A program made the position numbers and the translations under genes. Below are positions 1 to 61,738 of a stretch of DNA of 61,738 nucleotides, one piece after another. How positions within the stretch are numbered: the stretch's first letter is position 1; the number at the start of each line of letters is the position of its first letter. Below the pieces are notes generated by a model. The model did no database searches. It saw only the letters and a list, made by a program, of their open reading frames with translations, and was not told the origin of the DNA. The stretch comes from Clostridia bacterium (lineage in GTDB: Bacteria; Bacillota; Clostridia; Christensenellales; Aristaeellaceae). The stretch lies in assembly GCA_017429695.1 (NCBI GenBank), contig JAFROK010000011.1, positions 1 through 61,738 of the forward strand, given 5' to 3'.

Positions 1-68
1 CGCTTAAGTGCCCAAGTATCCATTGCTTCTCCCTTCCCTCAAGATCTCTCGAGATTTCTCGAGGATCC

Positions 69-941
69 ATGAGGATTTCGTTTTGGCAATTATCTCACTT
101 TGGGCTATATGCTGAAAGGTATGATTTTATTTACCGCTTACAAGAGATCGGACAGATCAAGAACCGATTCGCCAGATGGTTTGCGATATACTTCCCGGAA
201 TACTGCGAGGTATTCGGAAGTTATGAATCCAAGAGCAGCATGTTGCTGTTGAGAGTAGCGAGCACACCGGAGTCCATTGTGGCACTGGGTGTGGAAGGGA
301 TCTGCCGGATCTGGCGGGAGGCAAAAATCCGGGCTGTCGGAATGAAGCGGGCAACGACCCTGTATGAGACAGCCAAGAGGAGCATCGGTCACGACCAGGG
401 CATGAGTGCCGCCAAGCTCGAGATGGCATTGCTGTTGGAGGATTATGAGGCCAAGGCAAAGCAGCTTGCTTTCGTCATGGCAGCCCTTGAGAGCACATTG
501 CGGGAGATTCCGGAAGCGGAAAAACTGCTGGCAATCAAGGGAATCGGGATTATCTCTGTCGCAGGGTTTCTGGCGGAAGTCGGTGATTTAAGACGTTTCG
601 AATCGCCGAAACAGATCCAGAAGCTGGCAGGATTGTCTCTTCGGGAGAACAGTTCAGGCAAGCATAAGGGACAGACGACAATCAGTCGCCGGGGAAGGGA
701 CAAGCTCAGACAGGTGCTCTTCAATGCAGTGATCCCGCTGCTTGCAACGAACGAAGAATTCAGGTCACTGCACCAGTACTTTACGACCAGGACAGTGAAC
801 CCGCTGAAGAAGAAACAATCCGCTGTTGCCTTGTGCGGCAAGCTGATCCGAGTATTCTATGCAATCATGGTTCATAGTGTGGAGTATGACGGGAAAAAGA
901 TGCTGTCAGATATCCATCGTAATGAGACCGTTGTAGCATAG
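69..941 (+). pseudogene. IS110-family transposase, C-terminal part (N-terminal domain missing)
   Basis: The 290-residue product matches the middle and C-terminal part of IS110/IS1111-type recombinases. After about residue 27 it has the helical linker with a KNR...YFPEY motif. Residues ~155-235 form the Transposase_20 (IS116/IS110/IS902) domain, with IKGIG, FESPKQ, LAGL, the Ser-containing ENSSGK and GRDKLR motifs. The N-terminal RuvC-like DEDD domain, normally ~130 residues, is absent. The frame stays open leftward to the window edge, but those codons do not resemble that domain. The first ~25 residues also look unrelated, so I infer a truncated or rearranged, probably inactive gene. A long gene-free tail follows, as in elements that encode a guide (bridge/seek) RNA. 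An intact gene continuing left of the window with a divergent N-terminus cannot be excluded. Confidence 0.75.
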
Positions 942-944
942 GCA

Positions 945-1560
945 CGGGATCCAGTGCCGCCAGCCTTGACAGAGTCCCGGATGCGCATTGGGCAGAAGAT
1001 GCCGACGGTGACAGGAACCAGGAATACAGACAATCCGCACCGTCGGCCCGCGGAGTGTAATGCGCCTCCGGGCCCCTGTCAAGCCCGCTGCGCGCCGCCT
1101 TTGGCGGTGGCTGGTTGAGTGGTTTCGAGGGCTTTTTGCCTCGGGATCAAGGAACCAGAAACGCTGACCTCACAGGCAACGTCCGCCGAAAGGCGCTGTG
1201 AATGAAGCAGGAGCCCAGGTTACAAATCGAGCCGGTAGTTTGAATTTACTCCATCAGAGCAACGACTCAGTAACGGAGCTGCAAGACACCCCATTGTGGA
1301 CAGGCAGAACGAGGGAATTCAGGACTCCGACAGCGTTCGGATGATCCAGCATGACATGGGAGGTTTGCTGCCGCAAGGGAACGGGGTTAAGAAGGCCGAC
1401 ATAAGACGACGTCCTCTTTCATGAACCCTGAAACCCGCAAAGTCCAGAGAAATCAATCCTTTGGGGATGCGGAAACTGTCGAACTCGGATTGTGACGAAA
1501 TGAAAGACTACGATTTCGCCAGAAAAACGGCGAAAAGCGAAGATTACTATGGGAGGATTT
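945..1560 (+). other. Gene-free ~600 bp structured region downstream of the IS110 transposase
   Basis: No convincing ORF on either strand. Several short stems are visible: CCGCC/GGCGG around 1095-1107, CGAGGGC/GCCTCG at 1126-1143, a CGCC-GAAA-GGCG hairpin at 1184-1195, and a perfect 7-bp TTTCGCC/GGCGAAA stem at 1514-1535. IS110-family elements carry a long non-coding end that encodes a structured guide RNA; in the IS1111 group it lies downstream of the transposase. This stretch is therefore a candidate for that RNA plus the right end of the element, but I could not locate the element boundary. Confidence 0.4.
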
Positions 1561-1564
1561 CATC

Positions 1565-2134
1565 ATGATATCATCAAAGACTGAATACAAGGAATATGTT
1601 AAAGAAGATAGGAAAGCAGCAGATCGAGTTGGACGAAAGTTCCCTTTAACTTTATTTGATTGGCCACTGAGGTATCAATTAGCTTTAAGAAGAGCAGAAT
1701 ACTATTCAAATTGTAAAAAATCAATTTTGTATAAACCGCTAGTTTTTTTCTTTCAGCTGCGCCATCGAATCATTGGAAATAAATGTGGATATACAATTCC
1801 ACTGAATACATGTGGGAAGGGTTTGAACCTTGCACATCTTGGTACGATAATAATAAATAAGAATGCCAGGGTTGGAGATTATTGCAGAATTCATGCAGAT
1901 GTAAATATCGGAACCGCAGCAGGGAAAAGCGGCGATGCTCCAACTATTGGCAACTGTGTGTATATTGGTCCAGGAGCAAAGCTTTACGGAAAGATAGTAA
2001 TTGCTGACGGTATTGCTGTTGGAGCAAATTCAGTTGTAAATAAAAGCTTTATTACGCCCGGTATAACAATTGCAGGTGTTCCAGCCAGAAAGATTTCTGA
2101 TAAAGGGTCATCTGGATTGATATATACCCCATGA
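1565..2134 (+). CDS. Serine-acetyltransferase-like hexapeptide acyltransferase
   Basis: A 189-residue left-handed beta-helix acyltransferase of the CysE/WcaB type, probably O-acetylating a sugar of the surface polysaccharide from acetyl-CoA in the cytoplasm. Hexapeptide repeats run from about residue 75 to 180 (NKCGYTIPLN, GLNLAHLGTIIIN, GDYCRIHADVNIG, IGNCVYIGPGAKLYG, IAVGANSVVNKSF, IAGVPAR). The HADVNIG histidine is at the usual active-site position. True CysE proteins have a longer N-terminal helical domain; here only ~70 residues precede the helix, favouring a polysaccharide acetyltransferase. The start is supported by GGGAGG at 1551-1556. It is the first gene of an AT-rich polysaccharide operon. 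A role in cysteine synthesis is the less likely alternative. Confidence 0.8.
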   Translation: MISSKTEYKEYVKEDRKAADRVGRKFPLTLFDWPLRYQLALRRAEYYSNCKKSILYKPLVFFFQLRHRIIGNKCGYTIPLNTCGKGLNLAHLGTIIINKNARVGDYCRIHADVNIGTAAGKSGDAPTIGNCVYIGPGAKLYGKIVIADGIAVGANSVVNKSFITPGITIAGVPARKISDKGSSGLIYTP

Positions 2135-2230
2135 TTTCAGTGTGTCAGGAAGCATAACAGTGAACTGATTGAAATTTGTGCTAAATTGATTAAGAATTCC
2201 TTCAGACATGAAAAACAAGGAGTGAGTAAA

Positions 2231-3742
2231 GTGAAAATAATTATCAATACTGATGTTTTGATTCAAAATGGGAACAATCCAGAGCCTAATGATAATTTTG
2301 TCATAGAAGAAGAGGATAGGTGCTTTGGCCTATCTGGAATTGTTTTGAACAATATTTCAGAGACGAATGATATTCCCCAATATATTATCGATGGAAGTAT
2401 ACAAAAACGCTATAAAGGCAGTTATGTTGCTTGGCTTTATGATAAGAAAGATGAAAAAATATATGTATCAAATGATCTCTTATCAAAACAGTCAGTCTAT
2501 TTCTATGATACAGATGGCGTGATTCTTATTAATACTTCCTTGTTTGATCTCTGCGCTGATTTGCGTGCTAATGGACGAATTCCTCAGATGGATTTGAAAG
2601 CAATACAGTATTTCTGCCGGGAAAATGTATTCTGTGGGGATATGACATATGAAAGTGATACACGTTTTCTGACCGCGTATTCATATCTCCTTATTGATTG
2701 TAAGAAAAAGAATGTTGAAATAAAAAAATTATCGATTCCTCCAATGAAAAATATCAATGAAATCACAGATAGTGAAGCTGTTGAGGAACTGGAAAAGCGC
2801 TTTACTGCAGCCTGTGAGTTACAGTGGTATAAGAATGAACAATATGGAAAAAAGCAAATATTTACTGTCAGCGGCGGAATGGATTCCAGAGCAGTGCTGT
2901 TACATATGGTTAAGCTTCATAAAGCGACTTCTGCGACGACATATACATACGCGCAATCCGGCAGTGCAGATGAAATTATTGCAAAACGTATCACAAGTAA
3001 ATTGGGAATTGACAATCATTTTATTCCATTGGATAATTGCGAGTTTGTTTATCAACGAGATGAGATTATAGATGCAAATGAAGGACAGATGTATTATGCG
3101 GGATCAACCGGTGCAATCCTGATGGCAAAAATGACACAGAGGGAAGAAAATGGGATTGTTCACACAGGCCTTGGTGGGGGAGAAATCATGGGAGACATTT
3201 GCGCTTCCGGCGGTGATGCTATTCAGGATCAGGATTCAACGCTGACAGCGAATCAGCGGACCAATCTTGACGATATTCGCAGATGCCTGAATTTTCAAAA
3301 AACGACATCAGGATACTTTTATGCTTTTTCACCGTTCCTGGATGAAGATTTTTTTGAATATGCAATGTGCTTGCCAACGTCTATGCGTTCATACAGAAAG
3401 CTATATATCAAATGGTATAAACAGTATATGAATTCAGACTATCCATCAGCAATGAGCCATTCGCTTGCTCTAAAAGCAGTGAATAAGGTAAGAAGGAAGA
3501 TGTATACACTACTTGGAAAACGAAACCCTGCAGATATGAATCCATTTCAGTACTGGTTTGATTCACAACCCAAACTGAGAGATTATATTGAAGAAACATT
3601 CAGGTGTGATTGTGAAGAGCTTACTGGACATAGTGAATTGCTTGAAATCTTATCAAAATTCTTTGATGAGACTGTTATTCGGAAACTTGCGGTGCTTACT
3701 GTAACCGGCTCCGTGAAGAGAATGTTGGGCATTAAAGAATAA
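2231..3742 (+). CDS. Asparagine-synthetase-like amidotransferase homologue
   Basis: I chose GTG 2231 because AAGGAG lies 8 bases upstream; an ATG 45 bases earlier is in frame but has no ribosome site. The 503-residue product has an N-terminal Ntn-hydrolase-like region without the Cys2 nucleophile, and a C-terminal ATP-pyrophosphatase domain with the SGGMDSR PP-loop near residue 214. Asparagine synthetases activate a carboxylate with ATP and amidate it. Here glutamine hydrolysis looks unlikely, so ammonia or another amine may be the donor. Its place between an acyltransferase and a flippase suggests amidation of a uronic acid or other carboxylate on the polysaccharide. Lasso-peptide cyclases share this fold, but no lasso protease or precursor is adjacent. 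Confidence 0.7.
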   Translation: MKIIINTDVLIQNGNNPEPNDNFVIEEEDRCFGLSGIVLNNISETNDIPQYIIDGSIQKRYKGSYVAWLYDKKDEKIYVSNDLLSKQSVYFYDTDGVILINTSLFDLCADLRANGRIPQMDLKAIQYFCRENVFCGDMTYESDTRFLTAYSYLLIDCKKKNVEIKKLSIPPMKNINEITDSEAVEELEKRFTAACELQWYKNEQYGKKQIFTVSGGMDSRAVLLHMVKLHKATSATTYTYAQSGSADEIIAKRITSKLGIDNHFIPLDNCEFVYQRDEIIDANEGQMYYAGSTGAILMAKMTQREENGIVHTGLGGGEIMGDICASGGDAIQDQDSTLTANQRTNLDDIRRCLNFQKTTSGYFYAFSPFLDEDFFEYAMCLPTSMRSYRKLYIKWYKQYMNSDYPSAMSHSLALKAVNKVRRKMYTLLGKRNPADMNPFQYWFDSQPKLRDYIEETFRCDCEELTGHSELLEILSKFFDETVIRKLAVLTVTGSVKRMLGIKE

Positions 3743-3780
3743 ACAGCAAAGCATTTAATGAGGTAGGAGATTCTCTTCAG

Positions 3781-5247
3781 ATGTTACGGAAATATTTTAC
3801 GACTTATAAAAGAATGAGCGCTCCCGTTAAGATGGCATTCTGGTTCCTTATCTGCAACTTTTTTCAAAAAGGAATCGGGATGCTTACTACTCCTCTTTTT
3901 ACCCGGATAATGACCGAAAGTGAATATGGAAGATATAATGTATACAATTCATGGTGTTCTATCTTTACAGTGTTTGTTACGTTAAGCATATCAGGAAACT
4001 GCTTTACAAGAGGACTTGTTGTTGCTGAAGGGAAACAAAAACAACGGGAATTGGCATCATCATTCTATGGGCTTGGTTTAACAATATTGGCCCTATATAT
4101 CATCGTATATCTTTTGTTTTCCAATTATATAAATACTGTCACCGGGCTTTCGTCTTACTTATTTTTGATGATGGGAGTCGATTTTGTTACTGTTCAGGCA
4201 AGCAATTTATGGATCAATTCAAAACGGGTTAATTATGAATATAAAGGTATTATCGTCCTTACTTTTTTAATAACAATTATGCGCCCTTTGATTGCAATAC
4301 TTCTTGTTCTACATTCATCTGAAACGGCACAGGTTGAAGCCAGATTAACCGGTGTTGCCATATCAAACATTCTGCTTTTTTCCTGGATCATCATTTACAT
4401 CTTCGCTAAAGGAAAAAAATATTATATACGAGACAACTGGAAATATGCTTTGTCTTTTTGCATTCCTCTTATTCCTCATTACTTATCCCAGACAATTCTT
4501 AATCAGTCAGACAGAATTATGATCTCCCGATATATCGGGAATGCTGAAGCAGGCTATTATAGTGTTGCATATACTATTGCTGCCATTATATTTACATTTA
4601 ACAGTGCGATTGCTCAGACTTTAGATCCGTGGATCTATCAATCAATAAAAAATAAAAGTTTGGATAGAATAGGACCAATATCCTACAAATTAACAGCGAT
4701 TATTGCTTTGATGAATTTTTCTGTTATGATTATAGCACCAGAGGTGCTCACAATCATGGCACCCAATAGTTATCATAATGCTTTATGGGTTATACCACCA
4801 GTCACAGCAAGTGTATTTTTTCAGTTCATGTATGATTTGTTTGCATCTTTTCAATTTTATTTCAAGAAAACAAAGTGGATTGCTATCGGATCATGTATAG
4901 GCGCTGTTTTAAACATTATTCTAAATGCTGTCTTTATTCCGGTGTTTGGATTTGTTGCTGCAGGATATACAACAATGGTATGCTATGTGATTTTCGGTGT
5001 CCTTCATTATTTCTTTATGCGTAAAGTGTGCAAAGAGTACCTTGATGGATATAAAATATATGATTGGAAAAAGATATTTGGAATGGGATTTGTATTAGTT
5101 TTGATGGTTTTTTTAATCAATATTCTGTATAATCAATCAATAATCATACGTTATTTTATTTTTGCAGGCATGATAATTATTGGAATAATCAACAGAAGAA
5201 AAATCAGCAGTCTCTTCAAGACAGTAAAAGCAAAAGAGGATGTGTAA
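3781..5247 (+). CDS. Polysaccharide flippase (Wzx/MurJ-like, MOP superfamily)
   Basis: A 488-residue polytopic membrane protein with about 12-14 hydrophobic segments. The N-terminus (PVKMAFWFLICNFFQKGIG, then TPLFTRIMTESEYG) is typical of polysaccharide_synt/Wzx exporters. The family flips undecaprenyl-linked oligosaccharide repeat units across the cytoplasmic membrane. Spacing to the preceding asparagine-synthetase-like gene is 38 bp and to the next gene 2 bp, so it belongs to the operon. AGGAG at ~3765 supports the ATG. Codon usage is AT-rich like its neighbours and unlike the GC-rich rest of the window. The specific glycan substrate cannot be read from the sequence. Confidence 0.88.
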   Translation: MLRKYFTTYKRMSAPVKMAFWFLICNFFQKGIGMLTTPLFTRIMTESEYGRYNVYNSWCSIFTVFVTLSISGNCFTRGLVVAEGKQKQRELASSFYGLGLTILALYIIVYLLFSNYINTVTGLSSYLFLMMGVDFVTVQASNLWINSKRVNYEYKGIIVLTFLITIMRPLIAILLVLHSSETAQVEARLTGVAISNILLFSWIIIYIFAKGKKYYIRDNWKYALSFCIPLIPHYLSQTILNQSDRIMISRYIGNAEAGYYSVAYTIAAIIFTFNSAIAQTLDPWIYQSIKNKSLDRIGPISYKLTAIIALMNFSVMIIAPEVLTIMAPNSYHNALWVIPPVTASVFFQFMYDLFASFQFYFKKTKWIAIGSCIGAVLNIILNAVFIPVFGFVAAGYTTMVCYVIFGVLHYFFMRKVCKEYLDGYKIYDWKKIFGMGFVLVLMVFLINILYNQSIIIRYFIFAGMIIIGIINRRKISSLFKTVKAKEDV

Positions 5248-5249
5248 AA

Positions 5250-6119
5250 ATGGACAGGGAAAAAGCCAGGGAATATCAACTCAGTCAGTTATGGTTGCTG
5301 GAACAATTTGATTCTGTCGCAAAGGAACTCGGACTGCAGTATTATCTGGTATATGGGACTCTTATCGGCGCGGTAAGACATAAGGGATTTATACCTTGGG
5401 ATGTTGACATTGATATTGCCATGCACAGAGAAGATTATGAAAAACTGCGGAAATATTTTATTGCTCAACCGATAGATTATTTATTCTATGATTGTTATGA
5501 AACGGAAGAATATCATATTTCACCTCATGACATCTTAAGAATAAACGGAACACATGTGTTTTTCAAAGATATGCATTCATGTAAATATGTCCCATCTCAT
5601 GATGGCATATATATTGATATCTTCCCAATTGATTCTCTGACTGATGATGAGAAGAAAATCAGTAAACAGGTCAAAGCATTCAGCTTTACGATGAGATTAA
5701 TTCTTTTTAAAGCTGCATTGACATATGGAGCCCGGACATCAAAGATGAAAACTCTGGAAAAGAAGATCGTATCAGATCTTTTATGGTGTATATCATTTAA
5801 AACACTAAATCGGCATCTGGATCGTATTATGAAGCGATACAGTATGCAAAAAACGCCTAATGTAGTTATCATGACGGATCCTGCCATAAAGAAACGAACA
5901 TTTCCAAGTTCCTGTTTACAAAAGCCATTATTTATGGAATTTGAAAGGAAAAGCTTTCCGGTTCCGACAAATCCCAAAGAGTTCTTGTCAATTCATTATT
6001 CAGATTTCATGACACTACCACCCGAGGAAGAAAGATGGTCATATGTAGAAAATGAATTAGAAGACGTCGATTTTGGCAATAATCCTTCTTTGCTGAAGTA
6101 CATTGAAGAAAATAAATGA
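5250..6119 (+). CDS. LicD-family phosphotransferase
   Basis: A 289-residue LicD-family protein. The diagnostic N-terminal region is clear: a helix ending in LLEQFDSVAKELGLQYYL, then YGTLIGAVRHKGFIPWD followed by DVDIDIAM with the nucleotidyltransferase-type metal-binding acidic residues. LicD proteins transfer phosphocholine, or related phospho-substituents, from the CDP-activated donor onto sugars of teichoic acids or capsules. It starts 2 bp after the flippase gene. The next gene, a LicC-like nucleotidyltransferase, could make the CDP donor. No choline kinase or choline transporter is in the window, so the actual substituent (choline, ethanolamine, ribitol or other) stays open. Confidence 0.88.
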   Translation: MDREKAREYQLSQLWLLEQFDSVAKELGLQYYLVYGTLIGAVRHKGFIPWDVDIDIAMHREDYEKLRKYFIAQPIDYLFYDCYETEEYHISPHDILRINGTHVFFKDMHSCKYVPSHDGIYIDIFPIDSLTDDEKKISKQVKAFSFTMRLILFKAALTYGARTSKMKTLEKKIVSDLLWCISFKTLNRHLDRIMKRYSMQKTPNVVIMTDPAIKKRTFPSSCLQKPLFMEFERKSFPVPTNPKEFLSIHYSDFMTLPPEEERWSYVENELEDVDFGNNPSLLKYIEENK

Positions 6120-6133
6120 ATGGAGGGAATCTT

Positions 6134-6868
6134 GTGAAAGCATTAATTCTGGCAGCTGGATTTGGAAAACGACTGTGGCCGTTAACTCAAACTATGCCCA
6201 AATCCATGATAGAAGTGAATGGAACACCTCTTCTTGTAAATACACTTAATATCTTGACTGAATTGGGCATATATGACATAGGCATTGTTGTTGGACACAT
6301 GGCTGACTTCATTAAGCAAGCGATCGGAAAAGAATGGAATGGCGCAAGAATAAGTTATTATGAAAACAATCGTTATCTTGAGACCAATAATGTGGTGAGC
6401 CTGAGCAAAGCGATTGATTTTTGCGACGATGAAATGCTTATGCTTGAATGTGATATTTACTATCATAAAGAGATGCTTGAAAAATTGATTAATTCAGAGG
6501 GCGATTGCAACATTTTAGTCAGTCGATTTAATAAATCCACTATGAATGGCAGTGTGATTAAGGTTACTGGTGATCAGTCCGTCGAATTGATACTTGGAAA
6601 ATGGCAAGGACCAGATTTTGATTATAGTCGGGCATATAAAACTGTTAACATGTATCACTTTTCAAAGGTTTTTGTGGCGAAATACATGCCTTTGATTAAG
6701 TGGTATGTAGATTGTATGGGAGAGAACAGCTACTACGAAAAGGTGCTTGGCATGCTTTGTTATCTACGGGAATGCGACATTAAAATTGTTGAAGTTCCGG
6801 AAGAAATGTGGTCTGAAATTGATGATGCGAATGATTTGAATCAGGCAAGAGAGAAATTCAGGAAGTGA
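6134..6868 (+). CDS. LicC-like nucleotidyltransferase (phosphocholine cytidylyltransferase type)
   Basis: GTG 6134 is preferred: GGAGGG lies 6-7 bases upstream, whereas the in-frame ATG at 6116 sits in the stop codon of the LicD gene with no ribosome site. The 244-residue product opens with the nucleotidyltransferase signature [13 protein letters not shown], then [14 protein letters not shown], and has the metal-binding acidic pair in LECDIYYH. LicC enzymes make CDP-choline from CTP and phosphocholine; close relatives activate other phospho-alcohols. Adjacency to LicD supports a donor-synthesis role. A sugar-1-phosphate nucleotidyltransferase is the main alternative, but the short length and partner favour LicC. 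Confidence 0.75.
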
Positions 6869-6887
6869 GCCGGAAAGGAGATCGGCC

Positions 6888-8132
6888 ATGAAAATTGTTG
6901 TTGCCGGGACGGGATATGTTGGACTTTCACTGGCGGTGCTTTTATCAAAAAACAATGATGTTACTGCTGTGGATATTATTCCGGAAAAAGTTGAAATGAT
7001 TAACAAGTGGGAAAGTCCAATTAAGGACGAGTATATTGAAAAGTATTTCAAAGAACATACTGAAAGAGATCTTCATTTATCAGCTACAATAGATGGAGAA
7101 AAGGCATACGCATCCGCAGATTATGTTATCATTGCTGTACCGACGAATTACAATGTCAGGCAAAATTGCTTTGACTGTTCAGCGGTTGAAACTGTAATTG
7201 AATCAGTACTCAAAGCATCAGAAGATGCAATTATGGTAATCAAATCTACAATTCCGGTCGGATATACGCAAAAAATCAGGGAGAAATATAAAACTGATCG
7301 TATTATCTTTTCACCAGAATTCCTGAGAGAATCAAAAGCACTTTATGACAATTTATACCCGTCCCGGATTATTGTGGGATGTGATAGAAGCACAGAAGAA
7401 AAGGCAAAGGAATTTGCAGGTTTATTAGCAAAAAGCGCAGAGAAAAAAGATGTGGAAGTACTTATTATGGGTTCCACTGAGGCGGAAGCGGTGAAATTGT
7501 TTGCAAACACCTATCTGGCCCTTCGCGTTTCATATTTTAATGAACTTGATACTTATGCAGAAATGAAAGGCCTTAGTTCAGCTGATATTATCAGAGGCGT
7601 TTGCCTTGATCCGCGTATTGGCGATTTCTACAACAATCCAAGTTTTGGCTATGGTGGTTATTGCTTGCCGAAAGACACAAAACAACTGTTGGCAAATTTT
7701 GCGGATGTTCCAGAAGACCTGATTCACGCAATAGTTCAGGCCAACAAAACCAGAAAGGAATTTATCGCCAATCAGGTTCTTACAAAAGCCGGATACTATG
7801 GATATGGATACGCATCGGATGTTAATTATGATGTCGATATGGAAAAACATGTAACAATCGGTGTATATCGATTAACAATGAAATCCAATTCAGACAATTT
7901 CCGGCAGTCTTCTATACAGGGTGTTATGAAACGGATAAAAGCAAAAGGTGCAACCGTGATTGTATATGAACCAACGTTGGAAAACGGAACAACATTTTTC
8001 GGAAGCCTTATTGTGAATGACCTGGAAGAATTCAAACGATTAAGTGATTCGATTATTGCCAACAGATATGATCCTTGCTTAAACGATGTGCAGGAAAAAG
8101 TGTATACACGCGACTTGTTTAGGCGGGACTAG
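6888..8132 (+). CDS. ugd: UDP-glucose 6-dehydrogenase
   Basis: A 414-residue NAD-dependent enzyme that oxidises UDP-glucose to UDP-glucuronate in two steps. The Rossmann motif GTGYVG is at residues 7-12. Catalytic residues by family alignment are all present: Thr121 (KSTIPVG), Glu144 and Glu148 (SPEFLRES), Lys203 and Asn207, Cys259 (GGYCLPKD) and Asp263. The C-terminal UDP-sugar domain ends in an IIANRYD...KVYTRDLF segment. It resembles the short Ugd type rather than the WbpA-type UDP-GlcNAc dehydrogenase. AAAGGAG precedes the ATG. It feeds the glycan operon and is the obvious paralogue of the dehydrogenase half of the fusion protein at 12305-13774, which has lost most of these residues. Confidence 0.92.
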
Positions 8133-8189
8133 AGAAGGCCAGCAAGAGAACAATTATATTAATTGCAATAAAGTGAGGAGTAATGGGAT

Positions 8190-9365
8190 ATGATTCCTGC
8201 TATGAATGTAACAAGACAATACGCTTCAATTCAGGATCAATTGGATAAAGCAGCATTGGATGTTCTGCATGAAGGACAATATATTCTTGGAAAAACTGTA
8301 GAGGAATTTGAAAAGGCGTTTGCTTCTTATTGTGGCGTTCAATATGCTGTTGGAGTAGGAAACGGATCAGATGCACTGGTAATGGCGTTGAAAGCGTGTG
8401 GTATTAAAGCTGGTGATGAAGTAATAACAACGGCTATGAGCTTCAGCGCAACAGCAGAAGCAATCACTTCGGTTGGAGCGATACCAGTATTTGCTGATTG
8501 CACCAAAAACACGTATTGTATTGATCCCAGAGATATCAGAGAAAAGATAACACAAAAAAGCAAAGCGATCATTCCGGTGCATCTTTATGGCCAATGTGCT
8601 GATATGGATGAGATCAATAGAATCGCGGACGAATACAATCTGAAAGTTGTTGAGGATTGTGCGCAAGCAGCAGGGGCTACATACAAAGGAAGAAAAGCTG
8701 GCAGTCTGGGAGATGTTGGGTGCGTCTCTTTCTTTCCAACAAAAAATCTGGGATGCGCTGGTGATGGGGGAATCATCATAACAAACGATGAAAGCGTTTA
8801 TCGCCAATGTCGAGCCCTCAGAGCTCATGGAAGCGGATTGGATGGCCTTTATACTTATGGAATCCAAAACGGCATTGAAATATCAGAAGATTCAGTTGAT
8901 TTTAATGGGAATCTTCCAAAATATTTCAATTTTGTAACAGGATATAATTCAAGATTGGATGCATTACAGGCGGCCCTTTTACAAGTTAAGCTTCCTTATC
9001 TGGACAGATGGAATGAACGCAGGAGAGAAATAGCCAAGCAATATGATGAGAAAATAACCAATCCTGTAATAAACAAGCCTTTAGTTGCAAAAGACAATAC
9101 ACATATCTATTATGTCTATGCTATTACAACGGACCAAAGAGATGAATTGAGAGCATATTTAAAGCGGAATGATATTTCAAGCGGAGTATACTTTCCTGTT
9201 CCTTTCCATCTCCAGGTCGTTTATCAGAACTTGGGGTATAAAAAGGGTGATATGCCAAATGCAGAGTTTGTTGCGACTCATTCATTGGTGCTTCCTATGT
9301 TCCCTGAATTAACCCAGCAGGAGATTGATCAGATTATTGAGGTGGTAAACAGTTGGAATCCATAA
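8190..9365 (+). CDS. DegT/DnrJ/EryC1/StrS sugar aminotransferase (WlbC/WbpE-like)
   Basis: A 391-residue PLP-dependent aminotransferase that aminates a keto-sugar nucleotide. It shows the family opening IPAMNVTRQY, the GNGSDALVMAL cofactor-phosphate loop, VEDCAQAAGA (Asp for the pyridine nitrogen), and SFFPTKNLGCAGDGG with the Schiff-base lysine. With the acetyltransferase (9353) and the Gfo/Idh oxidoreductase (9925) it forms the trio that makes 3-amino or 3-acetamido uronic acid sugars in WbpB/E/D and WlbA/C/B pathways. GAGGAG lies ahead of the ATG. The next gene begins inside its last codons, so translation is probably coupled. Confidence 0.88.
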   Translation: MIPAMNVTRQYASIQDQLDKAALDVLHEGQYILGKTVEEFEKAFASYCGVQYAVGVGNGSDALVMALKACGIKAGDEVITTAMSFSATAEAITSVGAIPVFADCTKNTYCIDPRDIREKITQKSKAIIPVHLYGQCADMDEINRIADEYNLKVVEDCAQAAGATYKGRKAGSLGDVGCVSFFPTKNLGCAGDGGIIITNDESVYRQCRALRAHGSGLDGLYTYGIQNGIEISEDSVDFNGNLPKYFNFVTGYNSRLDALQAALLQVKLPYLDRWNERRREIAKQYDEKITNPVINKPLVAKDNTHIYYVYAITTDQRDELRAYLKRNDISSGVYFPVPFHLQVVYQNLGYKKGDMPNAEFVATHSLVLPMFPELTQQEIDQIIEVVNSWNP

Positions 9366-9928
9366 CAAAGATACACGAGAGTGCAGATATTGCTTCGGGG
9401 GCAATTATAGGCAAGGGGACTTCTGTCTGGCAAAACTGCATTATTCAGGACGGGGCTGTTGTAGGCGAAAAATGTAGCATTGGCGCAAATGTATTTATTG
9501 AAAACGGTGTCCAGATTGGAAATGGGGTTAAAATAAAAAATAATATAGCTATTTATAGTGGCGCAGAAATTGAAGATGATGTTTTTCTTGGCCCTAACTG
9601 TGTTTTTACAAATGTCATAAACCCGAGAGCTTTTATCAGCCGGAAGCATGAGTTCAGAAAGACTATCATCAAAAAAGGTGCAACAATCGGGGCTAATTCA
9701 ACTATCATATGCGGTCATGTGATTGGAAAATATGCAATGGTAGGCGCAGGTACTGTAGTAACTCGTGATGTGGATGACTACAATCTGGTTGTTGGTAATC
9801 CGGGACGGGTTGTTGGTTATGTTTGTTTGTGCGGCTGTAAACTGAACGAAAATTATAAATGTGTGGCATGCGGAATACAGTATCGAAAGGAAAAAGAGAA
9901 AATTACGATGGAGGAAAAAACAGAATGA
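9353..9928 (+). CDS. Sugar-nucleotide N-acetyltransferase (WlbB/WbpD-like)
   Basis: A 191-residue hexapeptide-repeat acetyltransferase starting at TTG 9353, overlapping the aminotransferase by 13 bp; GAGGTGG at ~9339 serves as ribosome site. Repeats fill residues ~8-150 (GAIIGKGTSVWQN, GAVVGEKCSIGANV, GCDVFLGPNC-like turns, GATIGANSTIICG, GAGTVVTRDV). The family acetylates the 3-amino group of UDP-sugar uronates using acetyl-CoA. Odd feature: the C-terminus carries a small zinc-ribbon-like Cys cluster (CLCGCK, then CVACG). Position between aminotransferase and oxidoreductase genes makes the pathway assignment strong; the exact sugar is not fixed. Confidence 0.85.
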   Translation: MESITKIHESADIASGAIIGKGTSVWQNCIIQDGAVVGEKCSIGANVFIENGVQIGNGVKIKNNIAIYSGAEIEDDVFLGPNCVFTNVINPRAFISRKHEFRKTIIKKGATIGANSTIICGHVIGKYAMVGAGTVVTRDVDDYNLVVGNPGRVVGYVCLCGCKLNENYKCVACGIQYRKEKEKITMEEKTE

Positions 9929-11007
9929 AATATGCGTTAATAGGTTGCGGCAGAATATCTCCCAACCATGTTGTGGCGGCAAAGAATAATGGCTTGGATA
10001 TTGTGGCTCTCTGTGATATTGAAAAGACCAATGCTGAAGACAAAATTATAAAGTTTGAATTGAATCGAAAAGACGTAAAAATATATGAGGACTATCAAAA
10101 AATGCTGGATGCTGAACATCCAGATTTGGTAGCGATAGCTACAGAATCTGGGAAACATGCTGCTATTGCGATAGATTGCATTACAGCGGGGTGTCATGTG
10201 ATTATTGAGAAACCTATCGCATTATCCATTGCTGATGCTGATGCAATTATTAAAGCAGGCAAGAAAAAAGGTGTACTTGTATGCGTGAATCACCAGAACA
10301 GGTTTAACAAAAGCATTCAGGAAATCAGGAAAGCAGTTGAAAAGAATCGTTTCGGGAAATTGTTATATGGAACAGCGCATATTCGCTGGGCAAGAAATCA
10401 TGAATACTATGATCGCGCAGCGTGGCGCGGCACATGGGAGCAGGATGGCGGAGCATTGATGAACCAATGTATCCATGACATTGATCTTCTTCGGTGGATG
10501 ATGGGAGACGAAATCGATACAGTTTATGGGATGACTGACCGTCTTATTCATCCATATATTGAAGCTGAAGACCTCGGACTTGCTGTTGTAAAGTTTAAGA
10601 ATGGAAGCTATGGCACCATTGAGGGAACAACGAATGTTTATCCGAAAAATCTTGAAGAAACACTATATATTTTTGGCGAAAAGGGAACGGTGAAAGCAGG
10701 CGGGGAAGCTGTTAATATTATCGAAGAATGGAAGTTTGCAGATTACTTTGGAGATGAGGAAGAAGTCAAGAAGGAGTGCGCTGAAAATCCACCTAACGTC
10801 TATGGCTTTGGTCACACAAAGCTATATAAAAATGTAATAGCTGCTATTGAGGGAAAAGAAGAATTGCTTGTTGACGGAGAGGCAGGAAAACGGGCCCTTG
10901 AACTTGTTCTGGCGATCTATAAATCTGCAGCTGAAGGGAAAGCGGTCAAACTGCCGTTGGAAAATTGCTCAACAATGGATTTTGCGGGCAGATTTTTCAA
11001 AGAGTAA
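9925..11007 (+). CDS. Gfo/Idh/MocA-family oxidoreductase (WlbA/WbpB-like)
   Basis: ATG 9925 is the likely start: it overlaps the previous stop in an ATGA junction and has GGAGG 10 bases upstream, and the Rossmann domain then begins at residue 2 (KYALIGCGRISPNH). The 360-residue enzyme has EKPIAL near residue 97 (catalytic Lys in the EKP motif) and a C-terminal Gfo/Idh domain containing CIHDIDLLRWMMG with the conserved HDID. Family members of this subgroup oxidise C3 of a UDP-HexNAc-uronate so that the aminotransferase can act. It is the last of the amino-uronate genes; a 119-bp AT-rich gap follows. Confidence 0.87.
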   Translation: MKYALIGCGRISPNHVVAAKNNGLDIVALCDIEKTNAEDKIIKFELNRKDVKIYEDYQKMLDAEHPDLVAIATESGKHAAIAIDCITAGCHVIIEKPIALSIADADAIIKAGKKKGVLVCVNHQNRFNKSIQEIRKAVEKNRFGKLLYGTAHIRWARNHEYYDRAAWRGTWEQDGGALMNQCIHDIDLLRWMMGDEIDTVYGMTDRLIHPYIEAEDLGLAVVKFKNGSYGTIEGTTNVYPKNLEETLYIFGEKGTVKAGGEAVNIIEEWKFADYFGDEEEVKKECAENPPNVYGFGHTKLYKNVIAAIEGKEELLVDGEAGKRALELVLAIYKSAAEGKAVKLPLENCSTMDFAGRFFKE

Positions 11008-11126
11008 TTTTCTGAAATAAACGGTACAGCTTCCTGTGATTATTATCGCATAATTTCAAAATCATCAAATATAGTGCTAATGAATTTAATAAGATTATAT
11101 ACTAAAACTGGAGAAGGGATAAGGCT

Positions 11127-12296
11127 ATGCTGGATTTATTGAAAGCATCTTTGTGGGGCACTGAAAGCGCTATAGCAAGCAGGGAAGATTATTCAGAAAT
11201 GAAAGCCCATGCTATTGCTGCCTTACCCGCGAATGTTTTACCATGGACTAGTATGGATCCTGAGCTGCGGACAGAATGGAAAAAAACCATTATGCAGCAG
11301 TTGATTTCATATAATCAATATCTGTACGAACAGGAAAATCTGCCTATCACCTTCCCATATGTCATTTTAAAGGGAACATCTGCAGCAAAATACTATCCGC
11401 ATCCGGAATATCGAAAAATGGGTGATATTGATATAATGACCCGGAGAGAGGATTACGAAAATGCTTGCAGCGAACTTATAAAGTATGGATTTGTTGAGCA
11501 CATAAATAAAGAAGAAGAGGACTTCGGAAGACACAGGGGATTTTCAAAAAATGGTGTTGAGGTTGAAGTGCATGCTTTTTTCGCCTTGCTTAATGAGCCG
11601 AAACAAGCTGAGTATCTGGATGACTTAATCATTGAAAATATTACTCCATCCCACGAACTTCCGGATCTTGTAAATGGACTTGTCCTTCTTGAACACATTG
11701 CTCAGCATATGGAAGGTGGTCTTGGATTACGTCAGATTATTGACTGGATGATGTTTGTTGACAAATGTCTGTCAGATGAGAAGGAATGGTCGAATTTCAG
11801 GATGATGGCTCAGCGGATAGGATTGGAAAAACTTACTGAAGTAGTGACAAGAATGTGTGAAATGTTCCTTGGACTTGAAGAACATACGTGGTGTAGAAAT
11901 GTCGATGAAAAATCCTGCAAAGGTTTGATGGATTTTGTTCTTTCATGCGGAAATTTTGGAATAAAGCTAGTTGACAAGATTGGTCCGGGAGCAAATGTTT
12001 TGTCATATGCCAGAACGCCATTTGCCTTTATTCATCTGTTGCAGGAACGAGGGTTGGTGAATTGGAAGACAGCTCAAAAACATGCAGTCCTTCGTCCATT
12101 TGCCTGGTTGTATCAGATTGGCAGATACCTGAATAAAGGACTGGGGAGAAAGAATGCCATATCAGAACTGAAAGGGGAGTATGTTGCTGCCAAAGAAAGA
12201 GTGGCACTTTTTGATGCGTTAGGAGTTAAACAATCATCAAAAGGCCTTGCTGTATATCGCAATGGCAAGTATCAAAAGACATACAAAATGCCATAA
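11127..12296 (+). CDS. Uncharacterised nucleotidyltransferase-fold protein (PF14907-like)
   Basis: A 389-residue protein with the pattern of the uncharacterised nucleotidyltransferase family PF14907. FPYVILKGTSAAKYYPHPEYR is followed by KMGDIDIMTRRED, where Asp-Ile-Asp would bind metal, and a third acidic position follows in VEVEVHAFF. Relatives occur in polysaccharide clusters and in RiPP clusters near HPr-kinase-like and PqqD genes. Its substrate is unknown. It ends the plus-strand AT-rich operon, and its 3' end lies only 8 bp from the convergent regulator gene. It may serve the polysaccharide or the peptide locus that begins 1.6 kb downstream. GGAGAAGGG precedes the ATG. Confidence 0.7.
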   Translation: MLDLLKASLWGTESAIASREDYSEMKAHAIAALPANVLPWTSMDPELRTEWKKTIMQQLISYNQYLYEQENLPITFPYVILKGTSAAKYYPHPEYRKMGDIDIMTRREDYENACSELIKYGFVEHINKEEEDFGRHRGFSKNGVEVEVHAFFALLNEPKQAEYLDDLIIENITPSHELPDLVNGLVLLEHIAQHMEGGLGLRQIIDWMMFVDKCLSDEKEWSNFRMMAQRIGLEKLTEVVTRMCEMFLGLEEHTWCRNVDEKSCKGLMDFVLSCGNFGIKLVDKIGPGANVLSYARTPFAFIHLLQERGLVNWKTAQKHAVLRPFAWLYQIGRYLNKGLGRKNAISELKGEYVAAKERVALFDALGVKQSSKGLAVYRNGKYQKTYKMP

Positions 12297-12304
12297 TTGT
12301 TATA

Positions 12305-13774
12305 TTAGATTTTTGAGAAGAACAGATCACGGGTATAAACCTTATCAGTTACGTTATTCAGACAAGAATCGTATCGATTTGCGATGATGATATTACTTTG
12401 CTTCTTGAACTTTTTCAAGTCATTGATCACTCTGCATCCAAAGAAAGAAGAGCCGTCTTCCAATATCGGTTCATAAATAATTACAGTTAATCCGTTTGCT
12501 TTGATTTGTTTAATGATGTCCGGAACAACACTATCATGAAAATTGATAGAATCTTTTTCGGCTGTCAATCGAAAAAAGCCGATGATCACTTTTTTTTCTT
12601 TTGCTTCATTCGGCATATCATTTAACTCGGATACATTTGCTATTTCCAGTATCCGATCCACAATATATTCTTTCCTGAACTGGTTGCTATTTACAACTGG
12701 GGTAAGCATATCATGCAAAGCTGGATCTGAAACAGCAAGCAACTGGCGACTGCTTTCCGGCAAACAGAATCCGCTGTAGCCGAAGGACGGAGTGTTGCAC
12801 GAGGATCCGATCCTTGGATCCAGGCAGATACCGTCAATAATTTCATATGCATTCAGGCCTTTTGATTCCGCATAGGTATCCAGTTCGTTAAAGCAGGTGA
12901 TGCGCATTGCCAAAAACAAATTAGAAAAGAAAGCAATTGCTTCAGCCTCGGAAAGGCCGGTCATACGAATTTCCACATCTTTTTTGAGGATGGCATTCCG
13001 GAGAATATCTGCAAAATCCTTTGCACGATCATGGGCAGATTCGTTACAACCGACGATTATCCGACTTGGATACAAATTATCATAAAGCACTTTGGATCCC
13101 CGAAGAAAGTCAGGAGAGAATAGAACATTTCCAGCATCCAGCCTTTTACAGGTTGAGGCTGAAAAACCAACCGGGACGTGACTTCTGATAACAATTGTTG
13201 CATCAGGATTCGCGCAAAACGATGTTTCAATTACACTTTCAACAATGGCAGTATTAAATATGCCTTTTTTGGGATCATAGCCAGTTGGCACTGTAATAAT
13301 GATGAAATCTACATCTCTACAAGCAGAAAATCCATCGGTTGTTGCTGTCAGGTGCAGATCTGATCTTGTAAAGTACTTTTCAATATATTCATCCCGAATA
13401 GGACTGAGCCGCTGATTGATCATTTCCACTTTTCTGGAATTCTCATCAATGATTGTAACGAAATGATGACGTGAGAGCATAATGGCGACAGAGAGTCCAG
13501 CATAGCCTGCATCCCAAACAGCGATCTTCCTTGGATTAATATGCCGAAAAACCGGCTTTGTGTATTCGATAAAGACATCTGCCACATCAAACTGCAGCGT
13601 ATTGGCCAGACGAGTTAACTGATCAAGTGAAGGCATATATTCCTGGTTTTCGAGTCGGCAAAGCATAGAACGATTGATACCGGCTTTATCAGCCAGTTCC
13701 TGTTGTGTCAGATTTAGCTGTTTCCGATGGGATAAAACAGTTTCTGCCAATTTAGAAATGGAAAAGTTTTTCAT
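12305..13774 (-). CDS. XRE helix-turn-helix fused to a degenerate UDP-glucose-dehydrogenase domain
   Basis: ATG at 13774 is chosen because GGAGG lies 5-6 bases upstream; the in-frame ATG at 13786 has none. The 489-residue product has an XRE/HTH_3 domain at residues ~5-70 (LNLTQQELADKAG, RSMLCRLEN), then a full-length UDP-glucose-dehydrogenase-like region at ~82-489 closely resembling Ugd at 6888. In the first 53 aligned residues I count 31 identities. Residues aligned with catalysis are mostly lost: the first Rossmann Gly is Asp88, Thr121 is His199, Glu144 is Asp222, Glu148 is Gly226, Lys203 is Ala281 and Asp263 is Ser341. Cys337 and Asn285 remain, as do [21 protein letters not shown] and NPSFGY-like sugar-site segments. 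I infer a non-catalytic ligand-sensing transcription factor, divergent from the peptide locus. Confidence 0.85.
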   Translation of the reverse strand: MKNFSISKLAETVLSHRKQLNLTQQELADKAGINRSMLCRLENQEYMPSLDQLTRLANTLQFDVADVFIEYTKPVFRHINPRKIAVWDAGYAGLSVAIMLSRHHFVTIIDENSRKVEMINQRLSPIRDEYIEKYFTRSDLHLTATTDGFSACRDVDFIIITVPTGYDPKKGIFNTAIVESVIETSFCANPDATIVIRSHVPVGFSASTCKRLDAGNVLFSPDFLRGSKVLYDNLYPSRIIVGCNESAHDRAKDFADILRNAILKKDVEIRMTGLSEAEAIAFFSNLFLAMRITCFNELDTYAESKGLNAYEIIDGICLDPRIGSSCNTPSFGYSGFCLPESSRQLLAVSDPALHDMLTPVVNSNQFRKEYIVDRILEIANVSELNDMPNEAKEKKVIIGFFRLTAEKDSINFHDSVVPDIIKQIKANGLTVIIYEPILEDGSSFFGCRVINDLKKFKKQSNIIIANRYDSCLNNVTDKVYTRDLFFSKI

Positions 13775-13824
13775 GGATACCTCCAAAATGTGACGAATAA
13801 CAACAAAAATAGCTTAGATCATTC

Positions 13825-13853
13825 TTTACAACTTGTCAATATATCCCTATAAT
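13825..13853 (+). promoter_or_regulatory. Strong sigma-A-type promoter for the peptide locus
   Basis: TTTACA at 13825-13830 and a perfect TATAAT at 13848-13853 are separated by 17 bp, giving a start near 13860 and a ~30-nt leader to the radical SAM gene. A short palindrome ACAACTTGT (13828-13836) overlaps the -35 box and is a possible operator for the divergently encoded helix-turn-helix protein. Confidence 0.75.
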
Positions 13854-13888
13854 GTTTTTGTCCGGAACACGGAGAAAGGATTGCAGCG

Positions 13889-15040
13889 ATGGCAGTTGAT
13901 TTTGCGAACGGGTTTGAATTCCTGGAAGCGCTTCGCAAGCAGAACGGGAAACAGGAACAGAGTTACAGACCGTTTGCCCTGTACCTGGATGACAAGGCCA
14001 GAGAAAAAGGCGTTCCGCTGCACGGACAGTTTGAGTTGACACCATTATGCAACTTCAGCTGCAAAATGTGTTATGTGCACCTTGACAAGAATCAGCTGGC
14101 GGGCCGGGAGGTTCTGCCGGTTGAAAAATGGAAAGATCTGATGCATCAGGCCTGGGAAGCGGGAATGATTTATACGACGCTGACCGGCGGAGAATGCCTG
14201 GCCTATCCGGGGTTCGACGAAGTGTATCTGTATCTGCGCAGTTTGGGATGTGATGTTTCCATCCTGACGAACGGTTATCTTCTGGATGACCAGAGGATCG
14301 AATTCTTCCGGAAAAACAAGCCGTCAATGATTCAGATTACGCTGTATGGATGGAATGACGACGTTTACGAACGCGTGACCGGGCACCGCGCTTTCAGCAC
14401 TGTGGCTGAAAACGCCCGAAAGGCGATTGAGGCCGGACTGAGGGTAAAGATCACTGTTACGCCAAGCAAGTATCTGGGGGAGGATATCCTGGAAACCATC
14501 CGGACAGGCATGGGCATTACGAAGGAGTTTTCCATTAACGCCAATCTGTTTACTCCGCGGGAGGAAACAGGACGGGCCCAGGAACAGGTTGAAATGGACC
14601 TGGATCTTTATTTCCGGTGTAACAGGCTGCTGTATGAGTTGCATGGAGAGAGCCCCAGGGAGATTGACGAAGACAAACTTCCTCCGCCAGGCGGGCCTTC
14701 CCATGAGTGCGACAAATGCGGACTAAAATGCGGTGGCGGAAGATCCGGATTTGTGATCAACTGGAAGGGAGAGCTGCTGGCCTGTAACCGCCTGGATTAT
14801 CATATCTGCGCCTATCCGATGCAGGAGGGATTCAGGAAAGCCTGGGCCAGGATCAATGATCAGGCGAATCACTGGCCGAGGGTTCCGGAGTGCGAAGGCT
14901 GTGCGTATGAAAAGGTATGCTTTAACTGCGCTGCAAACATGCTCCTGTATGCTGCCCCCGGAAAAGTGCCGAAGGGGTTGTGTGAGATTTCGAAAATGTA
15001 TGTTCAGCATGGTTTCAGGCATATCCCGGAATGCGAATAA
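13889..15040 (+). CDS. Radical SAM/SPASM peptide-modifying enzyme
   Basis: A 383-residue radical SAM protein. The SAM [4Fe-4S] motif is C54-x3-C58-x2-C61 (TPLCNFSCKMCYV), followed by a TGGEC segment near residue 110 for SAM binding. The C-terminal third holds a SPASM-type cysteine set: CDKCGLKCGGG, LLACNRL, CEGCAYEKVCFNC and a final GLC, enough for auxiliary Fe-S clusters. SPASM enzymes install thioether, C-C or other crosslinks or epimerise residues in ribosomal peptides. Two small related peptides are encoded immediately downstream, so it is probably their maturase. There is no N-terminal PqqD/RRE domain; that function is in the 17824 gene. AAAGGA supports ATG 13889. The chemistry it performs cannot be told from sequence alone. 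Confidence 0.87.
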   Translation: MAVDFANGFEFLEALRKQNGKQEQSYRPFALYLDDKAREKGVPLHGQFELTPLCNFSCKMCYVHLDKNQLAGREVLPVEKWKDLMHQAWEAGMIYTTLTGGECLAYPGFDEVYLYLRSLGCDVSILTNGYLLDDQRIEFFRKNKPSMIQITLYGWNDDVYERVTGHRAFSTVAENARKAIEAGLRVKITVTPSKYLGEDILETIRTGMGITKEFSINANLFTPREETGRAQEQVEMDLDLYFRCNRLLYELHGESPREIDEDKLPPPGGPSHECDKCGLKCGGGRSGFVINWKGELLACNRLDYHICAYPMQEGFRKAWARINDQANHWPRVPECEGCAYEKVCFNCAANMLLYAAPGKVPKGLCEISKMYVQHGFRHIPECE

Positions 15041-15105
15041 CCAACTTGATTCATCTGACCGGCATCGTACGGTTTGTGAATAGAAAATACTGAAAGGAGA
15101 AAACT

Positions 15106-15303
15106 ATGAAGAAAGAGTACGAAGTTCCGAAGGCGGAGAAACTGGAGTTCAATTATTCAGAGGGTGTTACGGCGTCAAGTAGTTGCGGAGGCGCTTTCCA
15201 GAAGTATACGGACGGCGGCTATAACTGCCAGACCACTCCGACCGGCGAATGGTCAAATCCTTACTCTGATGTGATAGACGCGGCTGCAAATGGCGCAATT
15301 TAA
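15106..15303 (+). CDS. Putative RiPP precursor peptide 1
   Basis: A 65-residue peptide with a strong GAAAGGAG ribosome site 66 bp after the radical SAM gene. Its N-terminal 24 residues share a pattern with the next small gene: MKKEY, then P-x-AEK, then F-x-YSE-x-VTAS. I read this shared part as the leader. The remaining ~41 residues are Gly/Ser/Thr/Asn-rich with Cys28 and Cys41 and the segment GGYNCQTTPTG. It matches no precursor family I recognise. A leader ending near VTAS would leave a core beginning SSCGG; the cleavage site is inference. Confidence 0.75.
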   Translation: MKKEYEVPKAEKLEFNYSEGVTASSSCGGAFQKYTDGGYNCQTTPTGEWSNPYSDVIDAAANGAI

Positions 15304-15336
15304 TGAGCAGAATTTAATAAAGCGAGGAGAAAAACA

Positions 15337-15546
15337 ATGAAAAAAGAGTACATGAAACCCGAAGCGGAAAAAGTCATCTTTGATTATTCTGAGAACGTGA
15401 CCGCGTCCCGCACCTATACGACGACCGAACAATCAAATCCTGACTGGAATTGCAATATTCGCTATATATTTAATGATTCAGTGTCAGTATGCGGACAGGA
15501 CGGACACGACGTAACGCATGAGTACTGGCTGTGCGATAACAAATAA
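15337..15546 (+). CDS. Putative RiPP precursor peptide 2
   Basis: A 69-residue peptide, 33 bp after precursor 1, with GCGAGGAG ahead of the ATG. The leader-like N-terminus is nearly the same as in precursor 1 (MKKEY, P-x-AEK, F-x-YSE-x-VTAS), whereas the C-terminal part is different: RTYTTTEQSNPDWNC followed by two further cysteines near the end (VCGQDG and WLCDNK). Conserved leader with divergent core is the classic precursor-pair pattern. Both cores contain an SNP-x(1-2) segment and an aromatic-Asn-Cys (YNC/WNC). A strong terminator follows at 15585. Confidence 0.75.
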   Translation: MKKEYMKPEAEKVIFDYSENVTASRTYTTTEQSNPDWNCNIRYIFNDSVSVCGQDGHDVTHEYWLCDNK

Positions 15547-15584
15547 TCTTCGCAGACAGGAAAACGAAGAAACAGTTTTTTTGC

Positions 15585-15613
15585 TGGCGCCTCTTTCATG
15601 AGGCGCCATTTTA
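15585..15613 (+). terminator. Terminator after the precursor genes
   Basis: A perfect 9-bp stem TGGCGCCTC/GAGGCGCCA with loop TTTCAT is followed by TTTTATT. It lies 40 bp after precursor 2 and before the peptidase gene, so precursors may be transcribed in excess of the processing and export genes. Confidence 0.8.
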
Positions 15614-15622
15614 TTGTATAAT
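15594..15622 (+). promoter_or_regulatory. Candidate internal promoter for peptidase-exporter genes
   Basis: A perfect TATAAT at 15617-15622 lies directly after the terminator. The -35 position 17 bp upstream reads only TTTCAT and overlaps the terminator loop, so strength is uncertain. It would restart transcription 32 bp ahead of the peptidase start codon. Confidence 0.4.
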
Positions 15623-15653
15623 GATTTATCAAGTTTAGTTACAGGTGATTGCC

Positions 15654-16124
15654 ATGCGTCAGTCAATATCCGTTCAGGAATGGCATCGGCTTGCATCCGA
15701 AGGAGATGCGCCGCCTGCGCATATCACACTGAGCGGATATAGTATGAATCCTCTGATCCGCGGATACCGCGATTTTGTCACGGTGGTTCCTGTGCAAAGC
15801 ATGCCTGCAAAGGGCGATATCGTTATGATTTGTGAACCGTCTGAGCGCTATGTGATGCACCGGGTCTGGGACGTTCGGGATGGAATGATTCAGACCTGGG
15901 GAGACAACTGCTCCGAGCCGGATGGATGGTTTGCGCAGGAGAATATCTGGGGGAAAGTCGTATTAATCGAACGGGGCAGACACAGGATCGTTCCGGACCC
16001 TGAAAAAGGACTGAAATGGGCAAGATTCTGGCATAAGGCTGGGAAAAGCTATCGGCTGGTCCAGAGATATAAGAACGGCGTCCTCCACAGGATCAAAAAA
16101 CTGAGAGTGTGGGTGAAGAAGTGA
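15654..16124 (+). CDS. S24/S26-type Ser/His peptidase without membrane anchor (likely leader peptidase)
   Basis: ATG 15654 has AGGTG 6 bases upstream; a GTG at 15645 overlaps that site. The 156-residue protein has the signal-peptidase-type motif SGYSMNP with Ser30, and later YVMHRVWD with His69 where bacterial type I enzymes have Lys. This is the Ser-His arrangement of SipW/ER-type S26 enzymes. GDIVMI and WGDNCSEPDG are also family-like. No transmembrane segment is visible, so it is probably cytoplasmic, unlike true signal peptidases. Context with precursors, SPASM enzyme and exporter suggests it removes the leader peptide. Its stop overlaps the start of the ABC gene. Confidence 0.72.
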   Translation: MRQSISVQEWHRLASEGDAPPAHITLSGYSMNPLIRGYRDFVTVVPVQSMPAKGDIVMICEPSERYVMHRVWDVRDGMIQTWGDNCSEPDGWFAQENIWGKVVLIERGRHRIVPDPEKGLKWARFWHKAGKSYRLVQRYKNGVLHRIKKLRVWVKK

Positions 16125-17851
16125 AAGCAAACCTTGAAGACCTTAAAAAAGTCCGACAGATATTCTGCAGCCCGGCGTTGAAACAGGTCGTAAACTGGTC
16201 CAAGTGTATTCATCGCAGCGTAATTCTGAACTGCGTGATGAACGTGATCCTGGTATTCTGTTCGCTGGGACTCACACTGGTAACCAAAGAACTGGTGGAC
16301 GCTGCGGTTTCTTCCCGGACAGATACTTTGTGGCGGTATGGAATAATGCTCCTGGGGCTGGTGCTCATGGAAATTGCTCTGGGCTTCTCGGTGTCCCTAC
16401 TGCGGACCCATGCATCAGCGAAGCTTCAGCACCATTTACAGGGCCTGCTGATCCGCGAGATCATGTACAAACAGTATTCCGGGCTGAAAGGCTATCATAG
16501 CGGAGAACTGGTCAACCGGGTATTTTCCGACGCGGGCGTCATCAGGGGCGGCGTGCTGAGTATTTTACCCAACCTGATCAGTACGGTCGTCAGCTTTATC
16601 GGCGCGGCGACGATTCTGATCGCACTGGACTGGCGTTTTGTTCTGCTGCTTGCTGCGGCGGGCGTGATCGGAATTGCTATTGTCCTGCTCTTCCGCAATC
16701 CGATGAAGAAACGGCATAAGCGCATGCATGAAGCGGAAGACAAGCTCCACGCGACGGTGCAGGAAACAATCGAAAACATCCGGCTGATCAAGGCCAGTCT
16801 CTCCGAAGGACGCATCGTTCGTCAGGTGGATCAGCGACAGAGAATTCTGGAAAAAGAACAGATCCGGCAGGGAAAGTTCTCAGCACTGATGAATAACAGT
16901 ATGGGGATGATGTTCAGCTTTTCCTGGGTATTCTGTATGCTGTGGGGAAGCGCTGCGATTTTCCGGGGGGAGATGACGTACGGCTCATTGGCCGCGATGA
17001 TTCAGTTGATCGGCCGTGTTCAGGGACCGATTGCCAGCGCGGTCGGGATTGCCACCTCGGTTTACGGCGTCATCGCGTCCGCGGAGCGGCTGATGGAGCT
17101 GACAGAGATTCCTTCGGAAACGACCGGAGAATTGCTGAAGGATTTCGACGAGATTATCATGGACCGGGTCGTCTTCAGATATGAAGACGGGGCCGACGAC
17201 GTGCTGAGAGGTATCAGCTGCAGAATCCAGAAGGGTGATTCCGTCGCGCTGACCGGTACGTCCGGCGGCGGGAAGACTTCCATGTTTCAGCTTCTTCTTG
17301 GGATATATCCTCCGAACGAAGGAAAAGTCTTATTCCGCAAGGGCAACCGGGAAACGGCGGCCTGCCGGGAATCCCGCTCCCTGTTTGCCTATGTGCCGCA
17401 GGGAAATACGCTGTTTTCCGGCACGCTGCGGGAAAACCTGACCATGTTTACCGACGCGGCGTCTGACGAACAGATCCGGGAAGCGGTGAAAGCAGCATGT
17501 ATCGATGATCTTGTGGCGGAGGTTGGCCTGGACGCGGAACTGGGAGAGCGCGGCGTGGGCATCTCCGAAGGTCAGGCTCAGCGCGTAGCCGTCGCCAGGG
17601 CACTTCTGACCCAAGCACCGATTCTGTTGCTGGATGAATCCACCAGCGCTCTTGATGAGGAAACGGAAGCCCGGATGCTTCAGAATATTTCAGCCATGCG
17701 GGATAAAACAATTCTGATTGTGACCCACCGCCGAGCTGCGCTGGCCATCTGCGATTACAGGCTGCATCTCACAAACGGCAGAATGGAAAAAAAGGCGGCA
17801 ACGCCGGCGGAACAGGAGGATCTATGTTCTATTACAGAATCGCGAAGCTGA
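16109..17851 (+). CDS. ABC exporter (fused membrane and ATPase domains)
   Basis: A 580-residue half-transporter with about six membrane segments in residues ~35-320 and one nucleotide-binding domain. Walker A is GTSGGGKTS near residue 386, the signature is GISEGQAQR and Walker B ILLLDESTSALD. The H-loop is IVTHRRAAL. There is no C39 peptidase domain, so leader removal must come from another protein, presumably the S26-type peptidase just upstream. It probably works as a homodimer exporting the modified peptide. GTG 16109 is given; GTG 16121 (VKANLEDL) is an equally possible start, both overlapping the peptidase gene. Its end overlaps the next gene by 28 bp, which supports one operon. Confidence 0.85.
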   Translation: MGEEVKANLEDLKKVRQIFCSPALKQVVNWSKCIHRSVILNCVMNVILVFCSLGLTLVTKELVDAAVSSRTDTLWRYGIMLLGLVLMEIALGFSVSLLRTHASAKLQHHLQGLLIREIMYKQYSGLKGYHSGELVNRVFSDAGVIRGGVLSILPNLISTVVSFIGAATILIALDWRFVLLLAAAGVIGIAIVLLFRNPMKKRHKRMHEAEDKLHATVQETIENIRLIKASLSEGRIVRQVDQRQRILEKEQIRQGKFSALMNNSMGMMFSFSWVFCMLWGSAAIFRGEMTYGSLAAMIQLIGRVQGPIASAVGIATSVYGVIASAERLMELTEIPSETTGELLKDFDEIIMDRVVFRYEDGADDVLRGISCRIQKGDSVALTGTSGGGKTSMFQLLLGIYPPNEGKVLFRKGNRETAACRESRSLFAYVPQGNTLFSGTLRENLTMFTDAASDEQIREAVKAACIDDLVAEVGLDAELGERGVGISEGQAQRVAVARALLTQAPILLLDESTSALDEETEARMLQNISAMRDKTILIVTHRRAALAICDYRLHLTNGRMEKKAATPAEQEDLCSITESRS

Positions 17852-18912
17852 CCCTGCAATCCGAATGTAGGCTGGATTCATTCGGGGCGTTCGCCTGTGA
17901 ACCTTCTGACGCGGATATCTCATTGGAAAAAACGAATGAGATCCCCCCGTCCGGAACGGATCTGCAATCGGGAATGATTTTTCACCGTGTGATTCCGGAA
18001 GGCTGGTTTTTCCATTTGCGGAATACAGATAACAGCGGGCTGTTTGTTAGTTCTGACTATTCCCGCCTTCGTTTTCTCGGCGCGAGAGATGATCTGATTA
18101 CCGGGATGCACGAATGGCTGGTACGGATTGCACTAGAATGCCGGCTGGCGCGTATGGGCTATGTTTCCCTTCATTCTGCAGCTGTTGAGGTTAATGATGA
18201 GGCATATGCGTTTACCGCTCCTTCGGGAGTTGGAAAATCAACCCGGGCAGCCGCATGGATTGAAGCTTTTGAGGCAAAACTCATCAACGGTGACCGCCCG
18301 TTAATCGATGCTCGCAGGCTGGAATTGTTCGGGATTCCATGGGACGGAAAGGAAAAGTGTTACCGTAACGTCCACTACCCTCTGAAAGCAATCTGCGAAG
18401 TCCGCCGTTCCAATACGAATTATATCCGTAGGATGAGTTTTGACCAAAGACGAAAGCTTCTACTCCGGCAGTGCTTCTTACCCATGTGGGATACTGAAAC
18501 CACTGCCATCCAGATGATCAACATCGTAAAGCTGGCGGCGAATGCTAAAATTGTCCGTGCTTTCTGCGGACCGACTGCAATGGATGCACAGGCGCTGAAA
18601 TGTGCCTTTGATCAATATCAATTTTTGAAGGAGGAACCAGATATGACAGCAAAACCCGGATTTGTTCTCAGAAACATAGTGGATGAATACATTCTGATGC
18701 CGACGGGAGATAATATCTCGAAGTTCAGTGGCACTGTTCTGCTGAATCAGGTATCTGCTTTTGTATGGGAAAAACTGCAGACGCCACAGTCCAGAGATGA
18801 CCTGCTTCAGGCGATTCTTGATGAATACGAGGTGGAAAAAGCAGTCGCAGCCAAGGATCTTGACGCCTTGCTGGAAACCTTGCGCAGTTACGGAGTAATC
18901 GAGGGTGACTGA
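17824..18912 (+). CDS. HPr-kinase-like domain fused to a PqqD/RRE domain
   Basis: A 362-residue two-domain protein; AGGAGG precedes the ATG. Residues ~110-260 resemble the HPr-kinase/phosphorylase C-terminal domain: SLHSAAV (His117), P-loop APSGVGKST (residues 132-140) and LINGDRPLI. Residues ~275-362 are PqqD-like, the peptide-binding RRE fold (FVLRNIVDEYILMPTG, FSGTVLLNQVSAFVWEKL, LLETLRSYGVI). HPr-kinase-like proteins phosphorylate peptides in some RiPP pathways, and PqqD presents the leader to the modifying enzymes. The fusion therefore suggests a leader-guided peptide kinase. A perfect internal ribosome site precedes Met274, so the PqqD part may also be made alone. Confidence 0.82.
   Translation: MFYYRIAKLTLQSECRLDSFGAFACEPSDADISLEKTNEIPPSGTDLQSGMIFHRVIPEGWFFHLRNTDNSGLFVSSDYSRLRFLGARDDLITGMHEWLVRIALECRLARMGYVSLHSAAVEVNDEAYAFTAPSGVGKSTRAAAWIEAFEAKLINGDRPLIDARRLELFGIPWDGKEKCYRNVHYPLKAICEVRRSNTNYIRRMSFDQRRKLLLRQCFLPMWDTETTAIQMINIVKLAANAKIVRAFCGPTAMDAQALKCAFDQYQFLKEEPDMTAKPGFVLRNIVDEYILMPTGDNISKFSGTVLLNQVSAFVWEKLQTPQSRDDLLQAILDEYEVEKAVAAKDLDALLETLRSYGVIEGD
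18643..18912 (+). CDS. Possible separately translated PqqD-like chaperone (internal start)
   Basis: Inside the 17824-18912 gene, in the same frame, AGGAGG at 18629-18634 lies exactly 8 bases before ATG 18643. Initiation there would give an 89-residue protein that is just the PqqD domain, the usual length of stand-alone PqqD. Either two ancestral genes fused by loss of a stop while the ribosome site survived, or both long and short forms are made. This is seen in the sequence; use of the start is inference. Confidence 0.45.
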   Translation: MTAKPGFVLRNIVDEYILMPTGDNISKFSGTVLLNQVSAFVWEKLQTPQSRDDLLQAILDEYEVEKAVAAKDLDALLETLRSYGVIEGD

Positions 18913-18917
18913 CATCC

Positions 18918-19607
18918 GTGAGAACAATTATTATCGGGGATATTCATGGTTGTAACGATTCGCTGCAGTCGCTGTTGGCGAATGTCAGCCCGATTCCCGG
19001 AAAAGACAGACTGGTATTGCTGGGCGACTTGTTTGACCGTGGACCTGATTCTTTGCAAGTGTTTCAGACTATACAGAAACTGGCTGAAGAATTTGGCAAT
19101 GATTTTGTGCTACTCCGTGGAAACCATGAGGATTACCTTCTTCAACCTAAGCTGACGCTATGGCAACGGATGATCTGGGAAAAAGTTGGACGATCAGCAA
19201 CGGTCCGTTCTTTTATGCAAGCCGGACAAAAAATGGAGGATACCATTCCTTGGCTTCGGGAACACTGTGCCTTTTTTTGGAAAAGCAACAGTTTTCAGTG
19301 TGTTCATGCTGGCGTAATGGTAGAACCTTTGGAAGCAAATGATCTGCAAACGTTAATTCATGATCACGAAATTGTACCAGAAAACCGATATAATGGTATA
19401 CTTACGATTACTGGCCATATTGCTTTGAACAAAGCGACTTGGTTTGCCGGAGATGGTGAGACGGTCATGGAGCTAGAAGACGATATGCAATATGAATTAC
19501 CTGAAAAAGGTGTAATCTGCATTGACACCGGCTGCGGAAAAGGAGGACCATTGACGGCGATGATATCGGAAAACCAATGTTTTACACTTTTATCTGTTCC
19601 TTCGTAA
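18918..19607 (+). CDS. PPP-family metallophosphoesterase (Ser/Thr phosphatase-like)
   Basis: A 229-residue protein starting at GTG 18918, five bases after the previous stop. It carries the three metal-binding signatures of PPP phosphatases: GDIHG (residues 7-11), GDLFDRG and GNHED, plus later histidines in CVHAG and ITGHI. The length fits bacterial PrpA/PrpE/ApaH-like phosphatases, which hydrolyse phosphoprotein or dinucleotide substrates in the cytoplasm. Tight linkage to the HPr-kinase-like/PqqD gene suggests reversal or trimming of a phosphorylation in the peptide locus, but a housekeeping role is possible. A terminator follows at 19641, ending the operon. The gene is more AT-rich than the exporter. 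Confidence 0.82.
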   Translation: MRTIIIGDIHGCNDSLQSLLANVSPIPGKDRLVLLGDLFDRGPDSLQVFQTIQKLAEEFGNDFVLLRGNHEDYLLQPKLTLWQRMIWEKVGRSATVRSFMQAGQKMEDTIPWLREHCAFFWKSNSFQCVHAGVMVEPLEANDLQTLIHDHEIVPENRYNGILTITGHIALNKATWFAGDGETVMELEDDMQYELPEKGVICIDTGCGKGGPLTAMISENQCFTLLSVPS

Positions 19608-19640
19608 GTGATGAAAATTATCGCAGACTGATCAGAAATG

Positions 19641-19663
19641 GCAGGCAAAATGCCTGCTTTTTT
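19641..19663 (+). terminator. Terminator at the end of the peptide operon
   Basis: A perfect 7-bp stem GCAGGCA/TGCCTGC with an AAA loop is followed by TTTTTTA. It lies 34 bp after the phosphatase stop and just before the convergent surface-protein gene. Confidence 0.8.
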
Positions 19664-19666
19664 ATT

Positions 19667-21145
19667 TCACTTTACAGTAAAACCGGAAGTTTTTGAACCA
19701 GTCCACATGTCCAGTGTGCTGACTTCATTTTCCAAGGCAGCGTTATATGAATCAAGACCCGATTTAGAGATCCATACTTTTGTCAGCTGTGGTGTATCTT
19801 TGAACATTTCTCCCAAGCCTTTGCAGGCAGCGGAGATGTTTCCTGTTTCATAGTAGATCCCGTTTCCTGCTCCGTCCCATGAATCGTTTGTTATGGAAAT
19901 AAAAGTCCATCCAGAAAGATCAATTTCATGGAGATTTGTGGCACGGAACATCTCAGCGGCTGTTTTCAGATTATCTGTATTCCATCCAGATAGATCCATT
20001 TTGCCGTAGTTATCGCCAATAAACGAAGTGGCATCATTTAGCCAACCGCCAACATCAATGAGACTGGCTGTATTCCAATGGGAAACATCGCCAATCGATT
20101 TGAGTTTTTTATTATCATCAAACATGCAATACATTGTTTTGACGCTGGAAACATCCCAACCTGAAAGATCAAGAATCCTCAGATTGAAGTTATCACAAAA
20201 CATGTGATTCATGGATTCAACTTTTGAGACATCCCAGTTCGCGACATCATAGTATGTCATTTCTCCTGCACCATAGAACATGCAAGTCATATCTGTAACA
20301 TTGGAAACATCCCAGTTTCCGAGACCGACTATTTCCCGTAGTTGGCCATTACCAGTCCAGTTGTCTCCAACCTGGAACATGCATATCATCATTGTTACTT
20401 TACTTGTGTTCCAATGGGACACATCGATTATCTCAAGAGAAGTCGCACCCGAAAACATCATGCTCATATCCGTGACATTTGAAGTATCCCAATATCTTAA
20501 GGCAAGAGCATCTGTCAGACTGCTTGTTCCGCTGAACAATCCGTACATATCTGTTACATTCGAAGTATTCCAATCAGCCAAAGCAGATATATCTTTCAGT
20601 GAAGAAGTATTTTTAAAAGTCAGGACCAGCATGGCTACGTTATGTGTATCCCAATTTGCCAGCGGAGAGATATCTGCCAGTGACGAATTATTGACAAACA
20701 TACCATTCAGCGAAATGACTTTGGAAGAATCCCAATCTGCAAGACCGGATATGTCTGCTAAAGCTGCATTATTGGCAAACATATACCCGGAATCAGGGTT
20801 CATTTTAATTGATTTGCCTTCTGTGTAGAAATATATGATACCTGCATCATTCTCATTATCAAAAAAAATATAAATTGGATTATCGGAATCAGCGGTAGAG
20901 ACGGTGTTGGCTTCGGATGGGACGAAATCTGTAGGAAGCGAGTCAGCTATACGGATTGCTTTAATGTCACTTGTTCTTGCCCGATACTCTGTTTCTGTGC
21001 CTGCTGCAAGCGATTTCATTTTACTGTTAATTATAGCACCGGTTTCCAGCATCGAATCAGCATTGGCCAAAGAATACATAAAAATAGTGAGAACGAAAAC
21101 AAATGCAAGAAGAGCAAGTGATTTGACTGTTGTTTTACAAATCAT
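19667..21145 (-). CDS. BspA/DUF285 repeat surface protein
   Basis: ATG at 21145 follows AGGAGG by 5-6 bases. The 492-residue product begins with a Sec signal peptide (MICKTTVKSLALLAFVF...SLANADS). Residues ~110-440 contain about ten DUF285 repeats of the form W(D/N)-x-SNVTDM-x2-MF, as in WDTSNVTDMSMMF and WDVSKVESMNHMF. Such leucine-rich-like repeats occur in bacterial surface proteins implicated in adhesion. There is no LPxTG or other anchor at the C-terminus, so it may be released or held by another domain. It lies 22 bp after the YcaQ gene on the same strand yet is much more AT-rich, suggesting separate acquisition. Confidence 0.82.
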   Translation of the reverse strand: MICKTTVKSLALLAFVFVLTIFMYSLANADSMLETGAIINSKMKSLAAGTETEYRARTSDIKAIRIADSLPTDFVPSEANTVSTADSDNPIYIFFDNENDAGIIYFYTEGKSIKMNPDSGYMFANNAALADISGLADWDSSKVISLNGMFVNNSSLADISPLANWDTHNVAMLVLTFKNTSSLKDISALADWNTSNVTDMYGLFSGTSSLTDALALRYWDTSNVTDMSMMFSGATSLEIIDVSHWNTSKVTMMICMFQVGDNWTGNGQLREIVGLGNWDVSNVTDMTCMFYGAGEMTYYDVANWDVSKVESMNHMFCDNFNLRILDLSGWDVSSVKTMYCMFDDNKKLKSIGDVSHWNTASLIDVGGWLNDATSFIGDNYGKMDLSGWNTDNLKTAAEMFRATNLHEIDLSGWTFISITNDSWDGAGNGIYYETGNISAACKGLGEMFKDTPQLTKVWISKSGLDSYNAALENEVSTLDMWTGSKTSGFTVK

Positions 21146-21167
21146 AACAATCCTCCTGATCTTTTTC

Positions 21168-22379
21168 TTATGGACTGCCATTGAAATCAAAATAATGATA
21201 ACTGCAATTGTTGAATTTCGCAAGGCGCTGAACAGATTTTTCGATCTTGGCAGATAGTTCCTTTTTCTGATGAATACCGGGCTCGAGCCATATGTTTTGT
21301 ATGGTAAGGGTGCCGGCTTTTTTGTCTGCCTTTGGCTCTATGCGGCCGATGAGACGGTCACCGTAGAGCATCGGGAGGACGTAATAGCCGTATTTCCGTT
21401 TGACAGCCGGGGTGTAGATTTCCCAGGAATATTGATAATTCCAGATGGCTTCGATCAGTTTACGATCCCATAGCATGGGATCCAGCGGGGCCAGGAATTC
21501 AAGGCGGGGCTTGAACATTTGCTGACCTGATGTGACAGATTCCAGGATGGGGAGATCTTCGGTTAGCATGTAGAGCGGGAAGCGGATGCCTTCCACCTGG
21601 ATCGGGCAGATCATGCTTTCTGTTTCCAATTTGGCGAAGGCGGCTTCGCGCTGTGCGGTATCCATGTTGATACCCAGCCATGCATCGGAACGGCGGTTCC
21701 AGAGAAGACCGATAGCGCCGATTCTGCGTTTTACGCGCCATGCCAGCCAGGAAGCTTCATCCGGGCATGGATCCGGAGCTGTCAGTAGGGCATGGGACAG
21801 ATATTTATCAGTCAGGTCATAGTATTTCCGTGAACCGGATTTGTGGTGGATCAGGAGGACGCCATCGGTATAAAGCTGTTCCAGGACAGAACGGGCTGCC
21901 AGAGATTCCTTATGCCAGTGACCGCTCCAATGCATGGAGGAATGCCAGAAGATGGTTCCTTCAATGGGCAGGGTATCGCTGCTGACGGGACCGTTTTTCC
22001 GGATATAGTCGATGGCTTCCTTTTCCAGTTCGGGAATGCCGGGGAAGTGCCGGCCGTGGGCGATGCTGTTTTCCCGATAGCGGGTAAAATACGGCCAGTC
22101 CTCGCTGGGCCAGATAGATAGTTCCTTATCCGCGTAGTCTACGAGGAGGTGGTCCTTGTAAAGAAGATCCTGCAACATCTGCTTTTTGAAGTTTTTGACC
22201 CGGGACTGGAGTGTCAGTTCGGCATTTTTGCCGCAGACGTCCACCGGGTCATATTGGATGCAGCCGGCCTGACGGACATACTGATAAGCACCGTCTTTAT
22301 TGATAAAGCGGTGCTCTCCGAGAAGTCCCTGTTTGAGCAGGATGAATTGCCGGGCCTGGTCGATGGTGATGGTCTGCAT
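21168..22379 (-). CDS. ycaQ: YcaQ-like winged-helix DNA glycosylase
   Basis: A 403-residue protein of the HTH_42/YcaQ family. The N-terminal region has TIDQARQFILLKQGL and CIQYDPVDVC, the latter corresponding to the Q-x-D catalytic segment of YcaQ/AlkX-like glycosylases. The central winged-helix region includes WSEDWPYF-like and GPVSSDTLP segments, and the end has DPMLWDRKLIEAIW and YYVLPMLYGDRLIGR. Family members unhook interstrand crosslinks and excise bulky alkylated purines. The protein is presumably cytoplasmic and acts alone. Upstream lies the tandem repeat array; downstream, the repeat surface protein may be read through from the same transcript. Confidence 0.8.
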   Translation of the reverse strand: MQTITIDQARQFILLKQGLLGEHRFINKDGAYQYVRQAGCIQYDPVDVCGKNAELTLQSRVKNFKKQMLQDLLYKDHLLVDYADKELSIWPSEDWPYFTRYRENSIAHGRHFPGIPELEKEAIDYIRKNGPVSSDTLPIEGTIFWHSSMHWSGHWHKESLAARSVLEQLYTDGVLLIHHKSGSRKYYDLTDKYLSHALLTAPDPCPDEASWLAWRVKRRIGAIGLLWNRRSDAWLGINMDTAQREAAFAKLETESMICPIQVEGIRFPLYMLTEDLPILESVTSGQQMFKPRLEFLAPLDPMLWDRKLIEAIWNYQYSWEIYTPAVKRKYGYYVLPMLYGDRLIGRIEPKADKKAGTLTIQNIWLEPGIHQKKELSAKIEKSVQRLAKFNNCSYHYFDFNGSP

Positions 22380-22418
22380 GGTTGGTCTCCACTTGAGGTT
22401 GATTATCGTGAAGGGCAG

Positions 22419-22531
22419 GAGATCCTTCGCTGCGCTCAGGATGACAAGTAGTGAGGAGGGTGAGATCCTTCGCTGCGCTCAGGATGACAAGTAGTGAGGA
22501 GGGTGAGATCCTTCGCTTCGCTCAGGATGAC
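22419..22531 (+). repeat. Three tandem copies of a dispersed 27-bp repeat (43-bp period)
   Basis: GAGATCCTTCGC followed by TGCGCTCAGGATGAC occurs at 22419-22445 and 22462-22488, and with one base changed (CTTCGCTTCGCTC) at 22505-22531. The two 16-bp spacers between copies are identical. Single diverged copies occur at 27208-27234 and 29919-29946, all between genes. I know of similar TCATCCTGAGCGAAGCGAAGGATC repeats from many bacterial genomes. Confidence 0.85.
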
Positions 22532-22579
22532 TCTGTTAGGGGGTACACGAAATGCAAAGGATCTGTTTCGCCTACGATA

Positions 22580-23608
22580 TTATCCGATAACCATCGCTTT
22601 GGAAGCTTCCTGGGCCTGGATGATCCTATCGCACCAGGCGTCGAATTCCGGGTCTTCCTGCTGGCATTCCGGATGGGCGAGGATGTAGTCCAATGCTTTC
22701 CGGACACCGATGCTGAAGGGGATGGTCGTCTGCATGTTGGGAACTATCCGTTTCAGTTTTCTGTTGTTGAAAACAACAGAAACCGCTTTGTCACCAATCA
22801 GGCCGCCTTCCAGGTCATAGTTATATGGCGCGCCAACGGCCGCCAGATATTCAGATGCCACATGGTATGGATGCAGCTTTACGCCCAGCGCGTCTGCGAT
22901 GGTGGCATAAATCTGGTCCCAGGTCAGGGTTTCATCTCCGGTAATCTGGAAGGCTTCGCCAATGGCGTGACGGTTGCCCATCAGGCCGATGAAGCCGACG
23001 GCAAAATCCGTGTTGAAGGTCAGCGTCCAGAGGGAAGAACCGTCACCGTGGATGATGACGGGCTTTTCTTCCATGATGCGTTTAATGACCTGCCAGGAGC
23101 CTTTTTTGCCGTGAACGCCCACCGGGATGCTCCGCTCGTCATAGGTATGGCTGGGGCGGACGATGGTGACCGGGAAGCCCTCCTCCCGGTACTTTTTCAT
23201 CAGGAAATCCTCGCTGGCAATCTTGTTCCGGGAATACTGCCAGTAAGGATTGCTGAGGGCCGTACCTTCCGTAATTACATAGCTGGCTGCCGGTTTCTGG
23301 TAGGCTGAAGCAGAGCTGATGTAGATATACTGCCGGGTCTTATCCTTGAACAGCCGGTAATCCCGCTCCACATCTTCCACAACGAAGCCGATGAATTCGC
23401 ATACGGTATCGAAGAACATACCCTTCAGTTTTTCGGCTGTTTCCGCTTCATTATGGACATCCGCGATAATCTGGTGCACGCCTTCCGGTACAACTGTTTT
23501 CCGGTTGCCCCGGTTCAGCAGCCACACCTCCCAGTTCGGATCCTCCGCCAGCCGTTTAATGATGCCTGTGCTGATGGTTCCCGTTCCGCCGATAAACAAT
23601 GCCTTCAT
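22580..23608 (-). CDS. NAD-dependent epimerase/dehydratase-like short-chain reductase
   Basis: ATG 23608 has GAGAGGAG upstream and puts the Rossmann motif at the N-terminus (MKALFIGGTGTISTG). The 342-residue product has YISSASAYQK and YWQYSRNK at the extended-SDR catalytic positions; the canonical Tyr-x3-Lys is represented by Y-SRNK. C-terminal RPSHTYDER, HGDGSSLWTLTF and PYNYDLEGG resemble the isoflavone-reductase/CSP41-like branch of NAD-dependent epimerases. Substrate unknown; such proteins modify sugar nucleotides or bind nucleotides without catalysis. It stands alone, divergent from the helicase gene, with a candidate promoter at 23660-23690. Confidence 0.78.
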   Translation of the reverse strand: MKALFIGGTGTISTGIIKRLAEDPNWEVWLLNRGNRKTVVPEGVHQIIADVHNEAETAEKLKGMFFDTVCEFIGFVVEDVERDYRLFKDKTRQYIYISSASAYQKPAASYVITEGTALSNPYWQYSRNKIASEDFLMKKYREEGFPVTIVRPSHTYDERSIPVGVHGKKGSWQVIKRIMEEKPVIIHGDGSSLWTLTFNTDFAVGFIGLMGNRHAIGEAFQITGDETLTWDQIYATIADALGVKLHPYHVASEYLAAVGAPYNYDLEGGLIGDKAVSVVFNNRKLKRIVPNMQTTIPFSIGVRKALDYILAHPECQQEDPEFDAWCDRIIQAQEASKAMVIG

Positions 23609-23659
23609 ATTGTTTTTCTCCTCTCTGCCGGAAAATATGTCCAATTAATATCTGCGACT

Positions 23660-23690
23660 ATTATAACGCTTAGAGTCCACTTTAGGTCAA
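23660..23690 (-). promoter_or_regulatory. Candidate promoter of the epimerase-like gene
   Basis: On the minus strand TTGACC (23690-23685) and TATAAT (23665-23660) are 19 bp apart, a longer than ideal spacing, 50 bp ahead of the start codon. Confidence 0.45.
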
Positions 23691-23706
23691 TTCATTTTCG
23701 TGAGGA

Positions 23707-23735
23707 TTGTGTTTTGCCGCCGGGCAGGATATAAT
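23707..23735 (+). promoter_or_regulatory. Promoter of the Suv3-like helicase gene
   Basis: TTGTGT (23707-23712) and a perfect TATAAT (23730-23735) are separated by 17 bp; a start near 23742 gives a leader of about 45 nt. Confidence 0.65.
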
Positions 23736-23785
23736 TCTTCCATACAGAGGCTTTGTTCAACCCATCGGAAAGAAGGAAACGCAGG

Positions 23786-26158
23786 ATGAACCGGGAGGAC
23801 AGAAAAGCGCTGGAAGCATATGTTCAGGCTGTTCTGCCTGAACGGGAGCGATATCTTTATCAGCATGCACTGAATAAAGTGCGGGTGATTACCCGCAGCA
23901 TGAAGCCAGCGGAAAAGGAAGCGTACCTGCTCAGCGAAGCTTTCCGCAATACGCTGCACCAGATTCAGAAACGGGACCGGATCTGGCAGGGCCTGCTGCA
24001 CCGGGAACTGGTGCTGTCCGGAGACCGGGCGGAGTTTGACCGCCTGTCGAAGCTGATCAGCCGGGAACTGGAAGCCGGTCGCAAGATCGATCTTGCCTTT
24101 CTGCGCACGGTGGAAAAGAGCAAGGTTTCCCTGGAAAAAGCCTACACTGCCCGGGAAATCATTCTCAGCGGCAGGCTGCGGAAATGGATTGATGAATCCC
24201 TCGGTTCCATGGTCACCAAGGCGGAAAACCGGGTGGTGCTCTGGCTGCGCACCGGCGACCATTCCGGCTGCCTCCGGGAGGAAGAACCGGAACGTTCGGT
24301 GATCCGCCGGATTATGGAACGGGAACTGCCCGGCGGGCTTTCCCTACGGGCTGTGGACCGGGCATTCCGGCCCGGTTCGCTGGAAGGATTCCTGCGGATG
24401 GAAGCCGGCAAAAAGTTTCCGGAGCTGAACAGCTGCAAAACGGTGCGCATGCCGAACGGCGAAACCGTGGCTGCCGCCCTGCGCCATGAAGCAGAACGCG
24501 GGAGCCGGCGGATATTCAGCGCGCTGGAGAAAAAGTTCTCCAGGGAACGTATTCGCCGCCTGCTGGAAAAGAACCCGGGACTCATCAGCCTGCAGAAAAA
24601 AGCGGACGCGGCTCTGGAACGGGAAAAGCGCATCCGCGCGGCGCTGCTGGACGCGATTCCGGAGCGCTACTGCGACCTGTATCCATTAGCTCGGCAGATG
24701 CGCCGACATTTTTACCTGCACCTGGGGCCGACAAATTCCGGCAAGACTTATGAAGGCGTTCAGCGGCTCCACGGCGCCCGGCAGGGCGTATACCTGGGCC
24801 CGCTACGGCTCCTGGCGGCGGAGCAGTTTGAAGCCTTGAACCTGGCGGATGTGCCCTGCTCCCTGGTTACAGGCGAAGAGCAGATCCGGGTTCCCTTCAG
24901 CCGGGTGCAGTCTTCCACGGTAGAAATGGCGGACCTGAAAACCCGGTATGACGTGGCGGTGATCGACGAATGCCAGATGATCGCCGACCGGGACCGAGGC
25001 GGCGCCTGGACAGCGGCCATCCTGGGCCTGTGTGCCGATGAAATCCACGCCTGCGCATCACCGGATGCCGAAGCGCTGCTGACGCAGATTATCCGGGACT
25101 GCGGGGATGAACTGACTGTGATCCGCCATGAGCGGATGACACCCCTGGAAGTGGAAAAGGAAGGATTCCAGTTCCCTGCTTCCGTACGCCCCGGCGATGC
25201 GCTGATCGTCTTTTCCAAGGCCAGGGTACATGCTGTGGCGGCAGAGCTGAAAAGCAAGGGATACAAAGTCTCCCTGATTTATGGCGCCCTGCCGCCGGAT
25301 GTCCGGCGGAACCAGGCGGACCGCTTCCACCGGGGCGAAACCGAAGTGGTCGTATCCACGGACGCCATTGCCATGGGCATGAACCTGCCGATTCAGCGGG
25401 TGGTTTTCCTGGAATTGGAAAAATACGACGGGGATATCGTCCGCATGCTGACCGATTCGGAGATCAAACAGATTGCCGGACGGGCCGGTCGCTACGGAAA
25501 ATATGAAATCGGATATGTGAACGCCTTCGGCTTCCGCCAGGAGGTGGCCCGGGCCATGGCACGGCCGCTACTGCCGCTGACGGAGGGGGTTATCGGGTTC
25601 CCGGAATCCCTGCTGGGTATTCCGCTGCCGCTGACCAGCATTATTGACCAGTGGATCCGTATGCAGGACAAGGGATGCTTCTCCAAGGCTTCCACCGTGC
25701 GCATGGCAGAGCTGGCTGCCATGATGGAAACCCCGAAAACGGACCGGCGGCTCCTGTACCGGTTCCTCTGCATTCCCTTTGACGAAAAGGATCCGGACCT
25801 GCTGTTCCGCTGGAAGGCCATGTATCACGCGGAATGCCGCGGGGAACATATTGACGTGATGCCGGAGATGCCGGAAATTATGGAGCCGGAAAGCTGCACC
25901 ATCCGCATGCTGGACGAGATGGAAGAAAACTACCGCCGCTGCGACCTGTATTACAACTATACCCGGCTTTTCCTGGAGGATCCGGACAAGCTGCTGGCGG
26001 AAATCCAGCGGCGGAAGGACCTGATTTCCCAGGGGATCGTCCATATCCTGTCCACCCAGAAGCTGCAGCAGCGCACCTGTCCCTCCTGCAAACGACACCT
26101 GCCCTGGAACTGGCCGTACCGTTTATGCGAGAACTGTTACGGACGGATGCGGCGGTGA
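23786..26158 (+). CDS. Suv3-like superfamily 2 RNA helicase
   Basis: ATG 23786 (GCAGG upstream, preceded by AAGGAAAC) gives a 790-residue protein. Motif I is LGPTNSGKT at about residue 313-321, identical in form to mitochondrial SUV3. Motif II is IDECQM, motif VI QIAGRAGRYG, with VVVSTDAIAMGMNLP before it. The first ~300 residues are a charged helical extension unlike anything I can name. A C-terminal zinc-ribbon-like cluster CPSCKRHLPWNW...CENCYG closes the protein. SUV3 helicases unwind structured RNA for degradation with PNPase; a bacterial homologue probably acts in RNA turnover. The gene stands alone with its own promoter, followed by a T-box leader. Confidence 0.8.
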   Translation: MNREDRKALEAYVQAVLPERERYLYQHALNKVRVITRSMKPAEKEAYLLSEAFRNTLHQIQKRDRIWQGLLHRELVLSGDRAEFDRLSKLISRELEAGRKIDLAFLRTVEKSKVSLEKAYTAREIILSGRLRKWIDESLGSMVTKAENRVVLWLRTGDHSGCLREEEPERSVIRRIMERELPGGLSLRAVDRAFRPGSLEGFLRMEAGKKFPELNSCKTVRMPNGETVAAALRHEAERGSRRIFSALEKKFSRERIRRLLEKNPGLISLQKKADAALEREKRIRAALLDAIPERYCDLYPLARQMRRHFYLHLGPTNSGKTYEGVQRLHGARQGVYLGPLRLLAAEQFEALNLADVPCSLVTGEEQIRVPFSRVQSSTVEMADLKTRYDVAVIDECQMIADRDRGGAWTAAILGLCADEIHACASPDAEALLTQIIRDCGDELTVIRHERMTPLEVEKEGFQFPASVRPGDALIVFSKARVHAVAAELKSKGYKVSLIYGALPPDVRRNQADRFHRGETEVVVSTDAIAMGMNLPIQRVVFLELEKYDGDIVRMLTDSEIKQIAGRAGRYGKYEIGYVNAFGFRQEVARAMARPLLPLTEGVIGFPESLLGIPLPLTSIIDQWIRMQDKGCFSKASTVRMAELAAMMETPKTDRRLLYRFLCIPFDEKDPDLLFRWKAMYHAECRGEHIDVMPEMPEIMEPESCTIRMLDEMEENYRRCDLYYNYTRLFLEDPDKLLAEIQRRKDLISQGIVHILSTQKLQQRTCPSCKRHLPWNWPYRLCENCYGRMRR

Positions 26159-26185
26159 AAAACATTTGAAGTACAATCCAAAGCG

Positions 26186-26214
26186 TTGACAACGGCGCAA
26201 ATTCATGGTATTTT
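26186..26214 (+). promoter_or_regulatory. Promoter of the T-box/ECF operon
   Basis: A consensus TTGACA (26186-26191) and TATTTT (26209-26214) are separated by 17 bp. Transcription would start near 26221, just ahead of the T-box leader. Confidence 0.75.
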
Positions 26215-26220
26215 TTCCGC

Positions 26221-26490
26221 GAATACTGAAACCTTAGAGGCGAAAGTCAAACCGGAAGGGACGCCCACAGAGAGCAGGGGGTAGCTGAAAACCCGCGGAA
26301 GGTTCACCGGCAAATGGTTCGCTGAGGGAAAGGGGAAACGGGAGAGTCTCCCGGAGTATCCGGACCGTGGGCTCGCGTTAAGGGCAGAGCGTGTGTTGGC
26401 ACGCCCGTGAGAGTGAACCGGATTTCCGGTTCAAACGAAGGTGGCACCATGGATTAACAATCCGTCCTTTGAACAGGGACGGATTTTTAT
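26221..26490 (+). promoter_or_regulatory. T-box riboswitch (probably tryptophan-specific)
   Basis: The 5' leader of the ECF operon has T-box landmarks in order: AGAGAG at about 26260, the GCTGAAAACCC distal loop, GCGTTAAGGGCAGAGCG at ~26375-26391, and the antiterminator T-box AGGTGGCACCATGG at 26439-26452, then a terminator. T-boxes bind uncharged tRNA through a specifier codon and the NCCA bulge, and let transcription continue. A TGG after CAAA at 26315-26317 sits at the expected specifier position. That fits the downstream TrpP-like gene, but I could not fold stem I to prove it. Confidence 0.85.
26459..26490 (+). terminator. Regulatory terminator of the T-box leader
   Basis: Stem AATCCGTCC (26459-26467) pairs with GGACGGATT (26477-26485), followed by a run of T. 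Its left arm adjoins the T-box sequence, so formation of the antiterminator would compete with it. Confidence 0.85.
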
Positions 26491-26585
26491 TGTGCCGGAC
26501 CTTCCTTTCACTGACCGGGGTGGCAGCCGGGACCAACAAAAAACTATTTTGTGATCGCCAGAAGGCGAAGAAAGGAAGGATTCCC

Positions 26586-27125
26586 ATGGCAGAAAAGAGA
26601 GTTATCAAAAACGAGGAGACCAAAGGATTTTCCATTCAGGACCTGATTATCGTAGCGGTGCTGCTGGCCGCAGGCGCCGTGCTGAAGCTGTTTGTCGGCA
26701 GCGTGATCAACTTCTTTGGCATGAAGCCGAATTTCATTATTGCATCGTACTGCCTGGCGATTCTGCTGGTGCGGCCGAAACTGGTTGGATGCGCGATTAT
26801 CGGCATCCTGGCCGGCGCCCTGTGCCAGTTCCTGCCGGGAACCCCGTGGCTGAACCTGATCTCCGAGCTGCTGGGCGCGGTGATGATGTTCTTCATGATG
26901 AAGGTGCCGTTCAAGTTCAAGAAGATGGACCTGAATCCGCTGCTGTCGACGTTTGTTTCGACGGTGGTTTCCGGCGGAAGCTTCGTGGTTTGCCTGTTTG
27001 TGTTTATGCATATGGAGACCAGCGGACTGGTGGCTTATATCCCGATCGTGCTGGGAACGGCGGCCATCGGAAGCGTACTGGTGCAGCTGCTTTACCTGCC
27101 GCTGAAGAAAGTGCTGAACCGGTGA
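26586..27125 (+). CDS. trpP: ECF transporter S component, TrpP-like tryptophan transporter
   Basis: ATG 26586 follows AGGAAGGA. The 179-residue protein has about five or six membrane segments (DLIIVAVLLAAGAVLKLFVG, IASYCLAILLV, GCAIIGILAGALC, LNLISELLGAVMMFFMM, VSTVVSGGSFVVCLFVFM, VLGTAAIGSVLVQLLYLP). The GMKPNF segment between the first two is characteristic of TrpP/YhaG-type proteins. S components bind the substrate; energy comes from the EcfA-EcfA'-EcfT module encoded in the next three genes. Control by a T-box with a likely UGG specifier supports tryptophan as substrate. A 193-bp gap with a dispersed repeat separates it from the ATPase genes. Confidence 0.82.
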   Translation: MAEKRVIKNEETKGFSIQDLIIVAVLLAAGAVLKLFVGSVINFFGMKPNFIIASYCLAILLVRPKLVGCAIIGILAGALCQFLPGTPWLNLISELLGAVMMFFMMKVPFKFKKMDLNPLLSTFVSTVVSGGSFVVCLFVFMHMETSGLVAYIPIVLGTAAIGSVLVQLLYLPLKKVLNR

Positions 27126-27207
27126 TTGGAAGTTGACAGTTGTCAGTTGGCGGTTTTCAGCTATCAGTTGGTTGAGGTTTGGGCGGGCTGCGACGGAACG
27201 TCCGGAG

Positions 27208-27234
27208 GAGATTCTTCGCTTCGCTCAGAATGAC
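27208..27234 (+). repeat. Diverged copy of the dispersed 27-bp repeat
   Basis: GAGATTCTTCGCTTCGCTC followed by AGAATGAC matches the 22419 repeat with few changes. It sits between the TrpP-like gene and the first ECF ATPase gene. The preceding bases hold repeated CAGTTG words. Confidence 0.75.
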
Positions 27235-27318
27235 ACCAAATGCAAAACTGAAAGAATCAGCAGAGTTTGTATGTTACCCGGGAAGCAGAGAGATCATTGG
27301 ATTTTGGAGAGATGAGGC

Positions 27319-28158
27319 ATGATTTGTTTCAAGGATTTGTCTTTTACTTACAAGGGAGAGAAGGCACCGGCGCTTTCGGAGATTAACCTGACGGTTGAAG
27401 ACGGCGGATTCCTGGGGATTATCGGCCCGGCCGGCGCGGGGAAGACCACGCTGGCCCGGGCGATTACCGGGATGATTCCGCACCACTATACGGGGGATTT
27501 CTACGGCAGCGTGGCGGTGAACGGACTGGACACGGTGGATACATCCATTGATGAAATCTCCCGGATGGTGGGGATGGTGTTCCAGGACGTGGAAAGTCAG
27601 ATTATCTCCCCACTGGTGGAGGATGAAATCCTGTACGGGCTGGAGAACTTCGGCGTGCCGCGGGAGGAGATTCCGCAGCGGATGGCGGAAGCCCTGCAGA
27701 AGGTTGGGATTGCGGACCTGCAGGAACGGAGCATTGCCTCCCTCTCCGGCGGACAGCGGCAGAAAGTGGCGATTGCATCCATTATTGCGCTGAAGCCGCA
27801 GGTGCTGGTGCTGGATGAGCCGACCGGCGAATTGGATCCCCGCAGCAGCCGGCAGATTTTCAGCCTGCTGAAGGAACTGAACGAAGAGCAGGGGATTACG
27901 GTAATCCTGATTGAGCAGAAGATTATGCTGCTGTGTGAATTCGCAAAGCAGCTGGCAGTGGTGAGCGGGGGAAAGATCATCCGGCAGGGAAATACCCGGG
28001 ATGTGCTGGCCCACGCGGACGAACTGCAGGCGCTGGGGGTCAACTGCCCCCGGGTGACGACGCTGAGCCGGATGCTAAGTGAAAAAACCGGGGCAGCGCA
28101 GCCGGTATGCATTAACCTGGAGGAAGCGGAAAAAATGGTAAGGAGGCTGATCGGATGA
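27319..28158 (+). CDS. ecfA1: ECF transporter ATPase 1 (H-loop His replaced by Gln)
   Basis: A 279-residue ABC ATPase of the energy-coupling-factor type. Walker A is GPAGAGKTT (36-44), Q-loop Gln89, a canonical signature LSGGQ (142-146), and Walker B LVLDEP with Asp166/Glu167. At the H-loop the sequence is LIEQK, so Gln200 replaces the normally catalytic histidine. In the heterodimer its own ATP site would pair with the non-canonical LSRGQ signature of the partner. The other site (partner Walker motifs plus this LSGGQ) is fully canonical. The stop overlaps the next start in ATGA. GAGATGAG lies upstream of the ATG. Confidence 0.88.
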   Translation: MICFKDLSFTYKGEKAPALSEINLTVEDGGFLGIIGPAGAGKTTLARAITGMIPHHYTGDFYGSVAVNGLDTVDTSIDEISRMVGMVFQDVESQIISPLVEDEILYGLENFGVPREEIPQRMAEALQKVGIADLQERSIASLSGGQRQKVAIASIIALKPQVLVLDEPTGELDPRSSRQIFSLLKELNEEQGITVILIEQKIMLLCEFAKQLAVVSGGKIIRQGNTRDVLAHADELQALGVNCPRVTTLSRMLSEKTGAAQPVCINLEEAEKMVRRLIG

Positions 28159-28982
28159 TTACGCTGGAAAACGTCAGCTTTGCCTATGCCGACCAGGGCC
28201 CTTCCGTGCAGGATGTATCCTTCCGGCTGGAAAAGGGTGAGTTTGCTGCCATCCTGGGCGCCAACGGCGCCGGGAAGACCACGACGGTGCGCCTGATGGA
28301 CGGGCTGCTGAAGCCTACGTCCGGACGGGTGCTGATCAACGATATGGACACGGTGAAAAGCCAGGTCAGCGAGCGGGCCCGGAAGGTCGGGTTCCTGTTT
28401 CAGAATCCGGACCGGCAGATATGCAAGAATACCGTAAGGGAAGAAATCCTTTTCGGACTGCGGACCGTGCGGGGGGACGAGGGCGAGGAAGCCCTGCAGG
28501 CCCGGACGGACGAAGTATTAAAGGATTTTCATTTTACCGGGGATGAGGAGCCCTTCAGCCTGAGCCGCGGGCAGCGGCAGCGGGTGGCCCTGGCATCCAT
28601 CCTGGCGGTGGAACCGGAGATCCTGATCCTGGACGAGCCGACCACCGGACTGGACTACCTGGAATGCTGCCATATCATGGACCGGATCCGGAAGATGAAC
28701 GAGGAAAAACAGGTGACGGTCATCATGGTCTGCCATGACATGGAAGTTGTGCTGGACTATGCCCGGCGGGCCCTGGTGATGGCCGGCGGAAGGCTGCTGG
28801 CGGACGGGCCGGTGAAGGAGATTTTCCGGAATACGGAACTGATGGAAAAAGCATCCATCCTGCCGCCGCAGATGATCGGGCTGGGACTGCGGCTGGGGGA
28901 CGGGTTTGAAAACGCGGACACGCCGGAAGGCATGGCGGAAGCCGTGATGGCGCGCCGGGGAAAAGGAGGCGCGGGAGCATGA
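28155..28982 (+). CDS. ecfA2: ECF transporter ATPase 2 (LSRGQ signature)
   Basis: A 275-residue ECF ATPase overlapping ecfA1 by 4 bp. Walker A GANGAGKTT (36-43), Walker B LILDEP with Asp160/Glu161 and H-loop His194 (MVCHD) are intact. The signature reads LSRGQ (136-140) instead of LSGGQ. With ecfA1 and EcfT it forms the motor that drives the S component, presumably the T-box-controlled TrpP-like protein. The C-terminal ~60 residues contain the NTELMEKASILPPQ segment usual for EcfA proteins that contact EcfT. The next gene overlaps by 4 bp, so the three motor genes are translationally coupled. Confidence 0.88.
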   Translation: MITLENVSFAYADQGPSVQDVSFRLEKGEFAAILGANGAGKTTTVRLMDGLLKPTSGRVLINDMDTVKSQVSERARKVGFLFQNPDRQICKNTVREEILFGLRTVRGDEGEEALQARTDEVLKDFHFTGDEEPFSLSRGQRQRVALASILAVEPEILILDEPTTGLDYLECCHIMDRIRKMNEEKQVTVIMVCHDMEVVLDYARRALVMAGGRLLADGPVKEIFRNTELMEKASILPPQMIGLGLRLGDGFENADTPEGMAEAVMARRGKGGAGA

Positions 28983-29725
28983 ATAACCTGTTTCAGTATG
29001 TGCCCGGCAAATCCGTGATTCACCGGATGAACCCGATTACCAAGCTGCTGATTACGATTGTGATCTGTGTGGCGGCGTTTCTGAGCGACCGGCTGCTGTT
29101 TCTGGCGGGACTGCTGGCGGTGGACCTGCTGATCGGCGTGATCGGCGGGGTGGCGAACCGGACATGGCAGATTTTCCGCGGGCTGCTGAAGATTGCCATT
29201 TTCCTGTTCCTTTTACAGGTGCTGCTGACCCGGAAGGGTACGCCGGTATTCTGGATTATTACGGACCAGGGACTGCTGACCGCCGGAAAGGTGGTGCTGC
29301 GGCTGGTGGTGGTTTGCATGCCGCTGGCGCTGATGCTGGCGGTGACGCGGATCAGCGACCTGACCAACGCGCTGGTGCAGGTGCTGCACGTGCCGTATCA
29401 GTACGCGTTTACCCTGAGCACCGCGATCCGGTTTATTCCCCAGTTTATGGAGGAAATGAGCGGGATTATGGAAGCGCAGACCGCCCGGGGCGTGGCCTTT
29501 GACAAGGCGCGGGGACTGAAGAAGTTTTCCATGATCCTGCCGCTGTGCGCACCGCTACTGATTTCATCGGTGCGGCGGACGGACCAGACGGCGGCCGCTG
29601 CGGAGGTGCGCGGGTTCCGGCTGAGGACGCGGCAGTCCGGATACAAGCGGTATCCGTTTACCGGGGTGGATTTCGGGGCGTTTGTGTTCTGCGGGGCGCT
29701 GCTGGCCGCGGCAATTATCCTGTAA
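28979..29725 (+). CDS. ecfT: ECF transporter transmembrane protein EcfT
   Basis: A 248-residue membrane protein with about five or six hydrophobic segments. The N-terminus FQYVPGKSVIHRMNPITKLL is typical of EcfT/CbiQ. Two Ala-Arg-Gly-type coupling motifs lie in the C-terminal half: EAQTARGVAF and AAEVRGFRLRTR. These helices touch the two ATPases. It ends the ECF operon; there is no clear terminator directly after it, only repeat-rich sequence. Start codon ATG overlaps the ecfA2 stop. Together with the dedicated S gene this looks like a group I (own-motor) arrangement, although the motor could also serve other S components. Confidence 0.88.
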   Translation: MNNLFQYVPGKSVIHRMNPITKLLITIVICVAAFLSDRLLFLAGLLAVDLLIGVIGGVANRTWQIFRGLLKIAIFLFLLQVLLTRKGTPVFWIITDQGLLTAGKVVLRLVVVCMPLALMLAVTRISDLTNALVQVLHVPYQYAFTLSTAIRFIPQFMEEMSGIMEAQTARGVAFDKARGLKKFSMILPLCAPLLISSVRRTDQTAAAAEVRGFRLRTRQSGYKRYPFTGVDFGAFVFCGALLAAAIIL

Positions 29726-29815
29726 AGTTGTCAGTGTTTGTCAGTATTTGTCAGTGTTTGACATATTGATGTCCTACCGATCTTATGATATGATTATACT
29801 GTCCCGAAGGAATGG

Positions 29816-29838
29816 AGGCTCCCGCTTAGCGGGAGCCT
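29816..29838 (+). other. Perfect 10-bp hairpin after ecfT
   Basis: AGGCTCCCGC (29816-29825) and GCGGGAGCCT (29829-29838) form a stem with a TTA loop. The following bases TCTGACG are not T-rich, so it is a stem-loop of uncertain function, perhaps a weak terminator or 3' stabiliser for the ECF transcript. Confidence 0.6.
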
Positions 29839-29853
29839 TCTGACGAGAAGGGC

Positions 29854-29909
29854 AAAACACTAAAACACTAAAACACGAAAACACTCGAACACTCTAACAC
29901 TCGAACACT
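29854..29909 (+). repeat. 8-bp tandem repeat, seven units
   Basis: Consecutive octamers read AAAACACT, AAAACACT, AAAACACG, AAAACACT, CGAACACT, CTAACACT and CGAACACT. The last four bases of each unit are nearly invariant. Copy number may vary by slippage. Confidence 0.85.
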
Positions 29910-29918
29910 CGAATGGAG

Positions 29919-29946
29919 GAGATCCTTCGCTTCCGCTCAGGATGAC
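29919..29946 (+). repeat. Copy of the dispersed 27-bp repeat with one inserted base
   Basis: GAGATCCTTCGCTTCCGCTC then AGGATGAC matches the 22505 copy with one extra C. It directly follows the octamer array. Confidence 0.8.
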
Positions 29947-30151
29947 AGTTCAAGGGCTCGGGATGACAGTCTGGGGCTCAGGGTGACAGGCAGTGGCCTG
30001 ATGTTTCAGAACTTGTGATGGCAGTCAGGGGCTCGGGAAGATAAAGCAAGGCACATGATGACATTCGGGGAAAATGAAAAAAGATTACGGATTTTTTAAT
30101 CTGATTCTCATGATCTTTTCGCCTCCCTTTCAGAACAAACGGAATCGTTTA

Positions 30152-30160
30152 TGCTACGAT
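30152..30160 (+). promoter_or_regulatory. Candidate extended -10 promoter for the DUF4342 gene
   Basis: TGCTACGAT matches TGn plus a -10 hexamer (TACGAT at 30155-30160), about 48 bp before the start codon. No good -35 box is visible. Confidence 0.4.
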
Positions 30161-30207
30161 ACGTTTGCCGCCAGAGAGAGCGGCAGGAAAGAAAGGAGAA
30201 ACGAAAG

Positions 30208-30942
30208 ATGGAAGCTTACACGATTGAAGATGTCGAACTGCTGAGAAGGAAGAGCGGCATGAGTTACCAGGAAGCGGTTGCGCTGCTGGAATACCATAAC
30301 GGAAACCTGGCCCGGGCGCTGATCGACCTGGAGCGGAACGGCAAGCTGAAGGATGAAAAAGCTCCGGAGCGGAGCAACACGACCAAGACAGCGGCGGACG
30401 GAAACGCCAAAAAGGGCGAGACGAAGGAAAAGGCGATCAACCTGCTGCAGAAGCTGTATCAGTGCCGGGTGAAAGTGCACAAGGGCGATACGCCGGTGGT
30501 TAACCTGTCTGTGGTATACGGCGCAGCCGCGCTGATCTTCGCGCCGCACATTACGATTACCGGCATCATCATCGCGATGATCCTGGGATACCGGTTCTCA
30601 TTCTCCCAGATGGACGCAGACTTCGCGAACGACAACCTGAAGAAGACCGTGAAGAACGCCGCGGACAACGTGAAGGCGACGGTCAACAGCGTGGCGAAGA
30701 CCATTAAGGATACGGTTGAAGCGAAGCCTGAAGCGAAGGCTGAAATGAAGGCTGAGAAGAAGGTTGAGAAGGCGGAAGACATTCCTGCGGAGCCGGTGGC
30801 GCCGGTTGTCGATGAGGAATTTGACTTCACCCATGTGGTGGATGTGCCGACGATCCAGATTCCGGTGCAGACGGAAACCCGGGACGGCAATGTGCAGATT
30901 GATGAGGACCAGAACGGATACTCTTCTGTGACGATCGGGTAA
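30208..30942 (+). CDS. UBA-like/DUF4342 protein with membrane-associated segment
   Basis: ATG 30208 follows GAAAGGAG. The 244-residue protein starts with a UBA/TS-N-like helical domain (IEDVELLRRKSGMSYQEAVALL...GNLARALIDLE). Residues ~75-130 match DUF4342 (INLLQKLYQCRVKVHKGDTPVVNLSVVYGA, followed by a hydrophobic stretch). A Lys/Ala/Glu-rich repeat tail (AKPEAKAEMKAEKKVEKAE) and an acidic end follow. The family function is unknown; the hydrophobic segment suggests membrane association. The neighbouring OmpR-type system and PspC gene hint at an envelope-stress setting, but that is inference. Confidence 0.7.
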   Translation: MEAYTIEDVELLRRKSGMSYQEAVALLEYHNGNLARALIDLERNGKLKDEKAPERSNTTKTAADGNAKKGETKEKAINLLQKLYQCRVKVHKGDTPVVNLSVVYGAAALIFAPHITITGIIIAMILGYRFSFSQMDADFANDNLKKTVKNAADNVKATVNSVAKTIKDTVEAKPEAKAEMKAEKKVEKAEDIPAEPVAPVVDEEFDFTHVVDVPTIQIPVQTETRDGNVQIDEDQNGYSSVTIG

Positions 30943-31060
30943 GGACGGCGGGCAAACAGGCGGGTTGCGCCGGCTCAGGCTGGTGTTCCGGGAAACGGAA
31001 GGTTGAGATTACGGCTGGTGGTTAGTGGCCAGTTGTTGGCGAGTGGAGGAAGATTGGCGG

Positions 31061-31768
31061 ATGGCACGGATACTCATTGTGGAGGATGAAAAGAAGATTG
31101 CGCGGTTCCTGGAACTGGAACTGGTGCATGAGGGGTATGAGGTGCTGACTGCCTTTGACGGGCGCAGCGGACTGGAGACTGCTTTGGAGCAGGATCCGGA
31201 CCTGCTGATCCTGGACCTGATGCTGCCGGAGCTGAGCGGCATTGAGGTCTGCCGGCGGCTGCGGCACACGAGCGACGTGCCGATTATCATGCTGACGGCG
31301 AAGGACGACGTATCCGACAAGGTGATGGGCCTGGACATGGGCGCGGACGACTATGTGACGAAGCCCTTTGCGATTGAGGAACTGCTGGCCCGGATCCGGG
31401 TGGCGATGAAGAAGCGGCGGGTGCGGGACGAAGCGCCGGAAAAGCCGGCGGAAGTGCTCAGCTGCGGCCCGGTGACGCTGGAACTGGACTCCTGGCAGGC
31501 CAAGGTCAAGGGAGAACCCGTGGCCCTGACCAAGAAGGAATTTGACACGCTGAAGTACCTGATGGAACACGAAGGGAAGGCGGTTACCCGGGACCAGCTG
31601 ATGAACGAGGTATGGGGATACGACTACATCGGGGATTCCAACATCGTGGACGTATACATCCGCTACCTCCGGCACAAGATTGACGACACATACCGGATCA
31701 AGACGATTCACACCATCCGGTCCGTAGGATATTTATTCAGCTATGAAGAAGACGAAGCGAGTGAATGA
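31061..31768 (+). CDS. OmpR/PhoB-family response regulator
   Basis: ATG 31061 is supported by GGAGGAAG at ~31045 and by the domain start. The 235-residue protein has a receiver domain with the acidic pocket E8/D9, phospho-acceptor Asp52 (LILDLMLPE), Thr79 and Lys101 (VTKPF). It is followed by a winged-helix output domain (VALTKKEFDTLKYLMEHEGKAVTRDQLM, VDVYIRYLRHKI, IRSVGYLF). It is phosphorylated by the kinase encoded next, whose start lies inside its last codons. Target genes are unknown. Confidence 0.93.
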   Translation: MARILIVEDEKKIARFLELELVHEGYEVLTAFDGRSGLETALEQDPDLLILDLMLPELSGIEVCRRLRHTSDVPIIMLTAKDDVSDKVMGLDMGADDYVTKPFAIEELLARIRVAMKKRRVRDEAPEKPAEVLSCGPVTLELDSWQAKVKGEPVALTKKEFDTLKYLMEHEGKAVTRDQLMNEVWGYDYIGDSNIVDVYIRYLRHKIDDTYRIKTIHTIRSVGYLFSYEEDEASE

Positions 31769-33137
31769 GCGGCCCGTGCCGGAGGAGAAAACCCGGGATC
31801 TGGTGATTGCCAACCGGATGAGCGGGAAGATCCACGGCGGGATCAGCTGGATCCGGCTGTCGCTGACGATCCGGATCGCCTGGCACTACTGCGTGCAGCT
31901 GCTGCGCAGCCTGATTCCCGTCTGCCTGGCGCTGACGGTGGTCTTCGGGATCGCGGTCGGCGCGCCGATTGCCGGGCGGCTGAAGGACATGAGCGCGGCG
32001 CCCTGGCAGGAAGGCGAGGAACCCCGGGTACGGGAAAACATTTGCATGACGCTTTCCGACCGGATACCGGAAACGGATTTCTTTCCCCGGATACGGCAGC
32101 AGACGGAGATTATCTTCGGCGACGGGCTGAAGGACGGGGAGCTGCGGTTCCTTTACAGCGCCGAAGCCGGAAATGAATGGCTGGTGCGGGTGGACACGGC
32201 GGAAATCCGGCGGATGTGGTTCATCATGATCGGCGGCATCGTGCTGGCAGACCTGATCCGGGGACTGTACTTCTTCCGCCACAACCGGCGGCTGAACAAG
32301 CGGGTGCTGGCGCCGATACGGGACATTACCGAGATTGCGGCGACGCTGAGCGAAAACAACCTTTCCAACCGGATCAACATTGCCGGCACCCAGAACGAGC
32401 TGAAGGACCTGGCGAACGTGATTAACCGGATGCTGGACCGGATTGAGCTGAGCTACAACAGCCAGAAGCAGTTTGTTTCCGACGCGAGCCACGAGCTGCG
32501 GACGCCGATCTCCGTGATCCGGGGATATACGGACATGCTGAAGCGCTGGGGCAAGGACGATCCGGAAGTGCTGGCGGAGGCCATTGCGGCCATCTCCCAG
32601 GAAACGGAAGGCATGAAGGACCTGGTGGAAAGCCTGCTGTTCCTGGCCCGGCACGACAAGAAGACCCTGATGATGGAAATTTCCGAATTCGACCCGGCGG
32701 AACTGCTGGAGGAGGTTCGGAAAGAGGAAGCCATGGTGCATACGGAGCACGCTTTCGCGATCAGCGGGGCGGAGGCCATGGAGATCAGCGCGGACCGGGG
32801 CATGGTGAAACAGGTGATGCGGATCCTGTGCGACAACGCGGTGAAGTATTCGCCGGCGGGAACGGACGTGACGATGAGCTGCCGGAAAGACAGCGACGGA
32901 AACTGCGTGCTGTCCGTGGCGGACCGCGGGCAGGGCATTGCGAAAGAGGATCTGCCGAAGATATTCGACCGCTTTTACCGGAGCGACAAAGCCCGGAAGG
33001 CGGACAACGGCGGGCACGGCCTGGGGCTGAGCATCGCCAGGATCATTGTGGTGGCCCACGAGGGACGGATCAACGTACGGTCCAAGGTCGGCGAAGGAAC
33101 CGTGTTCTCCGTGGTGCTGCCGGCAAACCAGAACTGA
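31743..33137 (+). CDS. Sensor histidine kinase
   Basis: A 464-residue membrane kinase overlapping the response-regulator gene by 26 bp. Two hydrophobic segments near residues ~55-80 and ~155-180 flank a ~75-residue extracytoplasmic region. Then come HAMP (LAPIRDITEIAATLSENNLSN), HisKA with phospho-acceptor His in SDASHELRTPIS, and a HATPase domain with NAVKYSP, DRGQGI and GHGLGLSIA boxes. The N-terminus is a ~50-residue cytoplasmic basic extension. The sensed signal is unknown. A PspC gene follows 30 bp later and may be in the same transcript. Confidence 0.92.
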   Translation: MKKTKRVNERPVPEEKTRDLVIANRMSGKIHGGISWIRLSLTIRIAWHYCVQLLRSLIPVCLALTVVFGIAVGAPIAGRLKDMSAAPWQEGEEPRVRENICMTLSDRIPETDFFPRIRQQTEIIFGDGLKDGELRFLYSAEAGNEWLVRVDTAEIRRMWFIMIGGIVLADLIRGLYFFRHNRRLNKRVLAPIRDITEIAATLSENNLSNRINIAGTQNELKDLANVINRMLDRIELSYNSQKQFVSDASHELRTPISVIRGYTDMLKRWGKDDPEVLAEAIAAISQETEGMKDLVESLLFLARHDKKTLMMEISEFDPAELLEEVRKEEAMVHTEHAFAISGAEAMEISADRGMVKQVMRILCDNAVKYSPAGTDVTMSCRKDSDGNCVLSVADRGQGIAKEDLPKIFDRFYRSDKARKADNGGHGLGLSIARIIVVAHEGRINVRSKVGEGTVFSVVLPANQN

Positions 33138-33166
33138 GGAAGATATTTTGAAGGAGGAAGAAGAAA

Positions 33167-33460
33167 ATGAAGACAGTGATGACAATCGCGGCGGGCGTGG
33201 CCCTGGGATACTTTATCTACCAGTACATCGTGAGCAACAACCAGGGAAAGATCAGCGGCAAGCTGCACAAGAGTACGCGGGACAAGAAGGTTGCCGGTGT
33301 GTGCGGCGGTCTGGCGGAATACCTGGGCATTGACCCGACGATCATCCGCCTGGCATGGGCCCTGGCGATCTTCGGATGGGGTACCGGCCTGCTGGCCTAC
33401 ATCATCTGCGCGTTCATCCTGCCGGAAGAAGGACCGGCGGATGCGTCACAGGATGACTGA
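33167..33460 (+). CDS. PspC-domain membrane protein
   Basis: A 97-residue protein with AAGGAGG upstream. After an N-terminal hydrophobic stretch, residues ~37-90 are a PspC domain: LHKSTRDKKVAGVCGGLAEY, LGIDPTIIRLAWALAI and a second membrane segment ending FILPEE. PspC domains link to phage-shock or envelope-stress responses and to signalling through partner proteins. Co-location with the two-component system suggests a stress-sensing unit. A strong bidirectional terminator follows. Confidence 0.85.
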   Translation: MKTVMTIAAGVALGYFIYQYIVSNNQGKISGKLHKSTRDKKVAGVCGGLAEYLGIDPTIIRLAWALAIFGWGTGLLAYIICAFILPEEGPADASQDD

Positions 33461-33475
33461 CGATGACTGCAAATC

Positions 33476-33508
33476 AAAAAGGGCGATCTCAGATGAGACG
33501 CCCTTTTT
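33476..33508. terminator. Bidirectional terminator
   Basis: AAAAAGGGCG (33476-33485) and CGCCCTTTTT flank an inner TCTC/GAGA pairing. A-run and T-run on the two sides allow termination of both the PspC transcript (plus) and the sodium:alanine symporter transcript (minus). Confidence 0.85.
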
Positions 33509-33528
33509 GAATGCCCTGCAAACCGGGA

Positions 33529-35100
33529 TCAGTCATCCGCGCCGGTATCCGGAGCTGCTTCCTGTTCCTGCTGGATATCCGGGAAGGCGGAATAGAGGGG
33601 CTCAATATCCTTCCGGCCGCGCAGGTGGCGGAGGACATAATTCTTTGTGATCTTTGCCACTTCTCCGGAGAGGACGATGACGCCGATGAGGTTCGGGATC
33701 ATCATGAGGCCGTTGAAGGTATCGGCCAGGTCCCAGGCCAGGTTGTTGCCCATGGTGGCGCCGCCGAAGACCAGCAACACAAAGAGGATGCGATAGGGAA
33801 TGGTCCGCTTTTCACCCAGGAGGTATTCGCAGGCCTTGGTGCCGTAATGGCTCCAGCCCAGGACGGTGGAGAAGGCGAAGAGGGCAATGGAAACCGCGAT
33901 GAAGGCGGAACCGACAAAGCCGAACTGCTTATCGAAAACAGAAGAAACGAGGGTGGCGTTATCCAGTTCCTGAATTGCCTTGCCGGTGGACAGGTCAATG
34001 AGGCCGGAGGAGAGGATCGCGAAGGCGGTCAGGGTGCAGACGACGATCGTATCGGCAAAGACTTCGAAAATGCCCCACATGCCCTGCTTGACCGGTTCCT
34101 TTACGTTGGAGTTGGAATGGACCATGACGGAGGAACCGAGGCCGGCCTCATTGGAGAAGACGCCGCGCTTCATGCCCAATTCAACGGCCTTCTTGATGCC
34201 GTAGCCCACGATACCGCCGGCAGCGGATTCCATGGCAAAGGCGCCTTTGAAGATGGAAGTGAATACCGCGCCGACATGGGAGATATTGATAAAGAAGATC
34301 GTGATGGTTCCGATCATATAAAGAATGACCATGAAGGGTACGATTTTCTCCGTAACGGAAGCGATCCGCTTGAGGCCGCCGACCACCACCAGGCCCACTA
34401 GCAGCATGATGACCACGCCGGTGACCCAGGTGGGGATGCCGAAGACCGCATCCAGGTTACCGGAAATGGAGTTGACCTGGGTCATGTTGCCGATGCCGAA
34501 GGAGGCAACCAGGCAGAAGAAGGCGAACAGGCCGGCCAGGACCTTGCCCAGGGTTTTGCAGTTTTTGCGGGAACCGAGGCCGTCCCGCAGGTAATACATG
34601 GCGCCGCCGGACCATTCACCCTTGGAATTCCTGCGGCGGTAATAGATGCCCAGGACGTTTTCGGAATAGTTGGTCATCATGCCCAGGAAGGCCATGATCC
34701 ACATCCAGAAGACCGCGCCGGGGCCGCCGGCCAGGATCGCGCCGGCCACGCCGACGATGTTGCCGGTGCCGACGGTGGCAGCCAGGGCCGTGCAGAGGCT
34801 CTGAAACTGGGAAATGCTCTTATCCTTGGTATGGGTGGTGACCTGTTTATCCTTAAAGACCGCGCCGATGGTTTTCTTGAACCAGTGGCCGAGATGGGTG
34901 ACCTGGAAAACCTTGGTCAGGACGGTCATCAGGACGCCGACGAAGGCCAGCAGCGCCAGGGCCGGAACGCCCCACACCACGCCGTTGACCGCTTTGTTGA
35001 CATCTGCGACGGCGCCGAGGAAGCCCTCTTCCGCCGAGGCGGAGGCGGCCGCCAGCACACTTCCGAGCAAGATTCCCAGTCCGGTTATTTTCCGCTTCAT
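33529..35100 (-). CDS. Sodium:alanine/glycine symporter (AGCS family)
   Basis: A 523-residue membrane protein with about 10-11 hydrophobic segments. Family marks are QSLCTALAATVGTGNIVGVA (sodium- and substrate-binding TM region), GGPGAVFWMW, AMYYLRDGLG and GVFSNEAGLGS. AGCS proteins import alanine or glycine with sodium. The first ~24 residues look signal-peptide-like (LGILLGSVLAAASASA) before the family core. It has its own promoter at 35186-35215 and a terminator-like hairpin in the leader. The C-terminal tail after residue ~495 is polar. Confidence 0.92.
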   Translation of the reverse strand: MKRKITGLGILLGSVLAAASASAEEGFLGAVADVNKAVNGVVWGVPALALLAFVGVLMTVLTKVFQVTHLGHWFKKTIGAVFKDKQVTTHTKDKSISQFQSLCTALAATVGTGNIVGVAGAILAGGPGAVFWMWIMAFLGMMTNYSENVLGIYYRRRNSKGEWSGGAMYYLRDGLGSRKNCKTLGKVLAGLFAFFCLVASFGIGNMTQVNSISGNLDAVFGIPTWVTGVVIMLLVGLVVVGGLKRIASVTEKIVPFMVILYMIGTITIFFINISHVGAVFTSIFKGAFAMESAAGGIVGYGIKKAVELGMKRGVFSNEAGLGSSVMVHSNSNVKEPVKQGMWGIFEVFADTIVVCTLTAFAILSSGLIDLSTGKAIQELDNATLVSSVFDKQFGFVGSAFIAVSIALFAFSTVLGWSHYGTKACEYLLGEKRTIPYRILFVLLVFGGATMGNNLAWDLADTFNGLMMIPNLIGVIVLSGEVAKITKNYVLRHLRGRKDIEPLYSAFPDIQQEQEAAPDTGADD

Positions 35101-35135
35101 ATATTACCCTGCCTTCCTGATTAAGGTGTTTACAG

Positions 35136-35167
35136 AAAAACGCCATCGGGCAACAAACCCGATGACG
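35136..35167 (-). terminator. Terminator-like hairpin in the symporter leader
   Basis: On the minus strand CATCGGG and CCCGATG (35164-35144) pair around TTTGTTG, extended by outer G-C pairs and followed by TTTTT. It could end the pseudouridine-synthase transcript. Because it also lies downstream of the symporter promoter, it could attenuate the symporter. Confidence 0.65.
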
Positions 35168-35185
35168 CCCTTGTCCTCGGAAAGC

Positions 35186-35215
35186 AGTTTACGACGGCCG
35201 GGAAGCGGATGTCAA
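35186..35215 (-). promoter_or_regulatory. Promoter of the sodium:alanine symporter gene
   Basis: On the minus strand TTGACA (35215-35210) and TAAACT (35191-35186) are 18 bp apart, about 86 bp before the start codon. Confidence 0.55.
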
Positions 35216-35264
35216 TTATTTACGGGGACGGAAACATCAAAAAAACACAGGAACGGCCTTGCCT

Positions 35265-35954
35265 TCAGGGCCGGAGGGCGGAAAAACAGGGCCAGGGAAA
35301 TTCATCCGGCGGGGCGGAGGAACCATCCACGGTTCGGCCTGCCGCAAAAGGATGCGGAAAGCAGAGCCGGGCGGCCCAGAGGGCAGGGACGGAGGCTTTG
35401 ATCCGGCTGCCATAGCGGCGGTCCCCGGCAAGGGGCATTTTCCGGGAGGCAAACTGGACGCGGATCTGGTGGGTGCGGCCGGAATGCAGGCGGACCCGGA
35501 CCAGGCTCAGGACACCTTCCGGCTGCTCCGCGGTTTCCAGCAGGGACCATTCGCAGGAGGCTTCCTTAACTCCTTTGCGCTGTTTATCCACCACAAAGGT
35601 TTTATTGGAACGGGGATCATGATACAGAAGATCGGTGAAGGAACCGGCAGGCGTTTCCGGTACGCCGGAGACCACGGCGAGGTATTCCTTGAGGACAAGA
35701 TCCTGCTGAAAGAGCTGCTGCAGGGCGGCACAGGCCTGCGGGGAGCGGGCGAGGACGCAGGCGCCGCCGGTGGTCTGGTCCAGCCGGTGAACCGGCAGCA
35801 CGGCAAAGCCCTCCTGCGCGGAAAGCATATCCGGCAGGCCGGGAGATTCGGACAGGACGCCAACCGGCTTTTCACAGACGACCAAAGACTCATCCTGATA
35901 CAGAATGCGCAGCGACAAGGGCAGGAACACCTCCTCTGCCGGATATTCTACCAT
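35265..35954 (-). CDS. RluA-family pseudouridine synthase
   Basis: A 229-residue protein by the ATG at 35954; no strong ribosome site is visible, so the start is uncertain. Motifs are those of RluA/RluD-type RNA pseudouridine synthases: ILYQDESLVVCEKPVGVLSE, the catalytic-Asp motif HRLDQTTGG, KEYLAVVSG and the C-terminal GRTHQIRVQFA, GDRRYGS. It isomerises specific uridines in rRNA or tRNA. There is no S4 domain, and it is short for the family, as in the RluA/RluE-like small branch. It reads toward the symporter gene 164 bp away, with a terminator-like hairpin between. Confidence 0.87.
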   Translation of the reverse strand: MVEYPAEEVFLPLSLRILYQDESLVVCEKPVGVLSESPGLPDMLSAQEGFAVLPVHRLDQTTGGACVLARSPQACAALQQLFQQDLVLKEYLAVVSGVPETPAGSFTDLLYHDPRSNKTFVVDKQRKGVKEASCEWSLLETAEQPEGVLSLVRVRLHSGRTHQIRVQFASRKMPLAGDRRYGSRIKASVPALWAARLCFPHPFAAGRTVDGSSAPPDEFPWPCFSALRP

Positions 35955-36068
35955 GGCGGGACGGAGAATAAAAGGGAGAAAAAACCGGGAATGAAACCGC
36001 TGATCGGATCGTTTACATGAATGTATGGTGCGCTCCATGCAAATCACAACGAAGAGGAGGTCATATCC

Positions 36069-36662
36069 ATGACCAAACGGTTTGTCGCCGTGGTTGCCGT
36101 ACTGGCACTGATTGTGTCCATGATTGTTGTTCCTACCGCTGCAATGGCATACTATGAAGCTTATTCCTGCTGCAGCAACGGAAAACCCCTGAACGTCCGT
36201 TCGGGCCCGGGAAAAACCTATCCCGCCATCGGGAACATCGCCTACGGCCAGCCGCTGGCAGTCGACCATGATCTCGGGAACGGCTGGTCTGAAATCATCT
36301 GGGGCAGCCAGACCGGATATGTGATGACAGCCCTGATGTCCAGAACATATCCGGGGCCGTATACGCCCACGCCGGCCCCGACGCCCACGCCTTCCCAGAC
36401 TGGTATTACCGCCCTGAACAACATATTCAAACAGGTGCGCTATGTTGTGCCGTATACCGTTACGCTGCGCGGCACCCGCGGAAGCGGTACCGTCAACGTC
36501 CGCTGGGCGCCAAGTACGGACTGCGAGATGATCCAGGCTTATGCTTACGGCACCACCATGCGGGTGATTGCCGAATTCGGCGACTGGTACCAGGTGGTGG
36601 AACCCAATACGGGAATTACCGGGTTTGTGATGCGTCAGTTTGCGTTCAGGGACGCATACTGA
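36069..36662 (+). CDS. Secreted protein with two bacterial SH3 domains
   Basis: ATG 36069 follows GAGGAGG. The 197-residue product has a Sec signal peptide ending near AAMAYYEA. Two SH3b-like domains follow: residues ~33-85 (KPLNVRSGPGKTYPAIGNI, GYVMTAL) and ~120-195 (GTVNVRWAPSTDCEMI, GFVMRQF). A Thr-Pro-rich linker (PTPAPTPTPSQ) joins them. SH3b domains bind peptidoglycan or peptides in the cell wall. No catalytic domain is present, so it is a wall-binding or adaptor protein. The next gene, a lipoprotein, starts 26 bp downstream. Confidence 0.85.
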   Translation: MTKRFVAVVAVLALIVSMIVVPTAAMAYYEAYSCCSNGKPLNVRSGPGKTYPAIGNIAYGQPLAVDHDLGNGWSEIIWGSQTGYVMTALMSRTYPGPYTPTPAPTPTPSQTGITALNNIFKQVRYVVPYTVTLRGTRGSGTVNVRWAPSTDCEMIQAYAYGTTMRVIAEFGDWYQVVEPNTGITGFVMRQFAFRDAY

Positions 36663-36687
36663 TCAACGAAAGAAGGAGGACAATACC

Positions 36688-37239
36688 ATGAAAAGAATCA
36701 TTGCTTTGGTGATGAGCCTTCTGATGCTGCTGGGCTGCACGGCTGCCCTGGCGGAAGAAGAAACGAACTCCATGGGCGTGCTGAAGGTGGAAAACGCGTT
36801 TGACATTACCTACAGCCCCCTGCCGGACGACTACACCCTGTCCATTTACATCCAGAACGACATGACCATTATGGCCAACATAAAGTCCACCCAGGCGGCG
36901 CTGCCCAGGATGGGCCTGGTGATTGCCTTCAGCGATGAATGGTCGGATACCGAACGGCTGAACGATGTTTCGGAAGAAGACCTGAACGCCATCAAGGATT
37001 CCTTCTGCGCTGAATATGCGACCCCGGAATTTGACATCAAAGAAACCGCTTACGGCACGAAGCTGCTGACGGTGATGGCTCCCAGCAAGCTGGATGCCTA
37101 CGTTTATACGATTTACAAGGGTCATGAGATTGAAATCCATCTCTTCCCCGGCGAGGAACAGGCGGAACTGACCGACGCGGACATCGACCGGGTGGTGGCT
37201 TTCCTGAGTGACATGCAGTTTGTGCCGGTTGAGGAATAA
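36688..37239 (+). CDS. Putative lipoprotein of unknown function
   Basis: ATG 36688 is preceded by GAAAGAAGGAGG. The 183-residue product has a signal peptide with a lipobox-like LLGC at about residue 15-18, followed by TAALAEEE, so it is exported and perhaps lipidated. The mature part has mixed beta/alpha character (GLVIAFSDEWSDTERL, GHEIEIHLFPGEEQ) reminiscent of small DUF-type surface proteins, but I recognise no domain. It probably forms an operon with the SH3 protein. A strong terminator follows. Confidence 0.7.
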   Translation: MKRIIALVMSLLMLLGCTAALAEEETNSMGVLKVENAFDITYSPLPDDYTLSIYIQNDMTIMANIKSTQAALPRMGLVIAFSDEWSDTERLNDVSEEDLNAIKDSFCAEYATPEFDIKETAYGTKLLTVMAPSKLDAYVYTIYKGHEIEIHLFPGEEQAELTDADIDRVVAFLSDMQFVPVEE

Positions 37240-37264
37240 AAACCGACGCTGAAACTATATCTGG

Positions 37265-37299
37265 AGCCGGCTGCCGAAACGGCGGCCGGCTGACTTTTT
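37265..37299 (+). terminator. Terminator after the lipoprotein gene
   Basis: AGCCGGCTGCCG (37265-37276) and CGGCGGCCGGCT (37280-37291) form a long GC stem with an AAA loop, followed by GACTTTTT. Confidence 0.85.
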
Positions 37300-37371
37300 C
37301 ATCTTGCAATCAAATGAATTTTAGTGCATAATAGTCGGGACGGAATATAATCACAGAGGTACTGCTAAAAT

Positions 37372-38448
37372 ATGAGATTCTTCCTTGAATTTCTGCGACA
37401 GAAGGTACCGAAGGCGGGAAAGGACATTCCCCATTACTACCGCCGGGCGCTTGTGACCAGTGAGGTTTTGCTGATCGTTTATTACCTGCTGTGCTTTTTT
37501 ATGTATCCGATTATCTGCGGAGAGTGGGTATGGGTTCCGGTGCTTTTCCTGGCTGTGGGCTCCGGCAGCCTGTGGCTGGCGAAACACGGGGGCATCCGGA
37601 TTAACCTGATTCTTTTCGCAGCGGTCAGCATTTCCTGGATCTGGTGGAACATATGGTATTTCGGCTGGAGCAGCGGCGTGCAGCATTTCCTGACGCTGAC
37701 GCTGGTGCTGGTTTTCTTCAACGTATATGACAAACCGCTATACAAGATCATCTGGTTTATTGTGATCCTGGCGGTGCGCATCCTGCTGTTCAGGATGTCC
37801 CAGCTGCATCCGGCCCTGCGGCCGATGGACGTGGAAGCCGGAACCGCTTACCAGACGCTGAACACGGTGGCCTTCTTCCTGATGCTGGCCTGCATGAGCA
37901 TTGTTTTCAGCACCAGCATTCAGGATACGGAACGGCAGCTGCGGCTGAAAAACCAGGCGCTGTATAAGGAAGCCGGAACCGATCCCCTGACCGGGCTGCC
38001 CAACCGGCGTTCCATGATTGAACGGATTGAGAAATACTACAAGGAATCCGCCGGCCAGCCATTCAGCGTGGCGATTGCCGATATTGACTTCTTTAAGAAT
38101 ATCAACGATACCTACGGGCACAACACCGGGGACTATACCCTGGTGCGGCTGACGGAGCTGTTTGTGGAACATGCCATGGGGCGGTATACCGTATGCCGCT
38201 GGGGCGGCGAGGAATTCTGCTTCTTTATGCCCGGGATGAACCTGGACGAGGCGGGATCGCTGATGAACGACCTGTGCTTCGCGGTGGAAAAACTGAAGCT
38301 GGAGCATGAAGACAAGGAGTTTTCCATTACGATTACCATCGGCGTGGAGGAAAACGATTTCTCATCTCCGCTGGAGGATCTGCTGAATTCCGCGGACGAA
38401 AAACTCTACATGGGCAAAAACGCCGGACGGAACCGGGTTGTTGTATAA
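37372..38448 (+). CDS. Membrane-bound GGDEF diguanylate cyclase
   Basis: A 358-residue protein with about six hydrophobic segments in residues ~20-180, then a short linker and a GGDEF domain from ~198. DPLTGLPNRR opens the domain; the active-site loop is RWGGEEF, a functional variant of GGDEF. It synthesises cyclic di-GMP from two GTP. The inhibitory I-site (RxxD four residues before the Arg of RWGGEEF) is absent, since the sequence there reads GRYTVC. Product feedback is therefore unlikely at that site. The membrane part is not a sensor type I recognise. The stop of this gene is 28 bp before the next start. Confidence 0.88.
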   Translation: MRFFLEFLRQKVPKAGKDIPHYYRRALVTSEVLLIVYYLLCFFMYPIICGEWVWVPVLFLAVGSGSLWLAKHGGIRINLILFAAVSISWIWWNIWYFGWSSGVQHFLTLTLVLVFFNVYDKPLYKIIWFIVILAVRILLFRMSQLHPALRPMDVEAGTAYQTLNTVAFFLMLACMSIVFSTSIQDTERQLRLKNQALYKEAGTDPLTGLPNRRSMIERIEKYYKESAGQPFSVAIADIDFFKNINDTYGHNTGDYTLVRLTELFVEHAMGRYTVCRWGGEEFCFFMPGMNLDEAGSLMNDLCFAVEKLKLEHEDKEFSITITIGVEENDFSSPLEDLLNSADEKLYMGKNAGRNRVVV

Positions 38449-38476
38449 ATTCCCTAAGACTGACGGAGGAAGAAGC

Positions 38477-39928
38477 ATGGCAAAGAAAGTTTTACGCCGG
38501 ATGACGGCGCTCCTGGTGGCCCTGGTGATGCTGGCAGGCTGCGGCGCCTTTGCGGAAGACGCAGCGGAAAAAATTACCCTGTACAATATCCGGAACTACG
38601 TGGTGGGCCTGGACACACCGGTTCAGCTGGATGACGGGACGGAGCGGATCCTGATCAATTTTGACAACGCGGCCACCACGCCGGCGCTGAAACCGGTGCA
38701 GGACGAGATCAACAAGGAGCTGCTGATGTACGGCTCCATCGGGCGGGGATATTCCCTGAAGTCCGATCATTCGTCGGATGTTTACGCCGAAGTGCGGGAT
38801 AAGGTACTGGCGTTTGTGGGCGTCGATCCGGAAGACTACGAGCGGCCTTATACATGCTTCTATGTCAACACCACGACGGACGGCCTGAACAAGCTGGCCT
38901 CCGCGCTGATTACCAGCCCGGACGACCTGGTGCTGTGCACCCGGATTGAGCATCACGCGAACGACCTGCCCTGGCGGGAACGCTGCAAGGTGATCTATGC
39001 CGAGGTGGACGAGCAGGGCCGGGTGATTTATGACGACATCGAGCGGCTGCTGACGGAAAATGAAGGCAAGGTAAAGTACGTCTGCGTGACGGCGGCTTCC
39101 AACGTGACCGGGTATGTGACGGACGTCCACCGGGTGGCGAAGATGGCGCACGCCCACGGTGCGCAGATCGTGGTGGACGGCGCGCAGATTGTGGCGCACC
39201 GGAAATTCTCCATGAGGGGAGAAACGCCGGAAGAGGATATTGACTTCTTCGTCTTCTCGGCCCATAAGATGTATTCGCCCTACGGCGGCGGCGCGGTGAT
39301 CGGCCGGACGGAGACGCTGCAGGAGCACCAGCCGAAATTCTACGGCGGCGGAACGGTGAACATCGTGGCGGACGACTGGGTATCCTACAAGGAGGCCCCG
39401 GCCACCTATGAAGCCGGTTCGCCGAACTATCCCGGCGTCGTGGGCATGGGGAAGGCGATTGAAATCCTGGAGGAGATCGGCTTTGACGCCATCCAGGCGC
39501 ATGAACAGAAGCTGATCCGCAGGATGATCGACGGCCTGCTGAAGCTGGACAACGTGATTGTATACGGCGATACGGAGGACATCAGCGACCGGGTGGGCGT
39601 AGTGACATTCAATTTCAGCGACGTCAACTCCGCCAACCTGGCAGGCAACATGAAACGGCTGGGCGGCGTCGCAACCCGGCGGGGCGCTTTCTGCGCGCAT
39701 CCGTATGTATGGCGGCTGATGGGTATTCCCCAAGAAGACCTGGAGACCTTTATTGACTGCGACGACGGCAAAACCCCGGGCATGATCCGGGTCAGCTTCG
39801 GCATTTATAACACCGAGGAAGAAGTGGACGAATTCCTGAAAATCCTGGCGGAGATGATTGATTATACCAAGGAGGAAGTTGCCGGATATATTGAAGAAGG
39901 ACTGGATCCCTATCCGGCGGCATACTGA
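38477..39928 (+). CDS. Class V (SufS-like) PLP enzyme with a lipoprotein signal peptide
   Basis: ATG 38477 follows GGAGGAAG. The 482-residue protein opens with a textbook export signal: MAKKVLRRM, a hydrophobic core, then LAGC (lipobox) and GAFAED. The rest is a complete class V aminotransferase/cysteine-desulfurase fold: NFDNAATTPA, IEHHANDLPW, VDGAQIVAHR (Asp for the cofactor), and FSAHKMYSPYG with the Schiff-base lysine. RRGAFCAHPY has a Cys at the desulfurase active-site loop. Such enzymes normally work in the cytoplasm because they need PLP. An exported, lipid-anchored form is unusual. It follows the diguanylate cyclase by 28 bp, so the two may be co-transcribed. Its substrate is unknown. 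Confidence 0.82.
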   Translation: MAKKVLRRMTALLVALVMLAGCGAFAEDAAEKITLYNIRNYVVGLDTPVQLDDGTERILINFDNAATTPALKPVQDEINKELLMYGSIGRGYSLKSDHSSDVYAEVRDKVLAFVGVDPEDYERPYTCFYVNTTTDGLNKLASALITSPDDLVLCTRIEHHANDLPWRERCKVIYAEVDEQGRVIYDDIERLLTENEGKVKYVCVTAASNVTGYVTDVHRVAKMAHAHGAQIVVDGAQIVAHRKFSMRGETPEEDIDFFVFSAHKMYSPYGGGAVIGRTETLQEHQPKFYGGGTVNIVADDWVSYKEAPATYEAGSPNYPGVVGMGKAIEILEEIGFDAIQAHEQKLIRRMIDGLLKLDNVIVYGDTEDISDRVGVVTFNFSDVNSANLAGNMKRLGGVATRRGAFCAHPYVWRLMGIPQEDLETFIDCDDGKTPGMIRVSFGIYNTEEEVDEFLKILAEMIDYTKEEVAGYIEEGLDPYPAAY

Positions 39929-39946
39929 TTCGGACGGAACAGGCTG

Positions 39947-39984
39947 AAAAACCCGGGAGCCGTTGAAAGGCATCCCGGGTTTTT
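39947..39984. terminator. Bidirectional terminator
   Basis: AAAAACCCGGGA (39947-39958) and TCCCGGGTTTTT (39973-39984) form a perfect 12-bp inverted repeat between two convergent genes. Confidence 0.9.
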
Positions 39985-39998
39985 GAGTGTGCCGGCTG

Positions 39999-40892
39999 TT
40001 ATTCCGGCTTTTTCTGCAGCTTGGGAACGTGGTATTCCACGCCCGGATCGAAGCGCACTTCCTCCGGCGGGTTTTCCAGTTCTTCCGGGTGGTCCATATA
40101 ATGAATGACATCGAAGAAGAAGGCGGCATAGTGCGCGCCGGAGCAGACGCGCTCGTCCGCGGTGATGCCGATCGGCAGCATGCGGCGCATCCGGGGTTTG
40201 CCGTTTTCCACGATCGCTTCCTTGACCAGGGTGCCCATGCCGAAGAACAGGCTGACATTGCCGAAATTATAGATATGGTGCAGGGGATTGTGGAGGCCGA
40301 TAGAACCGTTGTTGGTGACATACAGGCCGCTGTAGAAAGGCAGTTCCCGCATCAGGACGCCCGGGGCGATGCCGTAGCGGTCCAGCAGCCGGACGAAACC
40401 GGTGACAAACGTGGCAAGGCCCGGCACGGAAAGCAGGGCGCTGGCCAGCTTGATGACGAAACCGGGGGTCTCCGCCTGGCGGCATTTTTCCACGGCGTCG
40501 TTCATCCGGTCCCGGACATCAAAGAGCGTGTCCGTGAGGTCGAAGAGGATGCGGACGGTATCCTCGTTGCTGTTGGTATCCTGCGGGTTTTTCAGGATCG
40601 TATAGGACACGGAGCAGTTGTTCCGGGAATAATACTGCTTGTTGAAAATGAACCGGTTGACTTCCGGATTCCGGCTGACTGCCCGGACGTAGGAGGCCAC
40701 CAGGATCTGCATGAAGGTGACCTTTTCGCCTTCCTGGGCCTTGCGGGCAATATAGCGGCTGAGTTTTTCATAATCCGCCTTGTGCTCCAGGAACACCTGC
40801 GCGTCGCAGCGCATGGGCATCAGGTAAGGGGTGAACTGTACAATGGGATCCAGTTTTTTCACGCGTTTTCCATCCGGTCTGTGTCCAAACAT
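39999..40892 (-). CDS. E2-like (CAT-fold) acyltransferase with altered active site
   Basis: ATG 40892 has GGAGG 9-10 bases upstream. The 297-residue protein resembles the catalytic domain of 2-oxoacid dehydrogenase E2 / chloramphenicol acetyltransferase: FMQILVASYVRAVSRNPEVNRFI, and near the end PIGITADERVCSGAHYAAFF. In active E2 the latter reads DHRxxDG; here the catalytic His is Glu and the Asp is Ser. No lipoyl or peripheral-binding domain is present. It may therefore be a binding or scaffolding protein, or use different residues. It lies 52 bp after the activase gene and is probably the last gene of that operon. Confidence 0.7.
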   Translation of the reverse strand: MFGHRPDGKRVKKLDPIVQFTPYLMPMRCDAQVFLEHKADYEKLSRYIARKAQEGEKVTFMQILVASYVRAVSRNPEVNRFIFNKQYYSRNNCSVSYTILKNPQDTNSNEDTVRILFDLTDTLFDVRDRMNDAVEKCRQAETPGFVIKLASALLSVPGLATFVTGFVRLLDRYGIAPGVLMRELPFYSGLYVTNNGSIGLHNPLHHIYNFGNVSLFFGMGTLVKEAIVENGKPRMRRMLPIGITADERVCSGAHYAAFFFDVIHYMDHPEELENPPEEVRFDPGVEYHVPKLQKKPE

Positions 40893-40944
40893 AAGTCTGT
40901 CCTCCTTCAAATTCATTCAATCAACTGTTGATATCGTTTTGTGA

Positions 40945-41910
40945 TCAGGCTTTATCCGCCCGCAAAGCGCCTTTTTCGCACCGGTTGCCCCAGAAATCAA
41001 TCAGGGTGCCGTTCCGGTATACGCAGATGATCTCGCAGTTATTGGAGCAGCCGCCGCAGTTCCGCTCCCGGGTGACGAATTCCATGTTTTCCACGGAAAA
41101 GTCGAAGTGCGTCCGCTTCAGGCTCCGCCGCGCGAGGATGGCTGCGCCCATCGCGCCCATCAGGTGGCCGTTTTCGTCCACGATGACCGGGCAGCGGAGC
41201 AGGTCCTCAAAGGCGCGGACAACACCGATGTTTTTGCTGACGCCGCCCTGGAATACCACCGGGGAACATATCTTTTTTCCCTTGCCCACATTGTTGATAT
41301 AGTTGGAAGCAACCGCCCGGCAGACGCCGGCAATGATATCCTCCCGGGGATGGCCCATCTGGATTTTGTGAACCAGGTCCGATTCGGCAAAGACGGTGCA
41401 GCGCGCGGCGATCATGGTCGGATGGGCGGACTGCAGGGCATACTGCCCCATTTCCTCCACCTCGATGCCCAGCCGCCGGGCCTGGCTGGAAAGGAACGCC
41501 CCTGTTCCGGCAGCGCACAGGGTGTTCATGGCGTAATCCACGGCAATGCCGTTTTCCACCAGGATGATCTTGGAATCCTGGCCGCCGATTTCCAGAATGG
41601 TCCGCACATCCGGATGGAAGGTGGTGGTTCCCACGGCATGGGCGGTAATCTCATTCTTGACAACCGTTGCACCGACAATGGACCCGACCAGGCGCCGGGC
41701 GCTTCCGGTGGCCCCGACGCCGACGATCTGCCATGTTTCCCGGTCCAGCTGTTTTTCCAGCAGGCCGAGCAGCTTTTTGACGGCGCCGATCGGGTTTCCC
41801 TCCGTCCAGATGTATTCCTGTGCCAGGATTGCATTGCCTTCGTCAATAATGACGGCTTTGGTGGAAATGGATCCCACGTCAATGCCGAGGAATGCGTTTC
41901 CCGTGTTCAA
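40945..41910 (-). CDS. BadF/HgdC-type ATP-dependent activase of 2-hydroxyacyl-CoA dehydratases
   Basis: A 321-residue ASKHA-fold ATPase. The phosphate-1 loop is FLGIDVGSISTKAVI. The two cysteines that bridge a [4Fe-4S] cluster between subunits lie in LCAAGTGAFL and ARCTVFAESD. VFQGGVSKN and GAMGAAILA complete the nucleotide site. The C-terminus has an additional Cys set (NCGGCSNNC). Such archerases use ATP hydrolysis to inject one electron into a dehydratase partner. Its start overlaps the stop of the HgdB-like gene by 4 bp. The neighbours are two HgdB/DUF2229-type proteins, so a split dehydratase-like complex is likely. Confidence 0.87.
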   Translation of the reverse strand: MNTGNAFLGIDVGSISTKAVIIDEGNAILAQEYIWTEGNPIGAVKKLLGLLEKQLDRETWQIVGVGATGSARRLVGSIVGATVVKNEITAHAVGTTTFHPDVRTILEIGGQDSKIILVENGIAVDYAMNTLCAAGTGAFLSSQARRLGIEVEEMGQYALQSAHPTMIAARCTVFAESDLVHKIQMGHPREDIIAGVCRAVASNYINNVGKGKKICSPVVFQGGVSKNIGVVRAFEDLLRCPVIVDENGHLMGAMGAAILARRSLKRTHFDFSVENMEFVTRERNCGGCSNNCEIICVYRNGTLIDFWGNRCEKGALRADKA

Positions 41911-42974
41911 GGCGTCACCTTCTTTCTCATTTCAAGCATATCGTAAAAAGCTTCCAGCCGCGTCATCAGGCCGACATCATTGGTCTGGGTGTCATAGGTC
42001 AGGTACAGCACGGGAATGGCATAATCCCGGGAGAGATTGGCCAGCACCGGCATGATATCCGTTTCCGGCATACAGCAGGCGGACTTGACCTGGACCAGGC
42101 CGTCGAAGCCCCTTTCGGCAAAGTTCTGCGCCTGCCAGATATCGGTGGTGGAGCTGGCGCCCATGTTATATTCGCTGAATTCGCGGATCTTGGCCTGCTT
42201 GTTTTTTTCACCGCTGCGCAGCATGTCGTTGGTGATGTTCATCAGCCGGTGGACTTCCACGCCCATGTCCGCCAGCTTCTGTTCGATCTCCAGGTTGGAA
42301 AAGGGATCCATTACGGTGTAGTAGTCGCCGATGATCCCGATACGGATCGGATCCGCGGGCTTATGCAGGGTGACGTCCGCAAAGGCATGGCACGCGCTGC
42401 GGTAGCCTTCCCGGATATCCGCGAGGGACTGGGCGGCATACATATCGGAAATAAACTTCCGGTAGATTTTCGGATAGGTTCCCGAGGGATCGAAGCCGCA
42501 GTTCTGATAATACATGGCGGTGGTATCATCCAGGTGTTCCACCATCTGAGCGGCCTCGTAAAGGGCTTTGCCGGCCTTCACCATGCTGCAGTGCGGATTG
42601 ATGACCTTCAGGGCCCGGAGGATATCCTTCTTCTTCCCGGTGTTGTAAAGGGAAAGATTGACAAAATCGAAGGTATAGCCCATGTCCCGGAGAATCTGCT
42701 CCTGAAGTTCGCCGAAGTAATTCAGCCGGCATGCGCCGTGGACCATGATGATGGTGTCCGCGCCGGCCTCCAGGGCTTCGATCATGCTGCCGAGGGTCGT
42801 TTTGAACGGCGTGCAAACCAGGTCCGGGCTGTTCCGGGCGCCGAGGTCCTCGGTGTGCCTGGACAGCGGCGGCGGGAGGATGCACCGGGTTTCAAACCCC
42901 TGCTCCACAATATACTTCAGGGCACAGTTATATTCGCCGTAACGGGGAAGGGCGGCTTTCCGCTGCTGTTTCAT
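41907..42974 (-). CDS. HgdB-like 2-hydroxyacyl-CoA dehydratase-type subunit
   Basis: A 355-residue protein of the HGD-D/HgdB superfamily. Features seen are SPDLVCTPFKTTLGSMIEALEAGADT, VHGACRLNYFGELQ, IRIGIIGDYYTVMDPFSNLEIEQKL and VKSACCMPETDIMP. The cysteines in VCTPFK, GACR and ACCMP are candidate Fe-S ligands. Family members are the catalytic Fe-S subunits that dehydrate 2-hydroxyacyl-CoA or reduce aromatic rings. This subgroup often occurs near activases without a known substrate. It overlaps both neighbours by 4 bp, giving tight translational coupling. Confidence 0.78.
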   Translation of the reverse strand: MKQQRKAALPRYGEYNCALKYIVEQGFETRCILPPPLSRHTEDLGARNSPDLVCTPFKTTLGSMIEALEAGADTIIMVHGACRLNYFGELQEQILRDMGYTFDFVNLSLYNTGKKKDILRALKVINPHCSMVKAGKALYEAAQMVEHLDDTTAMYYQNCGFDPSGTYPKIYRKFISDMYAAQSLADIREGYRSACHAFADVTLHKPADPIRIGIIGDYYTVMDPFSNLEIEQKLADMGVEVHRLMNITNDMLRSGEKNKQAKIREFSEYNMGASSTTDIWQAQNFAERGFDGLVQVKSACCMPETDIMPVLANLSRDYAIPVLYLTYDTQTNDVGLMTRLEAFYDMLEMRKKVTP

Positions 42975-43906
42975 ACCATTTCCCCTTTCTGGAACCGGAT
43001 AATATCCAGGAAACTTTCAATGCGCGTTTCAACGCCTGCCATGCCGCTCTGGGTATCCAGCACCAGTGTCAGGATGGGTTTGCCTTTAAGGCGGCGGATC
43101 AGGAGCTCGTTGGTCATGGAATCCGGGCCGCAGGGAAACGCGCTGACCAGGATGATGCCGTCCACCCGGTCCTTCCACAGCAGCACGCCCCCGACAATTT
43201 CCTCGCTGGTGATCCACCGGCAGGTGGGGGAGAACCGGGCGCAGGCCTTCCGGGCTGTTTCCGGTTCCAGCGCATCTGCGCGCAGGGAAACCGCGCCGGC
43301 AGATTCCAGATAATCCAGGATGGGCCTGCCCAGGTACGGATCGGACAGGACATAGCTGTGGCCGGCAACCAGGACCTTCATGCCCGGCTTTCCGGCAAGT
43401 TCTTTCTGAATGTGCTCGGCGGTTTTCTGCTGCTGCTCCAGCGCCCTGGCGGCCTCGTGCCAGGCATGGCGGCTCTGCCGCGGGGAAAACCCCAGCTCCA
43501 CACCAAGCTTCTCAAAGGCTTTTGCCTCCGGGGAACCGTTCTGCACGTCGATATTGCAGGTGATAAAGCGCTGGCCGGAAGAACGGAAAATGTTCCGGGC
43601 CTGGTCGTAGATTCCCTCATAGCGGGTGCAGAAGAATTCGGTATACCCGTAATTGCTGTATCGCGGAATAAAAATCCGTTCGCACCGGCCGACCAGGGCA
43701 TCCACATGGCCCATGAACATTTTCAGGGAAAGGCAGCTTTCATCCGGGGCCAGCCTTGTTCCGGCTTCCAGGATTCCGCGGCTGCCCGGCGGACTCAGGA
43801 CCGTTGAAAGCCCCAGCGACTGAAAGAAATGTTCCCACAGCGCTCCGTAGCGGTAATACAGCATGGCCCGCGGAATACCGATTGCCGGCATTTTTTCCCC
43901 GTCCAT
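42971..43906 (-). CDS. DUF2229/HgdA-like acyl-CoA dehydratase-associated protein
   Basis: ATG 43906 follows AGGAGG by 9 bases; an upstream ATG lacks a site. The 311-residue product begins IGIPRAMLYYRYGALWEHFFQSLG, the mark of the DUF2229 domain normally fused inside ~1400-residue BadF/HgdB-type activase proteins. DESCLSLKMFMGHVDAL and FIPRYSNYGYTEFFCTRYEGI carry Cys residues that could hold an Fe-S cluster, and SAFPCGPDSMTNELL follows. It is the first gene of the operon, behind a promoter at 44010-44038. With the next two genes it seems to represent a split form of the large fused proteins. Substrate unknown. Confidence 0.75.
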   Translation of the reverse strand: MDGEKMPAIGIPRAMLYYRYGALWEHFFQSLGLSTVLSPPGSRGILEAGTRLAPDESCLSLKMFMGHVDALVGRCERIFIPRYSNYGYTEFFCTRYEGIYDQARNIFRSSGQRFITCNIDVQNGSPEAKAFEKLGVELGFSPRQSRHAWHEAARALEQQQKTAEHIQKELAGKPGMKVLVAGHSYVLSDPYLGRPILDYLESAGAVSLRADALEPETARKACARFSPTCRWITSEEIVGGVLLWKDRVDGIILVSAFPCGPDSMTNELLIRRLKGKPILTLVLDTQSGMAGVETRIESFLDIIRFQKGEMV

Positions 43907-44009
43907 ATTTCCATTCCTCCTGAGAAACATATCCACGGAAGACAAAAAAAGAGTTCTGCCTTCCCGAGCAAATCAAGCAGACGTGATGCACAGGCGCATC
44001 CACAGCATA

Positions 44010-44038
44010 ACAATACCACCCTTATCCTGTACAATCAA
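44010..44038 (-). promoter_or_regulatory. Promoter of the dehydratase/activase operon
   Basis: On the minus strand TTGATT (44038-44033) and TATTGT (44015-44010) are separated by 17 bp, about 104 bp before the start codon at 43906. Confidence 0.6.
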
Positions 44039-44051
44039 TAGCGGGCGGATC

Positions 44052-44082
44052 AAAAAACGGATGGGGACACAAACCCATCCGT
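44052..44082 (-). terminator. Terminator after the VanX-like gene
   Basis: On the minus strand ACGGATGGG and CCCATCCGT (44082-44057) form a 9-bp stem followed by TTTTTT. It separates the VanX transcript from the dehydratase operon promoter. Confidence 0.85.
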
Positions 44083-44109
44083 CCGTTCTGATTCGAAAAC
44101 CGGACCCGG

Positions 44110-44730
44110 TCAGCAAACCGGAAAGGTGAAAAACGTGTCCGGATACGGTTCGTTTTCCAACGTGAAATGCCACCATTCCGAAGAAAGAGGTTTGAAACCG
44201 CAGCGCAGCATGGCATCGCGGAGGAGCATGCGGCCGGCATACTGCTGTTCCGTGATATCCTGATAATCGGGATGGCTCAGTTCTCCGAAGAAATCAAAGG
44301 GCCCGCCCATATCGACTTCCTTCTGGGTGCGCATATCAAACAGCGTCAGGTCCACCGTGCTGCCCCGGCTGTGGCCGGAGTGGCGGGCAATATACCCGCC
44401 GGGGATCAGATCTTTTTTTTCAAGATCCGGATAAAAATATGTTTTCATCCGGGTATCGGAGGCGTCCTCCGCCCAGCGCATAAAGTGGTCCACGGCCTTC
44501 TGGGGACGGTAGGCGTCGAAAATCTTCAGGCGGTATCCCTTTTCTGCCAGGAGAACGGCGGCTTCCTTCAGCCGGGCGGCTGCCTCCCGCGTGATCAGCG
44601 CCACCGGGCGTTCATAGCCGTCGATCCGGTCGCCGATAAAGTTGAAGGTGGAATAATAACGGATTTCCAGGATTACATCCGGGATCGACTCGCCGATGGA
44701 AACAAAACCGCTCATATCATCCGAAAACAT
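44110..44730 (-). CDS. D-Ala-D-Ala dipeptidase (VanX/DdpX-like, M15D)
   Basis: ATG 44730 has AAAGGG 8 bases upstream. The 206-residue zinc peptidase shows the VanX signatures: KIFDAYRPQKA (Arg75), SGHSRGSTVDLTL with His120 and Asp127 as zinc ligands, and SSEWWHF with the catalytic Glu and third ligand His. Such enzymes cleave D-Ala-D-Ala to spare or recycle cell-wall dipeptide. No vanHA-type ligase or regulators are nearby, so vancomycin resistance is unlikely; peptidoglycan dipeptide use as a nutrient is more plausible, perhaps with the DUF819 permease next to it. No signal peptide, so cytoplasmic. Confidence 0.88.
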   Translation of the reverse strand: MFSDDMSGFVSIGESIPDVILEIRYYSTFNFIGDRIDGYERPVALITREAAARLKEAAVLLAEKGYRLKIFDAYRPQKAVDHFMRWAEDASDTRMKTYFYPDLEKKDLIPGGYIARHSGHSRGSTVDLTLFDMRTQKEVDMGGPFDFFGELSHPDYQDITEQQYAGRMLLRDAMLRCGFKPLSSEWWHFTLENEPYPDTFFTFPVC

Positions 44731-44750
44731 CTGATTTGCCCTTTCTGCGC

Positions 44751-45974
44751 TTACGCACCGAGGATGGAACCGACCAGGATGCCCAGCCAGGTGCCGATCA
44801 CATAGCCGAAAGTGCCCACCAGCATGCAGGGTCCGATGAGCTTCACCCATCCCTGGGAGATTGCCATGCCGGCGGCCGTGGTCGGTCCGCCAATATTGGC
44901 ATTGGAGGCCAGGACGATCTCCTCCAGGTCAAATTTCAGCAGCCTGCCGCCGACAAAGCAGAAAATCATATTGACGGCCACAATGATCATGCAGAAGAGG
45001 AGCAGGATCGGCGCGTTCCGGATCAGCACGCCGACGGAGGCCGGCGCGCCGATGACAAAGAAGAACAGATAGATCAGCCAGGTGCCGATCTCCTGGGCAC
45101 CGCGCATACGGGAAGCCTGTTTCTCAAAACCGGTGGACCAGAGGAGCGACAGGTTGGTGATCCAGACATACTCGCTGCCGAAGAACGTGTTCAGCATTTT
45201 CAGGAACCAGTTGTCCGCCGGAATCAGGTCTTTGAAGAAACCGCCGATCAGTTTGGAAAGGAACACGACGATGACCGCATAGGTCATATTCAGGGCGACA
45301 TCCTTCAGGGAGGTTTCCTTCGGGGCCCAGTAACTGGCAGCCAGTGTTTTTCCGGATTCATTCTTGCCGTTTTTCAGCACATCATCAATATGGGGATGGG
45401 GATAGCGCTTCCGGAACCACACGCTGCCGGCAACGGACAGCAGCACCAGGAAATAGATGGCCATGTTCAGGTTGTCCGCCACCGTTGTGGAGGCTTTGAG
45501 CGTCGCGTCCACATTGAACGCAGCCGCCAGGGCGGTAAAGTTCACACCGCCGCCGATATAGGAGCCCGTCATCATGGCGGCGGCTCCGGGAATGCCTTCC
45601 ACCGCGCCGCGCAGCAGCACCGTTGCCAGGATCGCGCCGGCTACCGTTCCGGCGGCGCCGATCATGAAGATGGCCAGGAAACGGCCGGCTTCCCGGTGCA
45701 TCCGCCGCAGGTTGGTCTGCAGGAGCAGCAGCGGGATGGCCATCGGCACGGCATAGCCCCAGACAAAATCGTCGAATACCGGCGCTTCCGACGGAATGAC
45801 GTGCAGGTTGACCAGGGCAATTGCGATGACCAGGGTAATGATGGCCCCGGAGACCTTGGACGCCCATTTGTACTTCTGTTCCAGGAAGATGGCCAGGAAG
45901 GTGGAGGCAAAGAGAATGGCCAGCAGTGCCCAGTGGTTATCGGCGGCGATCAGCGTGGTGACGGTTTCATTCAT
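44751..45974 (-). CDS. DUF819 (YjcL-like) integral membrane protein
   Basis: A 407-residue protein with about 10-11 membrane segments and the DUF819 pattern: FLEQKYKWASKVSGAIITLV, MAIPLLLLQTNLRRMHREAG, and GSYIGGGVNFTALAAAF in the first half, NANIGGPTTAAGMA near the end. The inverted-topology architecture resembles secondary transporters, but the substrate is unknown. It is 20 bp upstream of the VanX-like gene on the same strand, so a dipeptide or D-amino-acid link is possible. Start supported by GGAGGG in the complement near 45985. Confidence 0.82.
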   Translation of the reverse strand: MNETVTTLIAADNHWALLAILFASTFLAIFLEQKYKWASKVSGAIITLVIAIALVNLHVIPSEAPVFDDFVWGYAVPMAIPLLLLQTNLRRMHREAGRFLAIFMIGAAGTVAGAILATVLLRGAVEGIPGAAAMMTGSYIGGGVNFTALAAAFNVDATLKASTTVADNLNMAIYFLVLLSVAGSVWFRKRYPHPHIDDVLKNGKNESGKTLAASYWAPKETSLKDVALNMTYAVIVVFLSKLIGGFFKDLIPADNWFLKMLNTFFGSEYVWITNLSLLWSTGFEKQASRMRGAQEIGTWLIYLFFFVIGAPASVGVLIRNAPILLLFCMIIVAVNMIFCFVGGRLLKFDLEEIVLASNANIGGPTTAAGMAISQGWVKLIGPCMLVGTFGYVIGTWLGILVGSILGA

Positions 45975-46023
45975 CAGAAAATCCCTCCGTTTTTTCGGAA
46001 ATGCAGGGAAAGCAACAATTCAT

Positions 46024-46809
46024 TTACTGGCTGTAATGGGACAGGAACTGGCGCGTCCGTTCCTGCTGCGGGTTGGAGAACACTTCGCGGGGGTCGCCTT
46101 CCTCGCAGATGACGCCGCCATCCATAAAAATCACATAGTCGGCCACGTCCCGGGCAAAGGTCATCTCATGGGTGACGATGATCATGGTGGTATTCCGGTC
46201 GGCCAGGCCCCGGATGACACGGAGCACTTCGCCGGTGAGCTCCGGATCAAGGGCGGAGGTGGGTTCATCAAAACAGAGAATATCCGGATTCAGCGCCAGG
46301 GCGTGCGCAATGGCCACCCGCTGGCACTGGCCGCCGGAAAGCTGATGAGGATAATTGTTCATACGGTCCTGCAGGCCCATATCCTTCAGCAGCATTTCAC
46401 CGTGTTCCCGGATTTCCCGAATCCGGGCCTGTTTCCGCTCCTTCCAGTCCGGCTGTTCCTTTGCCAGCATTCTTTCGGCGAGCATCACATTCTCCAGGGC
46501 TGTATACTGCGGAAAGAGATTGAAGGACTGGAAGACCAGGCCGAAATGGAGCCGCTTGAGGCGGATGTTCCGCTGGAAATCCGCCTTGCCGGAAGCGGAC
46601 GCGTCCAGCAGTGTTTCGCCGTTCACGCGGATGATGCCGGAATCCGGCTTTTCCAAAAAATTCAGGCAGCGCAGGAGCGTGGTTTTTCCGCCGCCGGAGG
46701 AACCGATGATGGAGAGGGCGGTTCCTTTTTCCATGGAAAAGGAGATATCGTCCAGAACGAGCGTTTCGCCAAAGGATTTCCGGAGGTTTTGTACTTCAAG
46801 AATCGGCAT
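46024..46809 (-). CDS. Polar amino-acid ABC transporter ATP-binding protein
   Basis: ATG 46809 follows AAAGGAGAG. The 261-residue ATPase of the GlnQ/HisP type has Walker A GSSGGGKTT, signature LSGGQCQR, Walker B ILCFDEPTSALD and H-loop IVTHE. PAAT-family ATPases pair with a membrane subunit like the next one encoded (46829-47512) and an extracellular binding protein (47586-48356). The three genes run binding protein, permease, ATPase on the minus strand. Specificity is not set by this subunit. Confidence 0.93.
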   Translation of the reverse strand: MPILEVQNLRKSFGETLVLDDISFSMEKGTALSIIGSSGGGKTTLLRCLNFLEKPDSGIIRVNGETLLDASASGKADFQRNIRLKRLHFGLVFQSFNLFPQYTALENVMLAERMLAKEQPDWKERKQARIREIREHGEMLLKDMGLQDRMNNYPHQLSGGQCQRVAIAHALALNPDILCFDEPTSALDPELTGEVLRVIRGLADRNTTMIIVTHEMTFARDVADYVIFMDGGVICEEGDPREVFSNPQQERTRQFLSHYSQ

Positions 46810-46828
46810 GAATGATCTCTCCTTTCCC

Positions 46829-47512
46829 TCAGCGGAAATAGCTGAGTTTCTTTTCAAGCTTCGCGAAGACAATGGTCAGGATACCGGTGGCTGCCAGGTA
46901 ATAGATCCCGGTGAAGAACAACGGCCAGATGGCGCCGGAGATGCCGCCGCTTCCCTTCAGGAAAGACTGGCCGGCCCAGATGATCTCCTGCAGGGCAATG
47001 ATCCGGGCCAGGGAAGTATCCTTGATCAGGGTGATGATCTCGTTGGACATGGGCGGAATGATGGCCTTGACAACCTGCAGGAGCTTGACGCGGAAGAAGA
47101 TCTGCGCCGGCTTCATGCCCAGCACCAGCCCGGCTTCTTCCTGCCCGACGGGGATCCCCTGGATTCCGCCGCGGAAGATTTCGCAGAAATAGCAGGCGTA
47201 ATTGATGACAAAGGCAACAGACGCAGCGGCAAAACGCCCGGTTTCGCCGCTGCCCCAGATCGGGTTTTTCAGCACAAGGCCGGGAAAATAGAAAATGATC
47301 AGCAGCTGGATCATGAGGGGAGAACCGCGGATGATCCAGACGATGGTTTTGATGAGCATCCGCAGGGGCCGGAAGGAAGACATTTCAGCCACGGCCAGCA
47401 GGAGCCCGAGCGGGATCGCGCCGATCAGCGTGATGGCAAACAGCCGGAGCGTCTGCAGGAAGCCGGTATTCAGCGAAGCAAAAACGATTGGAAACTGTTG
47501 GGAAAAGTCCAT
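46829..47512 (-). CDS. Polar amino-acid ABC transporter permease
   Basis: ATG 47512 follows CGGAGG. The 227-residue membrane subunit has about five hydrophobic segments, the HEQRTD-type N-terminal region (GFLQTLRLFAITLIGAIPLG) and the EAA coupling loop QEEAGLVLGMKPAQIFFRVKLLQ with the conserved Gly. It forms the translocation path, probably as a homodimer. The gap to the binding-protein gene contains a strong hairpin at 47544-47569; the ATPase gene starts 19 bp later. Confidence 0.92.
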   Translation of the reverse strand: MDFSQQFPIVFASLNTGFLQTLRLFAITLIGAIPLGLLLAVAEMSSFRPLRMLIKTIVWIIRGSPLMIQLLIIFYFPGLVLKNPIWGSGETGRFAAASVAFVINYACYFCEIFRGGIQGIPVGQEEAGLVLGMKPAQIFFRVKLLQVVKAIIPPMSNEIITLIKDTSLARIIALQEIIWAGQSFLKGSGGISGAIWPLFFTGIYYLAATGILTIVFAKLEKKLSYFR

Positions 47513-47543
47513 TGAAACCTCCGAAAGCACACAAACAAATAAC

Positions 47544-47569
47544 CGGCAGGCGGAGAGATCCGCCTGCCG
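47544..47569 (-). other. Intercistronic hairpin between binding-protein and permease genes
   Basis: CGGCAGGCGGA and TCCGCCTGCCG form a perfect 11-bp stem with a 4-base loop. The following minus-strand bases (GTTATTTGTTTG) are only moderately T-rich. Such hairpins protect the upstream mRNA or partly terminate, raising the amount of binding protein. Confidence 0.75.
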
Positions 47570-47585
47570 AAAGAATATTCAGCGA

Positions 47586-48356
47586 TTATTCACCGATCAG
47601 CGCACCCTGTACGCTATACAGCTTCGCCAGCTCCAGCAGGGAGCCGTCCGCTGTGCAGGCATCCAGGAAGGCGTTCAGTTCGTCCACCAGGTTGGAACCC
47701 TTGCGGAAGCCGACGCCATACTGCTCGTCATTCAGGGGCAGAGCATAGGTCAGGTTTTCGTAGCCCGTTCCTTCACCGACCATCGCGGCGGCCATCAGGG
47801 CGTCGATAATAGCGGCATCCGAAGTGCCTGCGGCCACTTCCATCAGCGCACTCGCCTGATTCTGCACGGCATTGACTTCGAGTCCGAGTTCGGTCGCCAC
47901 TTTTTCACCGGCGCTTCCGGCTTCCACAGCGAAGACCAGGCCGGACAGGCTTTCAACGGTGGAGTAGCCGCCGATTTTGTCGGCGAACATGACCACCACC
48001 TGGGCATTGTTCATATAGGGCTTGGAGCATTCCATGGCGGACAGAACTTCATCCGTCAGGGTCATGCCGTTCCAGACGCAGTCGATGGTCAGGCTGTCCA
48101 GCTCAAGCACCTTGTTGTCCCAGTCGATTTCCTGGAATTCGACTTCCACACCCAGGTATTCGCCGAACTTGCGGGCAAGATCCGCATCGAAACCGACCCA
48201 GGAGCCATCCGTATCCCGGTAATCCATGGGTTCGAAATCCGTAATGCCGACGATCAGCTTACCTTTTGCGATGACATCGGCTTTGTCATCGGCCAGGGCC
48301 AGGGCAGAAGCAGCGGCCAGAACCAGGCACAGCAGCAGGGCAACGATCTTTTTCAT
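47586..48356 (-). CDS. Amino-acid ABC transporter substrate-binding protein
   Basis: ATG 48356 follows GGAGG by 8 bases. The 256-residue protein has a signal peptide (MKKIVALLLCLVLAAASALALA) and a family 3 solute-binding domain: GKLIVGITDFEPMDYRDTDG, GFDADLARKFGEYLGVEVEF, DCVWNGMTLTDE and YALPLNDEQYGVGFRKGS. There is a Cys in the hydrophobic core but no clear lipobox after it, so in a Gram-positive it may be retained by another route or released. Ligand likely a polar or neutral amino acid. It is the first gene of the operon and has a good promoter. Confidence 0.9.
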   Translation of the reverse strand: MKKIVALLLCLVLAAASALALADDKADVIAKGKLIVGITDFEPMDYRDTDGSWVGFDADLARKFGEYLGVEVEFQEIDWDNKVLELDSLTIDCVWNGMTLTDEVLSAMECSKPYMNNAQVVVMFADKIGGYSTVESLSGLVFAVEAGSAGEKVATELGLEVNAVQNQASALMEVAAGTSDAAIIDALMAAAMVGEGTGYENLTYALPLNDEQYGVGFRKGSNLVDELNAFLDACTADGSLLELAKLYSVQGALIGE

Positions 48357-48416
48357 ATTCAGCAGCCTCCAAATCATCAATGATTGCCGGGACAGACAGC
48401 CGTCCGCGGCTTTCTA

Positions 48417-48445
48417 ACAATAGCACTTTATTATGCTAAAGTCAA
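48417..48445 (-). promoter_or_regulatory. Promoter with operator-like inverted repeat for the amino-acid ABC operon
   Basis: On the minus strand TTGACT (48445-48440) and TATTGT (48422-48417) are 17 bp apart. The spacer contains TAGCA-N8-TGCTA (48421-48438), a perfect short inverted repeat in an operator position. Confidence 0.65.
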
Positions 48446-48519
48446 CAGATGTGCTTCAAACAAAACAGTTTCTGCACAGGGCGGGACGAAAAAGGAGATA
48501 TCATTTTGGGGTGGCGTTG

Positions 48520-48528
48520 TGGTATGAT
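48520..48528 (+). promoter_or_regulatory. Candidate extended -10 promoter of the GGDEF gene
   Basis: TGGTATGAT fits TGn plus TATGAT, 40 bp before the ATG at 48568; no good -35 element. Confidence 0.4.
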
Positions 48529-48567
48529 ATAAATATCGGAAATACAAAAACAGGCGGAGGGGGTTCC

Positions 48568-49983
48568 ATGGACCTGCAGCAATTTGCCAACCAGATCGAC
48601 GCGATGACCTGTATTCTTTCGGTCGAGAAAAAGGAAGACGGTTCCTGCGGAGAGATCCGGCTCGTTACCGGAAACAGGGCCTATATCGAATCCATTGAAA
48701 ACCCGTCGCCGGATGTGCCGCATATGATGTCCACCCGTTTTGAGCCGGGCAGCCTTTATGAGCGCTATTTTCCGAAGGACCTGAATTTTGAACTGTACTG
48801 CTATTCTTGCGCGGTGGAACGCAAACCGATGCATTCCTATGTCAACCCGGGAAGGTTTGATTTCTGGTTCGACATTTATATGCTGCCGCTGGGGCACGAG
48901 GGAAATATTTATTACTGCAGTTATACCCAGGAAATTACCCGGCAGGCGGATTCGAAAAAAATGACCGGCATTTCCCGGGAAACCGCCATGGACGTCCTCA
49001 ATACCTGTATCAAGCTGCGGGGCGTGAAGGATGAAGCGGCGTTTGAAAGCACCCTGCGGAGCGTGATCGTGGATATCCGGGATTTGTGCAAGGCCAGGAA
49101 CTGCGCGGTGCTCCTGATGGACGAAAGCCGGAAAGAGTGCCGGGTTATGAGCGAAGCCATCCAGACCACGCAGGACCTGACGGAGAAAAGGCAGTCCATG
49201 ATGCCGGATTTCTACAAAGTAGCGCTGTCATGGCTGGATACGATCGGCGGGAGCAACTGCCTGATTGTGAAGGACACGGGCGACATGGAATACATCCGGG
49301 AACGGAATCCGGTGTGGTATCAATCCCTGATGGCGGCCCGTGTACAGAGCATTGTGATCTTCCCGCTCAAGGGCGGGAATGACCAGCTGCTGGGCTACAT
49401 CTGGGCGACCAATTTTGACACGGTGGAAACCCTGCATATCAAGGAAACGCTTGAACTGAGCACCTATTTTATTGCAAGTGAGATTGCGAACCATATGCTC
49501 CTGACCCGGCTGCGGGAACTGAGCAGAACGGATGTGCTGACCGGGATCATGAACCGGAACGAGATGAACAACCGGATTGACGAACTCCGGGAGGGAAAGG
49601 CCAGGATTGATCGGCTGGGCATCGTGTTTGCGGACCTGAACGGCCTGAAACGGGTTAACGACCAGTTCGGGCATGTGGAAGGCGACCGGATGCTGAAGGA
49701 AAGCGCAGCCGTGCTGCGGCAGGTGTTTGCGGGGGATGAGATTTACCGGGCCGGCGGCGATGAGTTTATGATCATTACCCGCGGCGCGGAGGAAGAGGAA
49801 CTCCGGAAGCGCTGCGAAGAAATCAAACGGCACGCGACAGGATACGAACACGTCAGCTTTGCCGCCGGATACTGCGTGATCTCCGATTCCCGGGAAATCC
49901 GGACCGCCCTGAAGACCGCTGACGAGCGGATGTACCGGGATAAGGAAACCTATTACCAGGATCACCCGGAAATGAGACGCTGA
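48568..49983 (+). CDS. Cytoplasmic GGDEF protein with N-terminal sensory region
   Basis: ATG 48568 follows GGAGGGGG. The 471-residue protein has no membrane segment. Residues ~1-130 are PAS-like in general character. Residues ~150-300 look like a GAF domain (FESTLRSVIVDIRDLCKARNCAVLLMD, VQSIVIFPLKGGNDQLLGYIW). The GGDEF domain starts near 315 (RTDVLTGIMNRNEMNN) with an intact AGGDEFMI active site and the metal Asp in FADLNGLK. It should make cyclic di-GMP in response to a small ligand or redox cue. No I-site RxxD is present. The neighbours (amino-acid ABC divergent, MATE downstream) do not define the signal. Confidence 0.85.
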   Translation: MDLQQFANQIDAMTCILSVEKKEDGSCGEIRLVTGNRAYIESIENPSPDVPHMMSTRFEPGSLYERYFPKDLNFELYCYSCAVERKPMHSYVNPGRFDFWFDIYMLPLGHEGNIYYCSYTQEITRQADSKKMTGISRETAMDVLNTCIKLRGVKDEAAFESTLRSVIVDIRDLCKARNCAVLLMDESRKECRVMSEAIQTTQDLTEKRQSMMPDFYKVALSWLDTIGGSNCLIVKDTGDMEYIRERNPVWYQSLMAARVQSIVIFPLKGGNDQLLGYIWATNFDTVETLHIKETLELSTYFIASEIANHMLLTRLRELSRTDVLTGIMNRNEMNNRIDELREGKARIDRLGIVFADLNGLKRVNDQFGHVEGDRMLKESAAVLRQVFAGDEIYRAGGDEFMIITRGAEEEELRKRCEEIKRHATGYEHVSFAAGYCVISDSREIRTALKTADERMYRDKETYYQDHPEMRR

Positions 49984-50040
49984 ACCGGATGGGATAATGG
50001 TCCGGAAAAGATATACACAAGCCTGGCAGGAGGTGATGGC

Positions 50041-51405
50041 GTGGCGCGGCTGGACCTGGATATGACGGAAGGAAACATATGGAAGCATATGCTGCGGTTC
50101 GCCGTCCCGATGGCCATCGGGCTTTTATTCCAGCAGCTTTACAATACGGTGGATACCCTGGTGGTCGGGCAGTTCGTCGGGCATCAGGCCCAGGCGGCAG
50201 TGGGCTCCACCGGGCCGATCATCAATACGGTCGTAGGCTTCTGCGCAGGACTGGCCACAGGCGCCTCTGTGGTGATTTCCCAGCGGTACGGCGCCCATGA
50301 CCGGGAAGGCCTGGGCAAAGCAGTCCATACGACCGTGGCACTGACGTTTATCGTCAGCCTGATTGCGACCGCCCTGGGCCGGCTGATCATCGAACCGATG
50401 CTGCGGTTCATGCAGACGCCGGATGATGTGATGCCGGAATCCGGAACCTATCTGTCCATTTATTTTGCCGGTATTTCCGGCGTTCTGTTTTACAACCTGG
50501 GGAGCGGAATCCTGCGGGCGGTCGGGGACTCCCGGCGGCCGCTGGTATTCCTGATCATCTCCGCCCTGCTGAATACGGCGCTGGACCTGCTGTTTGTGCT
50601 GGCATTCGGTATGGGCGTGGACGGGGTGGCTTATGCAACGGTCCTGTCGCAGGCTTTTTCCGCACTGCTGATTCTTATTACGCTGACAAAGGAAAAGGGA
50701 GATTACGGGATCCGGTGGCGGAAGGTCCGCATTGACCGGAAATCCCTTTCCATGATCCTGAAGCTGGGCCTGCCCAGCAGTATCCAGGCAGCGGTGACAT
50801 CCTTTTCCAATGTGTTTGTACAGTCCTATATCAACGCATTCGGCTCAGCCTGCATGGCCGGATACGGCGTATACGGCAAGATCGACGCTTTTGCCCTGAT
50901 CCCGGTGCAGAGCATTTCCATGTCCTCCACGACCTTTGTGGGCCAGAACTGGGGTGCGGACCAGCCGGGAAGGGCCCGGGAGGGCGTCCGGACGGCTACG
51001 CTGATGAGCCTGATTTCCACGGCGGTGCTGGGCCTGCTGGTGTTTGTGCTGGCCAGGCCCCTGATGGGCTTTTTCTCTCCGGAGGAAGAGGTGGTTGAGT
51101 ATGGTATCCGGTTTATCCGGATTGTGACCCCGTTCTATATTGCCGTCTGCTTTAACCAGATCTATGCCGGCGCCTTGCGCGGCGTCGGGGACGCCACGAT
51201 GCCGACGGTGATCATGCTGGCATCCTTTGTGGTATTCCGGCAGATTTACCTGGCGGTAACCAAAGCGCTGGGCGCTGGATTTATCGCGGTGGCCCTGGCC
51301 TATCCGGTGGGGTGGATCCTTTGTTCCACATTGCTGCTGATCCGCTACTCCCGAAGCGAGCTGGTAAGAAGAAGCCGGAAGACGGAACAGATTTTCACTG
51401 AATGA
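50041..51405 (+). CDS. MATE-family efflux transporter
   Basis: GTG 50041 follows AGGAGG with a 7-base spacer. The 454-residue protein has about 12 hydrophobic segments in two MatE halves: MLRFAVPMAIGLLFQQLYNTVDTLVVG opens the first and ILKLGLPSSIQAAVTSFSNVFVQ the second. The family extrudes drugs or cationic compounds using sodium or protons. The 3' end overlaps the convergent glycosidase gene by 11 bp. The N-terminal ARLDLDMTEGNIW is the usual lead-in for clostridial MATE proteins. Substrate unknown. Confidence 0.92.
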   Translation: MARLDLDMTEGNIWKHMLRFAVPMAIGLLFQQLYNTVDTLVVGQFVGHQAQAAVGSTGPIINTVVGFCAGLATGASVVISQRYGAHDREGLGKAVHTTVALTFIVSLIATALGRLIIEPMLRFMQTPDDVMPESGTYLSIYFAGISGVLFYNLGSGILRAVGDSRRPLVFLIISALLNTALDLLFVLAFGMGVDGVAYATVLSQAFSALLILITLTKEKGDYGIRWRKVRIDRKSLSMILKLGLPSSIQAAVTSFSNVFVQSYINAFGSACMAGYGVYGKIDAFALIPVQSISMSSTTFVGQNWGADQPGRAREGVRTATLMSLISTAVLGLLVFVLARPLMGFFSPEEEVVEYGIRFIRIVTPFYIAVCFNQIYAGALRGVGDATMPTVIMLASFVVFRQIYLAVTKALGAGFIAVALAYPVGWILCSTLLLIRYSRSELVRRSRKTEQIFTE

Positions 51406-54400
51406 CGACACGGGATTCGACCGTTACCTCAGCCGGCTCGTCCCGGGAGGATATTCCGAAACAGGGACTTCCGTCCGGCCGGAAATGCACCCGGCGGATA
51501 CCGTCGCACCGGAGGGTTTCCTTCAGGCCGGTTTCGGCATGATAGGCAATCATCAGCCCGTCTTCCGGATCGGTATAGAATGAGTTGTGGCCGGGACCGA
51601 ATTCGCCGTCGACCGAATAGAAGGTCAGGACGGGCGTGATGCTTTTGGACCAGGAACGGAGATCTGAAAGATCACTTCCGGTATCCGCCGTCAGCAGTCC
51701 CAGGGCATAGGTGTAGCGGTTGGCAGATCCGCCGGAATAGGTCAGGTACACTTTTCCGTTTCTGACAAAGGCATAGGGTCCCTCGTTGTTGATGGTTCCC
51801 TCCACGTTTTCCCAGCCGTACAGCGGCCGCGTCAGCAGGACCGGGTCACCGGCCAGGCGCCAGGGAGTGCGTTCGTCAATCGAAGCAATATACAGCATGG
51901 AACCGGAATCCATGGGCGTACCGATGTGCTCCCGGTAAGACCAGACGACATAGGAGCCGCTTTCCGCCCGGATAAAGGTCATATCCAGCGTGATGGCGTT
52001 TTCCGCCAGCGGGGAGCCGTCCTTTTTCACCACGCGGACGGGTTCCTCCCATCCGGCCTCATCAATGATCCGGCCGGTTTTTTTCTTTTTCATCATATGG
52101 CACTGGGGCCCCCAGGCGTGCCCGCTGACAGCAAAAAGCAGATACAGTTCGCCGCCGATGACATGGAACTCCGGTGCCCAGAAGGTCTGCTCAAAACCGC
52201 GCTCCGGGCTGAAGGGAAGGATCAGGTGCTCTGCGATGCCTTCCGCAAAGAGTCCTTCGACGCTGTCCGCTTCCCGGACGTAGAGGCCGATGTCATTCCG
52301 GTTGTCATTGGTGGAAATATAGTACCATTTTCCTTCCCAGGGAAAGATGACCGGATCTCCGTATCCTTCCGCCAGGGGGAAACGGAAGTACCGCTGGGTG
52401 ACCGTTCCCCGGACAGGATAGACGCCAGGCCGGTCGAAATGAACGGTTTCCGGATTCCAGGCGGCTTTTTTCTTCCGCACGGAGCCGTCACTGTACCGGA
52501 AGAGGGCGGGAACGCTCAGGAGATCTTCCGGGGATTGCGCGCGGATTTCCTCGGGAATGCTGATGCCGGTGCAGACCACGGGACTCCACCGGCGAAGCGC
52601 GGTTTCCGCAAGCCCCCTGTCCATGACCAGGACATCGGATGCGCCGGCCGGAACCGTATCCGCACTGACCAGGCCGGCAGACTCAAAGCGGATCAGGTCT
52701 CCGGTTTTCCACAGAAGGAGACTGCCGGCGGCTGTTTCGTCCACGTTTCCGTTTTCCAGGGTTCGCTCTGCACAGACGCAGATTGCGCCGTCTGCCGCAT
52801 GGAAAATCCGCGGATTGCGGACACCGGCCGGAATAATGGTATTGTTTCCGGAAATGCTTCCTTCGGCGAAAAGAATCCCGTAATTTTTATTGAAAGGAAG
52901 AACGCCGGTATCATCCGCCTCAAAAGCGAAATGCACGCTGCGGGCCAGGCCTTCCGGATAACAGGCAGCGTCAACGGGCCGGGTATACACGCGGATTTTT
53001 GCCGTATCCGCCTGCCAGGCTTCCCCGGCAAGGCCTTCCAGGATGGAGCCGCAGGCCCAGGGCATCAGCGCGAACCAGGTGGAAGCGGGAGAGCCGTCGG
53101 GCCATTTTTCGGTAAGCAGGCCTTCGCTGTGGCAGAAACGTTCAGACATCCATCCGGTTTTCCCATATCCGAATTCGCCGTCGCGGGTATTGTGGCACTG
53201 GCAGCTCCACAGGCGGGTGTCTTCCAGGCGGTTCCGGACGTAGCCGTCATCCCGGAACCGGAGATAATAGGACATTTCATCCATGACGGAAGACGACATC
53301 GGATGAATGTGCGGATTGGTGACGGAAGTGATGCTTCCGCCGCAGCTGGACCAGCCGACCGTGCTCAGCGGCGGCACTTGGACCGGCGAATTATAGCAGA
53401 ATTTGAAGGTGAATTCATAGTACAGCGCGTCCCGAAGATGATCCAGCAGGGTTTCCCGGCCGGCGGAATCAGCGGCGTCATCCATGACGGCGATTTCGTG
53501 CAGGTCGCGGATGGCCCGGATATAGGCCAGGATTCCCTCCGAGTCGACGTTTTTATCGATGTCCAGCGGGCCGCCGTAGCATGTTTCATGCCGGATATAG
53601 GTATTGTGGTACCATTTTTCGCTCTGCATCAGCCCGGGAATGTATGCCCTTTCCCCGGCCAGCCGGCAGAAGCGGGCCGCGGCGGCCATACACCAGGCAC
53701 CGGAAAAGGAGTCGTATTCCAGGCCGGCGCTGGTGCTCTCCGAAAAGATATAGGGATATTCGCCGTCGGCACTGCGGGTCTTTTCCGTACGGGCGATGAC
53801 GTCCCGCGCAAAACCGAGCCAGTTTTCGTGTACGGTTCCTGCCGCTTTTTCACATTCGTATGCTTTCAGAACCAGATAAACAGCCTGGCCGACGAGGTAT
53901 GCCGCGTGCCCCGGAACAGGCTGGATGTCATACCACCAACCGCGGTTGTTCCACTGTCCGTCCGGCTGCTCCGCCAGGTATGGGAGGCCGTTCCGGCTGT
54001 TGATGCAGTGATTCACGATATGATCGATGCAGTCCAGCGCCTGCGCGCGCATGTCCCGGTCGTGCAGGCGGCGGGCGGAAAGCAGCATCGGCACAGCAGC
54101 CGCAAGGCCATTTGTCCAGGTAATCGAAGGGATCAGCCTGTTTTCAAAATATGTTTTACGGTCAAAGACAAACCCGGTGTAGCCGTGGGATTCCGGCAGC
54201 CAGGCATCCCGGGAAATGGCGATGGCGATATCCCGGACCGTTTCATGGACGGTGCTTTTCCTGCGCGGCGGTTCATGCCAGCGCACATAGACCCATTTCA
54301 GGATATCGTGGATTGTTCTTTCATCTTCCGCCGGCAGGTCAAAGCAATGGAGGACCACTTCAACGGTTTCCCCTTTGCCGATCCGGAAGCAATTTTCCAC

Positions 54401-54988
54401 CGGTTCTTTCCTCGGAAAAATGTGGTGGGAATCCACAAACATCCAGGGTGCGTTTTCGTATCCGAGGGTATACCAAACATCTCCGTCCGCCAGGGAACAG
54501 CCGAAGCCTGCGTACTGGTCGAAAGAACCGGTCTGTCCGGGCTGCCAGGCAGTTCTCTTCCCGCTGTTGCATATGTAATACGGCGAGGCTGAGATTCCCA
54601 GGATCCGGCCGTCCAGGTACATCATTGCGCAGGGATGGGACAGCCGGTCACTGCGTACCATCCACCAGGGAGAAGCAGGAAGATTGCTTTCCATCCGCAG
54701 GCGGGGCGCCTTGCTGTTTACAATCAGCGGCGCGTCTCCCCGGTTTGTGCCGTACATGAAGCCCGGGAGGAAAAAGCGGGCGGAACTGTCCGCGTGATTC
54801 ACACCGTACGCGATCCGGATGATTCCGTCAAAATCCTCGCCGGCTGTGATACGTATCCTGATTTCCGAAGGGGAGCCGGATGCGGTCTGCAGGATTTCTG
54901 CAAAAAGGGAATGCGCCTCAGCAGGCGCATAATCCGCCGGATCCCCTTTTCTCCGGGCCGTGAGTCGTATATTCATGATGGTTACCAT
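51395..54988 (-). CDS. Large multidomain glycoside hydrolase: toroid domain, Big-like domain, GH43
   Basis: A 1197-residue protein without a signal peptide. Residues ~1-230 form a beta-rich N-terminal region. Residues ~240-740 resemble an (alpha/alpha)6 six-hairpin glycosidase region (ITWTNGLAAAVPMLLSAR, LPYLAEQPDGQWNNRGWW, YDSFSGAWCMAAAARF). A bacterial Ig-like (Big_4 type) segment lies near 815-850. The C-terminal ~330 residues are GH43: the catalytic Asp in YGDPVIF (~876), pKa-modulating Asp in ITLDMTF (~1001) and acid Glu in NNEGPYAF (~1066). GH43 enzymes release arabinose or xylose from oligosaccharides. Lack of export signal implies it acts on imported oligosaccharides. It follows the aldo/keto reductase by 83 bp. 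No clear ribosome site, so the start is uncertain. Confidence 0.75.
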   Translation of the reverse strand: MVTIMNIRLTARRKGDPADYAPAEAHSLFAEILQTASGSPSEIRIRITAGEDFDGIIRIAYGVNHADSSARFFLPGFMYGTNRGDAPLIVNSKAPRLRMESNLPASPWWMVRSDRLSHPCAMMYLDGRILGISASPYYICNSGKRTAWQPGQTGSFDQYAGFGCSLADGDVWYTLGYENAPWMFVDSHHIFPRKEPVENCFRIGKGETVEVVLHCFDLPAEDERTIHDILKWVYVRWHEPPRRKSTVHETVRDIAIAISRDAWLPESHGYTGFVFDRKTYFENRLIPSITWTNGLAAAVPMLLSARRLHDRDMRAQALDCIDHIVNHCINSRNGLPYLAEQPDGQWNNRGWWYDIQPVPGHAAYLVGQAVYLVLKAYECEKAAGTVHENWLGFARDVIARTEKTRSADGEYPYIFSESTSAGLEYDSFSGAWCMAAAARFCRLAGERAYIPGLMQSEKWYHNTYIRHETCYGGPLDIDKNVDSEGILAYIRAIRDLHEIAVMDDAADSAGRETLLDHLRDALYYEFTFKFCYNSPVQVPPLSTVGWSSCGGSITSVTNPHIHPMSSSVMDEMSYYLRFRDDGYVRNRLEDTRLWSCQCHNTRDGEFGYGKTGWMSERFCHSEGLLTEKWPDGSPASTWFALMPWACGSILEGLAGEAWQADTAKIRVYTRPVDAACYPEGLARSVHFAFEADDTGVLPFNKNYGILFAEGSISGNNTIIPAGVRNPRIFHAADGAICVCAERTLENGNVDETAAGSLLLWKTGDLIRFESAGLVSADTVPAGASDVLVMDRGLAETALRRWSPVVCTGISIPEEIRAQSPEDLLSVPALFRYSDGSVRKKKAAWNPETVHFDRPGVYPVRGTVTQRYFRFPLAEGYGDPVIFPWEGKWYYISTNDNRNDIGLYVREADSVEGLFAEGIAEHLILPFSPERGFEQTFWAPEFHVIGGELYLLFAVSGHAWGPQCHMMKKKKTGRIIDEAGWEEPVRVVKKDGSPLAENAITLDMTFIRAESGSYVVWSYREHIGTPMDSGSMLYIASIDERTPWRLAGDPVLLTRPLYGWENVEGTINNEGPYAFVRNGKVYLTYSGGSANRYTYALGLLTADTGSDLSDLRSWSKSITPVLTFYSVDGEFGPGHNSFYTDPEDGLMIAYHAETGLKETLRCDGIRRVHFRPDGSPCFGISSRDEPAEVTVESRVVIQ

Positions 54989-55071
54989 GCCGGCGCGGCA
55001 CCGGCCTGTTCAGGAAAAGAGCGGGAGAGCCGCAGGATTTCTCCGCTTGCGTGAGTTGGATGATATACGGA

Positions 55072-56025
55072 TTAGAATGACCGCAGGTCATTCAGCTGGG
55101 ACGCGGTCAGGACAGTGTCTCCGGCTTTTTCAAGCGCCAGGATGTGTTCCGCCCGGCTGCCCCCGACAAGCGCAAAAGTGGGGAATGGCTGGCAGGTCAG
55201 ATAAGCCAGGGCGATGGAACTGATATCCAGGCCGGTTGCCTGCTGCAGCTGTTTGACCCGCCGGTAGATCTGGCGGTTTTCTTCACAGAGATACTGGGTT
55301 TTAACGTTTTCAGGCAGGCGGCTTTCCCCTGCTTCATCCAGCTTGGTGAAGAACCCGTGGGCCTGGGAGGAGAAGCAGCAGCAGGCCATGCCGGTTTCCA
55401 TGTGCATGCGGTAGGCAGATGTGTCCATCGAAATCAGGGTATCCTCCGGAAAGGCAACCTGGACAGCCAGGCTGAACTGCGGCTGGTTGGCGTATAACGG
55501 AGTCAGGCCGTGGGCGGCAGCAAAGGCGTTGGCTTCCAGGATACGCGCGGGCGTCCAGTTGGAAACGCCGGTCAGGCGGGTGTATCCGTCATCCAGCAAC
55601 TCCTGCAGCGTTTCCATGATTTCACCGACAGGGCGGCCGGCATCATCCCGATGCAGCCAGTAGATATCCACGCAGTCTGTCTGCAGGTCTTCCAGGCTGG
55701 CCCGGATGTCAGAACGGATTTCTTCCCGGCTCAGACGGCTGTGATGCATGTTTTCAAGCGGAGGATGACCGCCTTTTGTGCTGAGGAAGATCTGATCCCG
55801 GCAATGGCGGGAGGATATCCACCGGCCGATAACTTTTTCGCTTTCGCCGTTTTTCGGGGTTGCGAAATCGCCGTATACCCTGGCGGTATCAATGAAATTG
55901 CCGTTCATGGCAATATACATATCCATGAATTCGCAGGCCTGGCTTTCCGCAGTTGTTCCTCCGAAATTGGCCGTGCCAAGACCGATCACGGATACTTCCC
56001 GGCTGCCGAATGGGTGTGTTCTCAT
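55072..56025 (-). CDS. Aldo/keto reductase
   Basis: A 317-residue TIM-barrel oxidoreductase. The catalytic tetrad is visible: Asp in FIDTARVYG, Tyr in RVYGDF, Lys in STKGGH and His in YWLHRDD. IGLGTANFGG opens the barrel and GVSNWTP, NQPQFSLA and ALAYLTCQP follow. The NADPH-binding C-terminus (VGGSRAEHI) is typical. AKRs of this subgroup reduce sugar or keto compounds. It leads the glycosidase operon and is transcribed from a consensus promoter at 56060-56089 that is nearly duplicated ahead of the GPH transporter, suggesting shared control of sugar genes. Confidence 0.9.
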   Translation of the reverse strand: MRTHPFGSREVSVIGLGTANFGGTTAESQACEFMDMYIAMNGNFIDTARVYGDFATPKNGESEKVIGRWISSRHCRDQIFLSTKGGHPPLENMHHSRLSREEIRSDIRASLEDLQTDCVDIYWLHRDDAGRPVGEIMETLQELLDDGYTRLTGVSNWTPARILEANAFAAAHGLTPLYANQPQFSLAVQVAFPEDTLISMDTSAYRMHMETGMACCCFSSQAHGFFTKLDEAGESRLPENVKTQYLCEENRQIYRRVKQLQQATGLDISSIALAYLTCQPFPTFALVGGSRAEHILALEKAGDTVLTASQLNDLRSF

Positions 56026-56059
56026 ATTTATATGCTGCCTTTCTTTTTTGTATGATCAG

Positions 56060-56089
56060 ATTATACGGAAAGCTTCTCCGGAGTGTCAA
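56060..56089 (-). promoter_or_regulatory. Consensus promoter of the aldo/keto reductase-glycosidase operon
   Basis: Minus strand TTGACA (56089-56084), 18-bp spacer, TATAAT (56065-56060). The spacer contains CGGA-N7-TCCG. Hexamers, spacing and much of the spacer recur at 59414-59443. Confidence 0.8.
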
Positions 56090-56194
56090 GCGTTCATGTT
56101 TTTGCGGCATAAGCTGCCCGGTGAAAAACGGATAGCATATTCGGTTTGGATAAGAGGTGCGAAGCCGGCACCGGACATGAGAGAAGGAAACAAA

Positions 56195-57337
56195 TCAGAA
56201 GAACGGCCAGCCGGACAGCAGGAAACCGGGAATAACGACAATCAGGAAAAACGCCCAGCTGACCAGCGTGAAGGTTTTGATGAAAAACTTTCCCCGACCC
56301 GGATATTCCCGCACATAGATGCGGTAATTGATCACGGAAGCCAGTGAACCAATCAGCGAACAGAGACCCGCGGTATCCGCGCCGTAGATCAGGCCGGAAA
56401 AGTTTTCCGTAAACGGATAGAGCACAATGGTAGCCGGTACGTTGGAAATGACCTGGCTGATGCCGATACTCCACCAGTATTCATGGCCGGCAACGGCTTT
56501 TTTCAGGAAACCGGAAATACCGGGATTGGCGGCGATGGAAGAGGAAAAAATGAAAAAGCAGAGGAAGGTGACCAGCAGCACATAGTCCACCTTCAGGAGG
56601 ATCTTCCGGTCCAGGATCAGCATGACGCCCAGGACAACGGCGACCGCCCAGGGCCACAGTTCAGTCCGGGTGACAATGACGGCCAGGATCAGCACAAACA
56701 GACATACATAGCCGATCCGGCGGATTTTTCCATCCGGGGACCAGGGCATCCGGTCCGCGGAAGCGGAAATCTCTTCCTTCGGGTTTTTCCGGAAAAGCAC
56801 AAAAACAAACGCGATCAGCAGCAGAGCGGACATGGCGCACAGCGGCAGCATATGCAGCATGAAATGCCCTGCGCTGACGCCGGCTTTTCCATACAGGAAA
56901 AGGTTCTGGGGACTGCCGAAGGGCATCAGGAGCGATCCGCGGATTGCAGCAATATTCTCCATGGTGATCACCGGCAGGATATACTTTTTCTTTCCGCCGT
57001 CCCGGAAGAGCATGATGGTCAGCGGGACAAAGATGATCAGCGAAACATCGTTTGTGACAAACATGGAAGAAAAGAAGACGCCGAAAATCAGGAACAGGGA
57101 AAGGGAAGTCATCCGTTTCAGGTTGCCGGCAAGGCTGACCAGCGGACGGAGTACGTTTTCCTGCTTGAATCCCTCCAGGACGCACAGCATCATCAGGAGC
57201 GTTCCCAGCGTGTGCCAGTCGATATCGCTGAGGAGCTGCGGCGAAGGGGGCGTAATGACCAGCGCGGCCAGCGCAGCCACCAGGGACAGCGTCAGCATCA
57301 TTTCCTTTTTCAGAAAAGAGAGAACCCGTTTCATCAT
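56195..57337 (-). CDS. SLC13/CitM-type anion permease
   Basis: A 380-residue membrane protein with about 10-11 segments, related to the citrate-transporter-like/ArsB-NhaD superfamily. Seen: IDWHTLGTLLMMLCVLEGF, FVTNDVSLIIFVPLTIM (the substrate-loop region with the conserved Thr-Asn-Asp), MENIAAIRGSLLMPFGSPQN, and a C-terminal repeat QVISNVPATIVLYPF. The substrate could be a carboxylate or another small anion. AAAGG lies ahead of the ATG. It has a ~150-nt leader with an intrinsic-terminator-like hairpin just before the gene, so transcription attenuation is possible. Neighbours are sugar-related genes. Confidence 0.82.
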   Translation of the reverse strand: MMKRVLSFLKKEMMLTLSLVAALAALVITPPSPQLLSDIDWHTLGTLLMMLCVLEGFKQENVLRPLVSLAGNLKRMTSLSLFLIFGVFFSSMFVTNDVSLIIFVPLTIMLFRDGGKKKYILPVITMENIAAIRGSLLMPFGSPQNLFLYGKAGVSAGHFMLHMLPLCAMSALLLIAFVFVLFRKNPKEEISASADRMPWSPDGKIRRIGYVCLFVLILAVIVTRTELWPWAVAVVLGVMLILDRKILLKVDYVLLVTFLCFFIFSSSIAANPGISGFLKKAVAGHEYWWSIGISQVISNVPATIVLYPFTENFSGLIYGADTAGLCSLIGSLASVINYRIYVREYPGRGKFFIKTFTLVSWAFFLIVVIPGFLLSGWPFF

Positions 57338-57370
57338 GATGGTATGCCTTTCTTGTTATGCTGATTCCGT

Positions 57371-57400
57371 AAAAACACCCGCGACGGGATCGCGGGCGTT
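57371..57400 (-). terminator. Terminator-like hairpin in the leader of the SLC13-type gene
   Basis: Minus strand CCCGCGA/TCGCGGG stem (57396-57378) with outer pairs, then TTTTT at 57375-57371. It lies between the promoter at 57494-57522 and the start codon at 57337, so it is inside the gene's own leader. Confidence 0.7.
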
Positions 57401-57493
57401 TGTTGAATTTGCAGATGATGGTGGAATTCCTGAAGCCATATGCTGTCATACCCGGCTTACACGACAACGGCCGCGTGGGGATGAAGCGGGGAG

Positions 57494-57522
57494 ATTATAT
57501 CATTTGCCGGCCTGGTTTTCAA
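57494..57522 (-). promoter_or_regulatory. Promoter of the SLC13-type permease gene
   Basis: Minus strand TTGAAA (57522-57517), 17-bp spacer, perfect TATAAT (57499-57494). The predicted leader is about 150 nt. Confidence 0.7.
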
Positions 57523-57615
57523 CAGTGTTTCATTGCGACCGATGATGCGAAAAGGGCCTTTGGGGGTTGTGACCGGAATTGCAAAATGATAATATGAAAA
57601 ACGGAGGTGAAACAA

Positions 57616-57966
57616 ATGATCAGAAGAAAAGAAGCATGTAAAACAGAGTGCCGGGAAAAAATGCGCGGCGGGGAAGGTTCAGCCATGGTTACGTCCCTGA
57701 TTGCCGGACCGGAGGAACTCAATGACAAGGGCCGCCTTTTCAGCCGGATTTCGCTGAATCCGGGCAGCAGTATCGGATACCATGTGCATGAGCAGGATGC
57801 GGAGCTGTTTTATTTCCTGAATGGCACCGGCGTCTATTCAGACAACGGCACGGATGTGGAAGTCAAAGCGGGGGATGTGGCGATCTGTGAAACCGGCCAC
57901 GGGCACGGTGTTGTCAATACGGGCGAGGACGTTCTGGAGTTTGTCGCCGTTATCGTTTATGCATGA
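57616..57966 (+). CDS. Small cupin-domain protein
   Basis: ATG 57616 follows GGAGG by 8 bases. The 116-residue protein is a single cupin_2 barrel. Motif 1 is GSSIGYHVHEQDAELFYFLNG with two His and a Glu as metal ligands, and motif 2 is VKAGDVAICETGHGHGVVNTG with the last His. Cupins of this size act as sugar isomerases, epimerases or metal-binding sensors. It stands alone on the plus strand within the carbohydrate region, overlapping the 3' end of the convergent GPH symporter gene by 10 bp. No promoter was identified with confidence. Confidence 0.87.
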   Translation: MIRRKEACKTECREKMRGGEGSAMVTSLIAGPEELNDKGRLFSRISLNPGSSIGYHVHEQDAELFYFLNGTGVYSDNGTDVEVKAGDVAICETGHGHGVVNTGEDVLEFVAVIVYA

Positions 57967-59330
57967 TTTCCGTCCTGTTTCCGGCGTTCCCGTAAAGCAC
58001 GGGCCACTTCCGGATACAGCTTATCCAGCTGATACAAGCACATAATACCCAGCGAAAGCGCCAGGATGACGCCGGGAATCCAGGTATAGACCGCGATGAG
58101 GGCACCGATGCCCCGATCGGTCTGGATTGTTTCCCCGGCAATGAATCCGCCTGCCGCCAGAACAGCACCCATCAGCGCGGTTCCCAGGCCGATACCGAAT
58201 TTTCCCATGCACTGCAGAAGACCTGTTCCAAGTCCGGCTGCCCGGATACCGCTGCGGTATTCGCCCCAGTCCACGGCGTCGGCGCACATCGCGTAGATCA
58301 TGGAGGAGGTTGCGCCCATCGCCAGGCCTTTGACAGCATTCATGACAATCAGCAGCGGAAGGCTGGCGGGGGAGACACAGCTGATGATACAGGCGGCGGC
58401 AGAAGCCGCGACGCCTGCCTGGTAGATCGTTCGCTTGGGAAAACGCTTCAGCACAAACGGGACGATGAAAATCAGCCCGAGGACCATGGCAATGGTGCTG
58501 GCATTCGTCAGGTGAGCTGTTGCATTCACATCTTCCAGCACAGATTCGGCATAATAGGCGGCGGAACCGCTGCACAGGGCATTGGCGCTGAAAGAAAACA
58601 GCGTCACTGCCAGCAGGAGAAGCAGATACCGGTTCCGGAGAATGGAATGCGCGGATGCCCGGGCGGTGGTTCTTGATCCATCTTCAGCCGTGCCGCTTCC
58701 GACCCGTTCCCGGGTATTGAAAAAGGTAACCAGCGCCAGAAGAAAAGACGCAGTTCCGATAACAGCTACGGCACCTGTCCAGCCGGCCTGGCTGGTTTCG
58801 GTGCCGTCGCCGAATCCGCGGACCAGGATCAGCATGGTACTGTTGACGAGCGTCTGCGCCGCATAAGCAAAAATCAGACGCAGAACGGACAGGCGGCTCC
58901 TTTCCATCGAATCATCCGTCAGGAAATTGTGCATGCCGGAATAAGGAACGTTCAGCGCAGTATAGAACACGGACGTAACCATGTTATAGCAGACAAATAT
59001 CCAGATCAGTTTCCCGTTTGTGTCCAGAGAGGCCGGCACGGAGAAGAGCAGCACCGTGCTGACAGCCAACGGGAGTCCCATGGTCAACAGATACGGCCGC
59101 ACTTTACCAAACCGGGTACGGGTCCGTTCAATGATAAATCCCATCAGGATATCCGTAAAACCGTCGATGAATTTGGATATGGAAATGATGGCGATGGCGG
59201 CGCCCTGTTCCACGCCGGCTACATTGGTAAAATAAAACAGAAGATAGATGGAGATCGACTGCCAGATCAGGCAGCTGGAAAAGTCACCGAAAGCGTAGCC
59301 GACTTTTTCGCGGGTTTTTAATGGTTGCAT
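57957..59330 (-). CDS. GPH-family sugar:cation symporter
   Basis: ATG 59330 follows GGAGG by 7 bases. The 457-residue protein has 12 hydrophobic segments of the glycoside-pentoside-hexuronide symporter type: KVGYAFGDFSSCLIWQSIS, the GFTDILMGFIIERTRTRFGKVRPYLL loop with conserved Asp and Arg/Lys residues, and VPYSGMHNFLTDD. GPH proteins import xylosides, arabinosides, melibiose or glucuronides with Na+ or H+. Transport of oligosaccharides for the cytoplasmic GH43 enzyme at 51395 is a reasonable inference, supported by the shared promoter design. Confidence 0.9.
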   Translation of the reverse strand: MQPLKTREKVGYAFGDFSSCLIWQSISIYLLFYFTNVAGVEQGAAIAIISISKFIDGFTDILMGFIIERTRTRFGKVRPYLLTMGLPLAVSTVLLFSVPASLDTNGKLIWIFVCYNMVTSVFYTALNVPYSGMHNFLTDDSMERSRLSVLRLIFAYAAQTLVNSTMLILVRGFGDGTETSQAGWTGAVAVIGTASFLLALVTFFNTRERVGSGTAEDGSRTTARASAHSILRNRYLLLLLAVTLFSFSANALCSGSAAYYAESVLEDVNATAHLTNASTIAMVLGLIFIVPFVLKRFPKRTIYQAGVAASAAACIISCVSPASLPLLIVMNAVKGLAMGATSSMIYAMCADAVDWGEYRSGIRAAGLGTGLLQCMGKFGIGLGTALMGAVLAAGGFIAGETIQTDRGIGALIAVYTWIPGVILALSLGIMCLYQLDKLYPEVARALRERRKQDGNHA

Positions 59331-59413
59331 GGCAATTCCTCCATGAAAGAAGATGCTGCTTTCCCGGTTCAAAGCACAGCCGGATACTGCTGATGTTATA
59401 TCTGTGCTTTTCG

Positions 59414-59443
59414 ATTATATGGAAAGATATCCCGGAATGTCAA
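59414..59443 (-). promoter_or_regulatory. Consensus promoter of the GPH symporter gene
   Basis: Minus strand TTGACA (59443-59438), 18-bp spacer, TATAAT (59419-59414), about 77 nt before the coding start. The spacer shares TCCGG and CTTTCC blocks with the promoter at 56060-56089. Confidence 0.8.
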
Positions 59444-59598
59444 GCTTCCGGAGAGGCGTAGCAAAGGAGCGTGAGACGACAGATTATTTGTGGATGATCC
59501 GTTGCATGAACGATGGACAGGATGATATAATTTTCCGGATGTCCCGATATGTGAAGGAAAATGCCGTATTCACAACAGAATCAGGGGGAAAACGCAAA

Positions 59599-59997
59599 AT
59601 GAAACGTGAACTGGGAATCGCACGGTGTGGCCTGGCTTGCTGCCTGTGCTCTGAAAACGTGAAATGCAAAGGCTGCAAACAGGACGGATTCCTGGACCTG
59701 TCCTGGTGTAAGGATGCCGAATGGTGCGAAAACCGGAAATGCTGTATTGCCAAAGGTGTTGATGGCTGCTGGGCATGCCAGGATGCTTCCTGCAGGAAAG
59801 GGCTTTTTGGCAGCAAGATCAAGGCGCTGGCCTTTACGGAATATGCGCGCCGGTATGGGACTGAAGCGCTGCTGGACCGGCTGGAAGCCAACGAAAAGGC
59901 TGGTATTGTATACCACAGGGAAGGAATTATGGGGGATTATGATGATTTTGAGAATCTTGAAGAACTGATTGAATATATTAAAACCGGGAAACGTTAA
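59599..59997 (+). CDS. Cysteine-rich DUF3795 protein
   Basis: ATG 59599 follows AGGGGG. The 132-residue protein has the DUF3795 pattern: RCGLACCLCSENVKCKGCKQDG, then WCKDAEWCENRKCCIAKG and GCWACQDASCRKG. In all about 13 cysteines lie in the first 70 residues, suggesting zinc or Fe-S binding. The helical end contains AFTEYARRYGTEALLDRLEANEKAGIVYH. The family is common in anaerobes and of unknown function. The upstream in-frame region (59353-59598) shows no conserved features and was excluded. The next gene, AlkD-like, starts 53 bp later. Confidence 0.82.
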   Translation: MKRELGIARCGLACCLCSENVKCKGCKQDGFLDLSWCKDAEWCENRKCCIAKGVDGCWACQDASCRKGLFGSKIKALAFTEYARRYGTEALLDRLEANEKAGIVYHREGIMGDYDDFENLEELIEYIKTGKR

Positions 59998-60050
59998 ATT
60001 ATCAGCATTCGGGACTTGGCAGAATGTGACTGGCGGGGAAGAGTATACCA

Positions 60051-60761
60051 ATGATTATTGATGAAATCAGGATGGAACTGAATAAATTCCGGGATATGAA
60101 ATACAGGGAGATGCAGGTTCGGATTATTCCAACGGTGAAATCGGACCGCATTATTGGTGTACGAACCCCGGAACTGCGGCAGATGGCTAAACAGTATGCG
60201 CAGGCCGGAGATGCCGACCTGTTCCTGAAGGACCTGCCGCATCGGTATTTTGAGGAGGACCAGCTGCATGCTTTTATTCTTTCCGGAATGAAAGACTATG
60301 GAGAATGCCTTACCGAACTGAACCGGTTCCTGCCGTACGTGGACAACTGGGCCACATGCGACCAGATGTCGCCGAAGGTGTTCAGAAAGCACCGGAGGGA
60401 ACTGCTGAACAGCATCCGGGAATGGATCGGATCGAAGGAAACCTATACAATCCGGTTCGGCATCGGGATGCTGATGGAACACTACCTGGACGGGGATTTT
60501 GATCCGGCGTACCTTGAGATGGTGGCAGGCGTGCGGTCTGGAGAATATTATGTGAATATGATGACGGCCTGGTATTTCGCCACGGCACTGGCGAAGCAGT
60601 ATGACGCTGCACTGCCATATATTGAGCAGCACCGGCTGGATGACTGGACCCATAATAAGGCAATTCAGAAAGCCATTGAGAGTTACCGGATTACACCAGA
60701 ACAGAAAGATTACCTGAGAACCCTGAAAACAACGGGGAAAGAACAAAGAAACAGGAGATGA
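60051..60761 (+). CDS. AlkD-like DNA alkylation repair protein
   Basis: A 236-residue helical-repeat protein of the DNA_alkylation (AlkD/AlkC) family: IIGVRTPELRQMAKQYA, DQLHAFILSGMKDYGE, the active-site region FLPYVDNWATCDQMSP with Trp-Ala-x-Cys-Asp, and YYVNMMTAWYFATALAKQYD. AlkD removes bulky or positively charged N3/N7 alkylpurines without base flipping. In the active-site region Trp and Asp are present as in AlkD. GGGGAAGAG lies upstream of the ATG. It probably shares a transcript with the downstream phosphotransferase gene (6-bp gap). Confidence 0.88.
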   Translation: MIIDEIRMELNKFRDMKYREMQVRIIPTVKSDRIIGVRTPELRQMAKQYAQAGDADLFLKDLPHRYFEEDQLHAFILSGMKDYGECLTELNRFLPYVDNWATCDQMSPKVFRKHRRELLNSIREWIGSKETYTIRFGIGMLMEHYLDGDFDPAYLEMVAGVRSGEYYVNMMTAWYFATALAKQYDAALPYIEQHRLDDWTHNKAIQKAIESYRITPEQKDYLRTLKTTGKEQRNRR

Positions 60762-60767
60762 ATCGGA

Positions 60768-61574
60768 TTGACGCGCTGGCCGGAACAAGTTGATCGGATT
60801 CCGGATTCCATTGCCGCCGTTATCGGCAAACGTGCCGGGACAATAGACGAGCGGGGAAAATCCGGGGCCCGGGTGATTCTTTTTGAAGATTATGTGCTGA
60901 AGATCCGCCCGGAAAACGGCTGGGATACGCAGGACACCCGGATCCTGAGATGGCTTGCGGGAAAGGCGCCTGTTCCGCAGGTGGCAGCCCATGCCGTGCA
61001 GGATGGGATGGACTGGCTGCTGATGACCCGGGTCAGAGGGAAGGTACTGTGCGATCCTTCCGTGATGGAAAACCCGACGTTGCTGCTGGACTGCATGGCG
61101 TCAGCGCTGCATACATTATGGGCCATCCCCGCAGAAAACTGTCCGTTTGAACGGACTGTGGCGGATAACCTGGCCAGTGCCGAGGCAACGATCCTGGCCG
61201 GACGGTTTGACGCTTCCGACTGCGAACCGGAGACCTTTGGCCCGGGCGGGTTTGAAGACCCGAAAGCCTTGGTGGAGTGGCTGAAAACCCATCTTCCGCC
61301 GCAGGACCGCGTGGTAACCCACGGCGATTTCTGCCTGCCGAACCTGTTCACGGACGGGAAACGGTTTGCCGGTTTTATTGACGTGGGCAATGCCGGAGCC
61401 GGTGACCGGTGGGCAGACCTGGCGCTGGGATGGCGGAGCCTGAAGCACAACAGCGACGGGCATTATGGCAAAGTATATCCGGATATCAATCCGGATGACC
61501 TGTTCCGGGCGGCCGGCGTTCCGAAAGATGAGGAAAAGCTGCGGTACTATATCCTGCTGGACGAACTGAACTGA
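60768..61574 (+). CDS. Aminoglycoside-phosphotransferase-like kinase (APH(3')-type)
   Basis: TTG 60768 is used: AGGAG lies 10 bases upstream and no in-frame ATG is near. The 268-residue protein has a kinase-like fold with YVLKIRPENG (ATP-binding Lys), the Brenner motif VVTHGDFCLPNLF (His-Gly-Asp and Asn) and GFIDVGNAGAGDRWADLAL (metal-binding Asp and the APH(3') tail signature). APH(3') enzymes phosphorylate kanamycin-type aminoglycosides. Chromosomal relatives often have other or weak substrates, so resistance cannot be claimed. The C-terminal YYILLDEL matches the usual family end. Confidence 0.82.
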   Translation: MTRWPEQVDRIPDSIAAVIGKRAGTIDERGKSGARVILFEDYVLKIRPENGWDTQDTRILRWLAGKAPVPQVAAHAVQDGMDWLLMTRVRGKVLCDPSVMENPTLLLDCMASALHTLWAIPAENCPFERTVADNLASAEATILAGRFDASDCEPETFGPGGFEDPKALVEWLKTHLPPQDRVVTHGDFCLPNLFTDGKRFAGFIDVGNAGAGDRWADLALGWRSLKHNSDGHYGKVYPDINPDDLFRAAGVPKDEEKLRYYILLDELN

Positions 61575-61589
61575 TCCAGTATGCGCCGG

Positions 61590-61738
61590 AAATAAACTGG
61601 TCACTTGACAGACTAAATGCAACTTTGCCAGGTTAAGTGCAACCGAAGAGCAAAGCGTTGTGGAAAGCGTGGAAAAATCGAAGATTTTCCCACCCTTACC
61701 ACAACAGACGACGATGGCGACGACGAGGAGAGACGGTA
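61590..61738 (+). mobile_element. Possible left end of an insertion sequence (IS21-like)
   Basis: The last 150 bp hold no gene. They contain CACTTGACA, then two near-repeats TAAATGCAAC and TAAGTGCAAC about 20 bp apart, and a large imperfect palindrome. IS21-family elements have multiple repeated terminal sequences and often a stem-loop before istA. No transposase is in view because the window ends, so the assignment is tentative. Confidence 0.35.
61657..61705. repeat. 23-bp imperfect inverted repeat
   Basis: The arms at 61657-61679 and 61683-61705 match at 20 of 23 positions around a GAA loop; they begin GTTGTGG and end CCACAAC. As RNA or single-stranded DNA this is a strong hairpin. Confidence 0.85.

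Follow-up and report, generated by a model that had tools for sequence, protein, structure and literature searches.

Several enzymes, among them BirA, PutA and NadR, carry a DNA-binding domain of their own and control their own genes, and regulators of the XRE/Cro-CI type act at paired sites. In BzdR an XRE helix-turn-helix (HTH) is fused to a shikimate-kinase-like domain without detectable activity and the protein acts as a regulator; the loss of activity is described there as essential to becoming a regulatory domain, the active intermediate is a synthetic chimera made in the laboratory and the effector is known (PMC3602430). The gene described in this study lies in a stretch of 61,738 nucleotides from a Clostridia bacterium (contig JAFROK010000011.1, hereafter the window) and encodes an XRE HTH fused to a UDP-glucose dehydrogenase (Ugd) region.

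Its likeness to BzdR lies in the N-terminal XRE HTH placed on an enzyme domain that, judged by sequence, is catalytically dead, and is a likeness in manner of working only; the domain is Ugd and not shikimate kinase, the fusion is not a member of the BzdR family and, unlike the laboratory-made intermediate of BzdR, intact HTH-Ugd fusions occur naturally, and two such fusions share the chromosomal position of the window gene. With this intact family the window copy shares the architecture and an upstream repeat but not the catalytic residues. BirA, PutA and NadR resemble the intact family, although they are other enzymes with other folds, and in the window copy the enzymatic function is gone. 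Compared with Ugd of known structure (3pid, 1dli) the homology is full-length, with an N-terminal HTH added and T, E, E, K, D and the first Rossmann G lost, while XRE/Cro-CI regulators (Pfam HTH_3) are alike in the HTH and the inverted-repeat sites but differ in the C-terminal domain, which here has the Ugd fold. A literature search at title and abstract level, with most subscription papers outside its scope, found no mention of an HTH-Ugd fusion. What we would file as new is an enzyme-derived XRE regulator with catalytically intact relatives still extant, the kind itself being known from BzdR. The gene, its parts and the neighbouring stand-alone ugd are as follows.

12305–13774, minus strand: HTH-Ugd pseudoenzyme gene, 489 aa, ATG at 13774
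13565–13774, minus strand: XRE helix-turn-helix segment, residues ~1–70 (Pfam HTH_3), recognition-helix motif GINRSMLCRLE
12320–13531, minus strand: Ugd-like half, residues 82–485 (Pfam), catalytic residues lost
6888–8132, plus strand: stand-alone ugd, catalytically intact, one of two found in the window genome

Pfam places HTH_3 at residues 17–64 of the fusion (E 4.5e-11, 43.1 bits against a cut-off of 23), UDPG_MGDP_dh_N at residues 83–249 (E 1.5e-21) and the central Ugd domain at residues 276–350 (E 8.1e-18). The C-terminal UDP-binding domain is sub-threshold (24.0 against 30) but the C-terminus nevertheless aligns to its end with Ugd structures, the whole protein aligning full-length to Ugd of known structure (3pid, residues 82–486, E 4e-110; also 1dli), and the three-domain architecture of Ugd is present. 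The open reading frame is real and consists of an XRE HTH and a full-length Ugd region minus its catalytic residues.

When analysing the active site, Pfam and alignment confirmed all that the preliminary description had reported of it, that is an XRE HTH and Ugd-like fusion with G88D (the first Rossmann Gly), T199H, E222D, E226G, K281A and D341S and with C337 kept; N285 is retained as well and K340 is additionally replaced by E. Aligned to Ugd structures and 127 relatives, the seven-residue signature, whose T, E, E, K, N, C and D positions we take to be catalytic, reads HDGANCS in the window fusion against TEEKNCD, five of the seven being changed. Two further fusions, in genomes G301 and G290, are altered at these positions and read TDEKDCS and ADERDVY, respectively, C337 being V in the latter. 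In a set of 124 intact sequences 171 Ugd positions are near-invariant (conservation of 98% or more); of these positions the window copy keeps 124, that of G301 133 and that of G290 104, against 166–171 in ten listed intact relatives, and the comparison suggests that the Ugd fold seems to be still under selection while the active site is not. That a residual dehydrogenase-like activity acts on another substrate is highly improbable; the G301 copy keeps T199, E226, K281 and C337, but the window copy is without the active-site T, E, E, K and D and the G290 copy is without the Cys too.

When a collection of 84,980 species genomes was searched by pattern, 455 relatives were obtained, and the best 80 of the 455 were all two-domain fusions, from Lachnospiraceae, Ruminococcus, Enterococcus columbae, Anaerococcus, Erysipelotrichaceae, Spirochaetales and others. 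A Ugd match was present in 134 of 300 genomes drawn from the family of the window organism, many of them fusions. The search for the same two-domain architecture, proposed in the preliminary description, was borne out in that homologues exist; that the architecture is common and normally intact is a point it had missed. Among 130 distinct fusions fetched 127 have an intact TEEKNCD, the exceptions being those of the window, G301 and G290, all three within the genus of the window, and the idea that the whole family consists of pseudoenzymes was rejected on this count. In the 45 fusion genomes searched for further family members (two with partial fusions were left out) the fusion was the sole match to the central domain of the family in 31, and from this together with the intact residues the usual HTH-Ugd looks like a working enzyme. 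HTH-Ugd fusions are, by their residues, common in Firmicutes and normally catalytically intact. Some of the intact fusions (L047, L074, L115 and others) look self-regulating, and one Ugd without an HTH, L023 (G132:C1:1078329-1079540), falls in the tree amid the fusions of the genus and may have lost its HTH.

The window fusion had been said to match closely the ugd 4 kb away, which overstates the case, the identity being 51%; its closest kin are the HTH-Ugd fusions at the same chromosomal position, with 61–64% identity. A recent duplication of the neighbouring ugd was rejected on the same figure and on the place of the free ugd elsewhere in the Ugd tree. In this tree, which took 52 of 128 rows, left out the G295 copy L036 and was built without the signature columns, the three pseudoenzymes form one clade (SH-aLRT 95) in which long branches meet. 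The comparison supports a descent of the window gene from the intact HTH-Ugd family.

A survey of neighbours, covering 77 of the 80 loci (57 of 72 upstream neighbours were scanned), found the next gene co-directional with the fusion at 54 of 77, and of these 54 it was an epimerase in 34, galactokinase-like in nine and another Ugd in three. A sugar-nucleotide signal would make sense because an epimerase is so often the next gene in the intact family, and the preliminary description had envisaged a sensor of UDP-sugar or NAD that reports the metabolite state to the glycan or peptide locus. F223, R225, R321, R467, R482 and D483, which we presume to be ligand-binding, are kept in all three pseudoenzymes. 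However, the window copy is changed at further presumed contact positions (K281A, K406E, Y326C and G334S) and at the first Rossmann Gly, C337 is V in G290, and the three pseudoenzymes do not have one common pocket, changed or kept, and on balance we regard such a sensor as rather unlikely.

The window fusion is divergent from a radical SAM peptide locus, arranged as follows.

13889–15040, plus strand: radical SAM maturase gene, divergent from the fusion (Pfam Radical_SAM, E 3e-21)
15106–15303, plus strand: candidate precursor peptide 1, 65 aa
15337–15546, plus strand: candidate precursor peptide 2, 69 aa
15645–18912, plus strand: signal-peptidase-like (below the NCBIfam cut-off), ABC transporter and PqqD-domain genes, in the same order in G301 and G091

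Four genomes, those of the window, G301, G295 and G091, have the fusion back to back with a radical SAM gene, behind which come signal-peptidase-like and ABC transporter genes, and the PqqD-domain gene is next in the series in the window, G301 and G091. A nucleotidyltransferase-like (NTP_transf_5) gene on the other side adjoins the fusion in the window and G301 and is one or two genes off in G295 and G091. In G290 the contig stops just inside the divergent radical SAM gene, of which only the first part is seen, and the other flank is not common to the rest. The fusions of G295 and G091 are intact and each is the sole family member found in its genome (G295 is 62% complete), while further Ugds accompany the pseudoenzymes, two intact ones in the window genome, one in G301 and a second HTH-Ugd, intact, in G290.

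Both precursor candidates of the window share a leader (MKKEY..P.AEK) and similar leaders are found in G091, G295, G305 and G287, the G287 peptide bearing a run of SW repeats; the peptides of G091 and G295, tested against NCBIfam models, gave no match, and no Rfam family was found in 12000–15700. A DUF285 repeat protein (window 19667–21223, minus strand) lies beside the peptide locus and a relative (L155 8087–9436) is found in G091, ~4 kb away from the second of its radical SAM genes, and an IS110-type transposase (window 69–941) is located at the edge of the polysaccharide locus.

To compare the constraint on the two halves, identities were calculated separately for the HTH (residues 1–71) and the Ugd half. 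The window HTH is 87–90% identical to those of its four same-locus relatives, the figures for HTH and Ugd half being 87 and 56% towards G301, 90 and 52% towards G290 and 90 and 60% towards G295. Among the three pseudoenzymes the HTH is 87–90% and the Ugd half 52–56% identical, and between the pseudoenzymes and the intact same-locus copies the values are 87–90% and 53–68%; the two intact same-locus copies share 90% of the HTH and 87% of the Ugd half between themselves. Towards the intact other-locus fusions the order is reversed, the intact same-locus copies being 55–61% identical in the HTH and 81–84% in Ugd. This pattern by locus indicates that every copy at the peptide locus maintains its HTH and that the Ugd half drifts only in the pseudoenzymes. 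By Fisher's test the contrast between the halves is not significant when the pseudoenzyme pair is set against the same-locus intact pair (p 0.07) and is significant against the other-locus intact pair (p 2e-9).

Between the window and G301 pN is 0.28 against a pS of 0.74 in the Ugd half and 0.07 against 0.81 in the HTH, only pN and pS being quoted as synonymous change is near saturation. A gene left to decay, without function, after a separate ugd had taken over would agree with the long Ugd branches of the pseudoenzymes (1.04 in the window copy, and 0.57 and 1.43, against a median of 0.11) and with the finding of more than one family member in 3/3 pseudoenzyme genomes against 11/42 other fusion genomes searched. 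Nevertheless the HTH is conserved, all three frames are open and free of stops, pN is well below pS in both halves and the promoter and sites are conserved, which makes this explanation decidedly unlikely. The unique, decaying gene without conserved homologues that the preliminary description had named as its counter-case is not what was found, there being two more changed copies and many intact ones.

Analysis of the intergenic region between the fusion and the radical SAM gene (13775–13888), named beforehand as a likely target, revealed two operator-like sites and two predicted promoters.

13789–13805, inverted repeat: operator-like site O1, TGTTGTTATTCGTCACA on the minus strand, starting 5 nt past the predicted -10 of the fusion promoter
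13811–13839, minus strand: predicted fusion promoter with -35 TTGACA, 17-nt spacer and -10 TAAGCT
13825–13853, plus strand: predicted radical-SAM promoter with -35 TTTACA, 17-nt spacer and -10 TATAAT, 19 nt from O1
13853–13869, inverted repeat: second, weaker operator-like site O2, TGTTTTTGTCCGGAACA, over the predicted radical-SAM start and 64 bp from O1

At 5/5 fusion/radical SAM loci the fusion promoter shows this layout, with O1 beginning 5 nt beyond its predicted -10. Twelve promoters of radical SAM or precursor genes could be compared, excluding one unrelated two-mismatch match (L137 6713) and one repeat, and ten of them have O1 19 nt from the -35 and O2 over the start; in the other two (one of G295, and G195) O1 is exactly 10 nt closer and O2 is missing. 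The mismatches of O2 over the promoters total 15 at the true offset against at least 53 at the 84 other offsets tried. Seven of the twelve carry O1 with no recognisable fusion promoter, namely those of radical SAM genes in G295 (two), G091 (two), G305 and G195 and of the precursor gene of G287, and at five of these seven the O1/O2 pair recurs, at dispersed peptide loci of relatives. Among the 19 radical-SAM homologues in the genus ten have O1, seven lack it and two were not assessed; a search for the O1 motif in G267 found none.

Sites 63–64 bp apart occur in the window and in 8/8 fusions of the two lineages of the genus (shuffle mean 0.04, max 1), but in only 2/94 other fusions. The second of these lineages, with four genomes and a different locus, has its own pair at that distance. 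In L139 (6652–9831, genome G163), of this second lineage, the HTH-Ugd gene and a gene for a GGDEF-domain response regulator point away from each other, with a strong inverted repeat in between, and by BLAST a neighbour in L140 and L141 is similar to this response regulator; a link to c-di-GMP is possible.

With at most one mismatch the O1 pattern is noisy and gave 39 matches in 45 genomes, 11 of them at these promoters, against 13 for a reversed-pattern control, and of the other 28 matches six were inspected and none stood at a peptide gene, one being perfect (G195:C12). In its conserved form the site has a single match in the window (at most three mismatches) and a single one in the window genome (at most one mismatch), and it is absent from the polysaccharide operon, which the preliminary description had proposed as a target and to which a metabolite sensor might have reported. 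Looser half-site matches number 38 in the window against 25 expected (2/100 shuffles were as high), some of them inside polysaccharide genes. A perfect TGTTG-N7-CAACA repeat at 22762–22778, inside the coding frame 22580–23644 (minus strand), is probably due to chance. The five fusion loci served to define the O1 pattern, the O2 and pair patterns were drawn up with the sequences in view, and related promoters share ancestry; it is the position and spacing, not the pattern alone, which carry the argument for the sites.

Upstream of the wider family a 17-bp inverted repeat, TGTYRYNNNNNRYRACA, was found within 100 bp and with at most one mismatch in 62 of 92 non-redundant fusions, 42 being perfect (shuffle mean 1.5, max 5 in 50 runs), and O1 stands likewise shortly upstream of the start codon of the window fusion. 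The pattern was written after inspecting this set, but in a later set the repeat was present in 11/18 fusions (shuffle mean 0.3, max 2 in 200 runs); this set comprised 27 new fusions of which eight were unparsed and L250 was without upstream sequence, and within the 18 L252 repeats L232. None of 13 stand-alone ugd genes had the repeat upstream. A perfect TGTTGCTnnnAGCAACA was found in 7/20 fusion genomes scanned, every time at the HTH-ugd gene. The half-site type, TG or CA with Ser or non-Ser, matches HTH residue 36 in 57/59 when 12 mixed sites are left out, and by independent pairs 3–5 agree and none disagree (median p 0.125, at low phylogenetic power). This covariation, together with the presence of the repeat at HTH-ugd genes, gives the strongest grounds here for taking the fused HTH itself as the probable reader of the repeat.

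These scans also gave one-mismatch matches elsewhere, of which by our own estimate about half a match per genome is expected by chance. In G066 and G185, whose near-identical fusions count as one observation, both of the other lineage, a second site with one mismatch precedes a further radical SAM gene that has a sugar epimerase as neighbour, which is suggestive only. In L214 and L213 an operator-like site with one mismatch (~1501–1517) is flanked by a sugar epimerase-like gene and by a different radical SAM gene, so that sugar-nucleotide and radical SAM genes are found together a second time. Five further matches were off-target (G163, G295, G291 and G094 among them).

The sites may be thought to belong to another XRE regulator, the HTH-Ugd gene merely standing beside one of them. 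In G195, G305 and G287 (89, 60 and 79% complete) sites stand at peptide promoters though no HTH-Ugd was found, and as a joint assembly loss is unlikely at this completeness a second reader of the site may exist. Against this stand the perfect matches, confined to HTH-ugd genes in the 20 fusion genomes scanned, the covariation with residue 36 and the 0/13 among stand-alone ugd genes, and we hold it quite unlikely that the sites are foreign to the fusion.

As to the sign of regulation, the centre of O1 lies at about -63 in ten of the promoters and about -53 in the remaining two, a shift of exactly one helical turn, which together with the seven peptide promoters that carry O1 in the absence of a fusion promoter would fit an activator of the radical-SAM promoter that represses its own gene. 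On the other hand O2 covers the predicted start in 10/12 promoters, and the radical-SAM promoters look able to work unaided because their predicted -10 and -35 hexamers match TATAAT and TTTACA at five or six of six positions. Activation is possible but on the unlikely side, and a plain activator was given up as the leading model, the O2 sites over the starts making repression more likely.

That the gene encodes a pseudoenzyme on a DNA-binding domain and most likely a regulator, as first supposed, is supported by these comparisons. We consider it fairly probable that it is an enzyme-derived transcription factor, probably a cooperative repressor of itself and of the peptide operon, in which the Ugd fold is kept for oligomerisation or for a ligand. 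An ancestral HTH-Ugd, both dehydrogenase and its own regulator, would have stood between the polysaccharide locus and a peptide (RiPP-like) locus, and in genomes with a separate intact Ugd it would have lost catalysis and stayed as a dedicated regulator. The HTH dimer would bind the 17-bp inverted repeats, O1 covering the start of the fusion gene and the weaker O2, 64 bp or about six helical turns off, that of the divergent radical SAM operon. Since Ugd enzymes form dimers or larger assemblies, the dead Ugd half could gain a role as bridge between the sites, the fold oligomerising the protein and holding O1 and O2 together; the constant spacing of about six turns fits a protein bridging two sites. 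Occupancy would most likely repress both promoters, and this sign is the simpler one in that each of the two predicted starts is overlain by O1 or O2. Candidates for the input signal are a bound sugar nucleotide, contact with active Ugd, or none, the ideas of an oligomer and of a ligand pocket being taken from general knowledge of Ugd.

Taken as a whole, we propose tentatively that a widespread, apparently undescribed family of self-regulating HTH-Ugd proteins may, at one site in one genus, have given rise to dead-enzyme regulators of a radical-SAM peptide regulon, acting via operator pairs 64 bp apart on an oligomeric Ugd scaffold. A single genus has both intact fusions and putative dead-enzyme regulators at one and the same locus, with likely target sites that are readable, which makes the transition testable stepwise. 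From the sites a group of radical-SAM peptide clusters can be predicted to have a regulator, and the wider family, seen in records of many gut and rumen Firmicutes, would constitute a new class of enzymes that form UDP-glucuronate under their own control.
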